Of a stretch of DNA of 64,000 bases, positions 1 through 64,000 are shown in pieces. Each line of letters starts with the position of its first letter. Position 1 is the first letter of the stretch. The DNA comes from Streptococcus dysgalactiae subsp. dysgalactiae (GTDB lineage: Bacteria; Bacillota; Bacilli; Lactobacillales; Streptococcaceae): the NCBI RefSeq assembly GCF_900459225.1, contig NZ_UHFH01000003.1, positions 836,501 through 900,500 of the forward strand. Direction: 5' to 3'. The position numbers and the translations under genes are program-made. The notes beneath the pieces were generated by a model that was not told the origin of the DNA, made no database searches, and saw only the letters and a list, made by a program, of their open reading frames with translations.

Positions 1-594
1 TTGAAAGCTAGAATCCGTGCGAAACGTCGCTATAACTCTTATAAAGGTGAGGTTGGCAAGAAAGCTGATAATCTCATTAAGCGTCAATTTAAAGCTACCC
101 AACCACTTAAGAAGTGTTATACCGATGTCACAGAGTTTTCAATTCCTGCTAGTGATCAAAAATTGTATCTATCACCAGTTCTTGATGGCTTTAACAGTGA
201 GATTATTGCATATCATTTATCTACCTCGCCAAACTTACAACAACTTAAAACGATGCTTTCCGAGGCTTTTCCTGAACAAACTTACCAGGGCACTATTTTA
301 CATAGTGACCAAGGATGGCAATATCAACACACTTACTACCATCATTTTCTTGAGGAGCATGGAATGAGACCGTCCATGTCGCGTAAAGGAAATAGCTTAG
401 ATAACGGCATGATGGAATCTTTTTTTGGAACATTGAAGACAGAAATGTTTTATGGGTTTGAGAAGGAATTTACTTCCCTCGAAACATTAAAAACAGCTAT
501 TTCAGAATATATCAACTACTACAACACTAAACGAATCAAACTTACATTAAAAGGACTAAGTCCTGTGCAATACAGAACTCAATCCTTAACTTAA
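1..594 (+). CDS. IS3-family transposase OrfB (DDE), 5' end beyond the window
   Basis: This is the C-terminal 197 residues of an IS3 (IS150-like) OrfB integrase that cuts and joins DNA during transposition. The rve/DDE core is visible: first Asp in TDVTEF, second Asp in LHSDQGWQYQ, and Glu in NGMMESFFGTLK, ending with the usual GLSPVQYRTQ. It corresponds to residue 69 onward of the complete OrfB at 17357-18154, with one E-to-V type difference (LEEHGM here, LEVHGM there). The TTG at position 1 is internal to the gene and is not a real start. Confidence 0.92.
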   Translation: MKARIRAKRRYNSYKGEVGKKADNLIKRQFKATQPLKKCYTDVTEFSIPASDQKLYLSPVLDGFNSEIIAYHLSTSPNLQQLKTMLSEAFPEQTYQGTILHSDQGWQYQHTYYHHFLEEHGMRPSMSRKGNSLDNGMMESFFGTLKTEMFYGFEKEFTSLETLKTAISEYINYYNTKRIKLTLKGLSPVQYRTQSLT

Positions 595-626
595 AATATA
601 ATGTCCAACTTTTGGGGGTCACTTCA
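1..626 (+). mobile_element. IS3-family insertion sequence, right part only
   Basis: This is the 3' part of an IS3-family element. It matches positions 17561-18186 of the complete copy at 16753-18186 base for base, except for one substitution seen (A at 356 against T at 17916). The right inverted repeat is at 602-626, TGTCCAACTTTTGGGGGTCA followed by CTTCA. The left end lies outside the window, so whether the element is whole cannot be judged. The flank after 626 (GAGCGTGACTCCTTTTTTT) looks like the 3' half of a terminator, which may have been the target. Confidence 0.93.
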
Positions 627-832
627 GACGATGAGCGTGACTCCTTTTTTTGCTGATATTAGTTATTGTGTAACTCATTGATAGTAATTGATCATCGAAG
701 TAGTTTAAGATACTGAGTGGTAACACTGAGGTTGAAGAAATTAACGTGAACTAAAGAAGAGAATGGAGGTCAAAATAATTTACATTGTTTATTTTGGTAA
801 TAAGCATTATTGAATAGAATCAGAGAAAAGAT

Positions 833-866
833 AAGAGGCAGAAACATGCGTTTCTGCCTCTTATTA
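833..866. terminator. Rho-independent terminator after ltaS
   Basis: A 12-bp perfect stem, AAGAGGCAGAAA / TTTCTGCCTCTT, with a short loop. On the minus strand it lies just beyond the stop codon of the LTA synthase gene. The rest of the 627-887 gap holds no ORF or RNA gene that I can recognise. Confidence 0.8.
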
Positions 867-887
867 ATAGTGTTAAGATTTGTGGTC

Positions 888-3071
888 TTATTCTGTAGGT
901 TTATCAGTCTCTTCTTTAGGCGTAGGGTCAGTTGTTGCTTCAGTTTTTTCAGCTTCTTTAGGATTTAATTCCAAGTAAGATGGAGCTTTAAAAAGCTTCT
1001 GAGTTGATTTGTTACCATTTTTACTATATAAGCTAGTTGAATGAGAGCCAAGCTTAGCTGAAATATCTTTCATCTGTTTTAATTGCTTGGTATAAACAAA
1101 CTTGCTAGAATCAATCACTTTTAAGCCATTATTCGTGTCAAATCGTAAGAGATCTCCGGTTTGGACAGCGTCACTGGCTGCTAGTTGTTGAGCCACAGCT
1201 GCACGAATTTCTTTAGTCTTAGCCATGGTCACCTCATCAGGGTTGGTAATTTCTAAACCTGTCTGAGTATTGTAAAGTCGGCCACTGTAATTGGTGTATT
1301 CTGGTGTCATATAGGTACCAGAGGTACGCTGAGCGACAATTTGGCTATTTTGAGGCGATAGGAGGTCTTGACCAAGTTGAACAAGATTGCTGGTATCAAT
1401 CCCCAAGATATGGAGCAAGGTTGGAAGAGCATCAATTTCACCACCGAAGGTGTCTTTAACGCCACCATTGGTGTATCCTGGAATATGAACCATATAAGGA
1501 ACTCGCTGAAGCATGGCGTTATCATATTCTGACCAGGTCTCAGAGTCTTTGCCTAGGAGAGGAGCAAGGCTAGAATTACGAGAATTTGAAATACCATAAT
1601 GGTCACCATATAAAACAAAGATAGAATTCTCATACAAGCCAGTTGCTTTTAAATAATCAAAAAATGATTTCAAGGCAGCATCTAAATAATTGGCTGTGGC
1701 AAAATAACCATTGATGGTTTCATCATCTGTTTTAGCCAGTGGGAAACCTTCTTCATTGCTTTCACCTTTTAGGCTGGTATAGGGATAGTGGTTACTTACA
1801 GTAATAAATTTAGTATAAAAGGGTTGCTGCATTTGTTCAAGGTATTTAATGGAGTCCTTAAACATATACTTGTCATTCAATCCATACTGGAATGAGTTTT
1901 TGTCAGTTTGTTTTGAGAAGTAACTAGAATCAAAGAAGTAATTGTAACCCCATTGCTTGTAAGCATTGTTACGATTCCAGAAAGTCCCGACATTTCCGTG
2001 GAAAACCGCACTTGTGTAGCCCCCACTTTGTGCAAGGATACTAGGCGTTGCAAACTGAGTGTTTTCTCCACCATAGTTAACCATGAATGATCCACTGTTG
2101 AGCCCAAATAGGGAGTTTTCCATCATGGTTTCGGCATCGGATGTTTTTCCGGCTTTCACTTGGTGGAAGAAGTTTGAGAAGGACAATGTTTCATTAGAAT
2201 GGTAGAGAGAATTAATGAAAGGTGTAACTTCATATTCCTTATCCCCATCTTTTAATTTGTAGTCGATGAGGAATTGTTGGAAACTCTCCAAATGGATAAC
2301 AATGACATTTTTACCTTTTCCAATACCAAAATATTGAGAATCGGGGGCAGCATAATGATTTTTGACATAAGATTTAACATCAACCAATTCTTCGGCGGTA
2401 GCGCCGTTCCGCTCTTTTTGAGCTTGATAAGTTTGGTTACCGCTGTAGAAGGTAAAGGCTGGCAGCCCTAGTGCTCTGACAATATAAGTGTTTGAAAAAC
2501 CGCGTGTCAGTAATTCTGGTCGGTCAATCTCGGCTAAAAAGAGATTAACCGAAAGAAGTAAAGTCGAAAGAGCAGTAACGGCAAAGGCAGCGCGCTTATT
2601 GAAAGGTCTGTAATCCTTTTTGATTTTTTTAGTGATAGTGAGACTAATCAAAATGATAAAATCAAGAATATAAACGATGTCCCAGATCCGCAAAAGGTTT
2701 AGAGCAGAATCTCCTAAACCAGCTGAAACTTTACTACTAGCTAACATAGCGCTAACTGTGATAAAGTCTGAAAATTCTCGGTAATAAATAGAATTGGATA
2801 TTAAGAGAAGGTTGAGGATGATGTAAGCAACCCAAGAGATGATGTAAAAAGCTCGTGTACTCTTAATATAAAGGGCAAATCCCAATAGTAATAATGCTAA
2901 TGGGATTGGGTTAATAATAGTTAGAAAGACTTGGTATGCATTTCCCAAATCTAGCGAAAAATCTGTATGATATGCCCACAGCGTCTTTAGCCAATAACAG
3001 AAGAGGAGGGTGATAATAAATCCTAATCTTGTATTGATAAAGCCTGTGATAAGTGTTTTAAATTTCTTCAC
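888..3071 (-). CDS. ltaS: Lipoteichoic acid synthase family (phosphoglycerol transferase)
   Basis: Membrane enzyme that transfers glycerol-phosphate from phosphatidylglycerol to build lipoteichoic acid on the outer face of the membrane. About five hydrophobic helices fill residues 1-190. An extracellular sulfatase-fold domain follows, with metal-binding HLES (about E262), the catalytic Thr in GKTSDAE (about T310), FHGN and YGDHYG. A Pro/Glu/Thr-rich tail ends the protein (PTPKEETDKPTE). I chose the GTG at 3071 because AAGGAAG lies 8 bases upstream and the helix starts soon after; an in-frame ATG at 3116 would add 15 polar residues and has no ribosome site. It is transcribed alone and divergently from the methyltransferase gene. 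Family assignment is firm; whether it is LtaS or a primase-type paralogue is inferred. Confidence 0.9.
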   Translation of the reverse strand: MKKFKTLITGFINTRLGFIITLLFCYWLKTLWAYHTDFSLDLGNAYQVFLTIINPIPLALLLLGFALYIKSTRAFYIISWVAYIILNLLLISNSIYYREFSDFITVSAMLASSKVSAGLGDSALNLLRIWDIVYILDFIILISLTITKKIKKDYRPFNKRAAFAVTALSTLLLSVNLFLAEIDRPELLTRGFSNTYIVRALGLPAFTFYSGNQTYQAQKERNGATAEELVDVKSYVKNHYAAPDSQYFGIGKGKNVIVIHLESFQQFLIDYKLKDGDKEYEVTPFINSLYHSNETLSFSNFFHQVKAGKTSDAETMMENSLFGLNSGSFMVNYGGENTQFATPSILAQSGGYTSAVFHGNVGTFWNRNNAYKQWGYNYFFDSSYFSKQTDKNSFQYGLNDKYMFKDSIKYLEQMQQPFYTKFITVSNHYPYTSLKGESNEEGFPLAKTDDETINGYFATANYLDAALKSFFDYLKATGLYENSIFVLYGDHYGISNSRNSSLAPLLGKDSETWSEYDNAMLQRVPYMVHIPGYTNGGVKDTFGGEIDALPTLLHILGIDTSNLVQLGQDLLSPQNSQIVAQRTSGTYMTPEYTNYSGRLYNTQTGLEITNPDEVTMAKTKEIRAAVAQQLAASDAVQTGDLLRFDTNNGLKVIDSSKFVYTKQLKQMKDISAKLGSHSTSLYSKNGNKSTQKLFKAPSYLELNPKEAEKTEATTDPTPKEETDKPTE

Positions 3072-3201
3072 AGTAGGAACTTCCTTATCATTTTTTCCTA
3101 AAAATATAATCTCCAAATAAAATCTCAGATTAAATTATATCAAAAATATGGGGTTAATGCTTGTCATAAGTTCAAATTTAGTAGGATTTTTTATCAGATT
3201 T

Positions 3202-3217
3202 TGTTATAATAAAAACT
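3202..3217 (+). promoter_or_regulatory. Extended -10 promoter abutting the start codon
   Basis: TGTTATAAT is an extended -10 (TGN plus perfect TATAAT at 3205-3210). Only seven bases separate it from the ATG at 3218, so transcription should start at or next to the A of the ATG. There is no Shine-Dalgarno sequence and no convincing -35. See the finding on leaderless genes. Confidence 0.65.
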
Positions 3218-4381
3218 ATGAATAAACTCTATATTGATTCTTTTGTGGAAAAGAAGTTAACAGCGGGGGTACAATTATTAGATGAAAAGGACTTTCCAAA
3301 CCTAGAGCAGGAGGACCAGTTAGTGCAACTGGTGACCAAAGCTCATCGCCCGCTTGGGATAGCTTATATCTCTAAGCAAAATAAAGGAATTGGCTGGTAT
3401 CTTGGTTCAACCGTAACGCAGTTGTCTAAGGCTTACTTTATTGACTTATTTACAGTTGCTAAGAGTAAGAGGCAACAGTTTGCCCAATCGGACTTGACCA
3501 ACGCCTACCGTCTGTTCAACCAAGAAGGTGATAACTTTGGAGGACTGACGATTGACCTCTACAAGGATTTCGCTGTCTTTTCATGGTATAATAGTTTTGT
3601 TTACCAAGAAAAAGAGATGATTATCGAGGCATTTCAAGAGGTTTTCCCTGAGGTTAGAGGAGCATATGAAAAGAATCGTTTTAAGGGGGCACTACCTGAG
3701 TCGGCTCACTTATATGGTGAGCAAGCAGAGGATAGTTTTTCTATTGTAGAAAATAGTGTTGCCTATCAGGTTTTCTTAAATGACGGCTTGATGACAGGGA
3801 TTTTTCTGGACCAACACGATGTTCGAAAAGCCTTAGTAGATGGATTGGCGTTGGGGAAATCTCTGCTTAATATGTTCTCCTACACAGCAGCTTTTTCAGT
3901 AGCTGCAGCAATGGGAGGAGCTATTGAGACAACATCCGTGGATTTAGCGAAACGGTCTAGAGAGCTATCAGTTGCTCACTTTGAACAGAATCACTTGGAC
4001 TTGAGTACCCATCATTTTGTGGTGATGGATGTTTTTGACTATTTTAAATATGCTAAACGCAAAAACTTAACCTTTGATGTGATTGTGATTGACCCACCTA
4101 GTTTTGCAAGAAATAAAAAGCAAACCTTCTCTGTTAGCAAAGATTACCATAAATTAATCACTGAGGCATTGGACATATTGAGTCCTAAGGGAACCATTAT
4201 CGCTTCAACAAATGCTGCCAATATGACTGTTAATCAGTTTAAAAAGCAAATTATCAAGGGATTTGGAAATCGTCGACCGGAGTCCATGTGTCTCCAGCAG
4301 CTTCCAAGTGACTTTACTATCAATAAAGCAGATGAAAGAAGTAATTATTTAAAGGTATTTACTATAAAGGTACGAGAATGA
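3218..4381 (+). CDS. Class I rRNA methyltransferase (RlmI/YwbD-like, PUA domain)
   Basis: Predicted SAM-dependent 23S rRNA (cytosine) methyltransferase. The first 70 or so residues fit a PUA-like RNA-binding domain. The C-terminal half has a Rossmann methyltransferase core with a SAM loop around [16 protein letters not shown] and the IDPPSF catalytic motif ([14 protein letters not shown]). At 387 residues it has the normal length for RlmI-like proteins. Its stop overlaps the aroD start by 4 bases (ATGA), so the two are co-transcribed and translationally coupled. The ATG follows an extended -10 by 7 bases with no ribosome binding site, which suggests leaderless translation. The exact base modified is inferred from the family. 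Confidence 0.9.
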
Positions 4382-5064
4382 AAATTGTAGCACCAGTCAT
4401 GCCAAGAAATTTTGAAGAGGCTCAAGCTATTGATATCTCCAAGTATGAGGAGGTTCATTTAGTCGAATGGCGAGCAGACTACCTTCCTAAAGAGGAAATT
4501 GTATCAGTAGCGCCTGCTATTTTTGAAAAATTTGCTGGAAAAGAAATTATCTTTACTCTTCGTACAGACAAAGAAGGGGGCAATATTGCCCTTTCGGATC
4601 AGGAATACGTTGCGGTGATTAAAGAGATCAACGCGATCTATAATCCTGACTATATTGACTTTGAATATTTTAGTCATAAAGCTATTTTTCATGAAATGCT
4701 TGATTTTCCAAATCTAGTCTTGTCTTACCATAATTTTGAAGAAACTCCTGAAAACTTGATGGAAGCTTTCTCCGAGATGACTAAACTGGCACCTAGAGTG
4801 GTAAAGATTGCAGTGATGCCAGAGAGTGAGCAAGATGTCCTTGATTTAATGAATTACACTAGAGGCTTTAAAACACTCAATCCTGAGCAGGAATTTGCGA
4901 CTATATCTATGGGAAAACTCGGTAGGTTATCGCGTTTAGCTGGGGATGTGGTTGGATCCTCTTGGACCTTTGTTTCTCTCGATCAGGCTAGTGCTTCAGG
5001 GCAAGTTAGTCTTAGCGATATGAAACGTATTATTGAAGTGTTAGAAGCAGACACTTCTCATTAA
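4378..5064 (+). CDS. aroD: 3-dehydroquinate dehydratase, type I
   Basis: Third step of the shikimate pathway: 3-dehydroquinate to 3-dehydroshikimate, through a Schiff base. Visible residues are the catalytic His in [10 protein letters not shown], the Schiff-base Lys in VVKIAVMP, and the substrate-binding EWRAD motif (HLVEWRADY) near the N-terminus. At 228 residues it is the usual length. It overlaps the upstream methyltransferase gene by 4 bases and is followed by a terminator before aroC, so aroC probably has its own promoter or relies on readthrough. Confidence 0.96.
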
Positions 5065-5078
5065 ATGAATCATCAAGA

Positions 5079-5117
5079 AGACATTATTCCCTTGAAAGCT
5101 CAGGAATAATGTTTTTC
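5079..5117 (+). terminator. Rho-independent terminator after aroD
   Basis: Perfect 10-bp stem ACATTATTCC / GGAATAATGT (5081-5090 with 5103-5112), followed by a T-rich tract. Confidence 0.85.
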
Positions 5118-5161
5118 CTTTATCTAGGGAAAACTAAACTTAAAAGGAGAAAAGAGATAAG

Positions 5162-6328
5162 ATGCGTTATTTGACAGCAGGAGAATCTCACGGTCCTTCC
5201 TTGACAGCGATTGTTGAAGGTGTGCCAGCTGGTCTAAGTCTTAGCCCAGCGGATATTGATCAGGAATTAAAACGGCGACAGGGCGGCTATGGCCGTGGAG
5301 CTAGAATGAGCATTGAATCTGATCGTGTGGTAATATCATCAGGCGTTCGACATGGTAAAACGACAGGTTCTCCAATTACTTTAACGGTGATCAATAAAGA
5401 CCATCAAAAATGGACAGATATTATGGCCGTTGAAGATATTGAGGCGAGCTTTAAAAGCAAGAGACGCGTTAAACACCCTCGGCCTGGTCACGCTGACTTG
5501 GTGGGTGGGATAAAGTATCGTTTTGACGATTTACGAAATGCTTTGGAACGTTCTTCGGCTAGAGAGACAACCATGCGGGTGGCAGTTGGAGCTATCGCCA
5601 AACATATTCTTGCTGAATTGGGAATTACGATATTCAACCATGTTTTGGTTTTTGGAGAGCTTCCTATTGAGATCCCTAAAGGGATGTCTCTATCAGCTAT
5701 GAAGGAGGCAGCTCGCCAATCAGAATTGTCTATTATCAATCCGCATCAAGAGGTAGAAATCAAAACCTATATTGATACTATTAAAAAAGAAGGTGATACC
5801 ATTGGTGGCACCATTGAGACAATTGTTGAAGGTGTGCCAGCAGGTCTAGGATCTTATGTCCAGTGGGACAGAAAATTAGATGCCAAACTGGCTCAAGCAG
5901 TTCTTTCCATTAATGCTTTTAAGGGGGTTGAATTCGGCCTTGGCTTTGACATGGCCTCTCTGAAAGGCTCTCAAGTGATGGACCCGATTATCTGGAATGC
6001 TGATGAGGGATATGGACGTCAAACCAATCATTTAGGGGGCTTTGAAGGGGGCATGACCACAGGACAACCTCTTGTTGTTAAAGGGGTTATGAAGCCCATT
6101 CCTACTTTGTATAAACCACTCATGTCGGTAGATATTGATAGTCATGAACCTTATAAAGCAACGGTGGAACGCTCTGATCCAACGGCTTTACCAGCTGCGG
6201 GGGTTATCATGGAAAATGTCGTGGCAACCGTTCTTGTCCAAGAAATCTTAGCAACCTTTTCTTCGGATACGATGCTTGATTTGAAAAAAGCATTTTCAGA
6301 CTATCGGTCTTATGTCAAACAGTTTTAG
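5162..6328 (+). CDS. aroC: Chorismate synthase
   Basis: Last common step of aromatic amino acid synthesis: EPSP to chorismate, using reduced FMN. Signatures are the N-terminal GESHG ([11 protein letters not shown]), GYGRGARM, the RPGHAD segment and the ERSSARETT motif, with the C-terminal [11 protein letters not shown] region. At 388 residues it matches the Gram-positive form. The ATG is preceded by AAAAGGAGAAAAGAG. It sits between aroD and the YlbF-like gene on the plus strand. Confidence 0.97.
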
Positions 6329-6390
6329 ATAGCAAGACTGAAGCTTTTATGATATGATTAGCAAGTAGTAAATGATAAAGGAGACTCGTC

Positions 6391-6732
6391 ATGTCACAAG
6401 AAATTTATGATGATGCCAATCGACTTGAAAGGGCGATTCGTGCTCTTCCAGAATACCAAAAAGTGTTGGAAGTGAAAGAAACCATTCAAGCAGACGCTAG
6501 TGCTAGCCAACTGTTTGATGAGTTTGTCGCTATGCAAGAAAAAATCCAAGGGATGATGCAATCAGGCCAAATGCCAACGGTTGAAGAACAAACAAGCATT
6601 CAAGAACTTAGCCAAAAGATTGAAGCTAATGATCATCTGAAATCATATTTTGAAGCCCAACAGGGTTTGTCCGTTTATATGAGCGACATTGAACGTATCG
6701 TCTTTGCTCCGTTGAAAGATTTAGTCAAGTAA
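6391..6732 (+). CDS. YlbF/YmcA/YheA-family protein (UPF0342)
   Basis: Small cytosolic helical protein of 113 residues. Nearly all of it is predicted alpha-helix rich in Gln, Glu and Ala, with the family's [13 protein letters not shown] start and the C-terminal [16 protein letters not shown]. subtilis relatives YlbF and YmcA act with YaaT on RNase Y, but YheA-type members like this one have no proven role. The ribosome site AAAGGAG is 8 bases before the ATG. It follows aroC by 62 bases and is closed by a terminator. Confidence 0.88.
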
Positions 6733-6746
6733 GGGAAGCTTAAAGG

Positions 6747-6788
6747 AAAAATCAGATTGTTGACGAATTTGTCATAGTCTGTTTTTTG
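6747..6788 (+). terminator. Probable Rho-independent terminator
   Basis: AAAAATCAGA ... TCTGTTTTTT with an inner TTGAC/GTCA helix, imperfect but followed by six T. The remaining sequence up to the gor start has a second short dyad (TCAGAGAGT / GACTCCCTGA, about 6809-6830) without a T tract, and nothing else that I recognise. Confidence 0.6.
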
Positions 6789-6951
6789 TGGAATTATCCT
6801 TGATGTATCAGAGAGTTGAGACTCCCTGACATTTGTGTTATAGTCAAATAAAGTGATGGGAGTAGTAGGCTGATTGTTGTGTTGGTGAAATAGAAGTTGC
6901 CTCATAATCCGTCATTTAAAACATCGTATTAGAAAGCAGAAGGTGATAGAA

Positions 6952-8304
6952 ATGGTCAATCATTACGATTACATTGTTATTGGTGGAGGAAGCGCAGGAA
7001 TTGCTTCTGCTAACAGAGCAGCCATGCATGGGGCCAAAGTATTGTTAGCTGAAGGTAAAGAGATTGGGGGAACCTGTGTTAACCTAGGCTGCGTTCCCAA
7101 AAAAGTCATGTGGTATGGAGCTCAAGTAGCAGATATTTTAGGGACTTACGCTAAGGATTATGGATTCGACTTTTCAGAGAAAACATTTGATTTTAAACAA
7201 TTAAAAGCAAACCGCCAAGCTTATATTGATCGGATTCACGCATCCTATGAGCGTGGTTTTGACCAGAATGGTGTTGACCGTATCTACGACTATGCTGTTT
7301 TTAAAGATGCTCATACTGTGGAAATAGCAGGACAAACTTATACTGCACCGCATATTTTGATTGCTACAGGAGGACACCCTGTGTTCCCAGATATTGAAGG
7401 GGCCGAATTTGGGATTAGTTCAGATGGCTTTTTTGCTTTGGATGAGGTACCTAAACGTACGGCTGTGGTTGGGGCAGGCTATATTGCTGTGGAACTTGCT
7501 GGTGTTTTGCAGGCTTTGGGGTCAGAGACGGATTTATTTATTCGTCACGATCGACCTTTAAGAAGTTTTGACAAAACCATTGTTGATGTCTTAGTTGATG
7601 AAATGGCAGTTAGTGGGCCGCGCTTACACACTCATGCAGAAGTGGCAAAGGTTGTCAAAAATACTGATGAGTCCTTGACCCTTTACCTCAAAGATGGCAA
7701 GGAAATTGAGGTTGATCAGCTTATTTGGGCTATCGGTCGCCAGCCTAATCTAGAAGGTTTTGGTCTTGACAAAACAGGGGTGGCTTTAAATGAGAAAGGC
7801 TATATTAAGACAGATGCTTATGAAAATACATCGGTTAAAGGGATTTATGCAGTAGGTGATGTCAATGGTAAATTAGCCTTAACCCCAGTTGCTGTTGCTG
7901 CGGGACGTCGTTTGTCAGAACGCCTTTTTAACGGTAAAAGTGATGAGAAATTAGACTACCAAAATGTAGCGACCGTGATTTTCAGCCACCCTGTTATTGG
8001 GGCCATTGGGTTATCTGAGGATGAAGCTATTAAAGAATATGGTCAAGAAGCGGTTAAGGTTTATCAATCACGCTTCACTTCCATGTTTACTGCTGTAACA
8101 AACCATCGTCAATCCTGTTTGATGAAGTTAGTAACGGTTGGGGATACCCAAAAAATAGTTGGTCTTCATGGAATCGGCTATGGGGTTGATGAAATGATTC
8201 AAGGATTTGCAGTGGCTATTAAGATGGGGGCAACCAAAGCAGACTTTGATAATACTGTCGCTATTCACCCAACGGGCGCAGAAGAATTTGTCACCATGCG
8301 CTAA
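6952..8304 (+). CDS. gor: Glutathione-disulfide reductase
   Basis: NADPH-dependent flavoenzyme that keeps glutathione reduced; important in streptococci, which lack catalase. It shows the FAD loop [11 protein letters not shown], the redox-active pair in [13 protein letters not shown], the NADPH loop [13 protein letters not shown], the second FAD motif [11 protein letters not shown], and the C-terminal catalytic HPTGAEEF. At 450 residues the length is typical. I use the ATG rather than the GTG nine bases upstream, because that GTG lies inside the ribosome site AAGGTGA. It converges with folC across a strong shared terminator. Confidence 0.95.
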
Positions 8305-8324
8305 AGAATGTAACCTAAGGCAAT

Positions 8325-8384
8325 AAAAAATGATGTTAACAGTTTTTGAGGAAGGTCTTCTAAACTGCTAGCATCGTTTTTTTT
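8325..8384. terminator. Bidirectional terminator between gor and folC
   Basis: A long interrupted hairpin starts with AAAAAATGATG and ends with CATCGTTTTTTTT, with inner arms CAGTTT/AAACTG and GGAAG/CTTC. A and T runs on both sides let it serve both converging genes. Confidence 0.88.
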
Positions 8385-8390
8385 AGATAA

Positions 8391-9659
8391 TTAAGAGAGT
8401 GTATTTTTAAAGATGCTCTTTTTACTCAGACAATATTGCCTTATTTCTGATATAAAATAAAGCGATCCTCTCACAACAAAGAGTTCGTCAGATGTTAAGG
8501 AACCTTGTAACCAGTCTCTGTAATTTTTTACCTGTGGGTATTTATCAGGATAATCCTCTAAAAGATTTGCTTCAGGGAAATCAAAAGTCGTGACAGATAC
8601 TTCAAAAATATCTAGTTGTGCCAGCAAGTCGGCTAAAGGCTTACGTTTGAGACCTGCAAAGAGAATGTGAATAGGACGTTTAGGAAATTCTTCTTGTAGT
8701 AAGGCCTTTAATTTGGCAATAGAATCTGGATTGTGGGCACCGTCTAACAGCAGATTAGGACGTATCAATTCAGAACGTCCGGGCCAAGTTGCTGCTTCAA
8801 TTCCTTTTTGTATTGTTTCTGGAGTTAGTTGAGGAAAGGATTTTCTAAGTAACTGAGCTGTCATAATGGCTAGGCAGGCATTAGCGTTTTGATGTTGTCC
8901 CAGTAATCGTAAGTGTAAGTTAGTTAGGATGAAGTCATTGTATTGAAAGCTGAAGGTAGTTTCTGAAGGCAGTAGTTGGAACGTTTCTCCCAATTGTTAT
9001 ACTCTTGAATTGGCTATCTGAGCATGATGCTTAAAAACTTTGATAGCTTCCGTAACAAGTTCACCAATCACAACGGGCTCCTTTGCTTTGATAACAGCAG
9101 CTTTTTGCTGAGCAATATCAGCTAAAGTATGATCGAGACGTTCTTGATGGTTAAAACTAATAGAAGGGCAAACAACTGCTAAAGCGTGGAAGACATTTGT
9201 TGCATCTGTTAGTCCTCCAATACCAGCTTCGATGATGGTAAGATCCACAGGATTAAGTTCGGCAAAATAATAAAACATGATAAGGGTTACCAACTCAAAC
9301 TCAGTTGGTCGCTGCCACTGGGTGTCTTGAGACATTTTAGTCAATATGGGTTTGATGACCCTCACGCAGTGCTTCAAATCCTGCTCAGAAATAGGCTGTC
9401 CATTGAGGCAAATACGGTCGTGAAAGGACATCATAAAAGGTGATGTAAAGGTTCCTACTTGATAACCAGAAGCAGTAAAAATATGTTGCAAATAAGCCGT
9501 CACGGACCTTTTACCATTAGTTCCAACTACGTGAATAGCGGGAAATTTATCTTGTGGTCGACCTAAAGCATCAAGTAGATAAGTCATTCGGTCTAAATCA
9601 GTTTTTCGTCCATTAGCCTTAAAAGTGTGAATCCAAGCAATATTATTGTTTGCGCACAT
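8391..9659 (-). pseudogene. folC: Folylpolyglutamate/dihydrofolate synthase, broken by an in-frame stop
   Basis: The intact enzyme adds glutamates to folates. Here the reading frame is interrupted by TAA at 8997-8999 (…NSRV stop QLGETF…). Both halves are in the same frame, so this is a nonsense change and not a frameshift; a TTG at 8993 is the only start for the second half. The P-loop reads GTNGKRSV where the family has GTNGKGSV, a second damaging change that supports loss of function. Residues KAKEPVVIG and LLLDGAHNPDSI of the fold are otherwise preserved. Pyogenic streptococci usually carry another folC in the folate operon, so loss may be tolerated (known for the group, not seen here). 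The small membrane protein gene lies upstream on the same strand. Confidence 0.85.
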
Positions 9660-9721
9660 CAGAATGTCCTATCTTTTTAATCTAATGCTAGTAAGTAATA
9701 TTATAAAGTCTCTTAAAGTCT

Positions 9722-10171
9722 TTAAGGATTAGTAGGAAGTCCAGTATTGGCATCCTCAGTTCCTGCTGCATTGGGAAGTTGTGTTCCTTCAGTTGTTGAA
9801 GGTGTATCAGGCACTGCAGTTGTAGTAGAGGCTGTATCGTTGTGAGAAGGGGTGGTAGAAGATGGCGGTAAAATTGTTTTAGTCTCATCACTATTTTCTG
9901 ATGAATCCTTATGGCTCTGATTTCCTTGGGAGGAGTCTTTTTCGATAATCTTGACAATGGTATTGCTAGATTCTTTTGATGTATTGTCAGTTTTTGTATC
10001 TGAGGCTGGTTGTAAAGCTCGAGTAATGGTAATAGTCGCCACAATAATACTCAAGATACTACCGATGAGGGCAATAGATTTTTGAAAGGCAGTAAAGCCG
10101 GTTTTAATATGTTGTGTAGGAACACCTCCTGATTTACGAGGTTTCTGTTGACGGGAATAATGTGATGACAT
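9722..10171 (-). CDS. Small membrane-anchored protein, function unknown
   Basis: 149 residues: a basic N-terminus (RQQKPRKSGG), one transmembrane helix at about 28-52 (SIALIGSILSIIVATITI), then a long disordered tail rich in Ser, Thr, Asp, Asn and Pro that should lie outside the cell. There is no lipobox and no sortase motif. It precedes folC on the same strand with a 62-base gap, so the two are probably one transcript. A ribosome site (AAAGGAG) precedes the ATG. I do not recognise a function; proteins of this shape next to folC are common in streptococci. Confidence 0.75.
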   Translation of the reverse strand: MSSHYSRQQKPRKSGGVPTQHIKTGFTAFQKSIALIGSILSIIVATITITRALQPASDTKTDNTSKESSNTIVKIIEKDSSQGNQSHKDSSENSDETKTILPPSSTTPSHNDTASTTTAVPDTPSTTEGTQLPNAAGTEDANTGLPTNP

Positions 10172-10406
10172 GTCTTTCTCCTTTTAATCGTCGTAACACT
10201 AAGCGCTAGAGAGGATATTTTGAACGGTTAGTTTTCTCCATAACGCTTCACTTATCAGTATAATCTAGAAAAAAAGTGAAGTCAACGGTTTACCTTATGT
10301 CTAGGACACAGGTGACTTATGTTCAACATTTAGGGCAATATTTTCCTGATTTCATTTTAACTATTTTGTGATACAATAAAGTATTGAGTAAAAATGAAGG
10401 TGACAC

Positions 10407-11549
10407 ATGATTTATTTTGATAATGCAGCCACAACCATTCCTTATGGCGAGGTTCTTAGAACCTACCAAGAAGTAGCAACAAAAATATATGGCAACCCCT
10501 CAAGCCTGCATCAATTAGGGACAAATGCAAGTCGTATTTTAGAGGCTTCCCGTAAACAGGTTGCTGGTTTGTTGGGTGTTAAATCAGAAGAAATCTTTTT
10601 TACGTCTGGTGGGACAGAAAGTGATAACTGGGCTATTAAAGGGATTGCTTTTGAAAAGGCTGCTTTTGGGAAACATATTATTGTTTCAGCGATTGAACAT
10701 CCTGCGGTAACTGAGAGTGCCAAGTGGCTTAGCTCACAAGGATTTGAGGTAACATATGCTCCTGTAACAGCACGAGGAATAGTAGATGTGGAGGCCCTAG
10801 CTGAGCTTCTTCGACCAGATACCATCTTAGTGTCTATTATGGCGGTTAATAATGAGATGGGGGCTATCCAGCCTATTCAAGCTATCTCAAAAATGTTGGC
10901 AAATTACCCAACGATTACTTTCCATGTTGATGCGGTCCAAGCAATCGGCAAAATTCCCACTACAACCTATCTGACTGAACGCGTTGATTTGGCCTCGTTT
11001 TCTGGCCACAAGTTTCATGCAGTGCGTGGTGTAGGCTTCCTCTATAAAAAATCTGGCAAGCGACTTACCCCTTTATTGACTGGAGGAGGTCAAGAACAGG
11101 AGATGCGCTCAACAACTGAGAATGTAGCAGGAATTGCTAGTATGGCCAAGGCACTCAGAATGGTAACTGAAAAGGAAACCTTAGCTTTATCTAGGCTGAA
11201 GGCAATGCGAGAAGTGATTTATCAGGCACTATCAGGCTATCAGGATGTTACCCTATTCTCAGGCCAAGAAGGATTTGCGCCCAATATTATTACCTTTGGT
11301 ATCAAGGATGTTCGAGGTGAAGTCATTGTCCATGCTTTTGAAACGCACGACATTTATATTTCGACAACCAGCGCTTGTTCGTCTAAAGCTGGAAAGCCGG
11401 CAGGAAGTTTGGTAGCAATGGGAGTACCCGTCAAAGCTGCTCAAACTGCTGTTCGTATTAGTCTAGATGATGATAATGACATGGGACAAGTAGAGCAATT
11501 CCTCACAATATTCAAACAGATTTATGATAAAACACAGAAAGTTAGGTAA
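10407..11549 (+). CDS. Cysteine desulfurase, IscS/NifS-like
   Basis: PLP enzyme that removes sulfur from cysteine as a persulfide and passes it on, here most likely to ThiI for tRNA 4-thiouridine. Seen: IYFDNAATT start, SGGTESDN, the PLP-lysine in [14 protein letters not shown], and the persulfide Cys in STTSACSSK. The length of 380 residues fits the small IscS/NifZ-like partners of ThiI. The ribosome site is GAAGGTGA. Its stop is one base before the thiI start, a common Firmicute pairing that supports the role in tRNA thiolation. Confidence 0.93.
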
Positions 11550-11550
11550 G

Positions 11551-12765
11551 ATGAACTATTCAGAAATTATGGTTCGCCACGGTGAACTATCAACTAAAGG
11601 AAAGAATCGTATGCGATTCATCAATAAACTTAAAAAGAACATTCAGGATGTTTTAGCTCCTTTTCCAGCTATCACTGTTCGTTCAGACCGTGACAGAACT
11701 CATGTCTATCTGAATAGCACAGATTACCAGCCAGTTGTAGAAGCTTTGAAACTGGTTTTTGGGATTCAAGCCTTATGCCCAGTTTATAAGGTTGATAAAA
11801 GTGTTCCTGTCTTGGTAGAGACTGTTCAAAACATCATGACCTCTCTTTATCATGAAGGCTTAACCTTTAAAATTACTAGTAAACGGAGCGATCACCAATT
11901 TGAATTGGATAGTCGTGAACTTAATAATCTTCTTGGAGGAGCTGTTCTTGAGGTTTTACCAAATATCCAAGCTCAGATGAAACATCCAGATGTGACCCTC
12001 AAAGTTGAAATTCGTGATGAAGCAGCCTATATTTACTATGAAGAAATTAAAGGAGCAGGCGGATTACCAGTAGGAACATCGGGTAAAGGGATGCTGATGT
12101 TATCAGGTGGTATTGATTCACCGGTAGCTGGTTATTTAGCCCTTAAACGAGGCCTTGATATTGAAGCCGTTCACTTTGCTAGCCCTCCTTACACCAGTCC
12201 AGGTGCCTTGGTTAAAGCGCAAAACCTTACTCGTCGGTTAACTCGTTTCGGTGGGAATATTCAATTTATCGAAGTTCCCTTTACAGAAATTCAAGAAGAA
12301 ATTAAAAATAAGGCACCAGAAGCCTACCTTATGACATTAACTCGTCGCTTTATGATGCGCATTACAGATGCTATTCGTGAACAACGCCATGCACTTGTTA
12401 TTGTTAACGGTGAGAGCCTAGGTCAAGTTGCTAGTCAAACTCTAGAAAGCATGCAGGCCATTAATGCTGTCACCTCAACACCAATTATCCGACCAGTAGT
12501 AACAATGGATAAGCTTGAGATTATTGAGATGGCTCAGGCGATTGATACCTTTGAGATTTCTATTCAACCGTTCGAAGATTGCTGTACTATTTTTGCACCA
12601 GATCGTCCTAAAACCAACCCTAAACTAATTAATGTGGAAAAATATGAAGAACGTTTTGATATTACAGGTCTTGTTGAGCGAGCAGTTGCAGGCATTGTCG
12701 TGACGGAAATCACACCTGAAGTTATCAATGATGATGTTGACAGTCTTATTGATGACTTGCTCTAA
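11551..12765 (+). CDS. thiI: tRNA 4-thiouridine synthetase
   Basis: Adenylates U8 of tRNA and inserts sulfur; also feeds thiazole synthesis in some bacteria. The N-terminal ferredoxin-like/THUMP region (about 1-165) is followed by the PP-loop ATPase with [12 protein letters not shown]. The rhodanese domain found in E. coli ThiI is absent, as in other Gram-positives (404 residues). I start at the ATG giving [12 protein letters not shown], the family's normal beginning. An ATG 27 bases upstream would sit inside the desulfurase gene. It is coupled to the cysteine desulfurase gene. Confidence 0.95.
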
Positions 12766-13023
12766 TGACATTTTTAGATGTTAATTAAGCAGTAGTAACT
12801 TTATAAGAAACATAACCACCCGTTAGACGGGTGGTTTGAACAAGGGCTATAAGTCCCTATTACCAGCCAGTGCCTAAAGACGCTGGCTTTCACTTTGTTC
12901 AAGCCTTATCGCTTTTGACTCGTTACAGACCTCTTAAAGAGGTGTTTGCATTACTTGCCCCTATCCCTAAAGGGATCTTCTGAAAAGGCAACACTTTTCT
13001 GTACAACATTTATAAAGTGTTTT

Positions 13024-13838
13024 CTAGGCAATTAATCTTTTAGTCATTGGTGTTTGGTAGTTGAGACTACCATGAATGCGGTGGTAATTCCACCAATGAA
13101 CATAGTCTTTAGTCTTAAGAGCTAGTTCTTCCAGCGATTGAAAGGTTTCTTGATAAACAAATTCAATTTTGAAAGCACGATACGTACTTTCAGCTACGGC
13201 ATTGTCATAAGGACAACCAGCCTGACTAAGCGAACGTGTGATTCCAAAGGCTTCCAATATTTCATCAATTAACTGATTATCAAACTCTTTGCCACGATCT
13301 GAATGGAACATCTTGACTTTGGTCAGGGCGTAAGGAATGCTTTGAATGGCTTGCTTAACGAGTTCAGCGGTCTTGTGCCAACCAAGAGACAGGCCGATGA
13401 TTTCACGGTTGTATAGGTCAATAATAAGGCAAACATAAGCCCAACGATTGCCTGCACGAACATAGGTTAAGTCAGTGACTAAGGCTTGTAGTGGCCTTTC
13501 TTGCTTAAATTGCCTGTCTAAATGGTTGGGAATAGGGGCTTCATTCTGGCCTCTGGAATGTGGTTTGAAGGTGGCTTTCTGATAAACAGAAACCAAATTG
13601 AGTCGCTTCATAATGCGTCGAATCCGACGACGTGAAAGTGTAATACCTTCGTTATTCAAGCATATTTTGATTTTTCTGGATCCGTATCTGGCCTTACTTT
13701 CGAGAAAAATAGCTTTGATATTTTCTTCAAGTTTCCGCTTCAGAGACTGGTTTAACAGCCTTGTAGTAATAGCTAGAACGAGGAATGTTCAACCAACGAC
13801 ACATGGCTGAAATGCTATAGTTATCCTTATTAGCAGTG
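13024..13838 (-). pseudogene. IS3-family transposase OrfB, one-base frameshift
   Basis: The C-terminal 211 residues are intact and include the full DDE core (TDLTYV, FHSDRGKEF, NAVAESTYRAFK). The N-terminal piece reads NYSISAMCRWLNIPRSSYYY, then meets a stop after SEAET near 13730. Removing one A from the GGAAACTT run at about 13731-13733 joins it to ELEENIKAIFLESKARYG in one frame. A single inserted base therefore separates the helix-turn-helix end from the catalytic part; the element is probably dead unless helped in trans. Confidence 0.85.
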
Positions 13839-13839
13839 A

Positions 13840-14130
13840 TTATTTCCCTTTTTGTGCCATAATCACCGCCGCTTGCTTTAGGATATCTAATTGCATTTCG
13901 AGTTCTTTATTGCGTTTCCTGAGTTCAATCAGCTTCCGCTGTTCATCTGTCAGATTATCAACAGACTTGAATGAACCTGTTGTTTTGGCTTGTCTAACCC
14001 ACTTATCGAAGGTGGAAGGGGTTAGCTCATATTCCTTGATGAGACTGCTACGCTTTCTACCAGCATTGTAAAGATCAACAATTTGTTGCTTAAAATCATC
14101 GGTGAAGTGGCGACGTATTTTTCTAGACAT
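13840..14130 (-). CDS. IS3-family transposase OrfA (helix-turn-helix)
   Basis: 96-residue DNA-binding subunit: an N-terminal helix-turn-helix (FTDDFKQQIVDLYNAG … TPSTFDKWVRQ) and a C-terminal leucine-rich coiled coil (LIELRKRNKELEMQLDILKQ). I chose the ATG at 14130 because AGGAGAA precedes it; an upstream TTG at 14163 has no ribosome site. It ends within a few bases of the orfB frame, where these elements normally use a -1 ribosomal frameshift. Confidence 0.9.
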   Translation of the reverse strand: MSRKIRRHFTDDFKQQIVDLYNAGRKRSSLIKEYELTPSTFDKWVRQAKTTGSFKSVDNLTDEQRKLIELRKRNKELEMQLDILKQAAVIMAQKGK

Positions 14131-14580
14131 ATCTGTTCTCCTATTTTCTTTAGTGTAGAACACTTTATAAATTCTGTCTAGTTTAGTGTAACCTATTCAA
14201 GGTGACCTTCTATTGTCTCAACTCCCTTGTAACTACATATTTTGTGGAGTATCTCACCTAAGCTGCTTCGATATTGATTATAAATGATTTTTCGTCTATA
14301 CTTGGGGGTGAACACAATGTGATAGTTAAAATTTCACTTTGTGTGTGATAAACTATGAGCCTTTTGTGCCATATTTTTCTCCTTTTGCTTTTCAATAGGC
14401 TTGAACACCTTTATTGTATCGCGTTTGGAGATTTTCTTGTACAACATCCGATGCGCACCCGCATAGCAGGTGGTTTATTGTTTCGCACCTATGGAGCGAA
14501 ACGGACTAAAGTCACTAAATGAAACAGCACAGGAAATTGTTGCAGCAAGATGTTATAATAGAGGAAAAGGAGGTTGTGTT

Positions 14581-15777
14581 TTGACAAAAGAGATTCCCTA
14601 TAAAAAAACAATATTAGTTGTATTTTCTATGATTGCTATACTTTTACTAGTTGGATTGATGGATGATTTATTTGCCTTTCAAAAAAGTAGTAAAGCAACA
14701 CAACGAATTGGAAAACAAGATGTAAGGACAGCACAAGTAGTTGCAAATGGGGATATTTTGCTTCATGATGTTTTATATACCAGTGCGGAAAAACCCGATG
14801 GCTCCTATGATTTCACTCCCTATTTTGAATTCGTTAAAGAACGCATTTCAAAAGCTGATTTAGCCATAGGAGATTTTGAAGGAACAATCAGCCCAGACGA
14901 TCCACTAGCGGGTTATCCACTTTTTAATGCTCCGCCTACAATAGCTAATGCTATGAAGGCAACAGGCTATGATGTTGTTGATTTGGCTCACAATCATATT
15001 CTTGATTCTGGCTTAGCAGGAGCATTACATACTAAAAAAACTTTTGAAAAATTAGGTTTATCGACTGTAGGTATTTACGAAAAAAACCGTGAAACAGAAG
15101 ATTTTCTCATTAAAAAGGTTAATGGTATTAACATTGCCATTTTAGGTTATTCCTATGGATATAATGGCATGGAAGGAAATTTAACAGAAGATGAATATCA
15201 AAAACATTTATCAGATTTCAATCAGGACAAAATGAAAACTGATATTCAAAAAGCAAAAGAAAAAGCAGATGTCACAATCGTCATGCCGCAATCTGGCACA
15301 GAATATGCTCTAGAACCAACAGAAGAACAAAAAACCTTGTATCGGTCAATGATTGATTGGGGAGCCGATGTAGTTCTAGGAGGCCATCCTCATGTGGTTG
15401 AACCTGCTGAAGTTATTACTAAAAATCATGAAAAAAAATTAATTATTTATTCTATGGGAAATTTTATTTCTAATCAACGTTACGAAACATTAGGTGACAT
15501 ATGGACAGAGCGTGGTCTTTTGATGGATATAACATTTGAGAAAAAAGATAAGAAAACGATTATAAAAACAGTCAAAGCTCACCCAACAATTGTATTGGCA
15601 AAAGCCAAAAGTACTTTTGCAAAAGAGGGTTACGAACTCTATAACTATAGAACATTAGTATTAACAGATTTTATTGAAGGCGGAAAATACCGAAATCAAA
15701 TTGATTTAGAGACCCAACAAAAAGTGGATATAGCTTACAAAGAAATGGGTCAGCATGTGCAACTTAATTGGAAATAA
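14581..15777 (+). CDS. CapA-like (poly-gamma-glutamate synthesis type) phosphoesterase
   Basis: 398-residue protein with one N-terminal transmembrane anchor (about residues 9-28) and an extracellular calcineurin-like domain. Motifs: ANGDILLHDV, IGDFEGTIS, DLAHNHILD, and VVLGGHPHVVEP with YSMGNFISN. The CapA fold is known from poly-gamma-glutamate export, but streptococci lack the other cap genes here, so the substrate is unknown. The TTG start has AAAGGAGG 7 bases upstream. A TATAAT lies shortly before that, 70 bases beyond the end of the IS200-type remnant. Its original terminator has been split by the nested IS elements downstream. Confidence 0.85.
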   Translation: MTKEIPYKKTILVVFSMIAILLLVGLMDDLFAFQKSSKATQRIGKQDVRTAQVVANGDILLHDVLYTSAEKPDGSYDFTPYFEFVKERISKADLAIGDFEGTISPDDPLAGYPLFNAPPTIANAMKATGYDVVDLAHNHILDSGLAGALHTKKTFEKLGLSTVGIYEKNRETEDFLIKKVNGINIAILGYSYGYNGMEGNLTEDEYQKHLSDFNQDKMKTDIQKAKEKADVTIVMPQSGTEYALEPTEEQKTLYRSMIDWGADVVLGGHPHVVEPAEVITKNHEKKLIIYSMGNFISNQRYETLGDIWTERGLLMDITFEKKDKKTIIKTVKAHPTIVLAKAKSTFAKEGYELYNYRTLVLTDFIEGGKYRNQIDLETQQKVDIAYKEMGQHVQLNWK

Positions 15778-15914
15778 AAATAGGTAATGTTTACCTTTTA
15801 AAAAGAAAGTGAGCTAGATGATGGCACTGAATCCCTAAAATGAGATAAAAGAAAGACACTCCTGTTGAAATCTAGTATGATATGTACCCAGAATCCTGGA
15901 CACATACTTATAAA

Positions 15915-16752
15915 CTAGGCGGAACCCATGGATGTCATCCTGTATTGTACAGGAGGCATCCATTTTGTTTTTGCCTGAATTCTTTTGTTATTGTAATAAT
16001 CAATATATTCCTCAACAGCTCTTGAGAATTCTTCACTTGAGAATTCTTCAAATGAAGAATAGTCTTTCTCATAGCCATAATACATCTCATTTTTTAACCT
16101 TCCAAAAAATGTCTCCATTATACAATTATCATAGCAGTTCCCTTTCCGTGACATAGACTGGACAATACCATGTTGGTGTAATGTATTTCTAAAATAAGGA
16201 TGTTGGTACTGCCAACCTTGATCAGAATGAAATATAAGACCTTCTACTGATGGAAATTTATTGAAAGCTCTATCGAGCATTCTACTTATCTGTTCAAGAT
16301 TAGGACTCATAGATAAATCATATGATATGATTTCATTTGTGTTCATGTCTAAAACTGGAGATATATAACACTTTCCCCATGAAAAATTAAACTGAGAGAC
16401 ATCTGTTGTCCACTTTTGTAAAGGCGCAGTTGTGCTAAAGTTTCTAGCAATAATATTGTCGGCAATCTTTCCTACCTCACCTTTATAGGAATGGTATTTT
16501 TCCTTTGGACGTTTGCCTAATAAACCTTCTTTATGCATGAGACGTTGAACTCTCTTATGGTTCACCTTGTATCCACGATTAATCAGTTCTTGATAGACTC
16601 GTCTAACGCCATATCTACTTTTATTTGAGTCAAAAATACTTTTGATTTCGTTAAGTAACTCTTCGTTTCTTAAAGCAACAGCATCTATCTTGCCAATCTC
16701 GAAATAATAAGTTGATTTGGCTAGGTTTACTGCTTTGAGAAGATATTTTATG
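15915..16752 (-). pseudogene. Transposase OrfB of element B, 5' end cut off by element C
   Basis: DDE integrase of the IS150-like group with all three acidic positions (TDVSQFNF, FHSDQGWQYQ, NCIMETFFGRLK). The gene begins beyond element C: across the ATG duplication the frame continues at 18190 as GYH-IKYLLKAVNLAKSTYYFE. In the piece beyond C, a run of six T on the plus strand at about 18195-18200 puts the upstream IVKELKEK out of frame; five T would restore KELKEKGYHIKYLL. A TTG start inside element C's left end (16781) is an artefact of the insertion. Confidence 0.88.
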
Positions 16753-16790
16753 TGAACTGCACCCCAAAAGTTAGACAACAAATCTAACTT

Positions 16791-17321
16791 TTGGGGTGTT
16801 TTTCTATGAAATTAAGTTATGAAGATAAAATTGAAATCTATCGCTTACGACAACCTGGTTGGACATGGCCTAAAATCAGTCAAACATTTAATATGAGTAA
16901 GTATAACCTTCAATACATGGTCCGCCTTATTGATATACACGGATTGGAAAGTGTTTGTAAAAGGAAAAATAGGTATTATTCTCCTGAACTAAAGCAGGAA
17001 ATCATAAACGAAGTTCTGATGAAAGGTAGGTCTCAGCTAGAGGTTTCTCTAGATTATGGATTACCAAACAAGGGAATGCTTCCTAATTGGATAGCGCAAT
17101 ACAAGAAAAACGGGTATACTATTCTTGAGAAATCAAGAGGGAGACCTGTAAAGATGGGACGCAAACCAAAGAGAAAACTTGAAGAAATGACTGAATTAGA
17201 GCGTCTTCAATATGATAATGAGTACCTTAGAGCGGAGAATGCCGTACTAAAAAAGTTGAGAGAACTCCGATTGAGGGACGAAGCAAGGCTCAAAGAGCAA
17301 CAGAAATCATTCAAGGACTAA
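16791..17321 (+). CDS. IS3-family transposase OrfA of element C
   Basis: 176 residues with two helix-turn-helix segments (YEDKIEIYRLRQPGWTWPKI and a second around EVSLDYGLPNKGMLPNWI) and a C-terminal coiled coil rich in Leu and Arg (MTELERLQYDNEYLRAEN). It binds the element's ends and fuses with OrfB through ribosomal frameshifting. The ATG is 38 bases inside the left end of the element; I prefer the second Met region (MKLSYED) as the true start, since it has the family's usual beginning. Confidence 0.93.
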   Translation: MGCFSMKLSYEDKIEIYRLRQPGWTWPKISQTFNMSKYNLQYMVRLIDIHGLESVCKRKNRYYSPELKQEIINEVLMKGRSQLEVSLDYGLPNKGMLPNWIAQYKKNGYTILEKSRGRPVKMGRKPKRKLEEMTELERLQYDNEYLRAENAVLKKLRELRLRDEARLKEQQKSFKD

Positions 17322-17356
17322 TCAATGTATTTGATTTAAGAATCCTACTTAATATT

Positions 17357-18154
17357 TTGAAGCTGTCTCGATCAACCTACTATTATCAGGTTAAACGTCT
17401 AACTCAGGGAGATAACAACAAAGAATTAAAAGAAGCTATTCAAGATATTTATTCTGAGAACAAAGGGAGATATGGTTACCGTAGAATTCACCTCGAACTT
17501 AAAAATCGAGGCTATAAAGTTAATCATAAGAAAGTTCAACGTTTGATGACAGAACTTGGTTTGAAAGCTAGAATCCGTGCGAAACGTCGCTATAACTCTT
17601 ATAAAGGTGAGGTTGGCAAGAAAGCTGATAATCTCATTAAGCGTCAATTTAAAGCTACCCAACCACTTAAGAAGTGTTATACCGATGTCACAGAGTTTTC
17701 AATTCCTGCTAGTGATCAAAAATTGTATCTATCACCAGTTCTTGATGGCTTTAACAGTGAGATTATTGCATATCATTTATCTACCTCGCCAAACTTACAA
17801 CAACTTAAAACGATGCTTTCCGAGGCTTTTCCTGAACAAACTTACCAGGGCACTATTTTACATAGTGACCAAGGATGGCAATATCAACACACTTACTACC
17901 ATCATTTTCTTGAGGTGCATGGAATGAGACCGTCCATGTCGCGTAAAGGAAATAGCTTAGATAACGGCATGATGGAATCTTTTTTTGGAACATTGAAGAC
18001 AGAAATGTTTTATGGGTTTGAGAAGGAATTTACTTCCCTCGAAACATTAAAAACAGCTATTTCAGAATATATCAACTACTACAACACTAAACGAATCAAA
18101 CTTACATTAAAAGGACTAAGTCCTGTGCAATACAGAACTCAATCCTTAACTTAA
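17357..18154 (+). CDS. IS3-family transposase OrfB of element C, intact
   Basis: 265-residue integrase: the KLSRSTYYY helix, HTH_21 region (NKGRYGYRRIHLELKNRG), and DDE core TDVTEF, LHSDQGWQYQ, NGMMESFFG. The frame is open upstream of the TTG into orfA (ATEIIQGLINVFDLRILLNI), in a different frame from orfA. The natural product is therefore likely an OrfAB fusion made by frameshifting near the end of orfA. Confidence 0.93.
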   Translation: MKLSRSTYYYQVKRLTQGDNNKELKEAIQDIYSENKGRYGYRRIHLELKNRGYKVNHKKVQRLMTELGLKARIRAKRRYNSYKGEVGKKADNLIKRQFKATQPLKKCYTDVTEFSIPASDQKLYLSPVLDGFNSEIIAYHLSTSPNLQQLKTMLSEAFPEQTYQGTILHSDQGWQYQHTYYHHFLEVHGMRPSMSRKGNSLDNGMMESFFGTLKTEMFYGFEKEFTSLETLKTAISEYINYYNTKRIKLTLKGLSPVQYRTQSLT

Positions 18155-18273
18155 AATATAATGTCCAACTTTTGGGGGTCACTTCAATGTGATATCCTTT
18201 TTTCTTTAAGTTCTTTGACGATTGCCGCTTTTTCGCCTTGAGTAGCGCAGTTCCTTTTTGTGTCTCAAGGCGA

Positions 18274-18747
18274 TTAATTTTTTATTGCTTCATTTTCTGT
18301 TTTTAAATAGGCTGTTTCAGCTCTTAATCTTATTAATTCTTCTCTCTCTGTAGGCGTTAAATCAACTGGCTTATATTTTTTAGTCATAGGCGGTTCCTTT
18401 TTCCTTCGGCGACCTCTTTTAAGGTTCAATCCTTCATACCCTTTTATTTTATATATTTGAACCCATTTAGACAATAGTCCAGTATCAATACCCGCGTTAA
18501 TTGCAACACTACTTTGAGATTCTCCAGAGAAGACACGTGCAACTAGCTCATATCTTTCTTCAACTGTACGATTTTTAGATGATTTTGAATGTTTTAGAAA
18601 ATCAAAACCATGTATTTCCGCAGTTTTTGACCATCGGACAATTCTTTTTCTAAAGTTTTTTTGCCCGATACCAACTGGAGTCTCTATCCACTGACCTGAA
18701 CGATACATGTTTACTGCATTTAATTTAAAATTATAATTATATTTCAT
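18274..18747 (-). pseudogene. Transposase OrfA of element B, premature end by poly-A slip
   Basis: 157 residues with two helix-turn-helix blocks (YNFKLNAVNMYRSGQWIETP; ERYELVARVFSGESQSSVAI) and a coiled coil (TEREELIRLRAETAYLKTEN). It ends …EAIKN at 18274. In a +1 frame the coding continues INRLETQKGTALLKAKKRQ as in full-length relatives. The change maps to an A6 run (minus strand) just before the stop; five A would restore the frame. Together with the second slip in orfB, this shows element B was probably already inactive or decayed further after element C landed. Confidence 0.78.
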
Positions 18748-18822
18748 ACAAAAACCCCTTTCACTGGATTAGTCCAGTAAAAGGGGTACATATCAGTAAA
18801 CTAGAAACAGGAGTGTTTTATT

Positions 18823-19113
18823 ATGGTTAAAAAAGCATATTCATGGGAAACTAAGCTTGCTTGCATCGAGATGAAGAAAGGAGGCAAGTCTAACAGAGTT
18901 ATTATGGAGATACTAGGTATCAAAAATGATAGTCAAATCTATATTTGGATGAAATGGTACGAAAACGAGGAGCTTTATCGTTTCCATCAAGGTGTTGGCA
19001 AGCAATATACTTATGGTAAAGGCTTGGAACATCTATCTGAAGTGGAACAATTACCATTACAAGTTGACCTCTTAAAAAAGTATCGAGGCTTGATAAGGAA
19101 ATCGATAAAGTAA
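18823..19113 (+). CDS. IS3-family transposase OrfA of element A
   Basis: 96-residue helix-turn-helix protein (SWETKLACIEMKKGGKSNRV … SQIYIWMKWYENEELYRF) with a Leu-rich C-terminus (QLPLQVDLLKKYRGLIRK). The ribosome site AGGAGTG lies upstream of the ATG. The orfB frame starts 14 bases after its stop in another frame. It lies only 28 bases inside the point where element B entered, so element B just missed the gene. Confidence 0.9.
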   Translation: MVKKAYSWETKLACIEMKKGGKSNRVIMEILGIKNDSQIYIWMKWYENEELYRFHQGVGKQYTYGKGLEHLSEVEQLPLQVDLLKKYRGLIRKSIK

Positions 19114-19127
19114 GTCTTATCAAGCTT

Positions 19128-19955
19128 GTGGAAGACTATAAAAACAACCACCAGATAGCTGTCATTCTAGACTGTTTTGACGTCAAACGGTCGACTTATT
19201 ACCGTTGGAAAAAGGAGTATGAGAAGCCGCAAAAAAAAGATGATGTCATTGAATTAATTGAACAGCTCTGCATGGAGAATCACTTTATTTATGGCTATCG
19301 TACCATTACACGATTGCTCAAAAAGATCCACGGATTGACTGTTAATACAAAGAAAGTCTATCGTATCATGAAAAATAATGGCCGGCTTTGTCGGACACGC
19401 ACCAAGAAAGTTCCCAATTTGGGTAAAGCTTATGATTTAACAGATAACAAATTGAGTCGGGATTTCCATTCCGATAAGCCTATGGAAAAGCTTGTAACAG
19501 ATATTACCTACCTATATTATTTCGGTAACTGTAAATTGTATCTCTCATCAATTATGGATCTCTATAACCGAGAAATGATAGCTTACACTATTTCAGAGTG
19601 TCAGGACACGGATTTTTTACTAGACACCCTTAATCAGTTAAAATTGCCTAAAGGAGCACTCTTACACAGTGACCAAGGCTCAGTGTATACTTCTATGGCT
19701 TACTACCAGGCTTGCACGGAAAAAGGCATTATCTGCTCAATGTCTCGAAAAGGAACACCTGCAGATAATGCCTGTATTGAATGATTTCACTCCGTCCTAA
19801 AGACTGAAACCTTTTATCTCCATAATAGGAGAAAATACAACAAAGATAGTATAACAAATATTGTTAAAAATGACATTACATTTTATAATGAAACTAGACT
19901 TCAACAGAGATTAAACGACCAGTTTTCTGTACTGTACAGAAAACTGGTCGCCTAA
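19128..19955 (+). pseudogene. Transposase OrfB of element A, nonsense mutation just after the DDE glutamate
   Basis: Residues 1-218 are intact with TDITYLYYF, LHSDQGSVYTS and DNACIE. The next codon is TGA (19782-19784) where related proteins have TGG (Trp, in the pattern IEWFHSVLKTE). The same frame then continues FHSVLKTETFYLHNRR … RLNDQFSVLYRKLVA to a normal TAA at 19953-19955. All three acidic residues precede the stop, but the C-terminal helix is lost, so the enzyme is very probably inactive. Confidence 0.88.
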
Positions 19956-20011
19956 AAGTGTTTTTCTTACGTCCCACTATTAGGGTGCAGTGCCGATAGC
20001 TCACTTTCTTT

Positions 20012-20926
20012 TTATGAATTAATAAACTGTGATAGAATCCACTCTTCGAAACGTTTTGAATCTACATCCATGCAGACTTTTTTAGTTTCTAAAGTCTTTG
20101 AAACAGGTTCGTAGGCTGAATTAGTGATAATTGCTCCAGTAGCAAGGCCATCAGTAATGACCCGCAAATACTTCTCTTGGATGGTAAATAAATCAGGCTG
20201 TGTCAGGTAGGCAATGGTACTGGCATCATGAATTGTCATCCCCATATCCAAGCTAGGTCCCCCATAATTTTCAAAGAGATGGTAGAGCATTTCTCCTATA
20301 CGACCAGAATCCTTTATTTTTAGAGCGGTTTCTCTGTAGAGAAGAGCTTTTTCTGTCACATCTAAGCCAATCATAGTTAACGGAATGTCTGATTTAAAAA
20401 CAAGATCTGCAGCATGAGGGTCACTAGCTATGTTAAATTCTGCTAGTGAAGAAGTATTTCCTCCGTGTATAGCCCCTCCCATCATAATAATTTCGGAGAT
20501 GTGATTTTTTATATCAGGATACATAGCAAGAAGTAAAGCAAGATTGGTCATAGCACCAATGGATACAATACTAATATCTTTAGAATGTTTTAAGATGGTT
20601 TGTCGCATGGCTTCTACAGCATGAATATCTAAAGGTTTTTGCTTTGGATTTGGAAAATCGTATCCATCCATACCAGTTTTACCATGTATGCTTGGTATAG
20701 TTTTTAAATCTTTTAATAGAGGTTTTTCAGATCCTCGAGCGACAGGAAGATTTGCTTGCATAAATTCTACTAATTTTAAAGCATTTGTTGTCGCTTGATC
20801 AACGGTAACATTTGCTCCGACAGTTGTTATCAGACAGACATTAATTTTAGGGTGCATTAAAGCAAGTATAATAGCAGTAGCGTCATCAATACCTGGATCA
20901 GTATCGATAATAATATTTTTAACCAT
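20012..20926 (-). CDS. Inosine-uridine type nucleoside hydrolase
   Basis: Cytosolic Ca-dependent hydrolase that splits ribonucleosides into base and ribose for salvage. Diagnostic residues are the N-terminal IIIDTDPGIDDATAI with the clustered metal aspartates, VSIGAMTNLALLLAMYP, MMGGAIHGGNTS with AEFNIASDPHAADLVF, and a C-terminal Asp region (HDASTIAYL). The length of 304 residues is usual. I use the ATG at 20926 (AAGGA 7 bases upstream) rather than the GTG at 20941, which is part of the ribosome site. Its stop codon overlaps the right arm of the split terminator. Confidence 0.93.
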   Translation of the reverse strand: MVKNIIIDTDPGIDDATAIILALMHPKINVCLITTVGANVTVDQATTNALKLVEFMQANLPVARGSEKPLLKDLKTIPSIHGKTGMDGYDFPNPKQKPLDIHAVEAMRQTILKHSKDISIVSIGAMTNLALLLAMYPDIKNHISEIIMMGGAIHGGNTSSLAEFNIASDPHAADLVFKSDIPLTMIGLDVTEKALLYRETALKIKDSGRIGEMLYHLFENYGGPSLDMGMTIHDASTIAYLTQPDLFTIQEKYLRVITDGLATGAIITNSAYEPVSKTLETKKVCMDVDSKRFEEWILSQFINS

Positions 20927-21039
20927 ATTAATTTCCTTCACCTTTCATAAGCTACTTTGATATTACCATTTTAATAAGAATCTGAAAATAGTTAGGTGAT
21001 TATCTCTGTTAAATATATTCTTTCCGAAAGTTGTCAAGT

Positions 21040-21430
21040 CAAGTGCAACCAGTTCATAGATAACTAGATTTCCATAGGTTAAGCTATTCGAGATAGCTCA
21101 AACAGGAATTTTGAGGATTGATATTGAAGAGGTCGTCTTGGGCGCTCATTGATGGCAGTAATATCAATGTCAAGTTCTTCAGAGGTTAGTGGATTAAGTG
21201 AGACTCCTTTAGGGACATATTCTCTGAGGAGGCCATTGAAGTTCTCGTTTGTTCCTCTCTCATGTGAAGAGTAGGGATGTGCAAAGTAAACTTCAACAGC
21301 TTCTAAGGTTGAGAGTAAACTAAACTCAGAACCATTATCCGCTGTGATGGATGCAATAGGATACTGACTAATGGGATACCTGATAGCACGGTTACTAGTA
21401 GAATTAATGTTAGACATGTTCATCTGCTTT
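21040..21430 (-). mobile_element. IS30-family remnant
   Basis: Only the 3' end of an IS30-type element remains, between the nucleoside hydrolase and rplU. A possible end lies near 21041 (AAGTGCAACC), resembling IS30-type termini. The opposite end is lost, and the sequence from about 21430 is already the rplU upstream region. Confidence 0.7.
21079..21423 (-). pseudogene. IS30-family transposase, C-terminal fragment
   Basis: 114 residues with the second Asp of the DDE triad (SITADNGSEFSLL), the Glu region (ERGTNENFNGLLREYVPKG), and the family's C-terminal LTSEELD … NERPRRPLQYQSSKFLFE. The N-terminal helix-turn-helix and first Asp are missing. The apparent ATG start is in residual sequence, not the natural one. 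Non-functional. Confidence 0.85.
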
Positions 21431-21528
21431 CCATACTGAATTGGAGAATTCTAGTATATCAGACGAACATGTCGTTTTTGTTCCACTTCATTTTATAACG
21501 CGGGAATATATTCTTTCACAGAAAAAGC

Positions 21529-21557
21529 TTGCAAAAAATAAAAGTTAGTGATAGACT
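21529..21557 (+). promoter_or_regulatory. Promoter of rplU-prp-rpmA
   Basis: TTGCAA, 17-base spacer, TAGACT. It is placed about 130 bases before rplU, leaving room for the leader RNA. Confidence 0.6.
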
Positions 21558-21564
21558 TGTAATG

Positions 21565-21680
21565 TTGACTAAATGCACATCCTGTGCAACCGCTCGAAAG
21601 TCGTTTTCAAGTAGATTAAATCTCACGATTCAAGGCGAGTCTTCACAGAGGGAGACCTCATACAAAAATTTTATAGGAGG
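21565..21680 (+). ncRNA. Probable L21 leader (autoregulatory 5'UTR)
   Basis: The 5'UTR before rplU contains short paired segments (GCACA-TCC-TGTGC and others) and the usual position and length for the Firmicute ribosomal L21 leader. I identify it mainly by context; a covariance-model hit would be needed for certainty. Confidence 0.5.
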
Positions 21681-21686
21681 TGCATC

Positions 21687-22001
21687 ATGAGCACATACGC
21701 AATCATCAAAACTGGTGGAAAACAAGTTAAAGTTGAAGTAGGTCAAGCAATCTACGTTGAGAAAATTGACGCTGAAGCTGGCGCAGAAGTAACTTTTAAC
21801 GAAGTTGTTCTTGTAGGTGGTGACAAAACTGTAGTTGGTACTCCGGTTGTTGAAGGAGCTACTGTCGTTGGAACTGTTGAAAAACAAGGAAAACAAAAGA
21901 AAGTTGTAACTTTCAAATACAAACCTAAAAAAGGTAGCCACCGTAAACAAGGTCATCGTCAACCTTACACTAAAGTTGTCATCAACGCAATCAACGCTTA
22001 A
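21687..22001 (+). CDS. rplU: Ribosomal protein bL21
   Basis: 104-residue large-subunit protein binding 23S rRNA. It shows the typical [18 protein letters not shown] start, a basic [17 protein letters not shown] end, and strong codon bias for highly expressed genes. The ribosome site TAGGAGGTG precedes the ATG. First gene of the conserved rplU-prp-rpmA operon. Confidence 0.98.
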
Positions 22002-22012
22002 TTTACTAGCTT

Positions 22013-22345
22013 ATGATTAAAGCAATTTTTACTCGCCCAAAAAATGGTCAACTGAGCAGTGTTACACTGACAGGTCATGCTGGTAGTGGTAAACATGGCT
22101 TTGATATTGTTTGTGCCTCTGTTAGTACTCTAGCCATTAACTTTGTTAATTCTCTTGAGGTGTTAGCAGATTGCCAAGCATTAGTAGATCTTAATGATGT
22201 TGAAGGTGGGTATATGGTTATTACAATACCACCACATGACAACAAAGAGGAAGTTCAATTATTATTTGAATCTTTTCTTCTAGGAATGACTAGTTTGGCG
22301 AATGATTCTTCGAAATTTGTCAAAACTCAAGTCATCAAAATTTAA
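22013..22345 (+). CDS. prp: Ribosomal-processing cysteine protease Prp
   Basis: 110 residues. Known role in Firmicutes: removes the N-terminal extension of ribosomal protein L27 before it can enter the ribosome. The catalytic pair is visible as His in TLTGHAGSGKHGFD and Cys in IVCASVSTLAINF. It sits between rplU and rpmA, as always in organisms with an extended L27. The rpmA product here does carry such an extension, so protease and substrate are both present. Confidence 0.94.
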   Translation: MIKAIFTRPKNGQLSSVTLTGHAGSGKHGFDIVCASVSTLAINFVNSLEVLADCQALVDLNDVEGGYMVITIPPHDNKEEVQLLFESFLLGMTSLANDSSKFVKTQVIKI

Positions 22346-22366
22346 TTTAAGAGAGGAAACAACATT

Positions 22367-22660
22367 ATGTTAAAAATGAATCTTGCTAACTTGCAACTTT
22401 TCGCCCACAAAAAAGGTGGAGGTTCTACTTCAAATGGACGTGACTCACAAGCTAAACGCCTAGGGGCTAAAGCTGCTGACGGTCAAACCGTTTCAGGTGG
22501 TTCCATTCTTTATCGTCAACGTGGAACTCATATTTATCCAGGCGTAAATGTAGGCCGTGGTGGAGATGACACACTTTTCGCTAAAGTGGAAGGTGTTGTA
22601 CGTTTCGAACGTAAAGGACGCGATAAAAAACAAGTTTCTGTTTATCCAGTAGCTAAATAA
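22367..22660 (+). CDS. rpmA: Ribosomal protein bL27 precursor
   Basis: 97 residues. The first residues, MNLANLQLF, followed by [14 protein letters not shown], match the Firmicute form in which Prp cuts after Phe to expose the Ala-His-Lys end that reaches the peptidyl transferase centre. The remainder ([25 protein letters not shown]) is standard. It closes the operon, with a strong terminator 24 bases later. Confidence 0.97.
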
Positions 22661-22683
22661 TTGTTTAAAATCGCATTAAATAA

Positions 22684-22718
22684 GGCTTTCCAGGTGTCTG
22701 GAAAGCCGATTTTTTTTG
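22684..22718 (+). terminator. Rho-independent terminator of the rplU operon
   Basis: GGCTTTCCAG / CTGGAAAGCC stem with a short loop and a run of eight T. Confidence 0.92.
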
Positions 22719-22885
22719 GTATCTATTTTGGTATTTGATGTCAAAAACTATTAGATGCTGATTAAGGTATGATTTTTTTGTTGTAAGTTATGCAAAGGGT
22801 ATTTGACTGACTTTAGTTAACTCTTTAGGGTGATATTATTTAGATGATACAGTCTAGAAAGAAGATGTTGCAATAAGAAGCTTTA

Positions 22886-22894
22886 TGGTATAAT
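22886..22894 (+). promoter_or_regulatory. Extended -10 promoter of cpsY
   Basis: TGGTATAAT is a perfect extended -10. It leaves a short leader carrying the ribosome site AAAGGGAAG before the ATG. Confidence 0.6.
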
Positions 22895-22923
22895 TAGGGA
22901 TACTAGATTTAGAAAGGGAAGTC

Positions 22924-23838
22924 ATGAATATCCAACAATTACGTTATGTGGTTGCTATTGCTAATAATGGAACTTTTCGGGAAGCCGCCTCAAAATTGTT
23001 TGTTAGTCAGCCAAGCTTATCGGTTTCTATCAAAGATTTAGAAGCAGAACTAGGATTTCAAATTTTTAATCGGACCACTTCTGGCACAGTGCTGACAAGT
23101 CAAGGGCTGGTTTTCTACGAAAAAGCTTTGGAAGTCGTGAAAAGCTTTGACGCTTTTGAAAAAACCTTTTCGCAGGCTGATTTGGATCAAAATGAATTTT
23201 CGATTGCTAGTCAGCATTATGACTTTTTACCTCCTCTGATTACTGCCTTTTCTCAGCAGTATGATGGCCAACGCATTTTTCGGATTTTTGAATCCACTAC
23301 AATCCAAATTTTGGATGAAGTGGCGCAAGGAAATAGTGAGTTAGGTATTATTTATTTAAACGCTGACAATCAAAAAGGCCTTTTTCAACGCATGGATAAG
23401 TTGGGTTTGGAATATGTTTCTTTAATTCCTTTTACAACCCATATTTATCTTTCGAAAACTCATCCATTAGCCAATCGCGAGGCACTTTATTTGAAAGATA
23501 TTCAAGGATTACCTGCTGTAAGGTTTACTCAGGAAAAAGATGAATACTTGTACTATTCTGAAAATTTTGTGGACACTAGTGAATGCCCTCGTATCTACAA
23601 TGTGTCAGACAGAGCAACGTTGAATGGTATTTTGGAAAGAACCGATGCCTTTGCGACGGGATCAGGTTTTCTTGATCATCGTAGTGTGAATGGTATTAAA
23701 GTGATTCCTTTGATTGACCATATTGACAACCATATGATTTATGTCAAACGAAAAGATAAAAACCTTTCAGTTGCTGGTGCCACATTTGTGACTATTTTAA
23801 AAGATTATTTTAATGAAAGAAGGAAAGCTTTATTGTGA
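22924..23838 (+). CDS. cpsY: LysR-family regulator, CpsY/MtaR type
   Basis: 304-residue LysR regulator: an N-terminal winged helix ([20 protein letters not shown] … [17 protein letters not shown]) and a periplasmic-binding-like effector domain (about 90-295). The close relatives CpsY (S. iniae, S. pyogenes) and MtaR (S. agalactiae) control methionine transport and cell-surface changes linked to neutrophil survival. The assignment rests on overall sequence and on its place before lspA. It overlaps lspA by 4 bases, so the regulator and the peptidase are co-expressed. Confidence 0.87.
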
Positions 23839-24293
23839 AAAAGTTACTTTTTGTACTTAGTTCAATCTTCCTTATTGCTTTGGATCAATTCAGTAAATAT
23901 TGGATTGTTTCACATATTGAACTTGGACAGATAAAACCCTTTATACCTGGTATAGTCAGTTTGACTTACTTACAGAATAATGGAGCTGCCTTTTCCATGT
24001 TACAAAACCAGCAATGGTTCTTTGTTATAATGACAACCTTGGTGATTGGCTATGCTATTTACTATGTGATGACCCACCCACAGTTGACAATCTGGAAACA
24101 ATTAGCCCTTTTACTAATCATTTCAGGTGGCATTGGTAATTTTATTGATCGTTTGCGCCTGTCCTATGTGATTGATATGGTGCATCTAGATGTTATTGAT
24201 TTTGCAATTTTCAATGTGGCAGATGCTTACCTCACTTTGGGAGTCATTTTATTAGTAGTGTGTTTATGGAAAGAAGAGGATTATGGAAATTAA
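23835..24293 (+). CDS. lspA: Lipoprotein signal peptidase (SPase II)
   Basis: 152-residue membrane aspartic protease that removes signal peptides from prolipoproteins. Four hydrophobic helices are visible. The two catalytic Asp lie in [12 protein letters not shown] and [12 protein letters not shown], together with the conserved QNNGAAFS. The start overlaps the cpsY end. The GTG start is preceded by AAAGAAGGAAAGC. It overlaps the downstream pseudouridine synthase by 11 bases. Confidence 0.96.
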
Positions 24294-25176
24294 TGCGTTG
24301 ACGTCGGGGCAGCGTCTGGATAAGGCCTTGGCTGACTTAAGCCCCTTGTCACGGGGCCAAGCCAATGATCAAATTAAGCAAGGCCTTGTTTTAGTGAATG
24401 GCCAGCAAAAAAAAGCAAAATATACGGTTCAGGCAGGCGATGTGATTCAGTTTGAATTGCCAGAAGAAGAAGTCTTAGAGTACCAAGCTCAGGTTATCCC
24501 CTTGGACATTATCTATGAGGATGAAGCCTTAGCTATTATTAATAAACCGCAAGGAATGGTTGTTCATCCCTCGGCGGGGCACCCTTCAGGAACAATGGTT
24601 AATGCCTTGATGTATCATATCAAGGATTTGTCCTCAATCAATGGTGTGGTTCGTCCAGGAATTGTCCATCGGATTGATAAGGATACCTCGGGACTGTTAA
24701 TGGTAGCTAAAACAGATGAAGCTCATCAAGCTTTGGCCGCAGAATTAAAAGCTAAAAAATCTCTCAGAAAATACCTAGCCATTGTTCATGGAAACCTACC
24801 GAATGATCGTGGGATGATTGAAGCTCCTATAGGTCGTAGCGAAAAAGACCGTAAAAAACAAGCAGTCACAGCGAAAGGTAAGGAAGCAGTGACACGTTTT
24901 ACAGTGCTAGAGCGCTTTGGAGATTATAGTCTGGTGGAATTACAACTTGAAACTGGTCGCACCCATCAGATTCGTGTTCATATGGCTTATATTGGGCATC
25001 CTGTTGCTGGTGACCCTTTATATGGCCCTCGTAAAACCTTGTCAGGACACGGCCAATTTCTTCATGCCGAAACATTGGGGCTGACCCACCCTTTAACAGG
25101 GGAAGACATGTTATTTACCGTTGCGCCTCCTGCTATTTTCCAAAAAACATTACAGCAATTAAGACAAAAACAGTAA
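24283..25176 (+). CDS. RluA/RluD-family 23S rRNA pseudouridine synthase
   Basis: 297 residues: an N-terminal S4 RNA-binding domain ([19 protein letters not shown]) and the catalytic core with [12 protein letters not shown] carrying the catalytic Asp. The C-terminal [18 protein letters not shown] motif is characteristic. The order lspA-rluD is conserved in Firmicutes. It isomerises uridines in 23S rRNA, most likely at RluD-like positions (inferred). Confidence 0.94.
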
Positions 25177-25214
25177 ATGAGGAAGAACATCATGTTCTAA
25201 CCTCATTTTTTCAT
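25174..25214 (+). terminator. Terminator after the rluD-like gene
   Basis: AATGAGG-AAGAACAT / ATGTTCTAA-CCTCATT stem and a six-T tract. Confidence 0.85.
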
Positions 25215-25216
25215 TC

Positions 25217-25257
25217 AAAAACCCTGCTTTTAGTCATGATAAAAACAGGGTGAAAAG
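25217..25257. terminator. Terminator hairpin facing the VTT-protein gene
   Basis: ACCCTGCTTTTA / TAAAAACAGGGT arms flanked by A and T runs. It probably serves the minus-strand VTT-domain gene. Confidence 0.65.
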
Positions 25258-25302
25258 GTAGAACTGTCGAAAACATTTCTAAGGAAATAAAACTGATATC
25301 AA

Positions 25303-25917
25303 CTAAGACTGTAAGACCTGACCAACAAGTTGGAATCCTTGATAGGTGAGGATAGTGTAGATATAAAGGGTAACAGGCTTCGCTAGTAAGAAGATAGCGG
25401 TGAATTTGCGAAGAGACATCTTGCCTAAACCAGCTACCATGCAGAGGAAGTCGTCTGGAAATCCTGGTAAAATAAAAGCAGCAGCCAGAAAGCGTTCAAA
25501 GTATTTACCCTTGTCTAGGTAGGGAATGTACTTGTTGTAAGTATCATCGGAAACAAAGATTTTGGCAAATTGTGCACCATATTTTCTGGCAAGCATGAAG
25601 CTAATGAGAGAGCCGATAAAAATACCAACCGTATTATAAATAAAGCCTAAGAAAGGTCCGAAAACCACATGCCCTAAGACACAGGTTAAACCGCCAGGGA
25701 TAACAGGATAGACAACCTGAACGATTTGAATAAGGATAAATAAACAAGGAGCTAAAATCCCAAGTTTAACGAGGTAAGCTTGAAAAGTTCCTCCTACAGC
25801 AAAGAAGTTAGGATGTTGCTGGAAATAAGCCAAAAAGAGTAAGGATAAAGCAATTCCAAAGGCAGTAAGGATTTGGATGGTTTGCTTATGAGTTAGGGTC
25901 CGAGTTTTAGAAGGCAT
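25303..25917 (-). CDS. TVP38/TMEM64 (VTT-domain) membrane protein
   Basis: 204 residues, about five membrane segments. It has the family's central re-entrant region: QVVYPVIPGGLTCVLGHVVF, GPFLGFIYNTVGIFIGS, and the C-terminal FILPGFPDDFLCMVAG. VTT/DedA relatives are linked to lipid flipping and membrane homeostasis; the exact role here is unknown. I start at the ATG giving MPSKTRTLTHKQ; an upstream start would add 20 residues. A dead paralogue lies at about 36985-37518. Confidence 0.87.
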   Translation of the reverse strand: MPSKTRTLTHKQTIQILTAFGIALSLLFLAYFQQHPNFFAVGGTFQAYLVKLGILAPCLFILIQIVQVVYPVIPGGLTCVLGHVVFGPFLGFIYNTVGIFIGSLISFMLARKYGAQFAKIFVSDDTYNKYIPYLDKGKYFERFLAAAFILPGFPDDFLCMVAGLGKMSLRKFTAIFLLAKPVTLYIYTILTYQGFQLVGQVLQS

Positions 25918-26010
25918 AAGGAAGACTCTCTTTCGTTTCTTTGATATTATTGTACTATTGTTTTCATACAAATACAATAGGTCTTAAGACTTATTTTTTT
26001 GAAAAAAGTC

Positions 26011-26039
26011 TTGTCTTTAGCTTGGGTTTTTGCTATACT
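26011..26039 (+). promoter_or_regulatory. Promoter of the pyrimidine operon
   Basis: TTGTCT, 17-base spacer, TATACT. Transcription would start about 20 bases before the PyrR-binding loop. Confidence 0.78.
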
Positions 26040-26059
26040 AATGAAAATAAAATATTCCT

Positions 26060-26168
26060 TTAAAACAGTCCCGTGAGGCTGTCAAGGAGACCAATCTGAA
26101 AAAGTGCACCATTGTACCCAATTGTGCCATATTTTGTTGAATCTCCTTGTTATCAAGGAGATTTTTTA
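26060..26168 (+). promoter_or_regulatory. PyrR-dependent attenuator
   Basis: The PyrR-binding anti-antiterminator loop is CAGTCCCGTGAGGCTG (26066-26081), matching the family core TCCNGNGAGG. It is followed directly by TCAAGGAGA, which can pair with the 5' arm of the terminator. The terminator AATCTCCTTG-TTAT-CAAGGAGATTTTTT lies at 26140-26167. With UMP bound, PyrR should favour the terminator and stop transcription before pyrR. Confidence 0.9.
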
Positions 26169-26173
26169 TTTGA

Positions 26174-26716
<543 letters not shown>

Positions 26717-26731
26717 GAAAGAGGTATTACT

Positions 26732-27991
26732 GTGAAAGATGTCATTTATGATGTAGAAGAAGTTCCAAAGGCAGGTATGTTAATTGGTCTGTCTTTCCAG
26801 CACTTATTTGCTATGTTTGGTGCGACTGTTCTGGTTCCCATTCTAGTTGGAATTGACCCATCAGTTGCTTTGTTATCTAGTGGTTTAGGAACCCTTGCCC
26901 ACTTATCAGTGACCAAATTTAAAATTCCAGCATATATGGGATCAAGTTTTGCCTATATTGCAGCAATGCAACTGTTGATGAAGACAGATGGTATTGGAGC
27001 TGTGGCTCAAGGGGCTATGACAGGAGGTCTAGTTTACCTGATTGTAGCTTTAATTGTTAAAGCTATTGGCAATGATTGGATTGATAACATCTTACCACCG
27101 ATTGTGGTTGGTCCTATTGTTATGGTCATTGGTCTAAGCCTAGCTTCTACAGCTGTTAATGATGTCATGCTAAAAAATGGGAGCTATAATCTGACTTATC
27201 TTGTTATTGGGTTAGTCACCTTATTATCAGTTATTTTTTTCAATATTTATGGTAAAGGAATTGTCGCTATTGTTCCCATTTTATTAGGGTTATTAGTTGG
27301 TTATGTTGTAGCCCTTTTAGTGGGTGTTCTCACCGGTCAAGAAATTGTTGATTTTACCAATGTGGCTCAGGCCAAATGGTTTAGTATCCCATCAGTGGAA
27401 ATTCCTTTCCTCACCTACGGGATTAAATTCTATCCAAGTGCCATTTTAACCATGGCTCCGATTGCCTTTGTTACAATGACAGAACATTTTGGACATATTA
27501 TGGTCTTAAATAGTTTGACAAAAAGAGATTATTTCAAGGATCCAGGACTCGAAAAGACCCTTACAGGTGATGGTTTTGCGCAAATGATTGCCGGTTTTCT
27601 AGGCGCACCGCCAGTGACTTCCTATGGTGAAAATATTGGTGTTATGGCTTTAAATAAAATATTCTCAGTCTACGTCATTGCGGGCGCCGCAGTGATTGCA
27701 GCTCTCCTTAGCTTTGTGGGTAAAGTATCTGCTTTAATTCAGTCTATTCCATCCCCAGTAATCGGAGGTATCTCTGTTGCTTTGTTTGGGGTGATTGCTT
27801 CAAGTGGTTTGAAAATCTTGATTGAATCAAAAGTTGATATGGATAATAAGAAAAATCTATTGATTGCTAGTGTTATTTTGGTCTCTGGGATTGGAGGATT
27901 GATGCTTCAAGTAAATGGTCTTCAAATTTCAGGTGTCGCTTTCTCAACACTTCTTGGAATCATCCTATATCAGGTACTTCCTGAAAAATAA
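26732..27991 (+). CDS. pyrP: Uracil permease (NCS2/NAT family)
   Basis: 419-residue uracil:proton symporter with about 12-14 membrane segments. Motifs: LSFQHLFAMFGATVLVPILV, the MAPIAFVTMTEHFGH segment with substrate-binding Glu, and TSYGENIGVMALNK. The GTG start has AAAGAGG upstream, 15 bases after the pyrR stop. Its place in the operon couples import to PyrR control. Confidence 0.96.
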   Translation: MKDVIYDVEEVPKAGMLIGLSFQHLFAMFGATVLVPILVGIDPSVALLSSGLGTLAHLSVTKFKIPAYMGSSFAYIAAMQLLMKTDGIGAVAQGAMTGGLVYLIVALIVKAIGNDWIDNILPPIVVGPIVMVIGLSLASTAVNDVMLKNGSYNLTYLVIGLVTLLSVIFFNIYGKGIVAIVPILLGLLVGYVVALLVGVLTGQEIVDFTNVAQAKWFSIPSVEIPFLTYGIKFYPSAILTMAPIAFVTMTEHFGHIMVLNSLTKRDYFKDPGLEKTLTGDGFAQMIAGFLGAPPVTSYGENIGVMALNKIFSVYVIAGAAVIAALLSFVGKVSALIQSIPSPVIGGISVALFGVIASSGLKILIESKVDMDNKKNLLIASVILVSGIGGLMLQVNGLQISGVAFSTLLGIILYQVLPEK

Positions 27992-28051
27992 AAGAGCCAG
28001 TTGTCTACTACTTAATTTAGTTGTCATTCATTAGTGATAAAGGGGAGGAAC

Positions 28052-28984
28052 ATGTCAGTCGTTAATAACCGTGTTGCACTTACTAATTTAGTTTCAATGG
28101 AAACATTAACCAATGAAGAAGTTTTAGGGCTTATCAACCGAGGTTCAGAATACAAAGCAGGAAAGGTTGCCCTACCTAAACTGCAAGATCAGTTTGTGGT
28201 CAACCTCTTTTTTGAAAATTCTACTAGAACTCATAGATCATTTGAAGTAGCTGAGAAAAAACTTGGGTTAACCGTTCTTGATTTTAATGCAGATACGAGT
28301 GCTGTTAATAAGGGAGAAAGCTTGTATGATACTGTGTTAACCATGAGTGCCCTAGGGACAGATATTTGTGTGATTCGTCATCCTGAAGATGATTATTACA
28401 AGGCCTTAGTGGAGAGTCCAACAATCACAGCTTCAATTGTTAATGGCGGAGATGGTTCTGGACAGCATCCAAGCCAGTGTCTGCTTGACTTGTTAACTAT
28501 TTACGAAGAGTTTGGGCGATTTGAGGGGTTAAAAATTGCGATTGCAGGGGACTTGACCCATTCGCGTGTCGCAAAATCAAACATGCAGATTTTAAAACGA
28601 TTAGGAGCAGAGCTTTATTTCTATGGTCCCAAAGAATGGTATTCAGAAGAATTTGACAGTTACGGGGCTTACACTGCGATTGATCACATTATTGAAGAGT
28701 TAGATGTCCTGATGTTGCTTCGGGTGCAACATGAGCGTCACGATGGTCAGCAAAGTTTTTCAAAAGATAGTTACCATCAGCAGTTTGGACTGACACAAGA
28801 ACGTTACAATGCTTTAAAGGACTCTGCTATTATTATGCATCCAGCTCCTGTTAACCGTGATGTGGAAATTGCAGATAGTTTGGTAGAAGCACCGAAGGCA
28901 AGAATTGTTTCTCAAATGACGAACGGTGTCTTTGTACGTATGGCTATTATTGAGGCTATTCTTAATGGCAGAAGCCATTGCTGA
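28052..28984 (+). CDS. pyrB: Aspartate carbamoyltransferase catalytic subunit
   Basis: 310 residues. It condenses carbamoyl phosphate with aspartate. The carbamoyl-phosphate loop is [15 protein letters not shown], with HPSQCLLDL and the aspartate-side LRVQHERHD … [11 protein letters not shown] start at the ATG after GGGGAGGAAC, since an upstream GTG is inside the ribosome site region. No pyrI regulatory chain is present, as is normal in Gram-positives. Confidence 0.97.
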
Positions 28985-29018
28985 TTAGTCAAAGTGAAAG
29001 GGTATGAGAAGGTAAAGA

Positions 29019-30110
29019 ATGGCAAAACGATTACTTATTTTGGAAGATGGTACTATTTTTGAGGGAGACCCCTTTGGAGCAGATAAAGATGTGACTGGCG
29101 AAATTGTTTTTAACACAGGGATGACAGGTTATCAAGAGTCCATTACTGACCAGTCCTATAATGGTCAACTGTTAACCTTTACCTACCCTCTGATTGGAAA
29201 TTATGGCATTAACCGTGATGACTATGAATCGATTACACCAACGTGTAAAGGGGTTATTGTCTCTGAAGCCAGTCGGCTGGCAAGTAATTGGCGCCAGCAA
29301 ATGACGCTAGATGACTTTTTAAAAATAAAAGGTATCCCAGGTATTTCAGGAATTGATACGAGAGCATTGACCAAAATTATTCGACAACACGGAACCATGA
29401 AAGCTACGATGGCAGATGATGGAGATACTATCCAGCATTTAAAAGATCAACTGCGTGCAACCGTGTTACCAACTAACACTATCGAGCAAGTCTCAACAAA
29501 AGCAGCCTACCCAGCACCAGGTATTGGAAAAAGTATAGTTTTGGTTGATTTCGGCTTAAAACATTCGATCTTAAGAGAGTTATCAAAAAGACAATGTAAC
29601 GTCACCGTGGTTCCATTTACTATCACAGTAGAAGAAGTACTTCAATTGAATCCCGATGGCTTAATGTTGTCTAACGGTCCTGGAAATCCTGAACAGTTAC
29701 CAGAAGTTTTGGACATGATTCGAGAGGTTCAAGGGAAGATTCCGATTTTTGGTATTTGTATGGGTCATCAACTCTTTAGCTTGGCAAATGGCGCAAAGAC
29801 TTTTAAAATGACTTTTGGTCATCGAGGTTTTAACCATGCGGTTAGAGAAATTGCAACGGGAAGAGTGGATTTCACTAGTCAGAATCATGGTTATGCTGTA
29901 GAACGCGAAAGTTTACCAGAAACACTTATGGTGACACATGAGGAAATCAATGATAAAACGATCGAAGGAGTCAGACATCGTGACTTTCCAGCCTTTTCCG
30001 TCCAATTTCATCCTGATGCTGCCCCTGGTCCTCATGATGCTAGCTATTTATTCGATGAATTTTTAGATATGATTGATGCTTGGCAATTGAAACAGCAAGC
30101 AAAAAAATAA
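29019..30110 (+). CDS. carA: Carbamoyl-phosphate synthase small subunit
   Basis: 363 residues. The N-terminal CPSase domain is followed by a class I glutamine amidotransferase with nucleophile Cys in [10 protein letters not shown], and a C-terminal catalytic His in [13 protein letters not shown]. The usual Glu after HP is Asp here, which may be normal in streptococci. It supplies ammonia to CarB. A 247-base gap with a PyrR-type loop separates it from carB. Confidence 0.96.
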
Positions 30111-30212
30111 TAGCATCAAAGGTCAAAAGAAAAGATTCTTTGAAAGAAATTAGTTAGCTGTTTGAAAGGAAGACAATTTCAATCTTTCAGACCAAGCTGT
30201 CTTGGATTATTT

Positions 30213-30235
30213 AATGTCGTCCTGTGAGGCGACAA
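30213..30235 (+). promoter_or_regulatory. Second PyrR-binding-type loop, in the carA-carB gap
   Basis: GTCGTCCTGTGAGGCGAC forms a stem GTCG / CGAC around TCCTGTGAGG, the same loop core as in the pyrR attenuator (TCCCGTGAGG). I see no clear T-tailed terminator after it. A longer-range pairing ACTAGTG with CGCTAGT, near the carB start, is possible. This suggests PyrR may act a second time inside the operon. Confidence 0.6.
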
Positions 30236-30357
30236 ATCGAAAAAGAGGAGAGGAAAAAGGAGCACTAGTGTGGGGGAGAGTGAAAAAATCAAGTATTGGC
30301 ATTAGCTAATAAGATTTTGTAAGTCCTTCTACGCTAGTCTCTTTCATAATAATAAGT

Positions 30358-33300
30358 ATGCCAAAAAGAAAAGATATTCATAAAATTATGGTAATTGGTT
30401 CTGGCCCCATTGTTATTGGCCAGGCTGCTGAATTTGATTATGCGGGAACACAAGCCTGCTTGGCTCTAAAAGAAGAAGGTTATCAGGTCATTCTTGTGAA
30501 TTCAAATCCAGCTACCATTATGACAGACAAAGAAATTGCAGATAAGGTTTATATTGAACCTTTAACCATTGAATTTGTGAGTCGTATTCTTAGAAAAGAA
30601 AGACCAGATGCTCTATTGCCAACCCTTGGAGGGCAGACGGGGCTTAACATGGCAATGCAATTATCTAAGGCTGGTATCCTTGAGGAATTGGGGATTGAAT
30701 TATTAGGAACCAAATTATCTGCGATTGATCAAGCAGAAGACCGTGACCAGTTCAAACAACTGATGGAAGAATTGGAACAGCCAATCCCGGAATCAGAGAT
30801 TGTCACCAGTGTTGAAGAAGCAGTTGCTTTTGCTCAAACGATTGGTTACCCCGTTATTGTACGTCCGGCTTTTACTTTAGGTGGTACAGGTGGTGGTATG
30901 TGTGCCAATGAGAATGAGTTGCGAGAAATTGCTGAGAGCGGACTAAAATTATCTCCTGTCACCCAATGTCTAATCGAGCGTTCAATTGCTGGTTTCAAAG
31001 AAATTGAATACGAAGTGATGCGAGATAGTGCTGACAATGCCTTGGTTGTTTGTAACATGGAAAATTTTGATCCTGTTGGTATTCATACAGGAGATTCTAT
31101 TGTTTTTGCACCAACTCAAACCCTTTCTGATAGTGAGCACCAAATGCTACGCGATGCTAGTCTAAACATTATCCGAGCCCTTAAAATTGAAGGGGGATGT
31201 AATGTGCAATTGGCGCTAGATCCACATAGTTTTAACTATTATGTGATAGAGGTTAATCCTCGCGTGTCACGTAGCTCCGCCTTAGCTTCAAAGGCGACGG
31301 GTTACCCTATTGCCAAGTTAGCGGCTAAGATTGCTGTTGGACTTACGCTTGACGAAATGATTAATCCAGTGACAGGGACTACCTATGCCATGTTTGAGCC
31401 AGCTTTGGATTATGTGGTGGCTAAAATTCCACGCTTTCCATTTGATAAATTTGAGCAGGGTGAACGTCGTCTGGGAACACAAATGAAAGCAACTGGAGAA
31501 GTCATGGCCATCGGGCGAAACATTGAAGAGTCATTGTTAAAGGCTTGTCGTTCTTTGGAAATTGGGGTCTTTCATAACGAAATGTCAACACTAACTGCTG
31601 TTAGTGATGATCAGTTAATGGCTAAAATTGTGAAAGCTCAAGATGATCGTTTGTTTTATTTATCAGAAGCTTTGCGTCGTGGTTACACCATTGAAGAACT
31701 CGCCTCTTTGACAAAAATAGATCTCTTTTTCTTAGATAAGTTACTTCATATCATTGAACTAGAGTATGAATTGAAAGCAGTTCCTGATGATCTCGATAAG
31801 TTAAAAAAAGCTAAGCGTTATGGCTTTTCAGACCTGAAAATTGCAGAGCTGTGGCAGGTAGACGAAACTCATGTTAGGGAGTTGAGATTGGTCAATGGAA
31901 TTGTTCCTGTCTATAAGATGGTGGACACCTGTGCAGCAGAGTTTGATGCTAAAACACCTTATTTTTACTCAACCTACGAGTGGCAAAATGAATCGACACT
32001 ATCTGATAAAGAATCAGTACTTGTCTTAGGTTCTGGCCCCATTCGTATTGGTCAAGGAGTTGAGTTTGACTATGCAACAGTGCATTCGGTTAAAGCCATC
32101 CAAGAAGCAGGCTATGAAGCTATTATTATGAATTCGAATCCTGAAACAGTCTCTACAGATTTTTCAGTGTCAGATAAGTTGTATTTTGAACCACTGACCT
32201 TTGAAGATGTCATGAATGTGATTGATTTAGAGCAGCCTAAAGGTGTCGTCGTTCAGTTTGGTGGACAAACAGCTATTAATTTAGCACAGGCTCTTTCCGA
32301 AGCGGGTGTGACGATTTTAGGAACTCAAGTGGATGATTTGGATCGGGCAGAAAATCGAGATCAGTTTGAAAAAACGCTGAAAGCATTAGGCATCCCACAA
32401 CCACCAGGTCAAACAGCAACCAATGAAGCAGAAGCCTTAGCTGCCGCTAGTCACACTGGTTTCCCTGTTTTAGTCAGACCGTCATATGTTCTTGGCGGTC
32501 GAGCTATGGAGATTGTGGAAAATGCAAAAGATCTTCAACGTTATATGAAAACGGCAGTCAAAGCCAGTCCAGAACACCCAGTTCTGATTGACTCCTATAT
32601 TGTTGGTAAAGAGTGCGAAGTAGATGCCATTTCAGATGGAGAGTCGATATTAATTCCTGGAATTATGGAACACATTGAGAGAGCTGGTGTTCATTCGGGA
32701 GATTCAATGGCGGTTTACCCACCGCAAGGATTATCCAAACAGATACAAGAAACCATCACAGACTATACCAGACGTTTAGCCATAGGACTAAACTGTATTG
32801 GCATGATGAATATTCAATTTGTCATTAAAGATGAGCAGGTGTATGTGATTGAAGTCAATCCACGCGCAAGTCGTACCGTACCTTTCCTATCCAAAGTCAC
32901 AAATATTCCAATGGCCCAAGTAGCTACAAAATTAATTTTAGGGCAAAAATTAAGAGATTTAGACTATGGGGATGGTCTTTACCCAGAGAGCCAGCTGGTT
33001 CATATCAAAGCACCTGTTTTCTCATTTAGTAAATTGACTCAGGTAGATAGTCTTTTGGGACCTGAGATGAAATCAACAGGGGAAGTTATGGGGTCAGATG
33101 AAAATATTGAAAAAGCTTTGTATAAAGCATTCGAAGCAAGTTATTCCCATTTACCAGAATATGGTCACATTGTTTTTACCATAGCAGATGGTAGCAAGGC
33201 AGAGGCATTGGAGTTGGCGAAACGTTTTCTTGCGATTGGCTATCACATTGTTGCCACTCAAGGTACAGCAACTTATTTTACTGAACGAGGGCTAGAATCA

Positions 33301-33534
33301 CAGGTGGTTGCTAAAATTGGCGATACCGCAAATGACATTCCATCCTTGGTTCGAAGTGGACAGGTTCAGGCCATTATTAATACAGTTGGCACTAAGCGCA
33401 AAGCGGATAAAGATGGCCAATTCATTAGACGTTCAGCTATTGAACAAGGAATTCCACTGTTTACAGCTTTAGACACAGCTGAGGCGATGTTAACAGTTTT
33501 AGAAAGCCGTTCCTTTAGAACACAAGCCATTTAA
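30358..33534 (+). CDS. carB: Carbamoyl-phosphate synthase large subunit
   Basis: 1058 residues with the internal duplication of the family: two ATP-grasp/CPSase halves. The first starts [20 protein letters not shown], the second [20 protein letters not shown] (about residue 555). An MGS-like allosteric domain forms the last 120 or so residues, ending in [18 protein letters not shown]. The start [11 protein letters not shown] is the family's normal one and no earlier in-frame start exists. No Shine-Dalgarno sequence is visible before the ATG, which is unusual for so large a housekeeping gene. Confidence 0.97.
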
Positions 33535-33537
33535 GGC

Positions 33538-33578
33538 TCAAGCCCTTTTTAAGTATTCTTAGAGGGGCTTTCTCTATT
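33538..33578 (+). terminator. Probable terminator of the pyr operon
   Basis: AAGCCCTTTTT ... AGAGGGGCTTT with a T-rich tail; imperfect stem. Confidence 0.6.
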
Positions 33579-33690
33579 GTTTTAAGAACTAAGTGACAAA
33601 AGTGTAAGGTAAAAATGCTTAAAAACAACTATAATAGAAGAAAAGGCAACTAATTTGAGCATGATTTTTGTTGGGAAGATGAAGAATTTC

Positions 33691-33719
33691 TTGACAAGAA
33701 TTGAAAAAGGTCATATACT
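33691..33719 (+). promoter_or_regulatory. Promoter of the MacA/MacB-type efflux operon
   Basis: TTGACA, exactly 17 bases, TATACT: near-consensus sigma-A promoter ending 36 bases before the ATG. Confidence 0.88.
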
Positions 33720-33755
33720 TGTCTTATAAAAATAGTACAAAAGGGGAGGACAGAA

Positions 33756-35009
33756 ATGTCTCAAAAAAGAAAATTTAATATGTCAAATAAAACTAAAGGG
33801 ATTTTAGGTGCAACAGCACTATCTTTAGTATTAATTGGGGGAATTTTATGGAAGCAACATCAAGATACTTTATCAACTAAAGCAATGAAAGAGCCCTATT
33901 CAACAGTTAATGTAACAGAAGGGAATGTTGCTTCTTCAACCTTACTTTCAGGTACTGTCAAAGCCCTTTCAGAAGAATATATTTATTTTGATGCCAGTAA
34001 AGGATCTGATGCAACAGTAACCGTAAAAGTTGGAGATCAAGTAACCAAGGGTCAACAGTTAGTTCAATATAATACAACGATACCACAAGCAACTTATGAT
34101 GCTGCGGTTAGAAATCTTAATAAAATCGGTCGTCAAATTAATCATCTTAAAACCTATGGAGTTCCTGCAGCTACAGTAGAAACAAGTACTAATGAGGAAA
34201 CAGGTGAAGAAACTACAACAACTATTCAACCATCTGCTCAACAAAATGCTAGCTACAAACAGCAGTTGCAGGATTTAAATGATTCATATGCTGATGCTCA
34301 GTCTGAAGTTAATAAGGCACAAGTAGCACTAAATGACACTGTCGTTGTCAGTGGTGTTTCAGGTACTGTCGTAGAAGTTAATAATGATATTGATCCTTCT
34401 TCTAAAAATAGCCAAAAGTTAGTTCATATCGCCACAGAAGGGCAACTTCAAGTCAAGGGAAGTCTAACAGAATATGATTTAGCTAATGTTAAAGTTGGTC
34501 AACCAGTTAAAATCAAATCAAAAATTTATGCCGATCAAGAATGGACTGGAAAAATTAATTATATTTCAAATTATCCGACAGACTCTAGCAACAGTGGTAC
34601 TGGAGCAGGAACTACAGGAGGATCAACTAATGCTAATTACGATTATAAAATTGATATTACAAGTCCTCTGAATCAATTAAAACAGGGCTTTACCGTTTCT
34701 GTTGAGGTTCTAAACGAAACAAAACATATGTTGGTTCCTGTTACTTCGGTTATTAATAAGAATAAGAAACATTATGTGTGGGTTTATGATGATAGCACAG
34801 CTAAAGCTAAGAAAGTGGAAGTGACTCTAGGGAATGCTGATGCTGAAAAACAAGAGATCAGTCAAGGTTTGAAGGTTGGAGATATTGTTATTGCTAACCC
34901 TGATAAGCAAATTAAAGAAGGTGACAAATTGGAAGATGTTATTTCAGCAGATATTAAGGCATCAAAAGATTCTAATGAAAAAAACAAAAAATCAGAGGTG
35001 AATAAGTAG
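33756..35009 (+). CDS. MacA-like efflux adaptor (HlyD family)
   Basis: 417 residues: cytosolic lysines, one N-terminal transmembrane helix (ILGATALSLVLIGGILW), then an extracellular adaptor with a biotinyl-lipoyl-like domain (VKVGDQVTKGQQLVQYNT), a helical hairpin rich in Gln and Asn (about 115-190), and beta-barrel parts (VKVGQPVKIKSK). The C-terminus is Lys/Glu-rich. It works with the ABC ATPase and FtsX-type permease directly downstream, probably exporting peptides or antimicrobials. The stop overlaps the ATPase start by one base. The substrate is not known. Confidence 0.9.
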   Translation: MSQKRKFNMSNKTKGILGATALSLVLIGGILWKQHQDTLSTKAMKEPYSTVNVTEGNVASSTLLSGTVKALSEEYIYFDASKGSDATVTVKVGDQVTKGQQLVQYNTTIPQATYDAAVRNLNKIGRQINHLKTYGVPAATVETSTNEETGEETTTTIQPSAQQNASYKQQLQDLNDSYADAQSEVNKAQVALNDTVVVSGVSGTVVEVNNDIDPSSKNSQKLVHIATEGQLQVKGSLTEYDLANVKVGQPVKIKSKIYADQEWTGKINYISNYPTDSSNSGTGAGTTGGSTNANYDYKIDITSPLNQLKQGFTVSVEVLNETKHMLVPVTSVINKNKKHYVWVYDDSTAKAKKVEVTLGNADAEKQEISQGLKVGDIVIANPDKQIKEGDKLEDVISADIKASKDSNEKNKKSEVNK

Positions 35010-35719
35010 TGCCGGATAGAAAAAAAGAATTAATGCGATTAACAAATATTGTTAAGAGTTATCGAAACGGTGATCAACATCTTAAGGTCTTGAAAGGTAT
35101 AGACTTAACAGTATATGAAGGTGATTTTCTAGCAATAATGGGACCATCTGGCTCAGGGAAATCTACCTTGATGAATATTATTGGCTTGTTAGATCGAGCA
35201 ACTTCTGGAGATTATATCTTAAATGGAACAGCAGTCGAACTCCTTAGTGATCGAAAACTTGCTCGAGTTCGAAATGAAGAAATTGGGTTCGTTTTCCAAC
35301 AATTTTTTCTTTTAGCAAAATTAAATGCTCTTCAAAATGTTGAGCTACCTCTTATTTATGCTGGATATAGTATATCAAAGCGTCGTGAACGTGCTAAAAA
35401 ATTCTTAGAAAAAGTAGAACTTGGTATGCGCATGAAACATTTACCGTCAGAGTTATCAGGTGGACAAAAGCAAAGAGTGGCTATTGCTCGTGCTCTAGTC
35501 AATAATCCCTCTATTATTTTGGCAGATGAACCAACAGGCGCGCTTGATACGAAAACAGGTCAGCAAATTATGGAGCTTTTGACAACTTTAAATAAAGAAG
35601 GTAAAACGATTATTATGGTAACCCATGAACCTGAGATTGCTGACTTTGCAACGCGTAAAATTATTATCCGTGATGGTGAGATTACCACTGATACTACAGG
35701 AAGTGTCAGAATTGAATAG
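35009..35719 (+). CDS. ABC transporter ATPase, MacB/LolD type
   Basis: 236-residue nucleotide-binding protein: Walker A GPSGSGKSTLMN, Q-loop FVFQQFFLL, signature ELSGGQKQRVAIARAL, Walker B IILADEPTGALD, H-loop MVTHEPEIADF. The GTG start overlaps the adaptor stop by one base, with AGAGGTG upstream. It powers the FtsX-type permease next to it by mechanotransmission, as MacB systems do. Confidence 0.95.
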   Translation: MPDRKKELMRLTNIVKSYRNGDQHLKVLKGIDLTVYEGDFLAIMGPSGSGKSTLMNIIGLLDRATSGDYILNGTAVELLSDRKLARVRNEEIGFVFQQFFLLAKLNALQNVELPLIYAGYSISKRRERAKKFLEKVELGMRMKHLPSELSGGQKQRVAIARALVNNPSIILADEPTGALDTKTGQQIMELLTTLNKEGKTIIMVTHEPEIADFATRKIIIRDGEITTDTTGSVRIE

Positions 35720-35730
35720 GAGGAAATTTA

Positions 35731-36951
35731 ATGGAAAATTGGAAATTTGCTCTTAGTTCAATTTGGGGGCATAAAATGCGTTCAATCCTAACTATGTTGG
35801 GGATTATTATTGGAGTATCAGCTGTTGTGATTATAATGGGGCTGGGAAATGCCATGAAGAAGGGTGTCACGGATACTCTTTCAAATAATCAGAAGGAACT
35901 TCAACTTTATTACAAAGCAAAAGACGAAGATGAAGATTTATATGCTATTTCCGACTCTAATCAAAGTAATCATCCAGTTAAAAGTGAATGGTTGGATCAA
36001 ATTACTAGAGAGATTAATGGGATTGATACTTATTATGTCACCAACAGTGCTTCAGCAACTATTTCTTATGAGAAAAAGAAGATGGACAATGTTACTATTA
36101 CAGGTGCTAGTCAAGATTATTTTAAAGTGAAGAACTACGATATTGTAGCAGGTCGTACCTTAAAGGTATCTGACTATCACAATTTTTCTCGTATCGTTTT
36201 ATTGGATACAGTCTTATCAGATGAGTTGTTTGGTAAAGATAATTATAAGAATGCCTTGAATAAGGTTGTTAATGTTGGAAATAAAGATTATCTTGTTATT
36301 GGAGTTTACAAATCTTCACAAAACTCTATCATGAAGGGAGGATTAATTGGGAGTGCTGTCATGGCCAATACTCAGGTGGCATCTGAGTTTAACGCTAAAG
36401 AGGTTGATTCTATCTATGTTCATGTGCGTGATATTCGTCAAAGCTTAACATTAGGGGAGAAAGCTGCTCAAATGTTAACAAAATTATCACGTGTTAAAGA
36501 AGGTAAATATGCTGTTCTTGATAATAGTAAACTAATCAAGGAAATCAATACTCAATTTGGCGTTATGACGACCGTTATTGGTTCTATTGCTGGAATTTCT
36601 TTATTGGTTGGTGGTATAGGAGTTATGAACATTATGTTAGTCTCAGTTACTGAACGTACCCGAGAAATTGGTTTACGTAAAGCCTTAGGAGCTACTCGAT
36701 TAAAAATTCTTGCTCAGTTTTTGATTGAATCCATAGTGTTGACTGTTACAGGAGGGTTACTAGGATTACTATTAGCCCAACTTGGAGTTGCCCCTTTAGC
36801 AACGGCTTTAAATCTTAAAGGAGCATCAGTTTCATTTGATGTTGCTCTTGTTGCCATTTTATTCTCAGCATCTATTGGAATTATTTTTGGAATATTACCT
36901 GCTAATAAGGCAAGTAAGTTAGATCCAATTGAGGCTTTGCGTTATGAATAG
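35731..36951 (+). CDS. ABC transporter permease, MacB/FtsX type
   Basis: 406 residues: a first transmembrane helix (RSILTMLGIIIGVSAVVIIM), a large extracellular MacB-type core (about 45-260), then three C-terminal helices with the FtsX pattern (ISLLVGGIGVMNIMLVSVTE, TREIGLRKALGA, and a final helix before NKASKLDPIEALRYE). Last gene of the three-gene efflux operon. Twelve bases after the ATPase gene, with ribosome site AGGAGG. Confidence 0.95.
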   Translation: MENWKFALSSIWGHKMRSILTMLGIIIGVSAVVIIMGLGNAMKKGVTDTLSNNQKELQLYYKAKDEDEDLYAISDSNQSNHPVKSEWLDQITREINGIDTYYVTNSASATISYEKKKMDNVTITGASQDYFKVKNYDIVAGRTLKVSDYHNFSRIVLLDTVLSDELFGKDNYKNALNKVVNVGNKDYLVIGVYKSSQNSIMKGGLIGSAVMANTQVASEFNAKEVDSIYVHVRDIRQSLTLGEKAAQMLTKLSRVKEGKYAVLDNSKLIKEINTQFGVMTTVIGSIAGISLLVGGIGVMNIMLVSVTERTREIGLRKALGATRLKILAQFLIESIVLTVTGGLLGLLLAQLGVAPLATALNLKGASVSFDVALVAILFSASIGIIFGILPANKASKLDPIEALRYE

Positions 36952-36984
36952 ATTTGGTATCTCGTATGCCTTTATAAAAAAATT

Positions 36985-37518
36985 TTAAAAGGGACTGGGT
37001 GTCTTATCAATTTTATTATAGTTAGCCTTGGCTGTCTATCTGGTGAGGCAACTCGATATTCTTAACAATCCCAATGCCTTAGCCTATACTGTCAAAGACC
37101 ATGTAGTGATTGGTTCGATTGGTTTTTTCACCCTAAAAATTATCCAAGTGGTAATTCCTATCATTCCTGATGGGGTTACCACAGTCGTTGGTTTTCTCGC
37201 TTTTGGACCTGGATTAGGATTTTTGCTCAAAGTTGCAGGGATTTGTATTGGTTCGTCACTATTATTTAAAACGGAAGAACAATTGGACTATTACGAGAGA
37301 AAATTATTGTCAAAAACGTTTGAAGTCTTTTTGTCTTAAATATGCTTTCCCCACTTGTACCAGTAGACGCATTGATTATGATTACGGGATTAAGTCGCAT
37401 GAGTTACCGTAAATTCCTGATAATCATCCTCATCTGCATACCAATTTCCATTATTACATTTAGTTATTTTGGGATTTATTGTGGAGAGGTCATAAGGCGT
37501 CTGTTAATGACTTCTTAA
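36985..37518 (+). pseudogene. VTT-domain (TVP38/TMEM64) protein, degenerate paralogue
   Basis: Two recognisable parts on the plus strand: QVVIPIIPDGVTTVVGFLAF with GPGLGFLLKVAGICIGSS (37028-37339 frame), and VPVDALIMITGLSRMSYRKF from about 37342 in the +2 frame, ending TAA at 37516-37518. These line up with the intact protein encoded at 25303-25917. In-frame stops occur near the start (TAG at about 37020) and the middle third (about 45 residues) is missing. A clear relic of a duplicate or related gene. Confidence 0.82.
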
Positions 37519-37553
37519 TTCCTAGCTGAACTTCGTTCAACTAGGAGTTTTTG
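37519..37553 (+). terminator. Terminator after the VTT relic
   Basis: CCTAGCTGAAC-TTC-GTTCAACTAGG stem followed by TTTTT. Confidence 0.88.
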
Positions 37554-37592
37554 AGTGATATGCTTATTGTTTAAACAAAAGGAGATTAATCC

Positions 37593-39334
37593 ATGAAACT
37601 CTTGTCTGATTTATTATCGACCATGTCAAAAATCAGATTCTCTTGGTTATTAAAGGCCAGTGTCTTTCAGTTATTATTTGTAACCATTGCTAACTTTGTA
37701 TTATCCGAGTTTTTCTATATTATACTGGGAGTAACTGGACAATATCATTTAGATAAAGACAATTTTTTTACTTTTTTGAAAAATCCTCTAGCACTGGCTT
37801 TATTATTTTTGTATTTATTGTTATTTGCTGCCTTTATCCATCTTGAATTTTTTGCGCTTTATCGGATTATAGCAGATCAAGAGATTAGCGTTAGAGGTAT
37901 TAAAAAGCGATTTTCTTATTATTTGAAGCGCATTTGGAAGATATTCTCCGGTTATCAATTAATTCTTTTTGTAGGCTATATCTTGCTGACTATCCCAGTC
38001 TTGCACCTAGGGTTATCTTCAGTCATCACTGAAAAACTTTATATTCCAGAATTTATCGTAGGGGAACTGTCGAAAACAGCAACAACTAAATATTTGTTAT
38101 ACGTCGCCTTTGCTTTTTTGTTTTATCTTAATTTACGCTTGATTTATTTTTTACCCTTGTTAGCCATTAAGCATCGAACAGTAAAAGAGGCTATGCTAGA
38201 AAGTTGGCTAAGAACTAAGGGGTATCAGTTTTCTTTAGTGATTCGTCTACTAGCTGTCAGTGCTGTCACCTTTTTGTTTTCATCAACCGCTATTTCGATT
38301 GTTTTAGCCCTAGTATATTTCTTTAATCCTAGTGGTAATCAGGTGATTATACAAACCATTTCCTTAACTATTATCTGGGAATTAATCTTTTTTGCGACGA
38401 TTTTCTTGAAGCTTTGCTCTGCTATTATTTTAAAAGAAGATATTGCACCTCAAAAGAATGGGATTATCCTAAAAAAGTAACCAAACGAACCAAGGGCTAC
38501 GCCTTCTTATTTGTGCTGTTGACCTTAGGATTTGCTTATCAGTCATTGGAAAGATTGGCCTTCTTTCAAAGCCCAACTCCAAAAGCTGTCATCGCTCATC
38601 GTGGTCTTGTTTCAGCAGGTGTGGAGAATTCTTTAGAGGCGCTAGAAGGTGCTAAAAAAGCAAAAAGTGACTATGTTGAGCTAGATTTAATCTTAACTAA
38701 AGACAATCGCTTTGTTGTGTCGCATGATAATCATCTGAAACGATTAGCAGGTCTTGATGAAGATATTCGTCATCTAACCTTAGCAGAAGTGGAACAGTTA
38801 CGTATTCAGCAGGGCAAGTTTTCGAGTCATTTCGTTTCTTTTGAAACGTTTTACAAAAGAGCTAAGAACTTAAAGATGCCCCTCTTGATTGAATTAAAAC
38901 CAACAGAATCTGAGCCTAACAATTATGTCGACCTCTTCCTAGAAGAATACCATCGTCTCGGCATTAGTAAGGAAAATAAGGTTATGTCACTTAACTTGAA
39001 AGTCATGGAAGCTATCAAAAAGAAAGATCCTTCTATTACAGCTGGGTATGTTATTCCTATTCAATTTGGCCTTTTTGGAGATGAAACGGTTGATTTTTAT
39101 GTGATTGAAGATTTTTCATACCGTTCTTATTTGTCGACACAAGCTTTTTGGAAGAACAAAGAAGTCTATGTTTGGACCATCAATGATTCTAGTCGGATAG
39201 AACATTATTTGCTCAAACCTATTCAAGGAATTATCACAGATAAGCCAGGTTTAACCAGATATTTAGCTAAGGATTTGAGGAAAGATATGTCTTATTTTGA
39301 TCGGTTAACTAGGATTATTAGCAGCCTCTACTAG
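37593..39334 (+). pseudogene. Membrane-anchored glycerophosphodiester phosphodiesterase, one-base frameshift
   Basis: In relatives this is one protein of about 580 residues: an N-terminal multi-spanning membrane domain (here 37593-38480, six or so helices) and a C-terminal GDPD enzyme (VIAHRGLVSAGVENSLEA, DYVELDLILTKDN, VVSHDNHLKR; up to 39334) that cleaves glycerophosphodiesters. The join reads GIILKK then stop in one frame and KKVTKRTKGYAF in the next, at the A-run CTAAAAAAGTA near 38467. One more A would restore a single frame. No ribosome site suits a separate start for the enzyme part. It may be a true mutation, a slippery-run phase change or a sequence error. Confidence 0.8.
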
Positions 39335-39344
39335 ATTTTAAAAA

Positions 39345-39368
39345 CTGTCAAGAAAAAAACTTGACAGC
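39345..39368. terminator. Hairpin overlapping the rpsP promoter
   Basis: CTGTCAAG-AAAAAAA-CTTGACAG: eight-base perfect arms. Its right arm contains the TTGACA -35 box of the rpsP promoter. It may end upstream transcripts or act as an operator-like dyad; there is no T tract on the plus strand. Confidence 0.5.
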
Positions 39369-39389
39369 TTAAAAAAACTACGATATACT
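39361..39389 (+). promoter_or_regulatory. Promoter of rpsP-khpA
   Basis: TTGACA, 17-base spacer, TATACT: near-consensus, fitting a strongly expressed ribosomal gene. Confidence 0.87.
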
Positions 39390-39460
39390 AGTCCATGTAA
39401 GAAATGAGCAAGGCTCTATTTCTTGACAGAACTATTAAAAAGAAAAGAGATATGATAACA

Positions 39461-39733
39461 ATGGCAGTTAAAATTCGTTTAACTCGTATGGGTTCTAAGA
39501 AAAAACCTTTCTACCGTATTAACGTTGCAGATTCACGTGCACCACGTGATGGTCGTTTCATCGAAACAGTTGGAACATATAACCCACTTGTAGCTGAAAA
39601 CCAAATCACTATAAAAGAAGACCGTGTTCTTGAGTGGTTGGCTAAAGGTGCACAACCTTCTGATACAGTTCGTAACATCTTGTCAAAAGCTGGTGTTATG
39701 GCTAAATTCCACGACCAAAAATTCTCTAAATAA
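39461..39733 (+). CDS. rpsP: Ribosomal protein bS16
   Basis: 90 residues: [20 protein letters not shown] start, [14 protein letters not shown], and GTYNPLV are diagnostic of the small-subunit assembly protein S16. I start at this ATG, which gives the family's conserved N-terminus; an earlier in-frame ATG would add 19 residues from the leader. khpA follows after 9 bases. Confidence 0.97.
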
Positions 39734-39742
39734 TAAAAGCCT

Positions 39743-39982
39743 ATGGATACCATTGAAAATCTTATTATCGCTATTGTGAAACCTTTGATTTCACAACCAG
39801 ATAATCTTACCATTAAAATTGAAGATACTCCTGACTTTTTAGAGTATCATCTTGACTTGGATGCTCAAGACATCGGTCGTGTTATCGGAAAAAAAGGTCG
39901 TACTATTACAGCGATAAGATCGATTGTCTATTCGGTTCCAACTGCAGGGAAAAAAGTTCGTTTAGTTATTGATGAGAAGTAG
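39743..39982 (+). CDS. khpA: KH-domain RNA-binding protein
   Basis: 79 residues with one KH domain carrying the GxxG loop ([16 protein letters not shown]). In streptococci KhpA pairs with KhpB/EloR to control cell elongation and division by RNA binding. The rpsP-khpA order is conserved. Ends with a terminator 29 bases later. Confidence 0.95.
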
Positions 39983-40011
39983 TATCTCATTGGGAATAAA
40001 GTAGAACAGAT

Positions 40012-40042
40012 GTCTGTTAATCGTGGTTAGCAGACTTTTTTT
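40012..40042 (+). terminator. Terminator of rpsP-khpA
   Basis: GTCTGTTAA / TTAGCAGAC stem (one G-U) and seven T. Confidence 0.85.
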
Positions 40043-40231
40043 GTTGCTCTCAAATTGATTGTTTGATGAAAAGGCTTAGTTATTAGCTTGCTTTTAGCCA
40101 CATATAGTTTATCAAATATTAAAAAATTAACTGATTAAGCAAATGGTGGTATGATTAGCTTAGCCCTATGGGGACACTAATCAAAACTTGTGAAGTAATC
40201 ATTTACTGAACAAGATATAAAAGGAAATCTA

Positions 40232-41598
40232 ATGATTAAAATTCATAAACGCGTCATAAGCCTAATGGCTGTAACAGCGCTATCAAGCTTGACTTTGGCG
40301 AATGCTGCTATGACATAAACTGTTCAAGCTGAGACGCCTGTTCATTCTACAGTACTGGAAGCTCCAGCAAGAACATTTCAATTTTTAGCAACAGTTGTTG
40401 ACAGTAAAGGTCAAGCTTTATTTAGTCATTTACCAATTAATAGAAGCCTTAGCGTTTCAGTTGATGGTGTGGTTAAAGGTTATACTATTCGTACTAGCCA
40501 AGCCAATAGTCAATTAGCAGCTAGTTTTACTGCTCAAGGTGTAGGACAAGGCATTTTTGACTATACTAAAACACCTGTAGATGTTTACGTACGTAATCAA
40601 GACGCTGAAGCAATTGTTGACAAAGCAGTGACCTTAAAAGATAGCTCAGGTAATCTTGTTGAAACAGTAACAACAGGTAAAGATGAGCTAGCTCGTTTTA
40701 CTAAAGGCCTAATGGATGGTACGTTTTATGCTGTCTTTATGGATGACAAAAAATGAGCGAAACCATTCCAGGTATGCCAGTTAATGTGGCTCTTGATACA
40801 AGCAAAGGACAGGCAACAGAACAAACCAAAGCAACAGGTTTTAACTTCCTTGTAACTATTTTAGACAAAGAAGGTAAAGTTCTTGAAGGAAAAGAAGTTG
40901 CTTTGTCTGATATTACAGATGGGAAACCACTTCCTCTTAAAGCTGCAAAGACAAATGCAAAAGGCTAAATTCTATTTGAGCAATTACCATTATCACGTAA
41001 TATTAGTGTGACATTTGATGGTAAATTACAAGGATATATTGTTAGAACAGACCAAAATGGACATCTAAAAGAAGAAGCCTTTTATGCTGAAGGAAAAGGA
41101 AGTGTGGCACCAGAATATACGAAAAAACCATTGACGATTATTGTTCGTGATTCAGGTGGAAATGGTCTTGTTGGTCAAACGGTGACTTTAGTTAATGATC
41201 TTGGCCAAACAGTTGGCTAGATGACAACTGATGCAAAAGGGAAAGTAACTTTTGTTAACCAGTTGATGGATGGTATGTTCTATAATTACCTGGTTAGTGG
41301 TATTAAAATGGATACTGTGACACCAGGAAATGACATCAGTGCCTACTTGAAAACTAGTCAAATTAAGAAAGCTGATGAGAAGCCAATGCTTGAACTGTCA
41401 GACAAAACAGACGTTTCAAAACAAAAGGATAAGGCTAAAGGTATGGATACCCAAAAAACAGTGGCGCCTGTAAAACAAGAAGATAAAACCCTTCTTAAAG
41501 CAGATGATAAAGGAGTTGCTTTAGTCAGCTTGATTGGTTTTGTTATCTTAGGAATTGCAGGCATGCTTACCTTGACAAAGGCAAAAATGAAACCATAA
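40232..41598 (+). pseudogene. LPXTG-type surface protein, inactivated by three stops and a frameshift
   Basis: Reading through the lesions gives a cell-wall protein of about 455 residues. It has a signal peptide (KRVISLMAVTALSSLTLANA … TVQAET), two related beta-rich repeat units (one from FQFLATVVDSKGQAL, one from FNFLVTILDKEGKVL, each ending LMDGTFYAVF/LMDGMFYNYL), a charged linker and a C-terminal helix (GVALVSLIGFVILGIAGML) with a basic tail. Stops: TAA 40316-40318, TAA 40966-40968, TAG 41218-41220. A one-base shift at an A run near 40750 (six A; seven would keep the frame) also breaks it. The expected sortase motif has decayed to LLKAD. Domain type resembles collagen-binding B/carboxypeptidase-regulatory repeats, by impression only. 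Confidence 0.82.
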
Positions 41599-41951
41599 CC
41601 CCCTATCTCTCTTAAAACTATTTCTTGATCTGAACGATAGTATTCAAAAGGGATTTTATGTGTGTTAGTGCCTCTATTTTATACGAAAAATGAACCAAGC
41701 TAACTAGGAGATGAAAAAATTTTCTACCACTAGCCACGTTTAGAAATGAGAAATGGCCTATGATATAGCTGATGCCCTTTCTTTTGAAAGAGAAGGGAGA
41801 AAATTGTTAACCAGAAGTGCAAAATAGGTTATAACGTGTTAAAATAGTAAATGGTTTGGTTTTAACCGTAATTCCTTTTATAGGAACTTATGAAATCATG
41901 ATAAACCACCCAGGTGGTACGAGATAACGAGCGAACGATTGAGGAGTTAGT
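41599..41951. other. 353-base gene-free stretch before rimM
   Basis: I see no credible gene. It contains a small dyad CCCTTTCTTTTGAAAGAGAAGGG near 41782, an AT-rich -10-like GTGTTAAAATAG near 41840 that could be the rimM promoter, and a palindrome ACCACCCAGGTGGT about 40 bases before rimM. The last looks faintly like a T-box core, but a terminator and specifier stem are missing. Confidence 0.5.
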
Positions 41952-42470
41952 ATGGAATATTTTAACGTTGGGAAGATTGTCAATACCCAAGGACTACAAG
42001 GAGAAATGCGTGTATTATCGGTCAGTGATTTTGCTGAGGAGCGCTTTAAGAAGGGATCGCAATTGGCTTTGTTTGATGAGAAAGACCAGTTTGTTCAAGA
42101 GGTCACGATTGTTAGCCATAGAAAGCAAAAAAACTTTGACATCATCAAATTTAAAGACATGTATCATATTAATGCTATTGAAAAGTACAAGGGATACACT
42201 TTAAAGGTCTCAAAAGACAATCAAGGGGATTTACAAGAAGGAGAATTTTATTACCATCAGATTATTGGCATGGCTGTTTACGAAAAGGATGTCCTTATTG
42301 GACATATTAAGGAAATCTTGCAGCCAGGTGCTAATGATGTTTGGGTAGTGAAGCGTCAAGGAAAACGAGACTTGTTATTACCATATATTCCCCCAGTAGT
42401 TCTTAACGTAGATGTTCTTAACAAGCGCGTGGATGTTGAATTGATGGAAGGCTTAGACGATGAAGATTGA
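41952..42470 (+). CDS. rimM: 16S rRNA maturation factor
   Basis: 172 residues: N-terminal RimM beta-barrel ([19 protein letters not shown]) and a C-terminal PRC-barrel (GVWVVK-type segment [20 protein letters not shown]). It helps mature the 30S head region and binds S19. Overlaps trmD by 11 bases, the conserved rimM-trmD pair. Ribosome site TTGAGGAG. Confidence 0.96.
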
Positions 42471-43191
42471 TATTCTAACCCTTTTTCCTGAAATGTTTGC
42501 CCCTCTAGAGTATTCCATTGTAGGCAAGGCAAAAGAAAAAGGATTACTTGACATTCACTACCATAATTTTCGAGATTATGCTGAAAAAGCTCGACATGTT
42601 GATGACGAACCCTATGGCGGTGGGCAAGGCATGCTCTTGAGGGCACAACCAATTTTTGACACCATTGAACACATCCAAGCTCAAAAACCGCGGATTATCC
42701 TCTTGGATCCTGCTGGAAAATCCTTTACTCAGGCTCATGCTGAAGAATTAGCTCTTGAGGAAGAGTTAATTTTTATTTGTGGTCATTATGAGGGCTATGA
42801 TGAGCGCATTAAGACCTTAGTCACAGATGAAATATCGTTGGGAGATTTTGTCCTAACTGGTGGGGAATTGGCAGCCATGACGATGGTGGATGCAACTGTT
42901 CGGCTAATTCCAAATGTGATTGGCAAGGAAAGCAGTCATCAGGATGATTCCTTCTCCTCAGGGCTTTTAGAATACCCTCAATACACTAGACCTTATGACT
43001 ACCGAGGGATGACGGTGCCAGATGTTTTGATGAGTGGGCACCATGAGCGTATTCGATTGTGGCGTTTAGAAGAAAGTCTCAGGAAAACCTATTTGAGAAG
43101 ACCAGATTTACTAGAGCAGTACGAGTTTTCTGAGGAAGAGCGCAACTTATTAGCTAAGATAAAAGCAGAATTGATTCAAGGAGAAGACTAA
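42460..43191 (+). CDS. trmD: tRNA (guanine-37-N1) methyltransferase
   Basis: 243 residues, SPOUT fold with trefoil knot. Motifs: [39 protein letters not shown], and [18 protein letters not shown]. It prevents +1 frameshifting by methylating G37. Coupled to rimM upstream; the stop overlaps the next ATG by one base (TAATG). Confidence 0.97.
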
Positions 43192-44183
43192 TGGAAGAAA
43201 TAGAATATGATATAACCATCATTGGTGGTGGTCCAGTAGGTTTATTTACCGCTTTTTATGCAGGGCTCCGAGGTATGAGGGTAAAAATCATTGAAAGTTT
43301 ATCAGAACTAGGTGGTCAACCCGCCATTCTTTACCCAGAAAAAATGATTTATGATATTCCAGCCTACCCAGCTTTGACAGGAGCAGAATTAACAGAGAAT
43401 TTGCTCAAGCAGTTGAGTCGTTTTGAAGATCGTACAACAATTTGTTTAAAAGAAGAAGTCTTGTCTTTTGAAAAGGTTGAAGGTGGTTTTTCGATTACCA
43501 CTAATAAGGCAGAGCACTTTTCAAAAGCGATTATCATTGCTTGTGGAAATGGCGCTTTTGCACCACGGACATTAGGGTTAGAAGGGGAAGAAGACTTTGC
43601 TGACCATAACCTGTTTTATAATGTCCATCAGTTGGAACAATTTGCAGGCCAAAAAGTTGTGATTTGTGGTGGTGGGGATTCGGCTGTGGATTGGGCTTTG
43701 GCTTTAGAAAACATTGCTGAAAGTGTTACAGTTGTCCACCGCCGCGATGCATTTAGAGCACATGAACACAGTGTGGAATTGTTGAAAGCCTCAACGGTTA
43801 ACCTCTTAACACCTTATGTGCCAAAAACATTGAAAGGAATTGGAAACCTAGCTGAAAAGCTAGTCATTCAAAAGGTTAAAGAAGAAGAGACAATGGAGCT
43901 TGATGTGGATAGTATCATTGTGAGCTTTGGTTTTTCAACCTCTAATAAAAATTTGAAAAATTGGAACCTCGACTACAAACGCTCCAGTATCAATGTCACT
44001 CCGCTTTTCCAAACCAGTCAAGAAGGTATTTTTGCTATTGGGGATGCGGCAGCTTATGATGGGAAAGTTGATTTAATCGCTACTGGATTTGGTGAGGCAC
44101 CAACAGCCGTTAATCAAGCCATTAACTATATTTATCCAGATCGAGATAACCGTGTGGTGCATTCAACATCTTTAATTGACTAA
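43191..44183 (+). CDS. Ferredoxin/flavodoxin-NADP reductase, thioredoxin-reductase-like
   Basis: 330-residue FAD/NADPH enzyme. FAD loop [22 protein letters not shown] loop [17 protein letters not shown] with [10 protein letters not shown], and [19 protein letters not shown]. The CxxC pair of true thioredoxin reductase is absent, as in the YumC type. Known relatives reduce ferredoxin or flavodoxin. Co-transcribed with rimM and trmD. Confidence 0.93.
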
Positions 44184-44247
44184 AGAGTTAGGGTTACAAT
44201 CTCGTCGTTAGAGAGGAACGTTCACTTACTAGGCTGATACTTGTTCT

Positions 44248-44266
44248 AAGGGGGAGAGCCCTTTTG
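44248..44266 (+). terminator. Short terminator after the reductase gene
   Basis: AAGGG-GGAGAG-CCCTTTT; a small stem with four T. Confidence 0.55.
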
Positions 44267-44276
44267 TCAAGTGTTC

Positions 44277-44337
44277 GTGACAAGTCTAAGGCATTGTGAT
44301 AAAATAGACATTGTGAAAAAATGTGATAGTTTTCACA
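44277..44337 (+). promoter_or_regulatory. Promoter with repeat/palindrome cluster before the PTS-IIC/panE pair
   Basis: GTGACA, 17 bases, TAAAAT (44277-44305) forms a plausible promoter. CATTGTGA occurs twice exactly 17 bases apart (44292 and 44309), once over the -10 region and once just after it. From 44312 to 44337, TGTGAAAA and TTTTCACA form perfect 8-base inverted arms, and a nested TGTGA-N6-TCACA overlaps them. This looks like an operator region; the regulator is unknown. The inner part resembles Rex sites (TTGTGAA-N4-TTCACAA) imperfectly. Confidence 0.6.
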
Positions 44338-44369
44338 GGATAATACATTACAATGAAAAGGGGTCTATC

Positions 44370-45425
44370 ATGACAACAACAGATAAAGAGACATTTAGTT
44401 CTTTTATGAATAAGGTCTTGGCGGGTACAGCGATTGCTATCGTTGTGGCGCTCATTCCAAATGCTATTTTAGCAACTTTTTTAAAGCCGCTTCTGCCAAA
44501 TGCAGCAGCAGAATTTTTACACATTGTGCAAGTCTTCCAATTCTTCACACCTATTATGGCAGGGTTTTTGATTGGTCAACAGTTTAAGTTTAACCCAATG
44601 CAACAGTTGGCGGTTGGTGGAGCAGCCTATATTGGTTCTGGAGCCTGGGCTTATACTGAGGTTGTTCAAAAAGGTGTTACAACAGGCACTTTCCAACTTA
44701 GAGGTATTGGGGATCTCATCAATATGATGATTACAGCTAGCCTTGCGGTTTTAGCGGTTAAGTATTTTGGGAATAAATTTGGCTCTTTAACCATTATCTT
44801 GTTACCAATTATTATCGGAACAGGTGTTGGTTACATTGGTTGGAAGTTATTGCCTTATGTGTCTTATGTGACAACGCTAATTGGGCAAGGGATTAATTCC
44901 TTTACAACCTTACAACCTATTTTAATGTCTATTTTGATTGCAGTTGCCTTTTCGCTTATCATTGTTAGTCCGATTTCAACAGTGGCTATTGGTTTAGCTA
45001 TTGGTTTAAATGGAATGGCTGCCGGTGCTGCGTCTATGGGAATTGCATCAACAGCTGCAGTTCTTGTTTGGGCAACACTCAAAGTTAATAAGTCAGGTGT
45101 ACCAATTGCTATTGCACTTGGGGCTATGAAAATGATGATGCCAAACTTCTTAAAACATCCTATCATGGCTATTCCAATGGTGGTCACTGCAGCAATTAGC
45201 TCATTAACAGTACCATTGTTTAATCTTGTTGGGACACCAGCTTCATCTGGTTTTGGTTTGGTTGGTGCAGTAGGACCAATTGCTTCTTTAGCAGGTGGTA
45301 GCTCAGTACTTATTATTATCCTTGCTTGGATTGTTGTACCATTTGCAGTTGCATTTGCAGCGCATAAGGTTTCTAAAGATATTCTAAAACTTTATAAAGA
45401 AGACATTTTCGTCTTTGAAGGCTAA
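44370..45425 (+). CDS. PTS system EIIC-like permease (PTS_EIIC_2 type)
   Basis: 351 residues, about nine membrane helices and small-residue-rich loops (GIGDLINMMITASLAV, NLVGTPASSGFGLVG). No EIIA or EIIB phosphorylation domains are attached or adjacent. Such stand-alone IIC-like proteins beside panE are known in streptococci but the substrate is not; a pantothenate-related or organic acid substrate is a guess from context. I start at the ATG with AAAGGGG upstream, not the earlier in-frame TTG. Ends 12 bases before panE. Confidence 0.85.
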   Translation: MTTTDKETFSSFMNKVLAGTAIAIVVALIPNAILATFLKPLLPNAAAEFLHIVQVFQFFTPIMAGFLIGQQFKFNPMQQLAVGGAAYIGSGAWAYTEVVQKGVTTGTFQLRGIGDLINMMITASLAVLAVKYFGNKFGSLTIILLPIIIGTGVGYIGWKLLPYVSYVTTLIGQGINSFTTLQPILMSILIAVAFSLIIVSPISTVAIGLAIGLNGMAAGAASMGIASTAAVLVWATLKVNKSGVPIAIALGAMKMMMPNFLKHPIMAIPMVVTAAISSLTVPLFNLVGTPASSGFGLVGAVGPIASLAGGSSVLIIILAWIVVPFAVAFAAHKVSKDILKLYKEDIFVFEG

Positions 45426-45437
45426 TAGGAGGAAAAC

Positions 45438-46361
45438 ATGTTAGTTTATATTGCTGGCTCAGGTGCCATGGGTTGCCGTTTTGGTTACCAAATTTCAAAA
45501 ACAAATAATGATGTGATTTTGTTAGACAACTGGGAAGATCATATCAATGCCATTAAAGAAAACGGGTTGATTGTAACAGGTGATGTGGAAGAAACGGTTA
45601 AACTTCCTATCATGAAACCAACCGAAGCAACTCAAGAAGCCGATTTAATTATCTTGTTTACAAAAGCAATGCAGTTGCCACAAATGCTTCAAGACATTAA
45701 AGGTATTATTGGAAAAGAAACCAAAGTGCTTTGCCTTTTAAATGGCCTTGGACATGAAGACGTTATTCGTCAGTACATTCCAGAACACAACATTTTAATG
45801 GGAGTTACTGTCTGGACAGCTGGATTGGCAGGTCCTGGTCGTGCTCATCTTCAAGGTGTGGGAGCACTTAACTTACAAAGCATGGACCCAAGCAATCAAG
45901 AAGCTGGACACCAGGTGGCTGATTTGTTAAATGAAGCTAACTTGAATGCGACTTATGATGAGAATGTTGTGCCAAACATCTGGCGAAAAGCTTGCGTGAA
46001 TGGTACCATGAACTCAACTTGTGCCCTTCTAGATTGTACAATTGGTGAATTATTTGCCAGTGAAGACGGTCTCAAAATGGTTAAAGAAATCATTCATGAG
46101 TTTGTTATCGTTGGTCAAGCAGAAGGTGTTGCCTTGAACGAAGACGAAATTACAACTTATGTCATGGACACTTCTGTTAAGGCTGCCCACCATTACCCAT
46201 CAATGCACCAAGATCTTGTTCAAAACCATCGCCTGACTGAAATTGATTTTATCAATGGAGCTGTCAATACCAAAGGTGAGAAACTGGGCATTGATACCCC
46301 ATATTGCCGCTTGATTGCACAGTTGGTACATGCCAAAGAAGCTATTTTAAAGATTAACTAA
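45438..46361 (+). CDS. panE: 2-dehydropantoate 2-reductase (ketopantoate reductase)
   Basis: 307 residues, NADPH-dependent reduction of ketopantoate to pantoate. N-terminal IAGSGAMGCRFGYQI is the NADP loop, followed by LCLLNGLGHED and the catalytic Lys/Glu helical domain (IWRKACVNGTMNSTCALL). Other pantothenate genes are not near, so it may act on another 2-keto acid. Ribosome site AGGAGGAAAAC is excellent. Co-transcribed with the PTS-IIC gene. Confidence 0.9.
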   Translation: MLVYIAGSGAMGCRFGYQISKTNNDVILLDNWEDHINAIKENGLIVTGDVEETVKLPIMKPTEATQEADLIILFTKAMQLPQMLQDIKGIIGKETKVLCLLNGLGHEDVIRQYIPEHNILMGVTVWTAGLAGPGRAHLQGVGALNLQSMDPSNQEAGHQVADLLNEANLNATYDENVVPNIWRKACVNGTMNSTCALLDCTIGELFASEDGLKMVKEIIHEFVIVGQAEGVALNEDEITTYVMDTSVKAAHHYPSMHQDLVQNHRLTEIDFINGAVNTKGEKLGIDTPYCRLIAQLVHAKEAILKIN

Positions 46362-46375
46362 TTTAAAAAGATTTG

Positions 46376-46422
46376 AAAAGCTCATCACATTAGGATTAAA
46401 TCCTTTGTGAAGGGCTTTTTTA
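46376..46422 (+). terminator. Terminator after panE
   Basis: AAAAGCTCATCACA … TGTGAAGGGCTTTTTT with inner AGGAT/ATCCT; six T. Confidence 0.85.
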
Positions 46423-46503
46423 GGTTTGATACTTTCTTTCAGCTTATCGAAGTTATGGGTAAGAAAAAAGTGACAGATATTGGATGTTTTTGGAAGATTA
46501 TGC

Positions 46504-46531
46504 TTGACTTTAGAGAACAAAAAGGTATAAT
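46504..46531 (+). promoter_or_regulatory. Promoter of fruR-fruK-fruA
   Basis: TTGACT, 16-base spacer, TATAAT. Confidence 0.85.
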
Positions 46532-46536
46532 AATAA

Positions 46537-46551
46537 TTGTAACCGATTTCA
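46537..46551 (+). promoter_or_regulatory. CcpA-binding cre site
   Basis: TTGTAACCGATTTCA fits the cre consensus WTGNAANCGNWNNCW at every position. It begins 6 bases after the -10 box, so it spans the transcription start and CcpA would block initiation when a preferred sugar such as glucose is present. Confidence 0.85.
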
Positions 46552-46566
46552 GAAAGAGGTGATTCT

Positions 46567-47310
46567 ATCTTAAAATCAAAACGAAAACAGTTGATTATGG
46601 CAAAAATCGTAAAAGATAACTATGTTGCTTTAGAAGATTTGATGCAGCTGCTGGATTCGTCTGAGTCAACTGTCCGTAGAGATTTGGGGGAACTGGAGCA
46701 AGAAGGACGTTTGCACCGTGTTCATGGTGGAGCTGAATTGTTTCATTCCTTGCAAGAGGAATTGTCTAATCAGGAGAAGTCTGTCAAAAACAGTCAAATC
46801 AAACAGGCGCTCGCTCAAAAAGCTTCCCGATTCATCTATGATAATGATGTGATTTTTATTGATGCTGGGACAACGACGGAATTTTTACTCCCTTTTTTAC
46901 AAGGAAAAAATGTTACGGTCGTTACTAACTCCATCCATCATGCGACTCGCTTAGTTGATTTATCCATCAAAACGATTATCATTGGTGGGTATGTCAAGCA
47001 AACGACTGATGCGAGTATTGGGAGTGTGGCTTTGGAACAAATCAGACAGATGAACTTTGATAAAGCATTTCTTGGCATGAATGGTGTTGATGAGGCCTAT
47101 CTAACAACCCCAGATATGGAAGAAGCCGTGATAAAAAAAGCAGTCATTGCGAATGCGAAAGTGTCTTACATTCTGGTTGATGGCTCGAAAATCGGTCAGG
47201 TATCTTTTGTTAAAGTAGCTGCCATTAATCAGGTGACTATTATTACTGAGGCAGCCTCGACAGGGATTCTCAAAAAAATAAAGGAAAAGGCAAAGGTGGT
47301 TGAATTATGA
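46567..47310 (+). CDS. fruR: DeoR-family fructose operon repressor
   Basis: DeoR repressor: N-terminal winged helix (SSESTVRRDLGELEQEGRLHRVHGGA) and a sugar-phosphate-sensing domain (IDAGTTTEFLLPF, MNGVDEAYLTTPDMEEA). It should respond to fructose 1-phosphate. The start is a puzzle. The full first helix (LKSKRKQLIMAKIV) needs a start at ATC (46567), ideally spaced from AGAGGTGA; no ATG, GTG or TTG exists there. The first standard in-frame start is TTG at 46591, with no ribosome site. I list the ATC as more likely (247 residues), accepting that ATC initiation is rare. It overlaps fruK by 4 bases. Confidence 0.85.
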   Translation: MLKSKRKQLIMAKIVKDNYVALEDLMQLLDSSESTVRRDLGELEQEGRLHRVHGGAELFHSLQEELSNQEKSVKNSQIKQALAQKASRFIYDNDVIFIDAGTTTEFLLPFLQGKNVTVVTNSIHHATRLVDLSIKTIIIGGYVKQTTDASIGSVALEQIRQMNFDKAFLGMNGVDEAYLTTPDMEEAVIKKAVIANAKVSYILVDGSKIGQVSFVKVAAINQVTIITEAASTGILKKIKEKAKVVEL

Positions 47311-48218
47311 TTTATACCGTGACCTTAAACCCTTCGATTGACTTTATCGTCAGAATTAATCAGCTAAACCTGGGATCAGTAAATCGCATGGTCAGTGATG
47401 ATAAGTTTGCAGGGGGAAAGGGTATTAACGTCAGTCGTGTCTTGCAACGATTAGGAGTTGGGAATACGGCGACAGGCTTTCTTGGCGGCTTTACTGGACA
47501 TTTTATCGAAGATAGTTTAAAGAATGAAGGCATTGAAACGGCTTTTGTCAAGGTAGAGCAGGATACCCGTATCAATGTTAAAATTAAGTCGCAAGAAGAG
47601 ACTGAAATAAATGGTCAAGGGCCAATGATTAGTCAGGAACAATTGGAAGCCTTGAAAGCTAAGTTATCCCAATTGACCTCAGACGATACAGTTGTTTTTG
47701 CGGGATCAGCTCCAGCCAATCTTGGGAATGCTGTTTATAAGGAATTGATTCCTTTAGTTAGGCAAAGTGGTGCCCAGGTGGTTTGCGATTTTGAAGGACA
47801 ACCCCTCTTAGATGCCCTTGCGAATAATCCTTTGTTAGTTAAACCTAATAACCATGAATTAGAAGCTATTTTTGGTGTTCCGTTAAACAGTCTTAACGAT
47901 GTAGAAACCTACGCTCGTCGAATTTTAGAGATGGGAGCTCAGTATGTCCTCATTTCGATGGCTGGTGATGGTGCCTTGTTGGTTACTGAGGAAGCCACCT
48001 ATTTTGCTAAGCCAATTAAAGGGCAGGTCAAAAATTCTGTCGGGGCTGGTGATTCTATGGTTGCTGGATTTACAGGCGAATTTGTTAAGAGTAAAGACCC
48101 AGTAGAAGCCTTGAAATGGGGAGTAGCGTGTGGTACGGCGACCGCTTTCTCTGATGACTTGGCGACAATTGCATTTATTAAGGAAATATATCATAAAGTT
48201 GAGGTAGAAAAACGATGA
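47307..48218 (+). CDS. fruK: 1-phosphofructokinase
   Basis: 303-residue PfkB-family kinase: fructose 1-phosphate to fructose 1,6-bisphosphate. Motifs: YTVTLNPSIDFIVRI start, GGKGINVSRVLQRLG, and the C-terminal NSVGAGDSMVAGF with the catalytic Asp. Overlaps fruR (ATGA) and fruA (ATGA), so the three proteins are made together. Confidence 0.96.
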   Translation: MIYTVTLNPSIDFIVRINQLNLGSVNRMVSDDKFAGGKGINVSRVLQRLGVGNTATGFLGGFTGHFIEDSLKNEGIETAFVKVEQDTRINVKIKSQEETEINGQGPMISQEQLEALKAKLSQLTSDDTVVFAGSAPANLGNAVYKELIPLVRQSGAQVVCDFEGQPLLDALANNPLLVKPNNHELEAIFGVPLNSLNDVETYARRILEMGAQYVLISMAGDGALLVTEEATYFAKPIKGQVKNSVGAGDSMVAGFTGEFVKSKDPVEALKWGVACGTATAFSDDLATIAFIKEIYHKVEVEKR

Positions 48219-50161
48219 AGATTCAAGATTTATTGAGAAAAGATATTATGATTCTTGACTTACAGGCTATTTCGAAAGAAGTTGCCATTGACGAGATGAT
48301 TACACGTTTAGTAGAAAAAGGTATTGTTCACGATTTTGATGTCTTTAAAAAGAGTATCATGGCACGTGAAGAACAAACATCAACTGGACTTGGCGACGGT
48401 ATTGCCATGCCTCATTCTAAAAATATTGTGGTTGATGAACCAGCAGTTTTATTTGCGAAATCAAATAAAGGGGTGGATTATAAGGCTTTAGATGGTCAAC
48501 CAACGGATCTCTTCTTTATGATTGCTGCACCTCAAGGGGCAAACGACACTCACTTGGCTGCGCTAGCAGAATTATCACAATACCTTTTGAAAGACGGTTT
48601 TGCAGATAAACTTCGTGCTACAGCGACACCAGATGACGTTCTTGCTGTCTTTGATGAGGCTTCAACAGCTAAAGAAGAAGTGGTAGCGCCAACAAGTGAT
48701 CAAGATTTTATTGTTGCAGTTACAGCTTGCCCAACAGGGATTGCTCACACTTATATGGCAGAAGAGGCTTTGAAAAAACAAGCTGCAGAAATGGGAGTAG
48801 CTATTAAAGTTGAAACAAACGGCGCTTCTGGTGTGGCTAATCGTTTAACCGCTGAAGATATTCAGAAAGCTAAGGGTGTTATCGTTGCAGCAGATAAAGC
48901 AGTTGAAATGGATCGTTTTGACGGTAAACAATTAATTGCTCGCCCTGTTGCAGATGGCATCAAGAAGAGTCAAGAATTGATTTCTTTGATTTTGAATAAT
49001 GAAGGACACACTTACCACGCTAAGAACGGAAAGTCTGAAACAGCAGTCTCATCTGAGAAAACAAGCTTAGGTGGTGCTTTCTATAAACACTTGATGGGTG
49101 GTGTCTCTCAAATGTTGCCATTCGTTATTGGTGGCGGGATTATGATTGCCCTAGCTTTCTTGTTGGATAACATGCTTGGTGTGCCAAAAGACCAATTAGG
49201 CAATCTTGGATCTTATCATGAAGTAGCTGCTATTTTCATGAAAATTGGGGGTGCCGCCTTTTCCTTCATGTTACCAGTATTAGCGGGTTACATTGCATAC
49301 TCTATCGCTGAAAAACCAGGTTTGGTTGCTGGTTTTGTGGCAGGTGCTATTGCATCGAGTGGACTTGCTTTTGGCAAGGTTCCATTTGCATCAGGTGGAG
49401 AAGCTAGCTTGGCTTTAGCGGGTGTGCCATCAGGTTTCCTTGGTGCTCTTGTTGGTGGTTTCCTGGCTGGTGGTGTTATTCTTGCTCTACGTAAATTATT
49501 AGCAGGCTTACCACGATCTCTTGAAGGGGTTAAATCTATTCTTCTTTACCCATTACTTGGTGTCCTTGTCACTGGTTTCTTGATGCTCTTTGTCAATATC
49601 CCAATGGCAGCTATTAACACAGCGCTTAATGATTTCTTACAAGGTCTTTCAGGAAGTTCTGCTGTCCTTATGGGACTTCTTGTTGGTGGTATGATGGCTG
49701 TTGATATGGGTGGTCCTGTTAATAAGGCAGCTTATGTTTTTGGTACAGGAACTTTAGCAGCTACTGTCGCAAATGGTGGTTCAGTTGTTATGGCTGCTGT
49801 TATGGCAGGTGGTATGGTACCTCCTCTAGCTGTTTTTGTAGCCACTCTCTTGTTTAAAGATAAATTTACTAAAGAAGAACGCGAATCAGGTTTGACCAAT
49901 ATTGTTATGGGGCTTTCATTCATCACTGAAGGAGCAATCCCATTTGGCGCCGCAGACCCAGCGCGTGCAATTCCTAGCTTTATTGCTGGTTCTGCCTTGA
50001 CAGGAGCTCTTGTTGGTTTGGCTGGTATTAAATTAATGGCACCACATGGTGGTATCTTCGTCATCGCCTTAACAAGCAACCCAATCTTATACCTTGTCTT
50101 TGTAGCGATTGGTGCTATTGTATCCGGAATTATCTTCGGCGCCCTTCGCAAAAAAGCTTAA
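48215..50161 (+). CDS. fruA: Fructose PTS enzyme EIIABC
   Basis: 648 residues. EIIA domain first (about 1-145, phospho-His in GDGIAMPHSKN), then EIIB (about 165-260, phospho-Cys in TACPTGIAHTYMAEE), then membrane EIIC (about 290-645, GGGIMIALAFLLDN, and GAADPARAIP). It imports fructose as fructose 1-phosphate for FruK. The single-chain A-B-C order is the usual streptococcal FruA; no HPr domain is attached. Confidence 0.97.
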   Translation: MKIQDLLRKDIMILDLQAISKEVAIDEMITRLVEKGIVHDFDVFKKSIMAREEQTSTGLGDGIAMPHSKNIVVDEPAVLFAKSNKGVDYKALDGQPTDLFFMIAAPQGANDTHLAALAELSQYLLKDGFADKLRATATPDDVLAVFDEASTAKEEVVAPTSDQDFIVAVTACPTGIAHTYMAEEALKKQAAEMGVAIKVETNGASGVANRLTAEDIQKAKGVIVAADKAVEMDRFDGKQLIARPVADGIKKSQELISLILNNEGHTYHAKNGKSETAVSSEKTSLGGAFYKHLMGGVSQMLPFVIGGGIMIALAFLLDNMLGVPKDQLGNLGSYHEVAAIFMKIGGAAFSFMLPVLAGYIAYSIAEKPGLVAGFVAGAIASSGLAFGKVPFASGGEASLALAGVPSGFLGALVGGFLAGGVILALRKLLAGLPRSLEGVKSILLYPLLGVLVTGFLMLFVNIPMAAINTALNDFLQGLSGSSAVLMGLLVGGMMAVDMGGPVNKAAYVFGTGTLAATVANGGSVVMAAVMAGGMVPPLAVFVATLLFKDKFTKEERESGLTNIVMGLSFITEGAIPFGAADPARAIPSFIAGSALTGALVGLAGIKLMAPHGGIFVIALTSNPILYLVFVAIGAIVSGIIFGALRKKA

Positions 50162-50183
50162 CGTTGAAAGACTTTTTCCTTAC

Positions 50184-50217
50184 TAAAACTAGAATCTGCT
50201 AAGGTTCTAGTTTTTTG
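50184..50217 (+). terminator. Terminator of the fru operon
   Basis: AAAACTAGAA / TTCTAGTTTTTT hairpin. Confidence 0.88.
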
Positions 50218-50256
50218 ATATACTAAAAGAGAAAGAATAAGAAGTGAGGATATGGC

Positions 50257-50856
50257 TTGAAAAGAAAGAAAAGGAGAAAGGCTACTAATCCCTCATTAAA
50301 GGCTTTTGCTTTGTGTTTAGTATTGCTTAGTGCCTTTGTTAGTATTTGGACACTAAGAAAGGCTAAGCAAGAGTTAACCGCTTATGCAACTCATGACACA
50401 ATGGTTTTTGTAAGGCAAATTAGCCATGCAGCTCAAGCAGTTGCTCAAAAAGAAAAGTTATATAGTTCAGTGATGATGGCTCAAGCTATTTTAGAGTCTA
50501 ACAATGGTAAGTCCCAGTTGAGTCAGAGACCTTATTACAATTTTTTTGGTATTAAAGGGAATTATAAGGGGCGGTCGGCTATTTTTTCTACCTTAGAAGA
50601 TGATGGGCAAGGAAATTTATACCAAATTGATGACGCCTTTCGTTCTTACGGTAGTATGACAGCATGTTTTGAAGACTATGCTAGAGTTTTGAATAATCCT
50701 CTGTATACCAAAACCCATAAAAACCTGGGTTCTCATTATTATGATGCCACAGCTGCACTAACAGGAACATATGCCACTGATACCAGTTACAACACCAAAT
50801 TAAATGAACTCATTGCTGTTTATCAACTGACCTATTTTGATAGTCCCATGAAATAA
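50257..50856 (+). CDS. Glucosaminidase-family peptidoglycan hydrolase, membrane-anchored
   Basis: 199 residues: a strongly basic start (KRKKRRK), one transmembrane/signal helix (AFALCLVLLSAFVSIWTL), and a LytG/FlgJ-type glucosaminidase domain (SVMMAQAILESNNGKSQLSQ with catalytic Glu, YYNFFGIKG, ALTGTYATDTSYNTKLN). There is no signal peptidase motif that I can see, so it is probably anchored. The TTG start has GTGAGGA upstream. A longer paralogue follows; both cut cell-wall glycan. Confidence 0.87.
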   Translation: MKRKKRRKATNPSLKAFALCLVLLSAFVSIWTLRKAKQELTAYATHDTMVFVRQISHAAQAVAQKEKLYSSVMMAQAILESNNGKSQLSQRPYYNFFGIKGNYKGRSAIFSTLEDDGQGNLYQIDDAFRSYGSMTACFEDYARVLNNPLYTKTHKNLGSHYYDATAALTGTYATDTSYNTKLNELIAVYQLTYFDSPMK

Positions 50857-50966
50857 TAAGCTTTATCCACAAAATCCTCTTAAATTAGAAGAAATATTTC
50901 GATTTTAAGACAAAAGTTATCAATCTGGTTAAATCAGTTGTGGATAAGTCCTTGTTAGATTTTCTA

Positions 50967-50975
50967 TGTTATAAT
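50967..50975 (+). promoter_or_regulatory. Extended -10 promoter of the second glucosaminidase gene
   Basis: TGTTATAAT with no clear -35. It is located 40 bases before the ATG. Confidence 0.6.
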
Positions 50976-51015
50976 AGAAACATAAAAAATGAACAGAAAA
51001 GGGATTTAATCACTA

Positions 51016-51723
51016 ATGGTAAAAAAGAAAGGTAAGCTTCTACTTATCAGTCTTTTTGTTCTTGCGGCTTGTTTAGGAGCTTACAGTGCAATGAGACAAC
51101 CTAACCGTACCTCTAAAGTATCAGCAGAAACAGTCACTGGTACTTCGACACAGGCGTTTATCAATAATATTGGACCTACAGCCAGCGCTATCGCTCAAGA
51201 GCGTGACCTTTACGCTTCTGTGATGATTGCTCAAGCTATTTTAGAATCAAGTAACGGTCAATCTGGCCTTAGCCAAGCACCCTATTATAACTTCTTTGGC
51301 ATCAAAGGGGCCTATAATGGTTCGTCAGTTACCATGTCAACTTGGGAAGATGATGGAGCAGGAAATACCTATACTATCGATCAACCCTTTAGAGCATACC
51401 CAAGCATCGCTGATTCACTTCATGACTACGCTAACTTACTAAGCTCTAATATGTATGCTGGTGCTAGAAAATCAAATACACTGTCGTATCAAGATGCGAC
51501 AGCAGCTTTAACAGGTCTATACGCTACAGACACGAGTTATAACTTGAAGTTAAACAATATTATTGAAACGTATGGGTTAACCGCTTATGACGTGACAAAT
51601 GCTTCAGACCAAGGAGTCTCCTTAACAGGTGCAGGCTACGTTTGGAATGAGTACCGTCACAATTATACAGATGCGGAAACCCTAGCAATTGATGAAGCAT
51701 GGGCACAACGCTTTAACTATTAA
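51016..51723 (+). CDS. Glucosaminidase-family peptidoglycan hydrolase, possible lipoprotein
   Basis: 235 residues. A basic start (KKKGK) and hydrophobic stretch run into LAAC, which satisfies the lipobox pattern, so it may be lipid-anchored via the lspA product; a plain secretion signal is also possible. The catalytic domain (SVMIAQAILESSNGQSGLSQ, PYYNFFGIKGAYNG, ALTGLYATDTSYNLKLN) is about as similar as a recent duplicate of the gene upstream. It then has an extra C-terminal piece (GVSLTGAGYVWNEYRHNYTD) not in the shorter copy. Confidence 0.87.
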   Translation: MVKKKGKLLLISLFVLAACLGAYSAMRQPNRTSKVSAETVTGTSTQAFINNIGPTASAIAQERDLYASVMIAQAILESSNGQSGLSQAPYYNFFGIKGAYNGSSVTMSTWEDDGAGNTYTIDQPFRAYPSIADSLHDYANLLSSNMYAGARKSNTLSYQDATAALTGLYATDTSYNLKLNNIIETYGLTAYDVTNASDQGVSLTGAGYVWNEYRHNYTDAETLAIDEAWAQRFNY

Positions 51724-51730
51724 GATAAGT

Positions 51731-51759
51731 CTAAAAATCATCCTAACGGGTGATTTTTT
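51731..51759 (+). terminator. Terminator after the second glucosaminidase gene
   Basis: AAAAATCA-TCCTAACGGG-TGATTTTTT. Its T tract runs directly into the extended -10 of the next gene. Confidence 0.8.
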
Positions 51760-51773
51760 GGTATAATGAAATA
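51759..51773 (+). promoter_or_regulatory. Extended -10 promoter abutting the start codon
   Basis: TGGTATAAT is a perfect extended -10 (51759-51767). The ATG at 51774 lies six bases after it, so the message would begin at or next to the start codon. No ribosome site is present. Confidence 0.65.
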
Positions 51774-52295
51774 ATGAAAACAATTAAAGAAGTATACCAA
51801 AATCATGCTGAGATGCCTTACATTGCTCCAGCTTATCAAGAAGAGTTACTGCGCAAGCCTATTCCTAAGCGTAACATGGAGCGTACCAAGGAAGGGTTAC
51901 TTCCTGGTCACATTGTGATGTTATGGCGCATTCAGTTCGGGACCTATACAACTGCTAATAGTCATCATAAATATTTTTACACGACCTATGGCATTGATGC
52001 GCAAACAGAATTGGACTGGCTAATCTCTCAAGGTTATGTGCAAAAAGACTCTGCAAGAGAATCGCTCTGTCATTTGCCAGCTAGCCGTTTAAAAGACTTT
52101 TTGGGACAAAAAGCAGTTAAAGGACTATCAAAAATGAAGCGAGATGAATTAGATCAAGCCGTTTTAAGTCATTTTAGCGAAGAAGAATTGAGCGTTTTAG
52201 TTGACCTCAGAGGTTACCGACTACTCCCTAAGGGAGAAGAGGCCTTAGGGGCTAATGCCAATATTGTTGACCGTCATCCTCAGAAAAAATACTAG
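51774..52295 (+). CDS. Conserved protein with SAP-like segment, function unknown
   Basis: 173 residues, no signal or membrane segment. A middle basic/aromatic part (GHIVMLWRIQFGTYTTANSH) is followed by a helix-extension-helix of SAP type (AVKGLSKMKRDELDQAVLSH), suggesting nucleic acid contact. I do not recognise a specific role. I start at the ATG 6 bases after the extended -10; an earlier in-frame start lies inside the preceding terminator. It seems to have a leaderless mRNA. Confidence 0.8.
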   Translation: MKTIKEVYQNHAEMPYIAPAYQEELLRKPIPKRNMERTKEGLLPGHIVMLWRIQFGTYTTANSHHKYFYTTYGIDAQTELDWLISQGYVQKDSARESLCHLPASRLKDFLGQKAVKGLSKMKRDELDQAVLSHFSEEELSVLVDLRGYRLLPKGEEALGANANIVDRHPQKKY

Positions 52296-52326
52296 TTTAA
52301 GTCTACTTTAATAATCCTCAAATCTA

Positions 52327-52335
52327 TGCTATAAT
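52327..52335 (+). promoter_or_regulatory. Extended -10 promoter of the DUF1149-like gene
   Basis: TGCTATAAT, 31 bases before the ATG. The leader has a good ribosome site (AAGGAGAA), unlike the preceding gene. Confidence 0.6.
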
Positions 52336-52366
52336 GAGTCATATCGACATCAAGGAGAATGAATAC

Positions 52367-52747
52367 ATGCAATTAGTTCGTGAAAAAGAATTTGTCAATC
52401 AATACCACTATGATGCTAGAAATCTCGAATGGGAAAAAGAAAACGGAACACCTGAAACCAATTTTGAAGTGACGTTCCAATTGATTAATAAAGATGAAGC
52501 TCGAAAGGAAACAGCTATCGTCTCTGTGTTACAATTTGTTATTGTCAAAGAAGAATTTGTGATTAGTGGAGTGATTTCACAGATGGTTCGTATTTTAGAC
52601 CGTTTAGTAGATAAACCAAGCGAATTTACCCAAGAAGAAGTTGAATCGTTAGCAGCACCTTTATTAGATATGGTTAAACGCTTGACTTATGATGTCACAG
52701 AAATTGCCTTGGACCGTCCGGGCATTAATTTGGAGTTTAAGAATTAA
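52367..52747 (+). CDS. DUF1149-family protein (SecB-like fold candidate)
   Basis: 126 residues, cytosolic, beta-strand-rich first half ([14 protein letters not shown] … [17 protein letters not shown]) and a helical end ([21 protein letters not shown]). It looks like DUF1149, whose fold is compared with the SecB chaperone; function unproven. An earlier in-frame ATG lies inside the promoter, so I use the one after AAGGAGAATG. Overlaps the DegV gene by one base (TAATG). Confidence 0.82.
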
Positions 52748-53595
52748 TGAAATTAGCAGTAATTACTGATAGCACAGCAGCATTACCAACTGACTTAAAG
52801 CAGGATGAGGCTATTTTTAGTCTTGATATTCCAGTTATTATTGATGGCGAGACCTATTTTGAGGGGCGTAACCTGACCATCGATGATTTTTATCAAAAGT
52901 TGGCAACCTCACAAGAGCTCCCTAAGACAAGCCAGCCCAGCTTATCGGAATTAGATGAGCTTTTAGGCCTTTTGTCTGCTAAGGGATACACACATGTCAT
53001 CGGGCTTTTCTTGGCTGGTGGTATTTCGGGTTTCTGGCAAAATATCCAGTTTTTAGTTGAAGAACATCCTGATTTGGTCATTGCCTTTCCAGATAGTAAA
53101 ATCACATCAGCTCCATTGGGCAGCATGGTTAAAAATGTATTAGATTGGTCTCGTCAAGGGAAAACCTTCCAAGAAATTCTAAATCAGTTGCAAAAACAGA
53201 TTGACGGTACGACAGCCTTTATCATGGTGGATGATTTGAATCACTTGGTTAAAGGAGGAAGATTATCAAACGGTTCAGCACTGCTTGGCAATCTTTTGAG
53301 CATTAAGCCTATCTTGTATTTTGACGATGAAGGAAAAATCGTGGTTTACGAAAAAGTCAGAACAGAGAAGAAAGCCATGAAACGTTTGGTAGAGATTCTT
53401 AATGACTTGACAGCAAATGGACAATACGATGTTTCCATTATTCATTCGAAAGCCCAAGATAAGGCAGATCACTTGAAGGCACTCTTGCAAGACAGTGGCT
53501 ACCAGTGCGACATCGCAGAAGTTCACTTTGGTGCTGTTATTGCTACTCATCTAGGAGAAGGAGCAGTCGCCTTTGGGATTACACCCCGCGCCTAG
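52747..53595 (+). CDS. DegV-family fatty-acid-binding protein
   Basis: 282 residues. Starts with the DegV signature [13 protein letters not shown], then [11 protein letters not shown] and a C-terminal GEGAVAFGI. DegV/FakB proteins bind a fatty acid for phosphorylation by FakA, feeding host fatty acids into phospholipids; that this copy is a FakB is inferred. Co-transcribed with the DUF1149-like gene. Confidence 0.92.
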
Positions 53596-53640
53596 TTATT
53601 TTTTGGGAAAGCTGGCGCCAAGTCTCAGTCAGATAGCAAA

Positions 53641-53648
53641 CCCCCCCC
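53641..53648 (+). repeat. Poly-C tract between the degV-like gene and cca
   Basis: Eight C in a row, rare in this AT-rich genome, within a 120-base gap that shows no terminator and no clear promoter. Cytosine runs of this length often vary in length by slippage. Confidence 0.8.
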
Positions 53649-53715
53649 TTACGAAATAGCTAGTGACCTAGGGTAGGGTGACTAGTCCTTTAGATAATAG
53701 GTTAGAAAATAACGT

Positions 53716-54924
53716 ATGAAATTAATGACAATGCCTTCTGAATTTCAGAAGGCTTTACCAATATTGAATAAAATTAAAGAAGCTGGTTATGAAGCCTACT
53801 TTGTGGGTGGCAGTGTCAGAGATGTGCTGTTGGGTCGTCCTATTCATGATGTAGATATTGCGACTAGCTCCTATCCTGAAGAGACCAAAGCGATTTTTAA
53901 CAGAACTGTCGATGTTGGCATTGAACATGGTACAGTGCTCGTGCTTGAAAATGGTGGTGAGTATGAAATCACAACCTTTAGGACAGAAGATGTCTATGTG
54001 GATTATCGCCGTCCTAGTCAAGTGTCTTTTGTGCGCTCTTTAGAAGAAGACCTCAAACGTAGAGATTTCACTGTGAATGCTTTGGCTCTTGATGAAAATG
54101 GTCAAGTGATTGATAAATTTACAGGTTTACAAGATTTAGAGCAAAAGCGATTACGCGCAGTAGGAGAGGCAGCAGACCGTTTTGAAGAAGATGCCCTCCG
54201 TATTATGAGAGGTTTTCGCTTTGCCGCAAGTTTGGATTTCGATATCGAGTTTGCCACCTTCGAAGCTATGAAAAGTCATTCCCCACTGTTAGCAAAAATT
54301 TCGGTAGAGCGTTCCTTTATTGAATTTGATAAATTGTTGATGGCACCTCATTGGCGAAAAGGTATCTTGGCTATGATTGCTTGTCAAGCTTACGACTATT
54401 TACCAGGTTTGGGACAACAAGAAATAGCTTTAAAGCAGTTAACAGTGTCCCTAGCTGATGGCTTTACCTTTAGTGACCACCATCAAGCTTGGGCTTATTT
54501 GATCATAAGCTTATCGATTCAAAATCCTAAGCCATTTTTAAAGGCTTGGAAAACCTCAAATGATTTTCAACGCTGTGTGGCACAATTAGTGACCCTTTAT
54601 CATATTCGACAAGAAAGACCTTTTGAAAAATTGGATATTTATCAATATGGTAAAAAACTGACAAGGTTGATAGAATCCCTTCGCCAAGCTATGGGACAAG
54701 ACGTTGATATGGCTTATATTGAGCAATTAGACCAAGCATTAGCTATTCATGATAAACATGACATCGTGGTAAATGGCTCGCACTTAATAAAGAACTTTGG
54801 TTTGAAACCAGGACCAGAGTTGGGAGTGATGCTTGAACGCATTGAGTTAGCTATTGTGGAAGGTCATCTTGCTAATGAGTTAGATGCCATTGAAGCATTT
54901 GTTAGAGAGGAATTAGCAACATGA
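53716..54924 (+). CDS. cca: CCA-adding tRNA nucleotidyltransferase
   Basis: 402 residues. Class II nucleotidyltransferase head: [20 protein letters not shown] with the metal-binding DVD, then RRDFTVNAL and [30 protein letters not shown]. The C-terminal half is helical. It builds or repairs the CCA end of tRNA. The last 4 bases overlap the ABC-F gene (ATGA). Confidence 0.96.
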
Positions 54925-56798
54925 GCTATTTATTGGTGGAGAAACTGACAAAAACGGTGGGAGATAAGACTGTCTTTCAAGATATTTCCTTTATTATTCA
55001 TGACTTTGACCGTATTGGGATTATTGGGGTTAATGGGACAGGAAAAACAACTCTTTTAGATGTCTTGTCGGGAAGGCTTGGTTTTGACGGAGACAATTCT
55101 CCATTTTCCAAAGCCAATGATTACAAAATCGCTTACTTAACACAAGATCCTGAATTTAACGATGCAGCCTCTGTTTTAGATACGGTATTGTCATCTGATG
55201 TTAAGGCGATTCAGCTGATTCGTCAATATGAACTATTGATGGCGAATTATACTGAGGATAAACAAGAGACCTTAGAGTCCCTCATGTCTGAAATGGATCG
55301 CTTAGATGCTTGGTCTATTGAAAGCGATGTCAAAACAGTCCTATCAAAATTAGGCATCACGGATTTGGAACAAAAAGTGGGAGACCTATCAGGTGGTATG
55401 AGAAGACGTGTCCAGTTAGCTCAAGTATTGCTAGGGGCTGCTGACTTACTCTTATTGGATGAGCCAACCAACCATCTTGATATTGACACCATCGCTTGGT
55501 TAACAACCTATCTCAAAACAGCTAAAAAAACCGTCCTTTTTATTACCCATGACCGTTATTTCCTGGATAATGTGGCCACCCGTATTTTTGAATTGGATAA
55601 GGCGGGACTGACAGAATATCAAGGCAATTACCAAGACTATGTGCGCTTAAAAGCAGAACAAGACGAACGAGATGCTGCTAATTTACACAAGAAGAAGCAA
55701 CTCTATAAACAAGAATTAGCCTGGATGAGGACGCAGCCACAGGCGCGTGCAACCAAACAGCAGGCTAGAATCAATCGTTTCAGTGACTTGAAAAAAGAAG
55801 TTCACCAAGACAGTTCTGCGGATAAATTGGAGATGACTTTCGGAACGAGCCGAATTGGGAAGAAGGTGATTCACTTTGAAGACCTTTCTTTTGCTTATGG
55901 CGACCGACAGTTGATTAAGGATTTTAACTTGATTATTCAAAATAAAGATCGTATTGGAATTGTTGGAGATAACGGCGTCGGAAAATCTACCCTGTTGAAT
56001 TTAATTAATGGAGATCTTGAACCAACTTCTGGGAAGCTTGATATTGGAGATACTATTCGTGTAGGTTATTTCTCTCAGCAGCTCAAAGATATGGATGAGA
56101 CCAAACGGGTCATTAATTACCTTCAAGAAGTGGCTGATGAGGTTAAAACAAGCGTGGGAACAACGAGTATCAGTGAGCTTTTAGAGCAATTTCTTTTTCC
56201 GAGATCAAGTCATGGCACGCTGATTGCTAAATTATCTGGTGGGGAGAAAAAACGGCTCTACTTGCTAAAAATGCTCATTGAAAAACCAAATGTTCTTCTC
56301 CTTGATGAGCCAACAAATGATTTAGACATTGCCACCTTGACGGTCTTAGAAAACTTTTTAGCTAACTTTGCAGGACCAGTCATTACGGTTAGTCACGATC
56401 GTTATTTCCTAGACAAAGTAGCCACTAAGATTTTAGCCTTTGAAGAAGGCGATATTCGTGTTTTTTATGGTAATTACAGTGATTACCTTGATGAAAAAGT
56501 TTTTGAAAAAGAAACAGTTGAGGCTGACTTGGTTAAAGCAACAGTCATTGAAGAAGTGCCGCTTCCTCCGAAAGAGGAAAGAAAGCGCATGTCCTACCTT
56601 GAAAAACAAGAATGGGCTCAAATTGAAGATACGATTGCCACGCTTGAGACCCAGATTGAAGATATTGAACATCAGATGTTAGAAGTAGCAAGTGACTATG
56701 GTCAGCTAGCTCAGCTTCAAAGGGATTTAGAGCAAAGAAATAAGGATTTACTGGAAGCTTACGAACGATTTGACTATCTTAGTGGCTTAGAAATGTAA
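54921..56798 (+). CDS. ABC-F family ATPase (Uup-like)
   Basis: 625 residues, two ABC domains and no membrane segment. First: Walker [41 protein letters not shown]. Linker with the ABC-F basic helix ([15 protein letters not shown]). Second: [38 protein letters not shown] long C-terminal coiled coil ([15 protein letters not shown]) follows. ABC-F proteins act on ribosomes; the C-terminal coil and size favour the Uup type over an antibiotic-resistance type, but this is inference. Confidence 0.93.
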
Positions 56799-56844
56799 GA
56801 ATTGTATGTCAATGTCATTTTTATGGTACACTAGTGATAACAAC

Positions 56845-56872
56845 AAAAGAAGTGCTAGATTGCGCTTCTTTT
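56845..56872 (+). terminator. Terminator after the ABC-F gene
   Basis: AAAAGAAGTGC-TAGATT-GCGCTTCTTTT hairpin. Confidence 0.85.
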
Positions 56873-56905
56873 CATTCATCATTTATTACCTGAAGGAGGA
56901 GAAAA

Positions 56906-58651
56906 ATGGGGCTGATTTGGTCGTATTTATCATCAAAGCCTAAGTGGTTGGCTTTGGACATTTTAGGTGGCCTATTATTTGTCCTGGTTAATTTAGGATT
57001 ACCCACTATTTTAGCTCGAATGATAGACCATGGAATCATGCAGCAGGATACCGAAGCCTTATATGGCTGGACGTTGGTCATGTTTGTCATTATTGTGTTA
57101 GGTGCTCTTGGTCGAATTATCTTATCCTACGCATCTGGTAAGCTAACGACAACCATGATCAAGGAGTTGCGCAATGACATGTATCGTCAGTTGCAGGATT
57201 ACTCTCATACAGAATATGAAAAAATTGGGGTTGCTTCTTTGGTTACCCGAATGACAAGTGATGCCTTTGTGCTCATGCAGTTTGCTGAAATGTCTTTACG
57301 ATTAGGAGTAGTGACGCCCTTAATGATGATTTTTTCAGTGCTGATGATTTTCTTGACAAGTCCATCGTTAGTATGGATTGTAGCGGTATCCATGCCTTTT
57401 TTGGTGCTGGTTGTTGTTTATGTTGCCGTCAAAACAAGGCCTCTCTCTGAAAAACAACAAGAAAGTTTAGACCACATTAATCAGTTAGTCAGAGAAAATT
57501 TGACTGGCTTGCGCGTGATTAGAGCCTTTTCGAGAGAAGCGTTTCAGCAGGAACGTTTTGATGAGCGTAATCAAGAATACGCCAGTATTTCTAAACGTCT
57601 CTTCACCCTAACAGGATTGACAGAACCGCTATTTGTGCAAATCATTATTGCCATGATTGTAGCCATTGTTTGGTTTGCCTTAGACCCTTTGGCTAAGGGA
57701 CAAATTCAAATTGGGGATTTGGTAGCCTTTATCGAGTATAGTTTTCATGCTCTTTTTTCGTTTTTGATGTTTGCTAATCTCTTTACCATGTATCCTAAAA
57801 TGGCAATTTCCAGCAAACGGATCAAAGAAGTCATGGACATGCCAATCTCTATTTCTAAAAATGAAGATGGGGTAACAGAGACCTTGACAAAAGGTTACCT
57901 CGAATTTGACAATGTCACCTTTGCCTATCCTGGAGAAACAGAAAGTCCTGTTCTACATAACATTTCTTTTAAAACCAAGCCTGGTGAAACCATCGCTTTT
58001 ATTGGCTCAACAGGGTCAGGAAAATCATCCTTGGTGAATTTAATTCCTCGATTTTACGACGTGACGTTTGGGAGAATCTTGGTCGATGGGGTAGATGTCA
58101 GAGATTATCAGTTAAAATCTCTTCGTGCTAAAATTGGTTTCATCCCACAGAAAGCTCTGCTATTTACAGGAACTATCGAAGACAATTTAAAATATGGTAA
58201 GGCAGATGCTAGCTATTGGGAATTAGATGAAGCTACGGATGTATCTCAAGCTAGAGCATTTATTGCTAGCCGCGAAAAAGGCTATCAGACCCATCTAGCA
58301 GAAGCAGGAAGCAATTTATCAGGTGGTCAGAAGCAACGGCTATCCATTGCCCGTGCGGTTGTTAAAAAACCCGATATTTATATCTTCGATGATTCTTTTT
58401 CGGCACTAGATTACCAAACCGATGCTGCTTTAAGGAAGCGCCTGAAAGAAGTAACAGAGGATGCGACTGTTTTGATTGTAGCTCAACGGGTTGGGACTAT
58501 CATGGATGCCGATCAAATCATTGTTCTAGATCAAGGTGAAATTGTCGGTCGAGGCAAGCATGAGGAATTGATGGCAACCAATGCTATTTACCGTGAAATT
58601 GCTGATTCGCAATTAAACAAAGGAAATCTCATGGAAAAGGAGGTGGACTAA
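56906..58651 (+). CDS. ABC exporter half, degenerate catalytic site (heterodimer subunit)
   Basis: 581 residues: six-helix membrane domain (about 1-320) and a C-terminal ATPase with Walker A GSTGSGKSSLV (about 367), signature LSGGQKQRLSIARA, and Walker B IYIFDDSFSALD. After Walker B the usual Glu is Asp, so this subunit supplies the inactive catalytic site of an asymmetric heterodimer, as in BmrC/LmrC-like exporters. Ribosome site AAGGAGGAG. The next gene starts at its last base, so both are made together. The substrate (drugs or lipids) is not known. Confidence 0.92.
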   Translation: MGLIWSYLSSKPKWLALDILGGLLFVLVNLGLPTILARMIDHGIMQQDTEALYGWTLVMFVIIVLGALGRIILSYASGKLTTTMIKELRNDMYRQLQDYSHTEYEKIGVASLVTRMTSDAFVLMQFAEMSLRLGVVTPLMMIFSVLMIFLTSPSLVWIVAVSMPFLVLVVVYVAVKTRPLSEKQQESLDHINQLVRENLTGLRVIRAFSREAFQQERFDERNQEYASISKRLFTLTGLTEPLFVQIIIAMIVAIVWFALDPLAKGQIQIGDLVAFIEYSFHALFSFLMFANLFTMYPKMAISSKRIKEVMDMPISISKNEDGVTETLTKGYLEFDNVTFAYPGETESPVLHNISFKTKPGETIAFIGSTGSGKSSLVNLIPRFYDVTFGRILVDGVDVRDYQLKSLRAKIGFIPQKALLFTGTIEDNLKYGKADASYWELDEATDVSQARAFIASREKGYQTHLAEAGSNLSGGQKQRLSIARAVVKKPDIYIFDDSFSALDYQTDAALRKRLKEVTEDATVLIVAQRVGTIMDADQIIVLDQGEIVGRGKHEELMATNAIYREIADSQLNKGNLMEKEVD

Positions 58652-60423
58652 TGGCAGAGCAACATGTTTTTAAGCGGGTGTGGACCTATTTAAGCGCCTA
58701 CCGTGGCTTAATCTTTTTAGCAGTTTTCCTTAAAATTATCAGTGCTGTCATGAGTGTCTTGGAACCCTTTGTGCTTGGTTTAGTCATTACAGAATTGTCA
58801 TCTAATCTTCTTGATATGGCTAAGGGGATTGAAGGCGCAGGGATTAATACCTCTTATATTGCTTTTTTACTGCTTGTCTATTTTATTCGTGCATTATGTT
58901 ATGAAATCGGAGCCTACGGGTCAAATTATGTCATGACCAAGGCTGTTCAATCGACTATTCGTGATTTGAGACAGGCCTTGAGTCAAAAAATTAATCGTAT
59001 TCCTGTCTCTTATTTTGACCAACACCAGTTTGGGGATATGCTAGGACGCTTCACCTCAGATGTTGAGACAGTGTCAAATGCTTTGCAACAGTCTTTCTTG
59101 CAGATTGTCAATGCCTTTCTCACCATTTTTCTCGTGATGGGAATGGTCTTGTACCTCAATCTGACACTAGCTTTGATTGTGATTGTTGCTATTCCTATTA
59201 TCTATGCTGCATCTCAATTCATTTTAAAAAAATCACAACCTTATTTTAAAGAGCAAGCTAAGGTGTTAGGAGAGATGAATGGTTTTGTTCAGGAAAATCT
59301 ATCGGGTTTTAACGTCTTAAAACTTTACGGCCGCGAAGAAGCCTCAGAGCAAGCCTTCCATCAGATTACTGAACACTTGCAAGATGTTGGGTTTAAGGCA
59401 AGCTTTTTATCCGGTATTATGATGCCTGTTTTGCATTTTATTTCTGATTCTGTCTATATGATCGTTGCTTTGGTCGCAGGCCTGCAAGTTATGGCAGGAC
59501 AATTGACCATTGGGAATATGCAAGCTTTTGTTCAATATATTTGGCAAATCAGTCAGCCAATTCAAACCATTACCCAGTTAGCAGGTTTATTACAGAGTGC
59601 TAAATCATCCTTAGAACGTATTTTTGCGGTTCTGGATGAGGCGGATGATGCCATGCTTGTGACAGATCAACTGGATGAGGATTTAACAGGTCAAGTCTCA
59701 TTTAACCATGTGGATTTTTCCTATCAGGCTGATAAACCTTTGATCAAAGAGTTTACACTTGATGTTAACCCCGGTGAGATGATTGCGATTGTAGGACCAA
59801 CTGGAGCTGGGAAAACGACTCTCATTAACCTCTTGATGCGTTTTTATGATGTGAATAAAGGATCCATTACTGTTGATGGGCATGATATTCGTGACCTGTC
59901 ACGTCAATCCTATCGTCGCCAATTTGGTATGGTCCTACAAGATGCTTGGCTTTATGAAGGGACAATCCAAGATAACCTTCGCTTTGGGAACCTTGAAGCC
60001 AGCGATGAGGCTATTGTAGAAGCAGCCAAAGCTGCCAATGTGGATCATTTTATCAGAACCTTGCCAGGTGGGTACCACATGGTGATGAACCAAGAATCTA
60101 GTAATATTTCCTTAGGTCAAAAACAACTTTTAACCATTGCAAGGGCCTTGTTGGCTGATCCTAAAATTCTGATTTTAGATGAAGCGACCTCTTCGGTAGA
60201 TACTCGGCTAGAATTATTGATTCAAAAGGCGATGAAGCGGTTAATGAAAGGACGAACAAGCTTTGTGATCGCTCACCGTCTGTCTACAATTCAAGAAGCT
60301 GATAAGATTCTAGTATTAAAAGATGGTCAGATCATTGAACAAGGGAACCATGACAGTTTACTGGCTGCTCAAGGTTTCTATTTTGATCTCTATCATAGTC
60401 AATTTAAATCCAGTCAACCCTAA
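58651..60423 (+). CDS. ABC exporter half, active catalytic site (heterodimer subunit)
   Basis: 590 residues: six-helix membrane domain, then Walker A GPTGAGKTTLIN (about 381), Walker B ILILDEATSSVD with an intact Glu, and an H-loop VIAHRLSTIQEAD. Its signature is ISLGQKQ in place of LSGGQ. Paired with the upstream subunit (normal signature, altered Glu), one ATP site is complete and one degenerate, the standard design of heterodimeric multidrug exporters. A terminator follows. Confidence 0.93.
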   Translation: MAEQHVFKRVWTYLSAYRGLIFLAVFLKIISAVMSVLEPFVLGLVITELSSNLLDMAKGIEGAGINTSYIAFLLLVYFIRALCYEIGAYGSNYVMTKAVQSTIRDLRQALSQKINRIPVSYFDQHQFGDMLGRFTSDVETVSNALQQSFLQIVNAFLTIFLVMGMVLYLNLTLALIVIVAIPIIYAASQFILKKSQPYFKEQAKVLGEMNGFVQENLSGFNVLKLYGREEASEQAFHQITEHLQDVGFKASFLSGIMMPVLHFISDSVYMIVALVAGLQVMAGQLTIGNMQAFVQYIWQISQPIQTITQLAGLLQSAKSSLERIFAVLDEADDAMLVTDQLDEDLTGQVSFNHVDFSYQADKPLIKEFTLDVNPGEMIAIVGPTGAGKTTLINLLMRFYDVNKGSITVDGHDIRDLSRQSYRRQFGMVLQDAWLYEGTIQDNLRFGNLEASDEAIVEAAKAANVDHFIRTLPGGYHMVMNQESSNISLGQKQLLTIARALLADPKILILDEATSSVDTRLELLIQKAMKRLMKGRTSFVIAHRLSTIQEADKILVLKDGQIIEQGNHDSLLAAQGFYFDLYHSQFKSSQP

Positions 60424-60438
60424 GCTAATAGGGGATGA

Positions 60439-60471
60439 AGAACATTCTCTTAAACAAGAGGATGTTTTTTG
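60439..60471 (+). terminator. Terminator of the exporter operon
   Basis: AACATTCTCTT-AAACA-AGAGGATGTTTTTT hairpin. Confidence 0.88.
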
Positions 60472-60588
60472 AGTTCAGTTAGTAAAACATGCAAACTCCA
60501 GTAACCTATAAATTTCTCTTATAGAGTAATCCCTAGAAAATATCTTTTTCTGTTTTTAGGTCAATACTCATTGAATGTTAGGGAATAA

Positions 60589-62028
<1,440 letters not shown>

Positions 62029-62076
62029 ACCGTTCTTTGATTTATCCTTAAGCAATTCTTGAGAAATTTTCCCTAT

Positions 62077-62100
62077 CTCATCTGATATAATAGAGATGAG
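62077..62100 (+). promoter_or_regulatory. Palindrome astride an extended -10 promoter
   Basis: CTCATCT (62077-62083) and AGATGAG (62094-62100) are perfect 7-base inverted arms. Between them lies TGATATAAT-type sequence: TG at 62083-62084 and TATAAT at 62086-62091. A protein bound here would cover the -10 box. Confidence 0.6.
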
Positions 62101-62152
62101 TCATTGACATCATACTGCTTTGAAAATAGTATTTGCATTAGGGGGAGAAAAG

Positions 62153-62563
62153 ATGATTAGAGAGATTGTGACAGATACTTTTTTCTTGCAGCAAAAGTCC
62201 AAAGCTGCTACTAAAGAAGATTTATGGATTGGTCAAGCCCTACAAGATACCCTGTCTTTCCATAGAGATCATTGTCTTGGCTTAGCTGCTAATATGATTG
62301 GTGAGCAGAAGCGCGTGATTATCATCAGCATGGGATTTGTGGATTTGGTAATGTTTAACCCCGTTATAGTCTCTAAGAGAGAAGCTTATGAGACAGAAGA
62401 GTCATGCTTGTCCTTAACTGGTAGCCGTCAGACCAAACGCTATACTAGTATCACAGTTGAATACGTTGACCTTAATTGGAGGCCTAAACGCTTAAGATTA
62501 TCAGGTTTACCAGCTCAAATTTGCCAACATGAGTTGGATCATTTAGAAGGTATTTTAATATAA
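62153..62563 (+). CDS. Peptide deformylase-like protein
   Basis: 136 residues, small PDF-type fold. Motif 3 QHELDHLEG holds the two metal His and catalytic Glu. Motif 2 is ESCLSL (normally EGCLS, metal Cys kept). Motif 1 is GLAANMIG, where typical enzymes have GLAAxQ; the Gln that holds the substrate is Met. So metal binding is intact, but activity as a true deformylase is uncertain. Streptococci also have a longer standard Def elsewhere (known). Ribosome site AGGGGGAG. Regulated perhaps by the palindrome at its promoter. Confidence 0.85.
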   Translation: MIREIVTDTFFLQQKSKAATKEDLWIGQALQDTLSFHRDHCLGLAANMIGEQKRVIIISMGFVDLVMFNPVIVSKREAYETEESCLSLTGSRQTKRYTSITVEYVDLNWRPKRLRLSGLPAQICQHELDHLEGILI

Positions 62564-62567
62564 ACCC

Positions 62568-62661
62568 AAAAGCCAGCAAGGCAGTTATAAAAAGTTCCTC
62601 AATCGTTAGAGATAGCTATTAGTGTGTCGAGGGGAGTTGTGGCTGTTTGCTTGGCTTTTTT
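62568..62661 (+). terminator. Long structured terminator or small RNA
   Basis: AAGCCAGCAAGGCAG pairs with CTGTTTGCTTGGCTT over about 15 positions with one bulge. An inner helix AGTTCCTC/GAGGGGAGTT (with G-U pairs) surrounds a 28-base loop. Six T follow. A simple terminator would be a third as long, so a separate RNA or a complex 3' end is possible. Confidence 0.5.
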
Positions 62662-62689
62662 ATGCTTTTAGCTAACAGTAGGACACTAA

Positions 62690-62724
62690 AAATATCCCAT
62701 CCTCGATAAGAGAATGGGATATCA
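62690..62724 (-). terminator. Terminator of the 5'-nucleotidase gene
   Basis: ATATCCCAT / ATGGGATAT stem, with TTTTTAG following on the minus strand. Confidence 0.85.
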
Positions 62725-62750
62725 TGAGCTATGTGGATAGAAACGAGATT

Positions 62751-64000
62751 TTAGTTTCTGTCTTTTTTCTTAAGAAGCCCAGCACCACCTAAAGTTAGGA
62801 ATCCAAGAATCATCATGAGGGTAGACGAACTTTGATTGCTACCTGCCATTGGAAGACTAGCATTGGCAGTCTTACTTTTAGCAGCAAGTTCTTCTGCTTG
62901 TTTAGGAGTAGTTAATTTCTTCTCGTCAGCTTTCACAGCAGGTGTGACAAGGTCAGAGACAATTTCAGTAGAAAGGATATTACCAGTGCGGTCTCTAAAG
63001 ATTCTGCTGATGATATCATGTTTACCAGTGTCATCTGTCTTAGTAGAGCCTTCAAGTGTTGAGTTTACATAAGTTTTCACCCCTTTGACAGCAGCAGAAA
63101 CAGGTTTACCAGCAGCTTCTAAATCTTTGATGTACTCGATAAAGACTTCTGTATCAGGATTGATAGCGCCAATTAACTTAGCTGATTTAAAGACTGAGAA
63201 GCCATCACCACCACCATAAAGGAAATCATTGACAACAAGAGTGTAATTAGCAGCTAAATCAAGCTCTTCACCATTATCTTTATAGACTTTAACGACTTTA
63301 AATGGAACCTCAGGATTTTTAGCTTCGTTGTCGGTGTAAGTGTACTTAAGACCAGACATTTGAAGGAAGTATTTTTGACCTTCATCATACTGTTGGTTCA
63401 AGACATCATAGATTTGTTGACCGGTCATTTGAACAACTTGAAGGATATTGCCAAATGGTTGAACAGCCTGTGCAGCTCCCCAAGTAATGGTCTGATCATC
63501 TTTGACAACAAGATCCGCACGGATACCACCATTGTTTGTCATAGCAAAATCAACGTTAGGGAAAGTTTTCTTAGCGATAGCCAGTTGAGCAGTTGTTACC
63601 AAGTTACCAATAGGAGATTCCTTGTCATTGTTTTCCATTTTAGGAATAGTAGAAGATGTTGAAGCAGTACCGATTTTACGTTCAGTAACTGTTTTAACAA
63701 TTTCATTAGCCTGATCAACAATAGCTTTGATATCAGCACTTCCAGTTTTGACACCAGGTGCTACGGCAATGACTTTAGCTTCTGGTGTCGCCACAAAATC
63801 ATTGGTATCAGTGTCTAAAGTTCCACGGACATCAGCGTAAGCCTTACCTTGAGAGACTGCTTGGACAACACGTGTCTTACCAACAGTTCCGTTAGTGTAT
63901 TGGTGATTGTGTCCTGCAAAGACAATATCCACACTGTGATTTGGGTAAAGTTGGTTAACTTTTTCCATAATAGTCGCCACTTCATTATCAACGACACCAT
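62751..64000 (-). CDS. Cell-wall-anchored 5'-nucleotidase, N-terminus beyond the window
   Basis: C-terminal 416 or so residues of a surface nucleotidase of the S5nA/NudP type, which turns extracellular AMP/ADP into adenosine and dampens host immunity. Visible: the GHNHQYTN metal motif of the metallophosphatase domain, then the 5'-nucleotidase C domain (MTNNGGIRADL, GGGDGFSVFKSA). The C-terminus has the anchor: SLPMAGS, a hydrophobic helix (TLMMILGFLTLGGAGLL) and KKKDRN. The sortase motif is LPMAG rather than LPXTG. The frame is open past the right window edge; an internal GTG at 63980 is not the start. Confidence 0.9.
   Translation of the reverse strand, partial: GVVDNEVATIMEKVNQLYPNHSVDIVFAGHNHQYTNGTVGKTRVVQAVSQGKAYADVRGTLDTDTNDFVATPEAKVIAVAPGVKTGSADIKAIVDQANEIVKTVTERKIGTASTSSTIPKMENNDKESPIGNLVTTAQLAIAKKTFPNVDFAMTNNGGIRADLVVKDDQTITWGAAQAVQPFGNILQVVQMTGQQIYDVLNQQYDEGQKYFLQMSGLKYTYTDNEAKNPEVPFKVVKVYKDNGEELDLAANYTLVVNDFLYGGGDGFSVFKSAKLIGAINPDTEVFIEYIKDLEAAGKPVSAAVKGVKTYVNSTLEGSTKTDDTGKHDIISRIFRDRTGNILSTEIVSDLVTPAVKADEKKLTTPKQAEELAAKSKTANASLPMAGSNQSSSTLMMILGFLTLGGAGLLKKKDRN

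Follow-up and report, generated by a model that had tools for sequence, protein, structure and literature searches.

Nested IS3-family elements in Streptococcus dysgalactiae suggest a preference for the loops of intrinsic terminators

We found that three insertion sequences (IS) of the IS3 family, nested one inside another between two genes of Streptococcus dysgalactiae subsp. dysgalactiae, belong to families whose insertions fall within terminator loops much more frequently than those of a control IS3-family element. The DNA analyzed, here called the window, is a stretch of 64,000 nucleotides. We consider it likely, with a probability of roughly 0.7, that elements A, B, and C represent groups of IS3-family elements for which the loop of an intrinsic terminator is the preferred target and which themselves bear a terminator-like hairpin before orfA. 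The geometry of the target sites, the contrast with the control, the leader hairpins, and a second site with B inside A are all seen directly in the sequences. Since the targeting families sit in terminator loops and carry leader hairpins, the nest looks like the work of elements that seek hairpins and at the same time provide them.

Architecture of the nest and membership of its elements

On re-reading the ends and duplications in the assembled sequence, we found C inside B inside A, with all three target duplications present (Table 1), as the initial annotation had reported. Its assignment of all three elements to the IS3 family also held, as each matches the IS3-family transposase model. 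The OrfB proteins of A, B, and C contain an rve domain and score above the cutoff of NF033516, and each element ends in inverted repeats and is flanked by a target duplication of about 3 bases. In the survey described below, 66 of 96 sites of the C family and 8 of 15 of the A family show an exact 3-base duplication. OrfB identity is 52% between B and C, 36% between A and C, and 29% between A and B. By these pairwise identities, C and B fit the IS150 group: the C OrfB is 52% identical to that of IS150 and 53% to that of ISKpn8, in both cases over 99%, and the ends of these two IS150-group elements, TGTACTGCACCC.., are similar to those of C, TGAACTGCACCC... Element A fits the ISLmo1-like elements, with an OrfB 54% identical to that of ISLmo1 (IS3 family, Listeria) and ends (GGCACTG..) that are alike.

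A perfect hairpin separates the CapA-like gene from the converging nucleoside hydrolase gene, and element A sits in its loop. The arms of this hairpin are 18 bp long, not 16 bp as first described, and removal of the elements does restore a clean hairpin, since a 95-base segment of the empty site gives a fold of -28.6 kcal/mol in which all 18 pairs form around a loop of 5 bases. We agree that only C looks intact, as B orfB is broken by C and A orfB stops early in frame. Elsewhere in the same genome, A is uninterrupted at locus L009 and has an internal deletion at L010, B is uninterrupted at L014, and C is present as ten full-length copies (99.58 to 99.86% identity), one split copy, two internally deleted copies, and one fragment. 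No empty orthologous site was found in a DNA search of 59 relatives or in 18 chosen genomes, and a search of genome contigs with the nucleoside hydrolase protein returned seven distant loci. The sole clear syntenic relative, G071, has an additional gene between the two flanking genes.

Table 1. Positions in the window of the nest, its component elements and hairpins, and neighboring features
Feature	Positions	Strand	Evidence or remark
Control element D, separate IS3-family element outside the nest	12981-14199	-	Pfam
CapA-like gene (PGA_cap), upstream of nest	14470-15777	+	ORF; Pfam PF09587, E 8.9e-74
Intergenic terminator hairpin, left arm	15799-15816	+	18/18 complementary to 19997-20014
GAT target duplication of A	15820-15822 (left), 19995-19997 (right)	+	
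Element A, IS3 family, ISLmo1-like, contains B and C	15823-19994	+	Ends GGCACTG..CAGTGCC; transposase pieces match NF033516
A leader hairpin, left arm (hairpin split by B)	15853-15866	+	Inverted repeat I19; unbroken form in L009 and L010; fold
GTA target duplication of B	15875-15877 (left), 18796-18798 (right)	+	
Element B, IS3 family, IS150-like, contains C	15878-18795	- (ORFs on minus strand)	Ends TGATATG..CATATCA; uninterrupted copy L014
B orfB, broken by C near its 5' end	15915-16750	-	ORF 15915-16781 extends slightly into C; Pfam rve and HTH_21
ATG target duplication of C	16750-16752 (left), 18187-18189 (right)	+	
Element C, IS3 family, IS150-like, apparently intact	16753-18186	+	Ends TGAACTG..CACTTCA; ten more full-length genomic copies
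C leader terminator-like hairpin, left arm within C terminal repeat	16759-16799	+	Terminator scan: 17 pairs, 7-base loop, T tail; fold -28.5 kcal/mol
C orfA	16791-17321	+	ORF; Pfam; IS3 transposase model
C orfB, DDE integrase core	17357-18154	+	ORF; Pfam; IS3 transposase model
B orfA	18274-18747	-	ORF; Pfam
B leader terminator-like hairpin, upstream of B orfA	18754-18787	-	Terminator scan: 15 pairs, 4-base loop, T tail; fold -25.7 kcal/mol
A leader hairpin, right arm, followed by T-rich DNA and A orfA	18806-18819	+	Inverted repeat I19; fold
A orfA	18823-19113	+	ORF; IS3 transposase model
A orfB, premature in-frame stop	19128-19784	+	ORF; Pfam; IS3 transposase model
Hairpin near A right end	19911-19955	-	Inverted repeat I9; terminator scan, minus strand
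Intergenic terminator hairpin, right arm	19997-20014	+	100% complementary to 15799-15816
Nucleoside hydrolase gene, converging on nest	20012-20941	-	ORF; Pfam PF01156, E 1.2e-84

Insertion sites and leader hairpins across the families

We surveyed 247 genomes of the same genus and applied a strict test in which the insertion point had to be surrounded by an A-tract on the left, a T-tract on the right (tracts called by a 5-of-6 rule), and a stem score of at least 22. Before counting, we excluded incomplete copies, copies split across several matches, those with flanks shorter than 40 bases, and repeats of one site. This left 96 sites from 114 full copies of C, with flanks taken from the best-scoring part of the copies listed; 15 sites from 17 copies of A, to which the window copy and L010 were added by hand to give 17; and 2 sites from 3 copies of B, to which the window copy and L062 were added to give 4. 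Element C had been considered as an untargeted internal control, but its copies were also found in terminators, and D was used in its place.

The strict test was passed at 13 of 17 distinct sites for the A family, 3 of 4 for the B family, and 53 of 96 for the C family, compared to 0 of 27 sites of D and 0 of 400 random points, all drawn from the window (Fisher P = 1.8e-8 for C versus D and 4.6e-8 for A versus D). If a terminator-targeting element is defined as one whose copies lie mainly in loops of A-tract/stem/T-tract hairpins, unlike those of the control, all three families belong to this proposed class, with 43 of the 96 C sites failing the strict test. The stem score alone was reached at 62 of 96 C sites. 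Among the 11 C sites listed in the window's own genome, 3 pass the strict test and 6 reach the stem score. Insertions of the C family are centered, with an A peak between -14 and -19 and a T peak between +12 and +19, and the median loop is 4 bases for A (n = 13), 6 for B (n = 4), and 6 for C (n = 62). The stems at the target sites vary from site to site. A gene 3' end lies within 120 bp at 32 of 38 C sites and 10 of 12 A sites, compared to 5 of 26 D sites.

When the two flanks of each site were compared with flanks swapped between sites, the mean pairing score was 26.1 for real and 18.0 for swapped C flanks, with none of 2,000 permutation means above 19.7, and 28.4 versus 18.8 for A flanks, with no permutation mean above 24.7. 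Their A- and T-tracts already give swapped flanks a fair degree of pairing, and these tracts therefore hold part of the signal. A rule of orientation, in which the T-tract would always lie downstream of the transposase gene, was dropped, since C tract lengths are unbiased (right longer at 35 sites, left longer at 35, equal at 26) and an A-left/T-right pattern is inherently symmetric.

We also found a terminator-like hairpin in 52 of 61 distinct C leaders, 13 of 14 A leaders, and 2 of 2 B leaders, compared to 0 of 27 for D; shuffled leaders passed the same test in 26 of 400 cases for C, 3 of 140 for A, 2 of 20 for B, and 11 of 270 for D. Named copies from outside the window passed it in 4 of 7 cases, and Escherichia coli IS150 failed it.

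Copies in other hosts were drawn from partial sets: 6 of the 25 plasmid matches listed for A-like elements, picked for differing species and sites, and, for relatives of the C OrfB, 4 of 40 listed matches (H6, H7, H10, and H22), together with 12 of 30 matches from a further list. The six A-like copies, which come from Listeria, Macrococcoides, Staphylococcus, Bacillus, and Priestia records with names, all satisfy the strict test, as do the B copies in phage Javan118 and in genome G191. A B copy in L. salivarius (L240) and a C-like copy in S. equinus (L250) each fail at least one criterion.

Entry of B into A and of C into B

The nest had been read as a record of repeated landing in IS DNA. The nesting itself stands, but this account is incomplete, since B lies within the loop of the leader hairpin that A itself carries, immediately upstream of the A transposase gene, and the three families favor terminator loops. 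Genome G193 also has B in the leader loop of A, with the same left junction at the same A nucleotide and a duplication of AGTA instead of the GTA found in the window; this second nest is read across two contig ends, and its middle lies outside the assembled sequence. Since the duplication differs at the same nucleotide of A, the two entries of B are probably independent events. In G193, the nested A shares 99.3% identity with an A of G078 that is uninterrupted; the nested A of the window shares 99.5% (612 bases) with the uninterrupted A at L010, and the two nested A copies differ by 4.4%. The site at which C entered B fails the strict test (stem score of 16.5, a T-tract present, no A-tract), and the hairpin-loop rule does not account for the entry of C into B orfB.

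Insertion of one IS into another is common, and this, together with the failed test at the C-in-B site, is what would lead one to read the nest as three unrelated landings. We regard chance of this kind as extremely unlikely for the nest as a whole, because A and B each occupy a hairpin loop, the enrichment is family-wide, and a second B would fall at the same nucleotide of the 1,251-base A about once in 1,251 times, orientation ignored; the entry of C into B, taken alone, may be a chance landing. Selection could instead have spared those copies of broadly inserting elements that fell in terminators between genes. Gene 3' ends do tolerate insertions, and IS3 is one of the families that a large survey reports as overrepresented between converging genes (PMC9208149). 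However, control D from the same survey of ours is absent from such places (0 of 27 by the strict test, 5 of 26 near gene 3' ends), and selection would neither center insertions in the loop nor put B twice at one A nucleotide, so we hold this very unlikely.

A transposase might also respond not to a hairpin but to a symmetric AT-rich layout, with A- and T-tracts some 30 bp from each other and the bend that goes with them, and terminators would then be hit because they have such tracts. In keeping with this, a left A-run of at least 4 and a right T-run of at least 4 are each found at 87 of 96 C sites, more than reach the stem score, and the even split of C tract lengths shows no bias to the longer-tract side. 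Against it, real flanks out-pair swapped flanks that retain the tracts, and insertions also occur in stems that have little tract, as with C at L021 (stem score of 30.0, neither tract by the 5-of-6 rule). On balance, we think AT-rich recognition unlikely. The order of arrival is a separate matter. An IS that carries others but has kept intact ends could be mobilized by the transposase of another copy, and since every element here retains both ends and its duplication, part of the nest could have been made elsewhere and jumped as a composite, so that the local order would not be A, B, C. That order, which had been called fixed, is thus unsupported as stated, since nesting establishes it only if each element moved singly. 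Composite movement is nevertheless distinctly unlikely, as near-identical uninterrupted copies of A (L010) and B (L014) lie in the same genome and a genome search showed no second composite copy.

Proposed mechanism and comparison with known systems

Under terminator-loop targeting, the preferred target would read A-tract, stem arm, insertion in a short loop, second stem arm, and T-tract, and each element would bear its own terminator-like hairpin at the transposase-proximal end, directly before orfA. Element A would have entered the intergenic terminator, splitting that hairpin but bringing in its leader hairpin, whose loop B would then have entered. We infer that the transposase itself picks the target and that a palindrome or DNA shape, rather than RNA, is what it may read. 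If the leader hairpins truly terminate transcription, they would replace the split terminator and block read-through into the transposase gene. More tentatively, at somewhat less than an even chance, at least two IS3 lineages in Firmicutes (IS150-like in streptococci and ISLmo1-like in several orders) could be specialized parasites of terminator loops: by putting their own leader terminator in place of the one they split, they would be near-neutral for the host gene and would become the next target, so that nests would form by rule. If true, this would supply a target rule for widespread IS3-family elements, account for IS3 build-up between converging genes, nesting, and low-cost abundance in a small genome, offer a system for asking whether a DDE transposase selects DNA by hairpin shape, and caution that the terminator of a related strain may be swapped for an IS-borne one.

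Terminator insertion had been described as a known preference of some IS families. In the literature searched, with incomplete coverage, we found no account of terminator-loop targeting by such elements and no confirmation of that preference for IS; insertion at terminators is documented for group IIC introns, which recognize hairpins in DNA, including the kind that a terminator forms (PMC3898094). Those introns are RNA-based retroelements reported to insert after terminators, whereas A, B, and C are DDE-transposase IS that insert in the loop. The IS3 elements IS1397, ISKpn1, and ISPsy8 likewise insert into a palindrome, according to the part of PMC1525189 available, but they target one repeat family (REP/PU), and a comparison of stems places A, B, and C outside that class, since the stems hit differ between sites. 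Terminators at the 5' ends of IS, upstream of transposase genes, are described as class 1 mobile attenuators, IS3 family included, and are said to prevent IS expression in transcribed regions (PMC2965389, in part); in contrast to our reading, the passages available call IS insertion nearly random and do not mention terminators as targets.

E. coli IS150 was tried as a further targeting example and set aside, with 0 of 11 distinct sites passing the terminator test; unlike C, it has copies at hok genes in 9 of 12 fetched records. ISLmo1 differs from A in its host order, in having a single annotated ORF, and in a leader hairpin that failed the strict leader test, but both fetched copies (L242 and L243) lie, as A does, in terminator-like hairpins.

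Nested elements and the site of element A

Upon re-reading of the ends and duplications, we found that the initial annotation's three-deep nest of IS3-family elements with readable duplications was borne out, with slight corrections to the coordinates. The nest has a CapA-like gene on one side and a nucleoside hydrolase gene, reading towards it, on the other. The genome comprises 2.15 Mb on 3 contigs; its gene content, along with nest matches in an S. dysgalactiae phage and S. salivarius plasmids, points to the genus Streptococcus. The insertion site of element A, previously described as a perfect terminator hairpin with 16-base arms, is indeed a perfect inverted repeat, but each arm is 18 bases long; the predicted fold has a 5-base loop. 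The arrival order A, B, C, earlier regarded as fixed, holds only if the elements moved one at a time. A nucleoside hydrolase protein search and DNA searches of 59 relatives and 18 chosen genomes found no empty orthologous site.

Features of the window discussed in the text
Feature	Position	Duplication	Description
Element A	15823-19994	GAT	Outermost, IS3 family
Element B	15878-18795	GTA	Inside A, IS3 family
Element C	16753-18186	ATG	Inside B, IS3 family
Element D	12981-14199		Control, another IS3 element
Repeat in B	16021-16050		15-base direct duplication in orfB
C copy L026	1-626		Internally deleted; window opens inside it
Fragment	21079-21423		Transposase fragment

The direct duplication in orfB of the window's B is absent from B copies L060, L171, and L241, as judged from 15-base alignment gaps when L014, the genome's other B copy, was compared with these and with L059. 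The transposase fragment, which we take to be IS30-like, belongs to an element with many copies in one surveyed genome (G125).

Insertion sites across the genus

We searched for A, B, and C in 247 genomes of the genus and found matches, counting fragments and distant relatives, in 98, 125, and 227 genomes, respectively; element D, surveyed in like manner, had matches in 66. From full-length copies with fetched flanks, we retained 15 distinct sites for A, 2 for B, and 96 for C, and the window copy and one further copy were added to each of the A and B sets, giving 17 and 4. A strict test, which calls for an A-tract to the left of the insertion point, a stem score of 22 or more, and a T-tract to the right, was passed by 13 of 17 A, 3 of 4 B, and 53 of 96 C sites, by 0 of 27 control D sites, and by 0 of 400 random points from the window. 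When stem score alone was considered, 12/17 A, 4/4 B, 60/96 C, and 0/27 D sites exceeded the 97.5 percentile of random points. Pairing drops when left and right flanks are exchanged between sites, so the tracts alone do not account for the signal. Base composition around C insertions peaks for A at -14 to -19 and for T at +12 to +19, indicating that insertion is centred. A gene 3' end lies within 120 bp of 32/38 C and 10/12 A sites, compared to 5/26 D sites. From these positions, which are those of existing copies rather than fresh insertions, we infer that the elements target terminators.

The C-in-B site of the window fails the strict test, as do 43 of the 96 C sites overall, and among the C sites listed in the window's own genome 3/11 pass (6/11 by stem). 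Some failing sites may have decayed, and some are plainly elsewhere than at terminators. The flanks of L026 resemble terminator arms by eye (aaaaaggag and ctccttttt).

Among the open-licence papers searched, we found no report of IS3-family elements targeting terminators, although earlier reports may exist. The nearest known cases are REP-targeting IS3 elements (PMC1525189), the overrepresentation of IS3 elements between converging genes (PMC9208149), and the occurrence of group IIC introns at terminators (PMC3898094).

Leader hairpins and nesting

A hairpin with at least 9 pairs and a T-rich tail, located at the transposase-proximal end just before orfA, was present in 52/61 C, 13/14 A, 2/2 B, and 0/27 D distinct leaders, and in 26/400, 3/140, 2/20, and 11/270 of the respective shuffled leaders. 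An independent terminator scan of the window gave 7 hits versus 2.4 expected, among them the C leader, the B leader, and a hairpin at the right end of A. The C leader hairpin takes its left arm from C's own terminal repeat. Terminators upstream of IS transposases are already described (PMC2965389); the link between leader terminators and target seems to be new.

In the uninterrupted A copies of the window's own genome (L009 and L010), the position that B occupies in the nest falls in the loop region of a hairpin directly upstream of orfA and followed by T-rich DNA; this leader folds at about -24 to -26 kcal/mol. L014 is likewise flanked by long arms that complement each other and carry A and T tracts (stem, 45.0). 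In another genome, G193, one contig stops within a B that is preceded by bases 1 to 55 of an A, and a second contig starts within B and continues into the remainder of an A. Because the sequences flanking these A pieces complement each other (AAGGATAGGG and CCCTATCCTT), the pieces very likely represent one locus, at another terminator. The left B-in-A junction is identical in G193 and the window, with a B duplication of AGTA in the former versus GTA in the latter. The nested A of G193 has 99.3% identity to an uninterrupted A of G078 and 95.6% to the window's A, which itself has 99.5% identity to L010 over 612 bases. The simplest reading of these sequences is that B entered A at one nucleotide in two independent events. 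The initial observation is sound, but hairpin-seeking elements that bring hairpins are a better explanation of the nest than the repeated landing in IS DNA then proposed. The nest in itself is ordinary; the interest lies in the target rule together with its control and in the leader hairpins that match it.

We also observed an A-family element that begins directly after a C-family terminal repeat and leader (L037 and L038, in G030 and G171). This may be a further case of nesting in a leader hairpin, but the other hairpin arm is not seen in the right flank of L037. An A-family copy deleted internally in the same way (matching query 13-494 and then 1030-1155) occurs in eight genomes (G094, G097, G101, G138, G170, G171, G209, and G245) and probably goes back to a single old insertion that was inherited. 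Many genomes match the A leader hairpin (about query 28-102) but not the remainder of A, and these matches may stem from other IS elements whose leader is similar.

Copies outside the genus and named relatives

Six A-like copies taken from named records all pass the strict test: Listeria (ISLmo1, two sites), Macrococcoides, Staphylococcus hominis, Bacillus subtilis, and Priestia. B copies in phage Javan118 and in G191 (L170) also pass and one in L. salivarius fails. A C-like copy passes in Lactobacillus amylovorus and another, in S. equinus, fails on the A-tract. For the named relatives of C, E. coli IS150 and Klebsiella ISKpn8, the test is passed at 0 of 11 distinct sites, and the IS adjoins a hok gene in 9 of 12 fetched E. 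coli records (among L252 to L263); the terminator trait is therefore not a property of IS150 itself. The IS150/ISKpn8 copies of plasmid records L248 and L249 adjoin hok toxin-antitoxin genes as well, and many copies at hok sit between GCCCC and GAGGC. On a Lactobacillus amylovorus plasmid (L251), an IS3 element resembling C lies in a terminator-like hairpin next to an annotated erm(A) gene.
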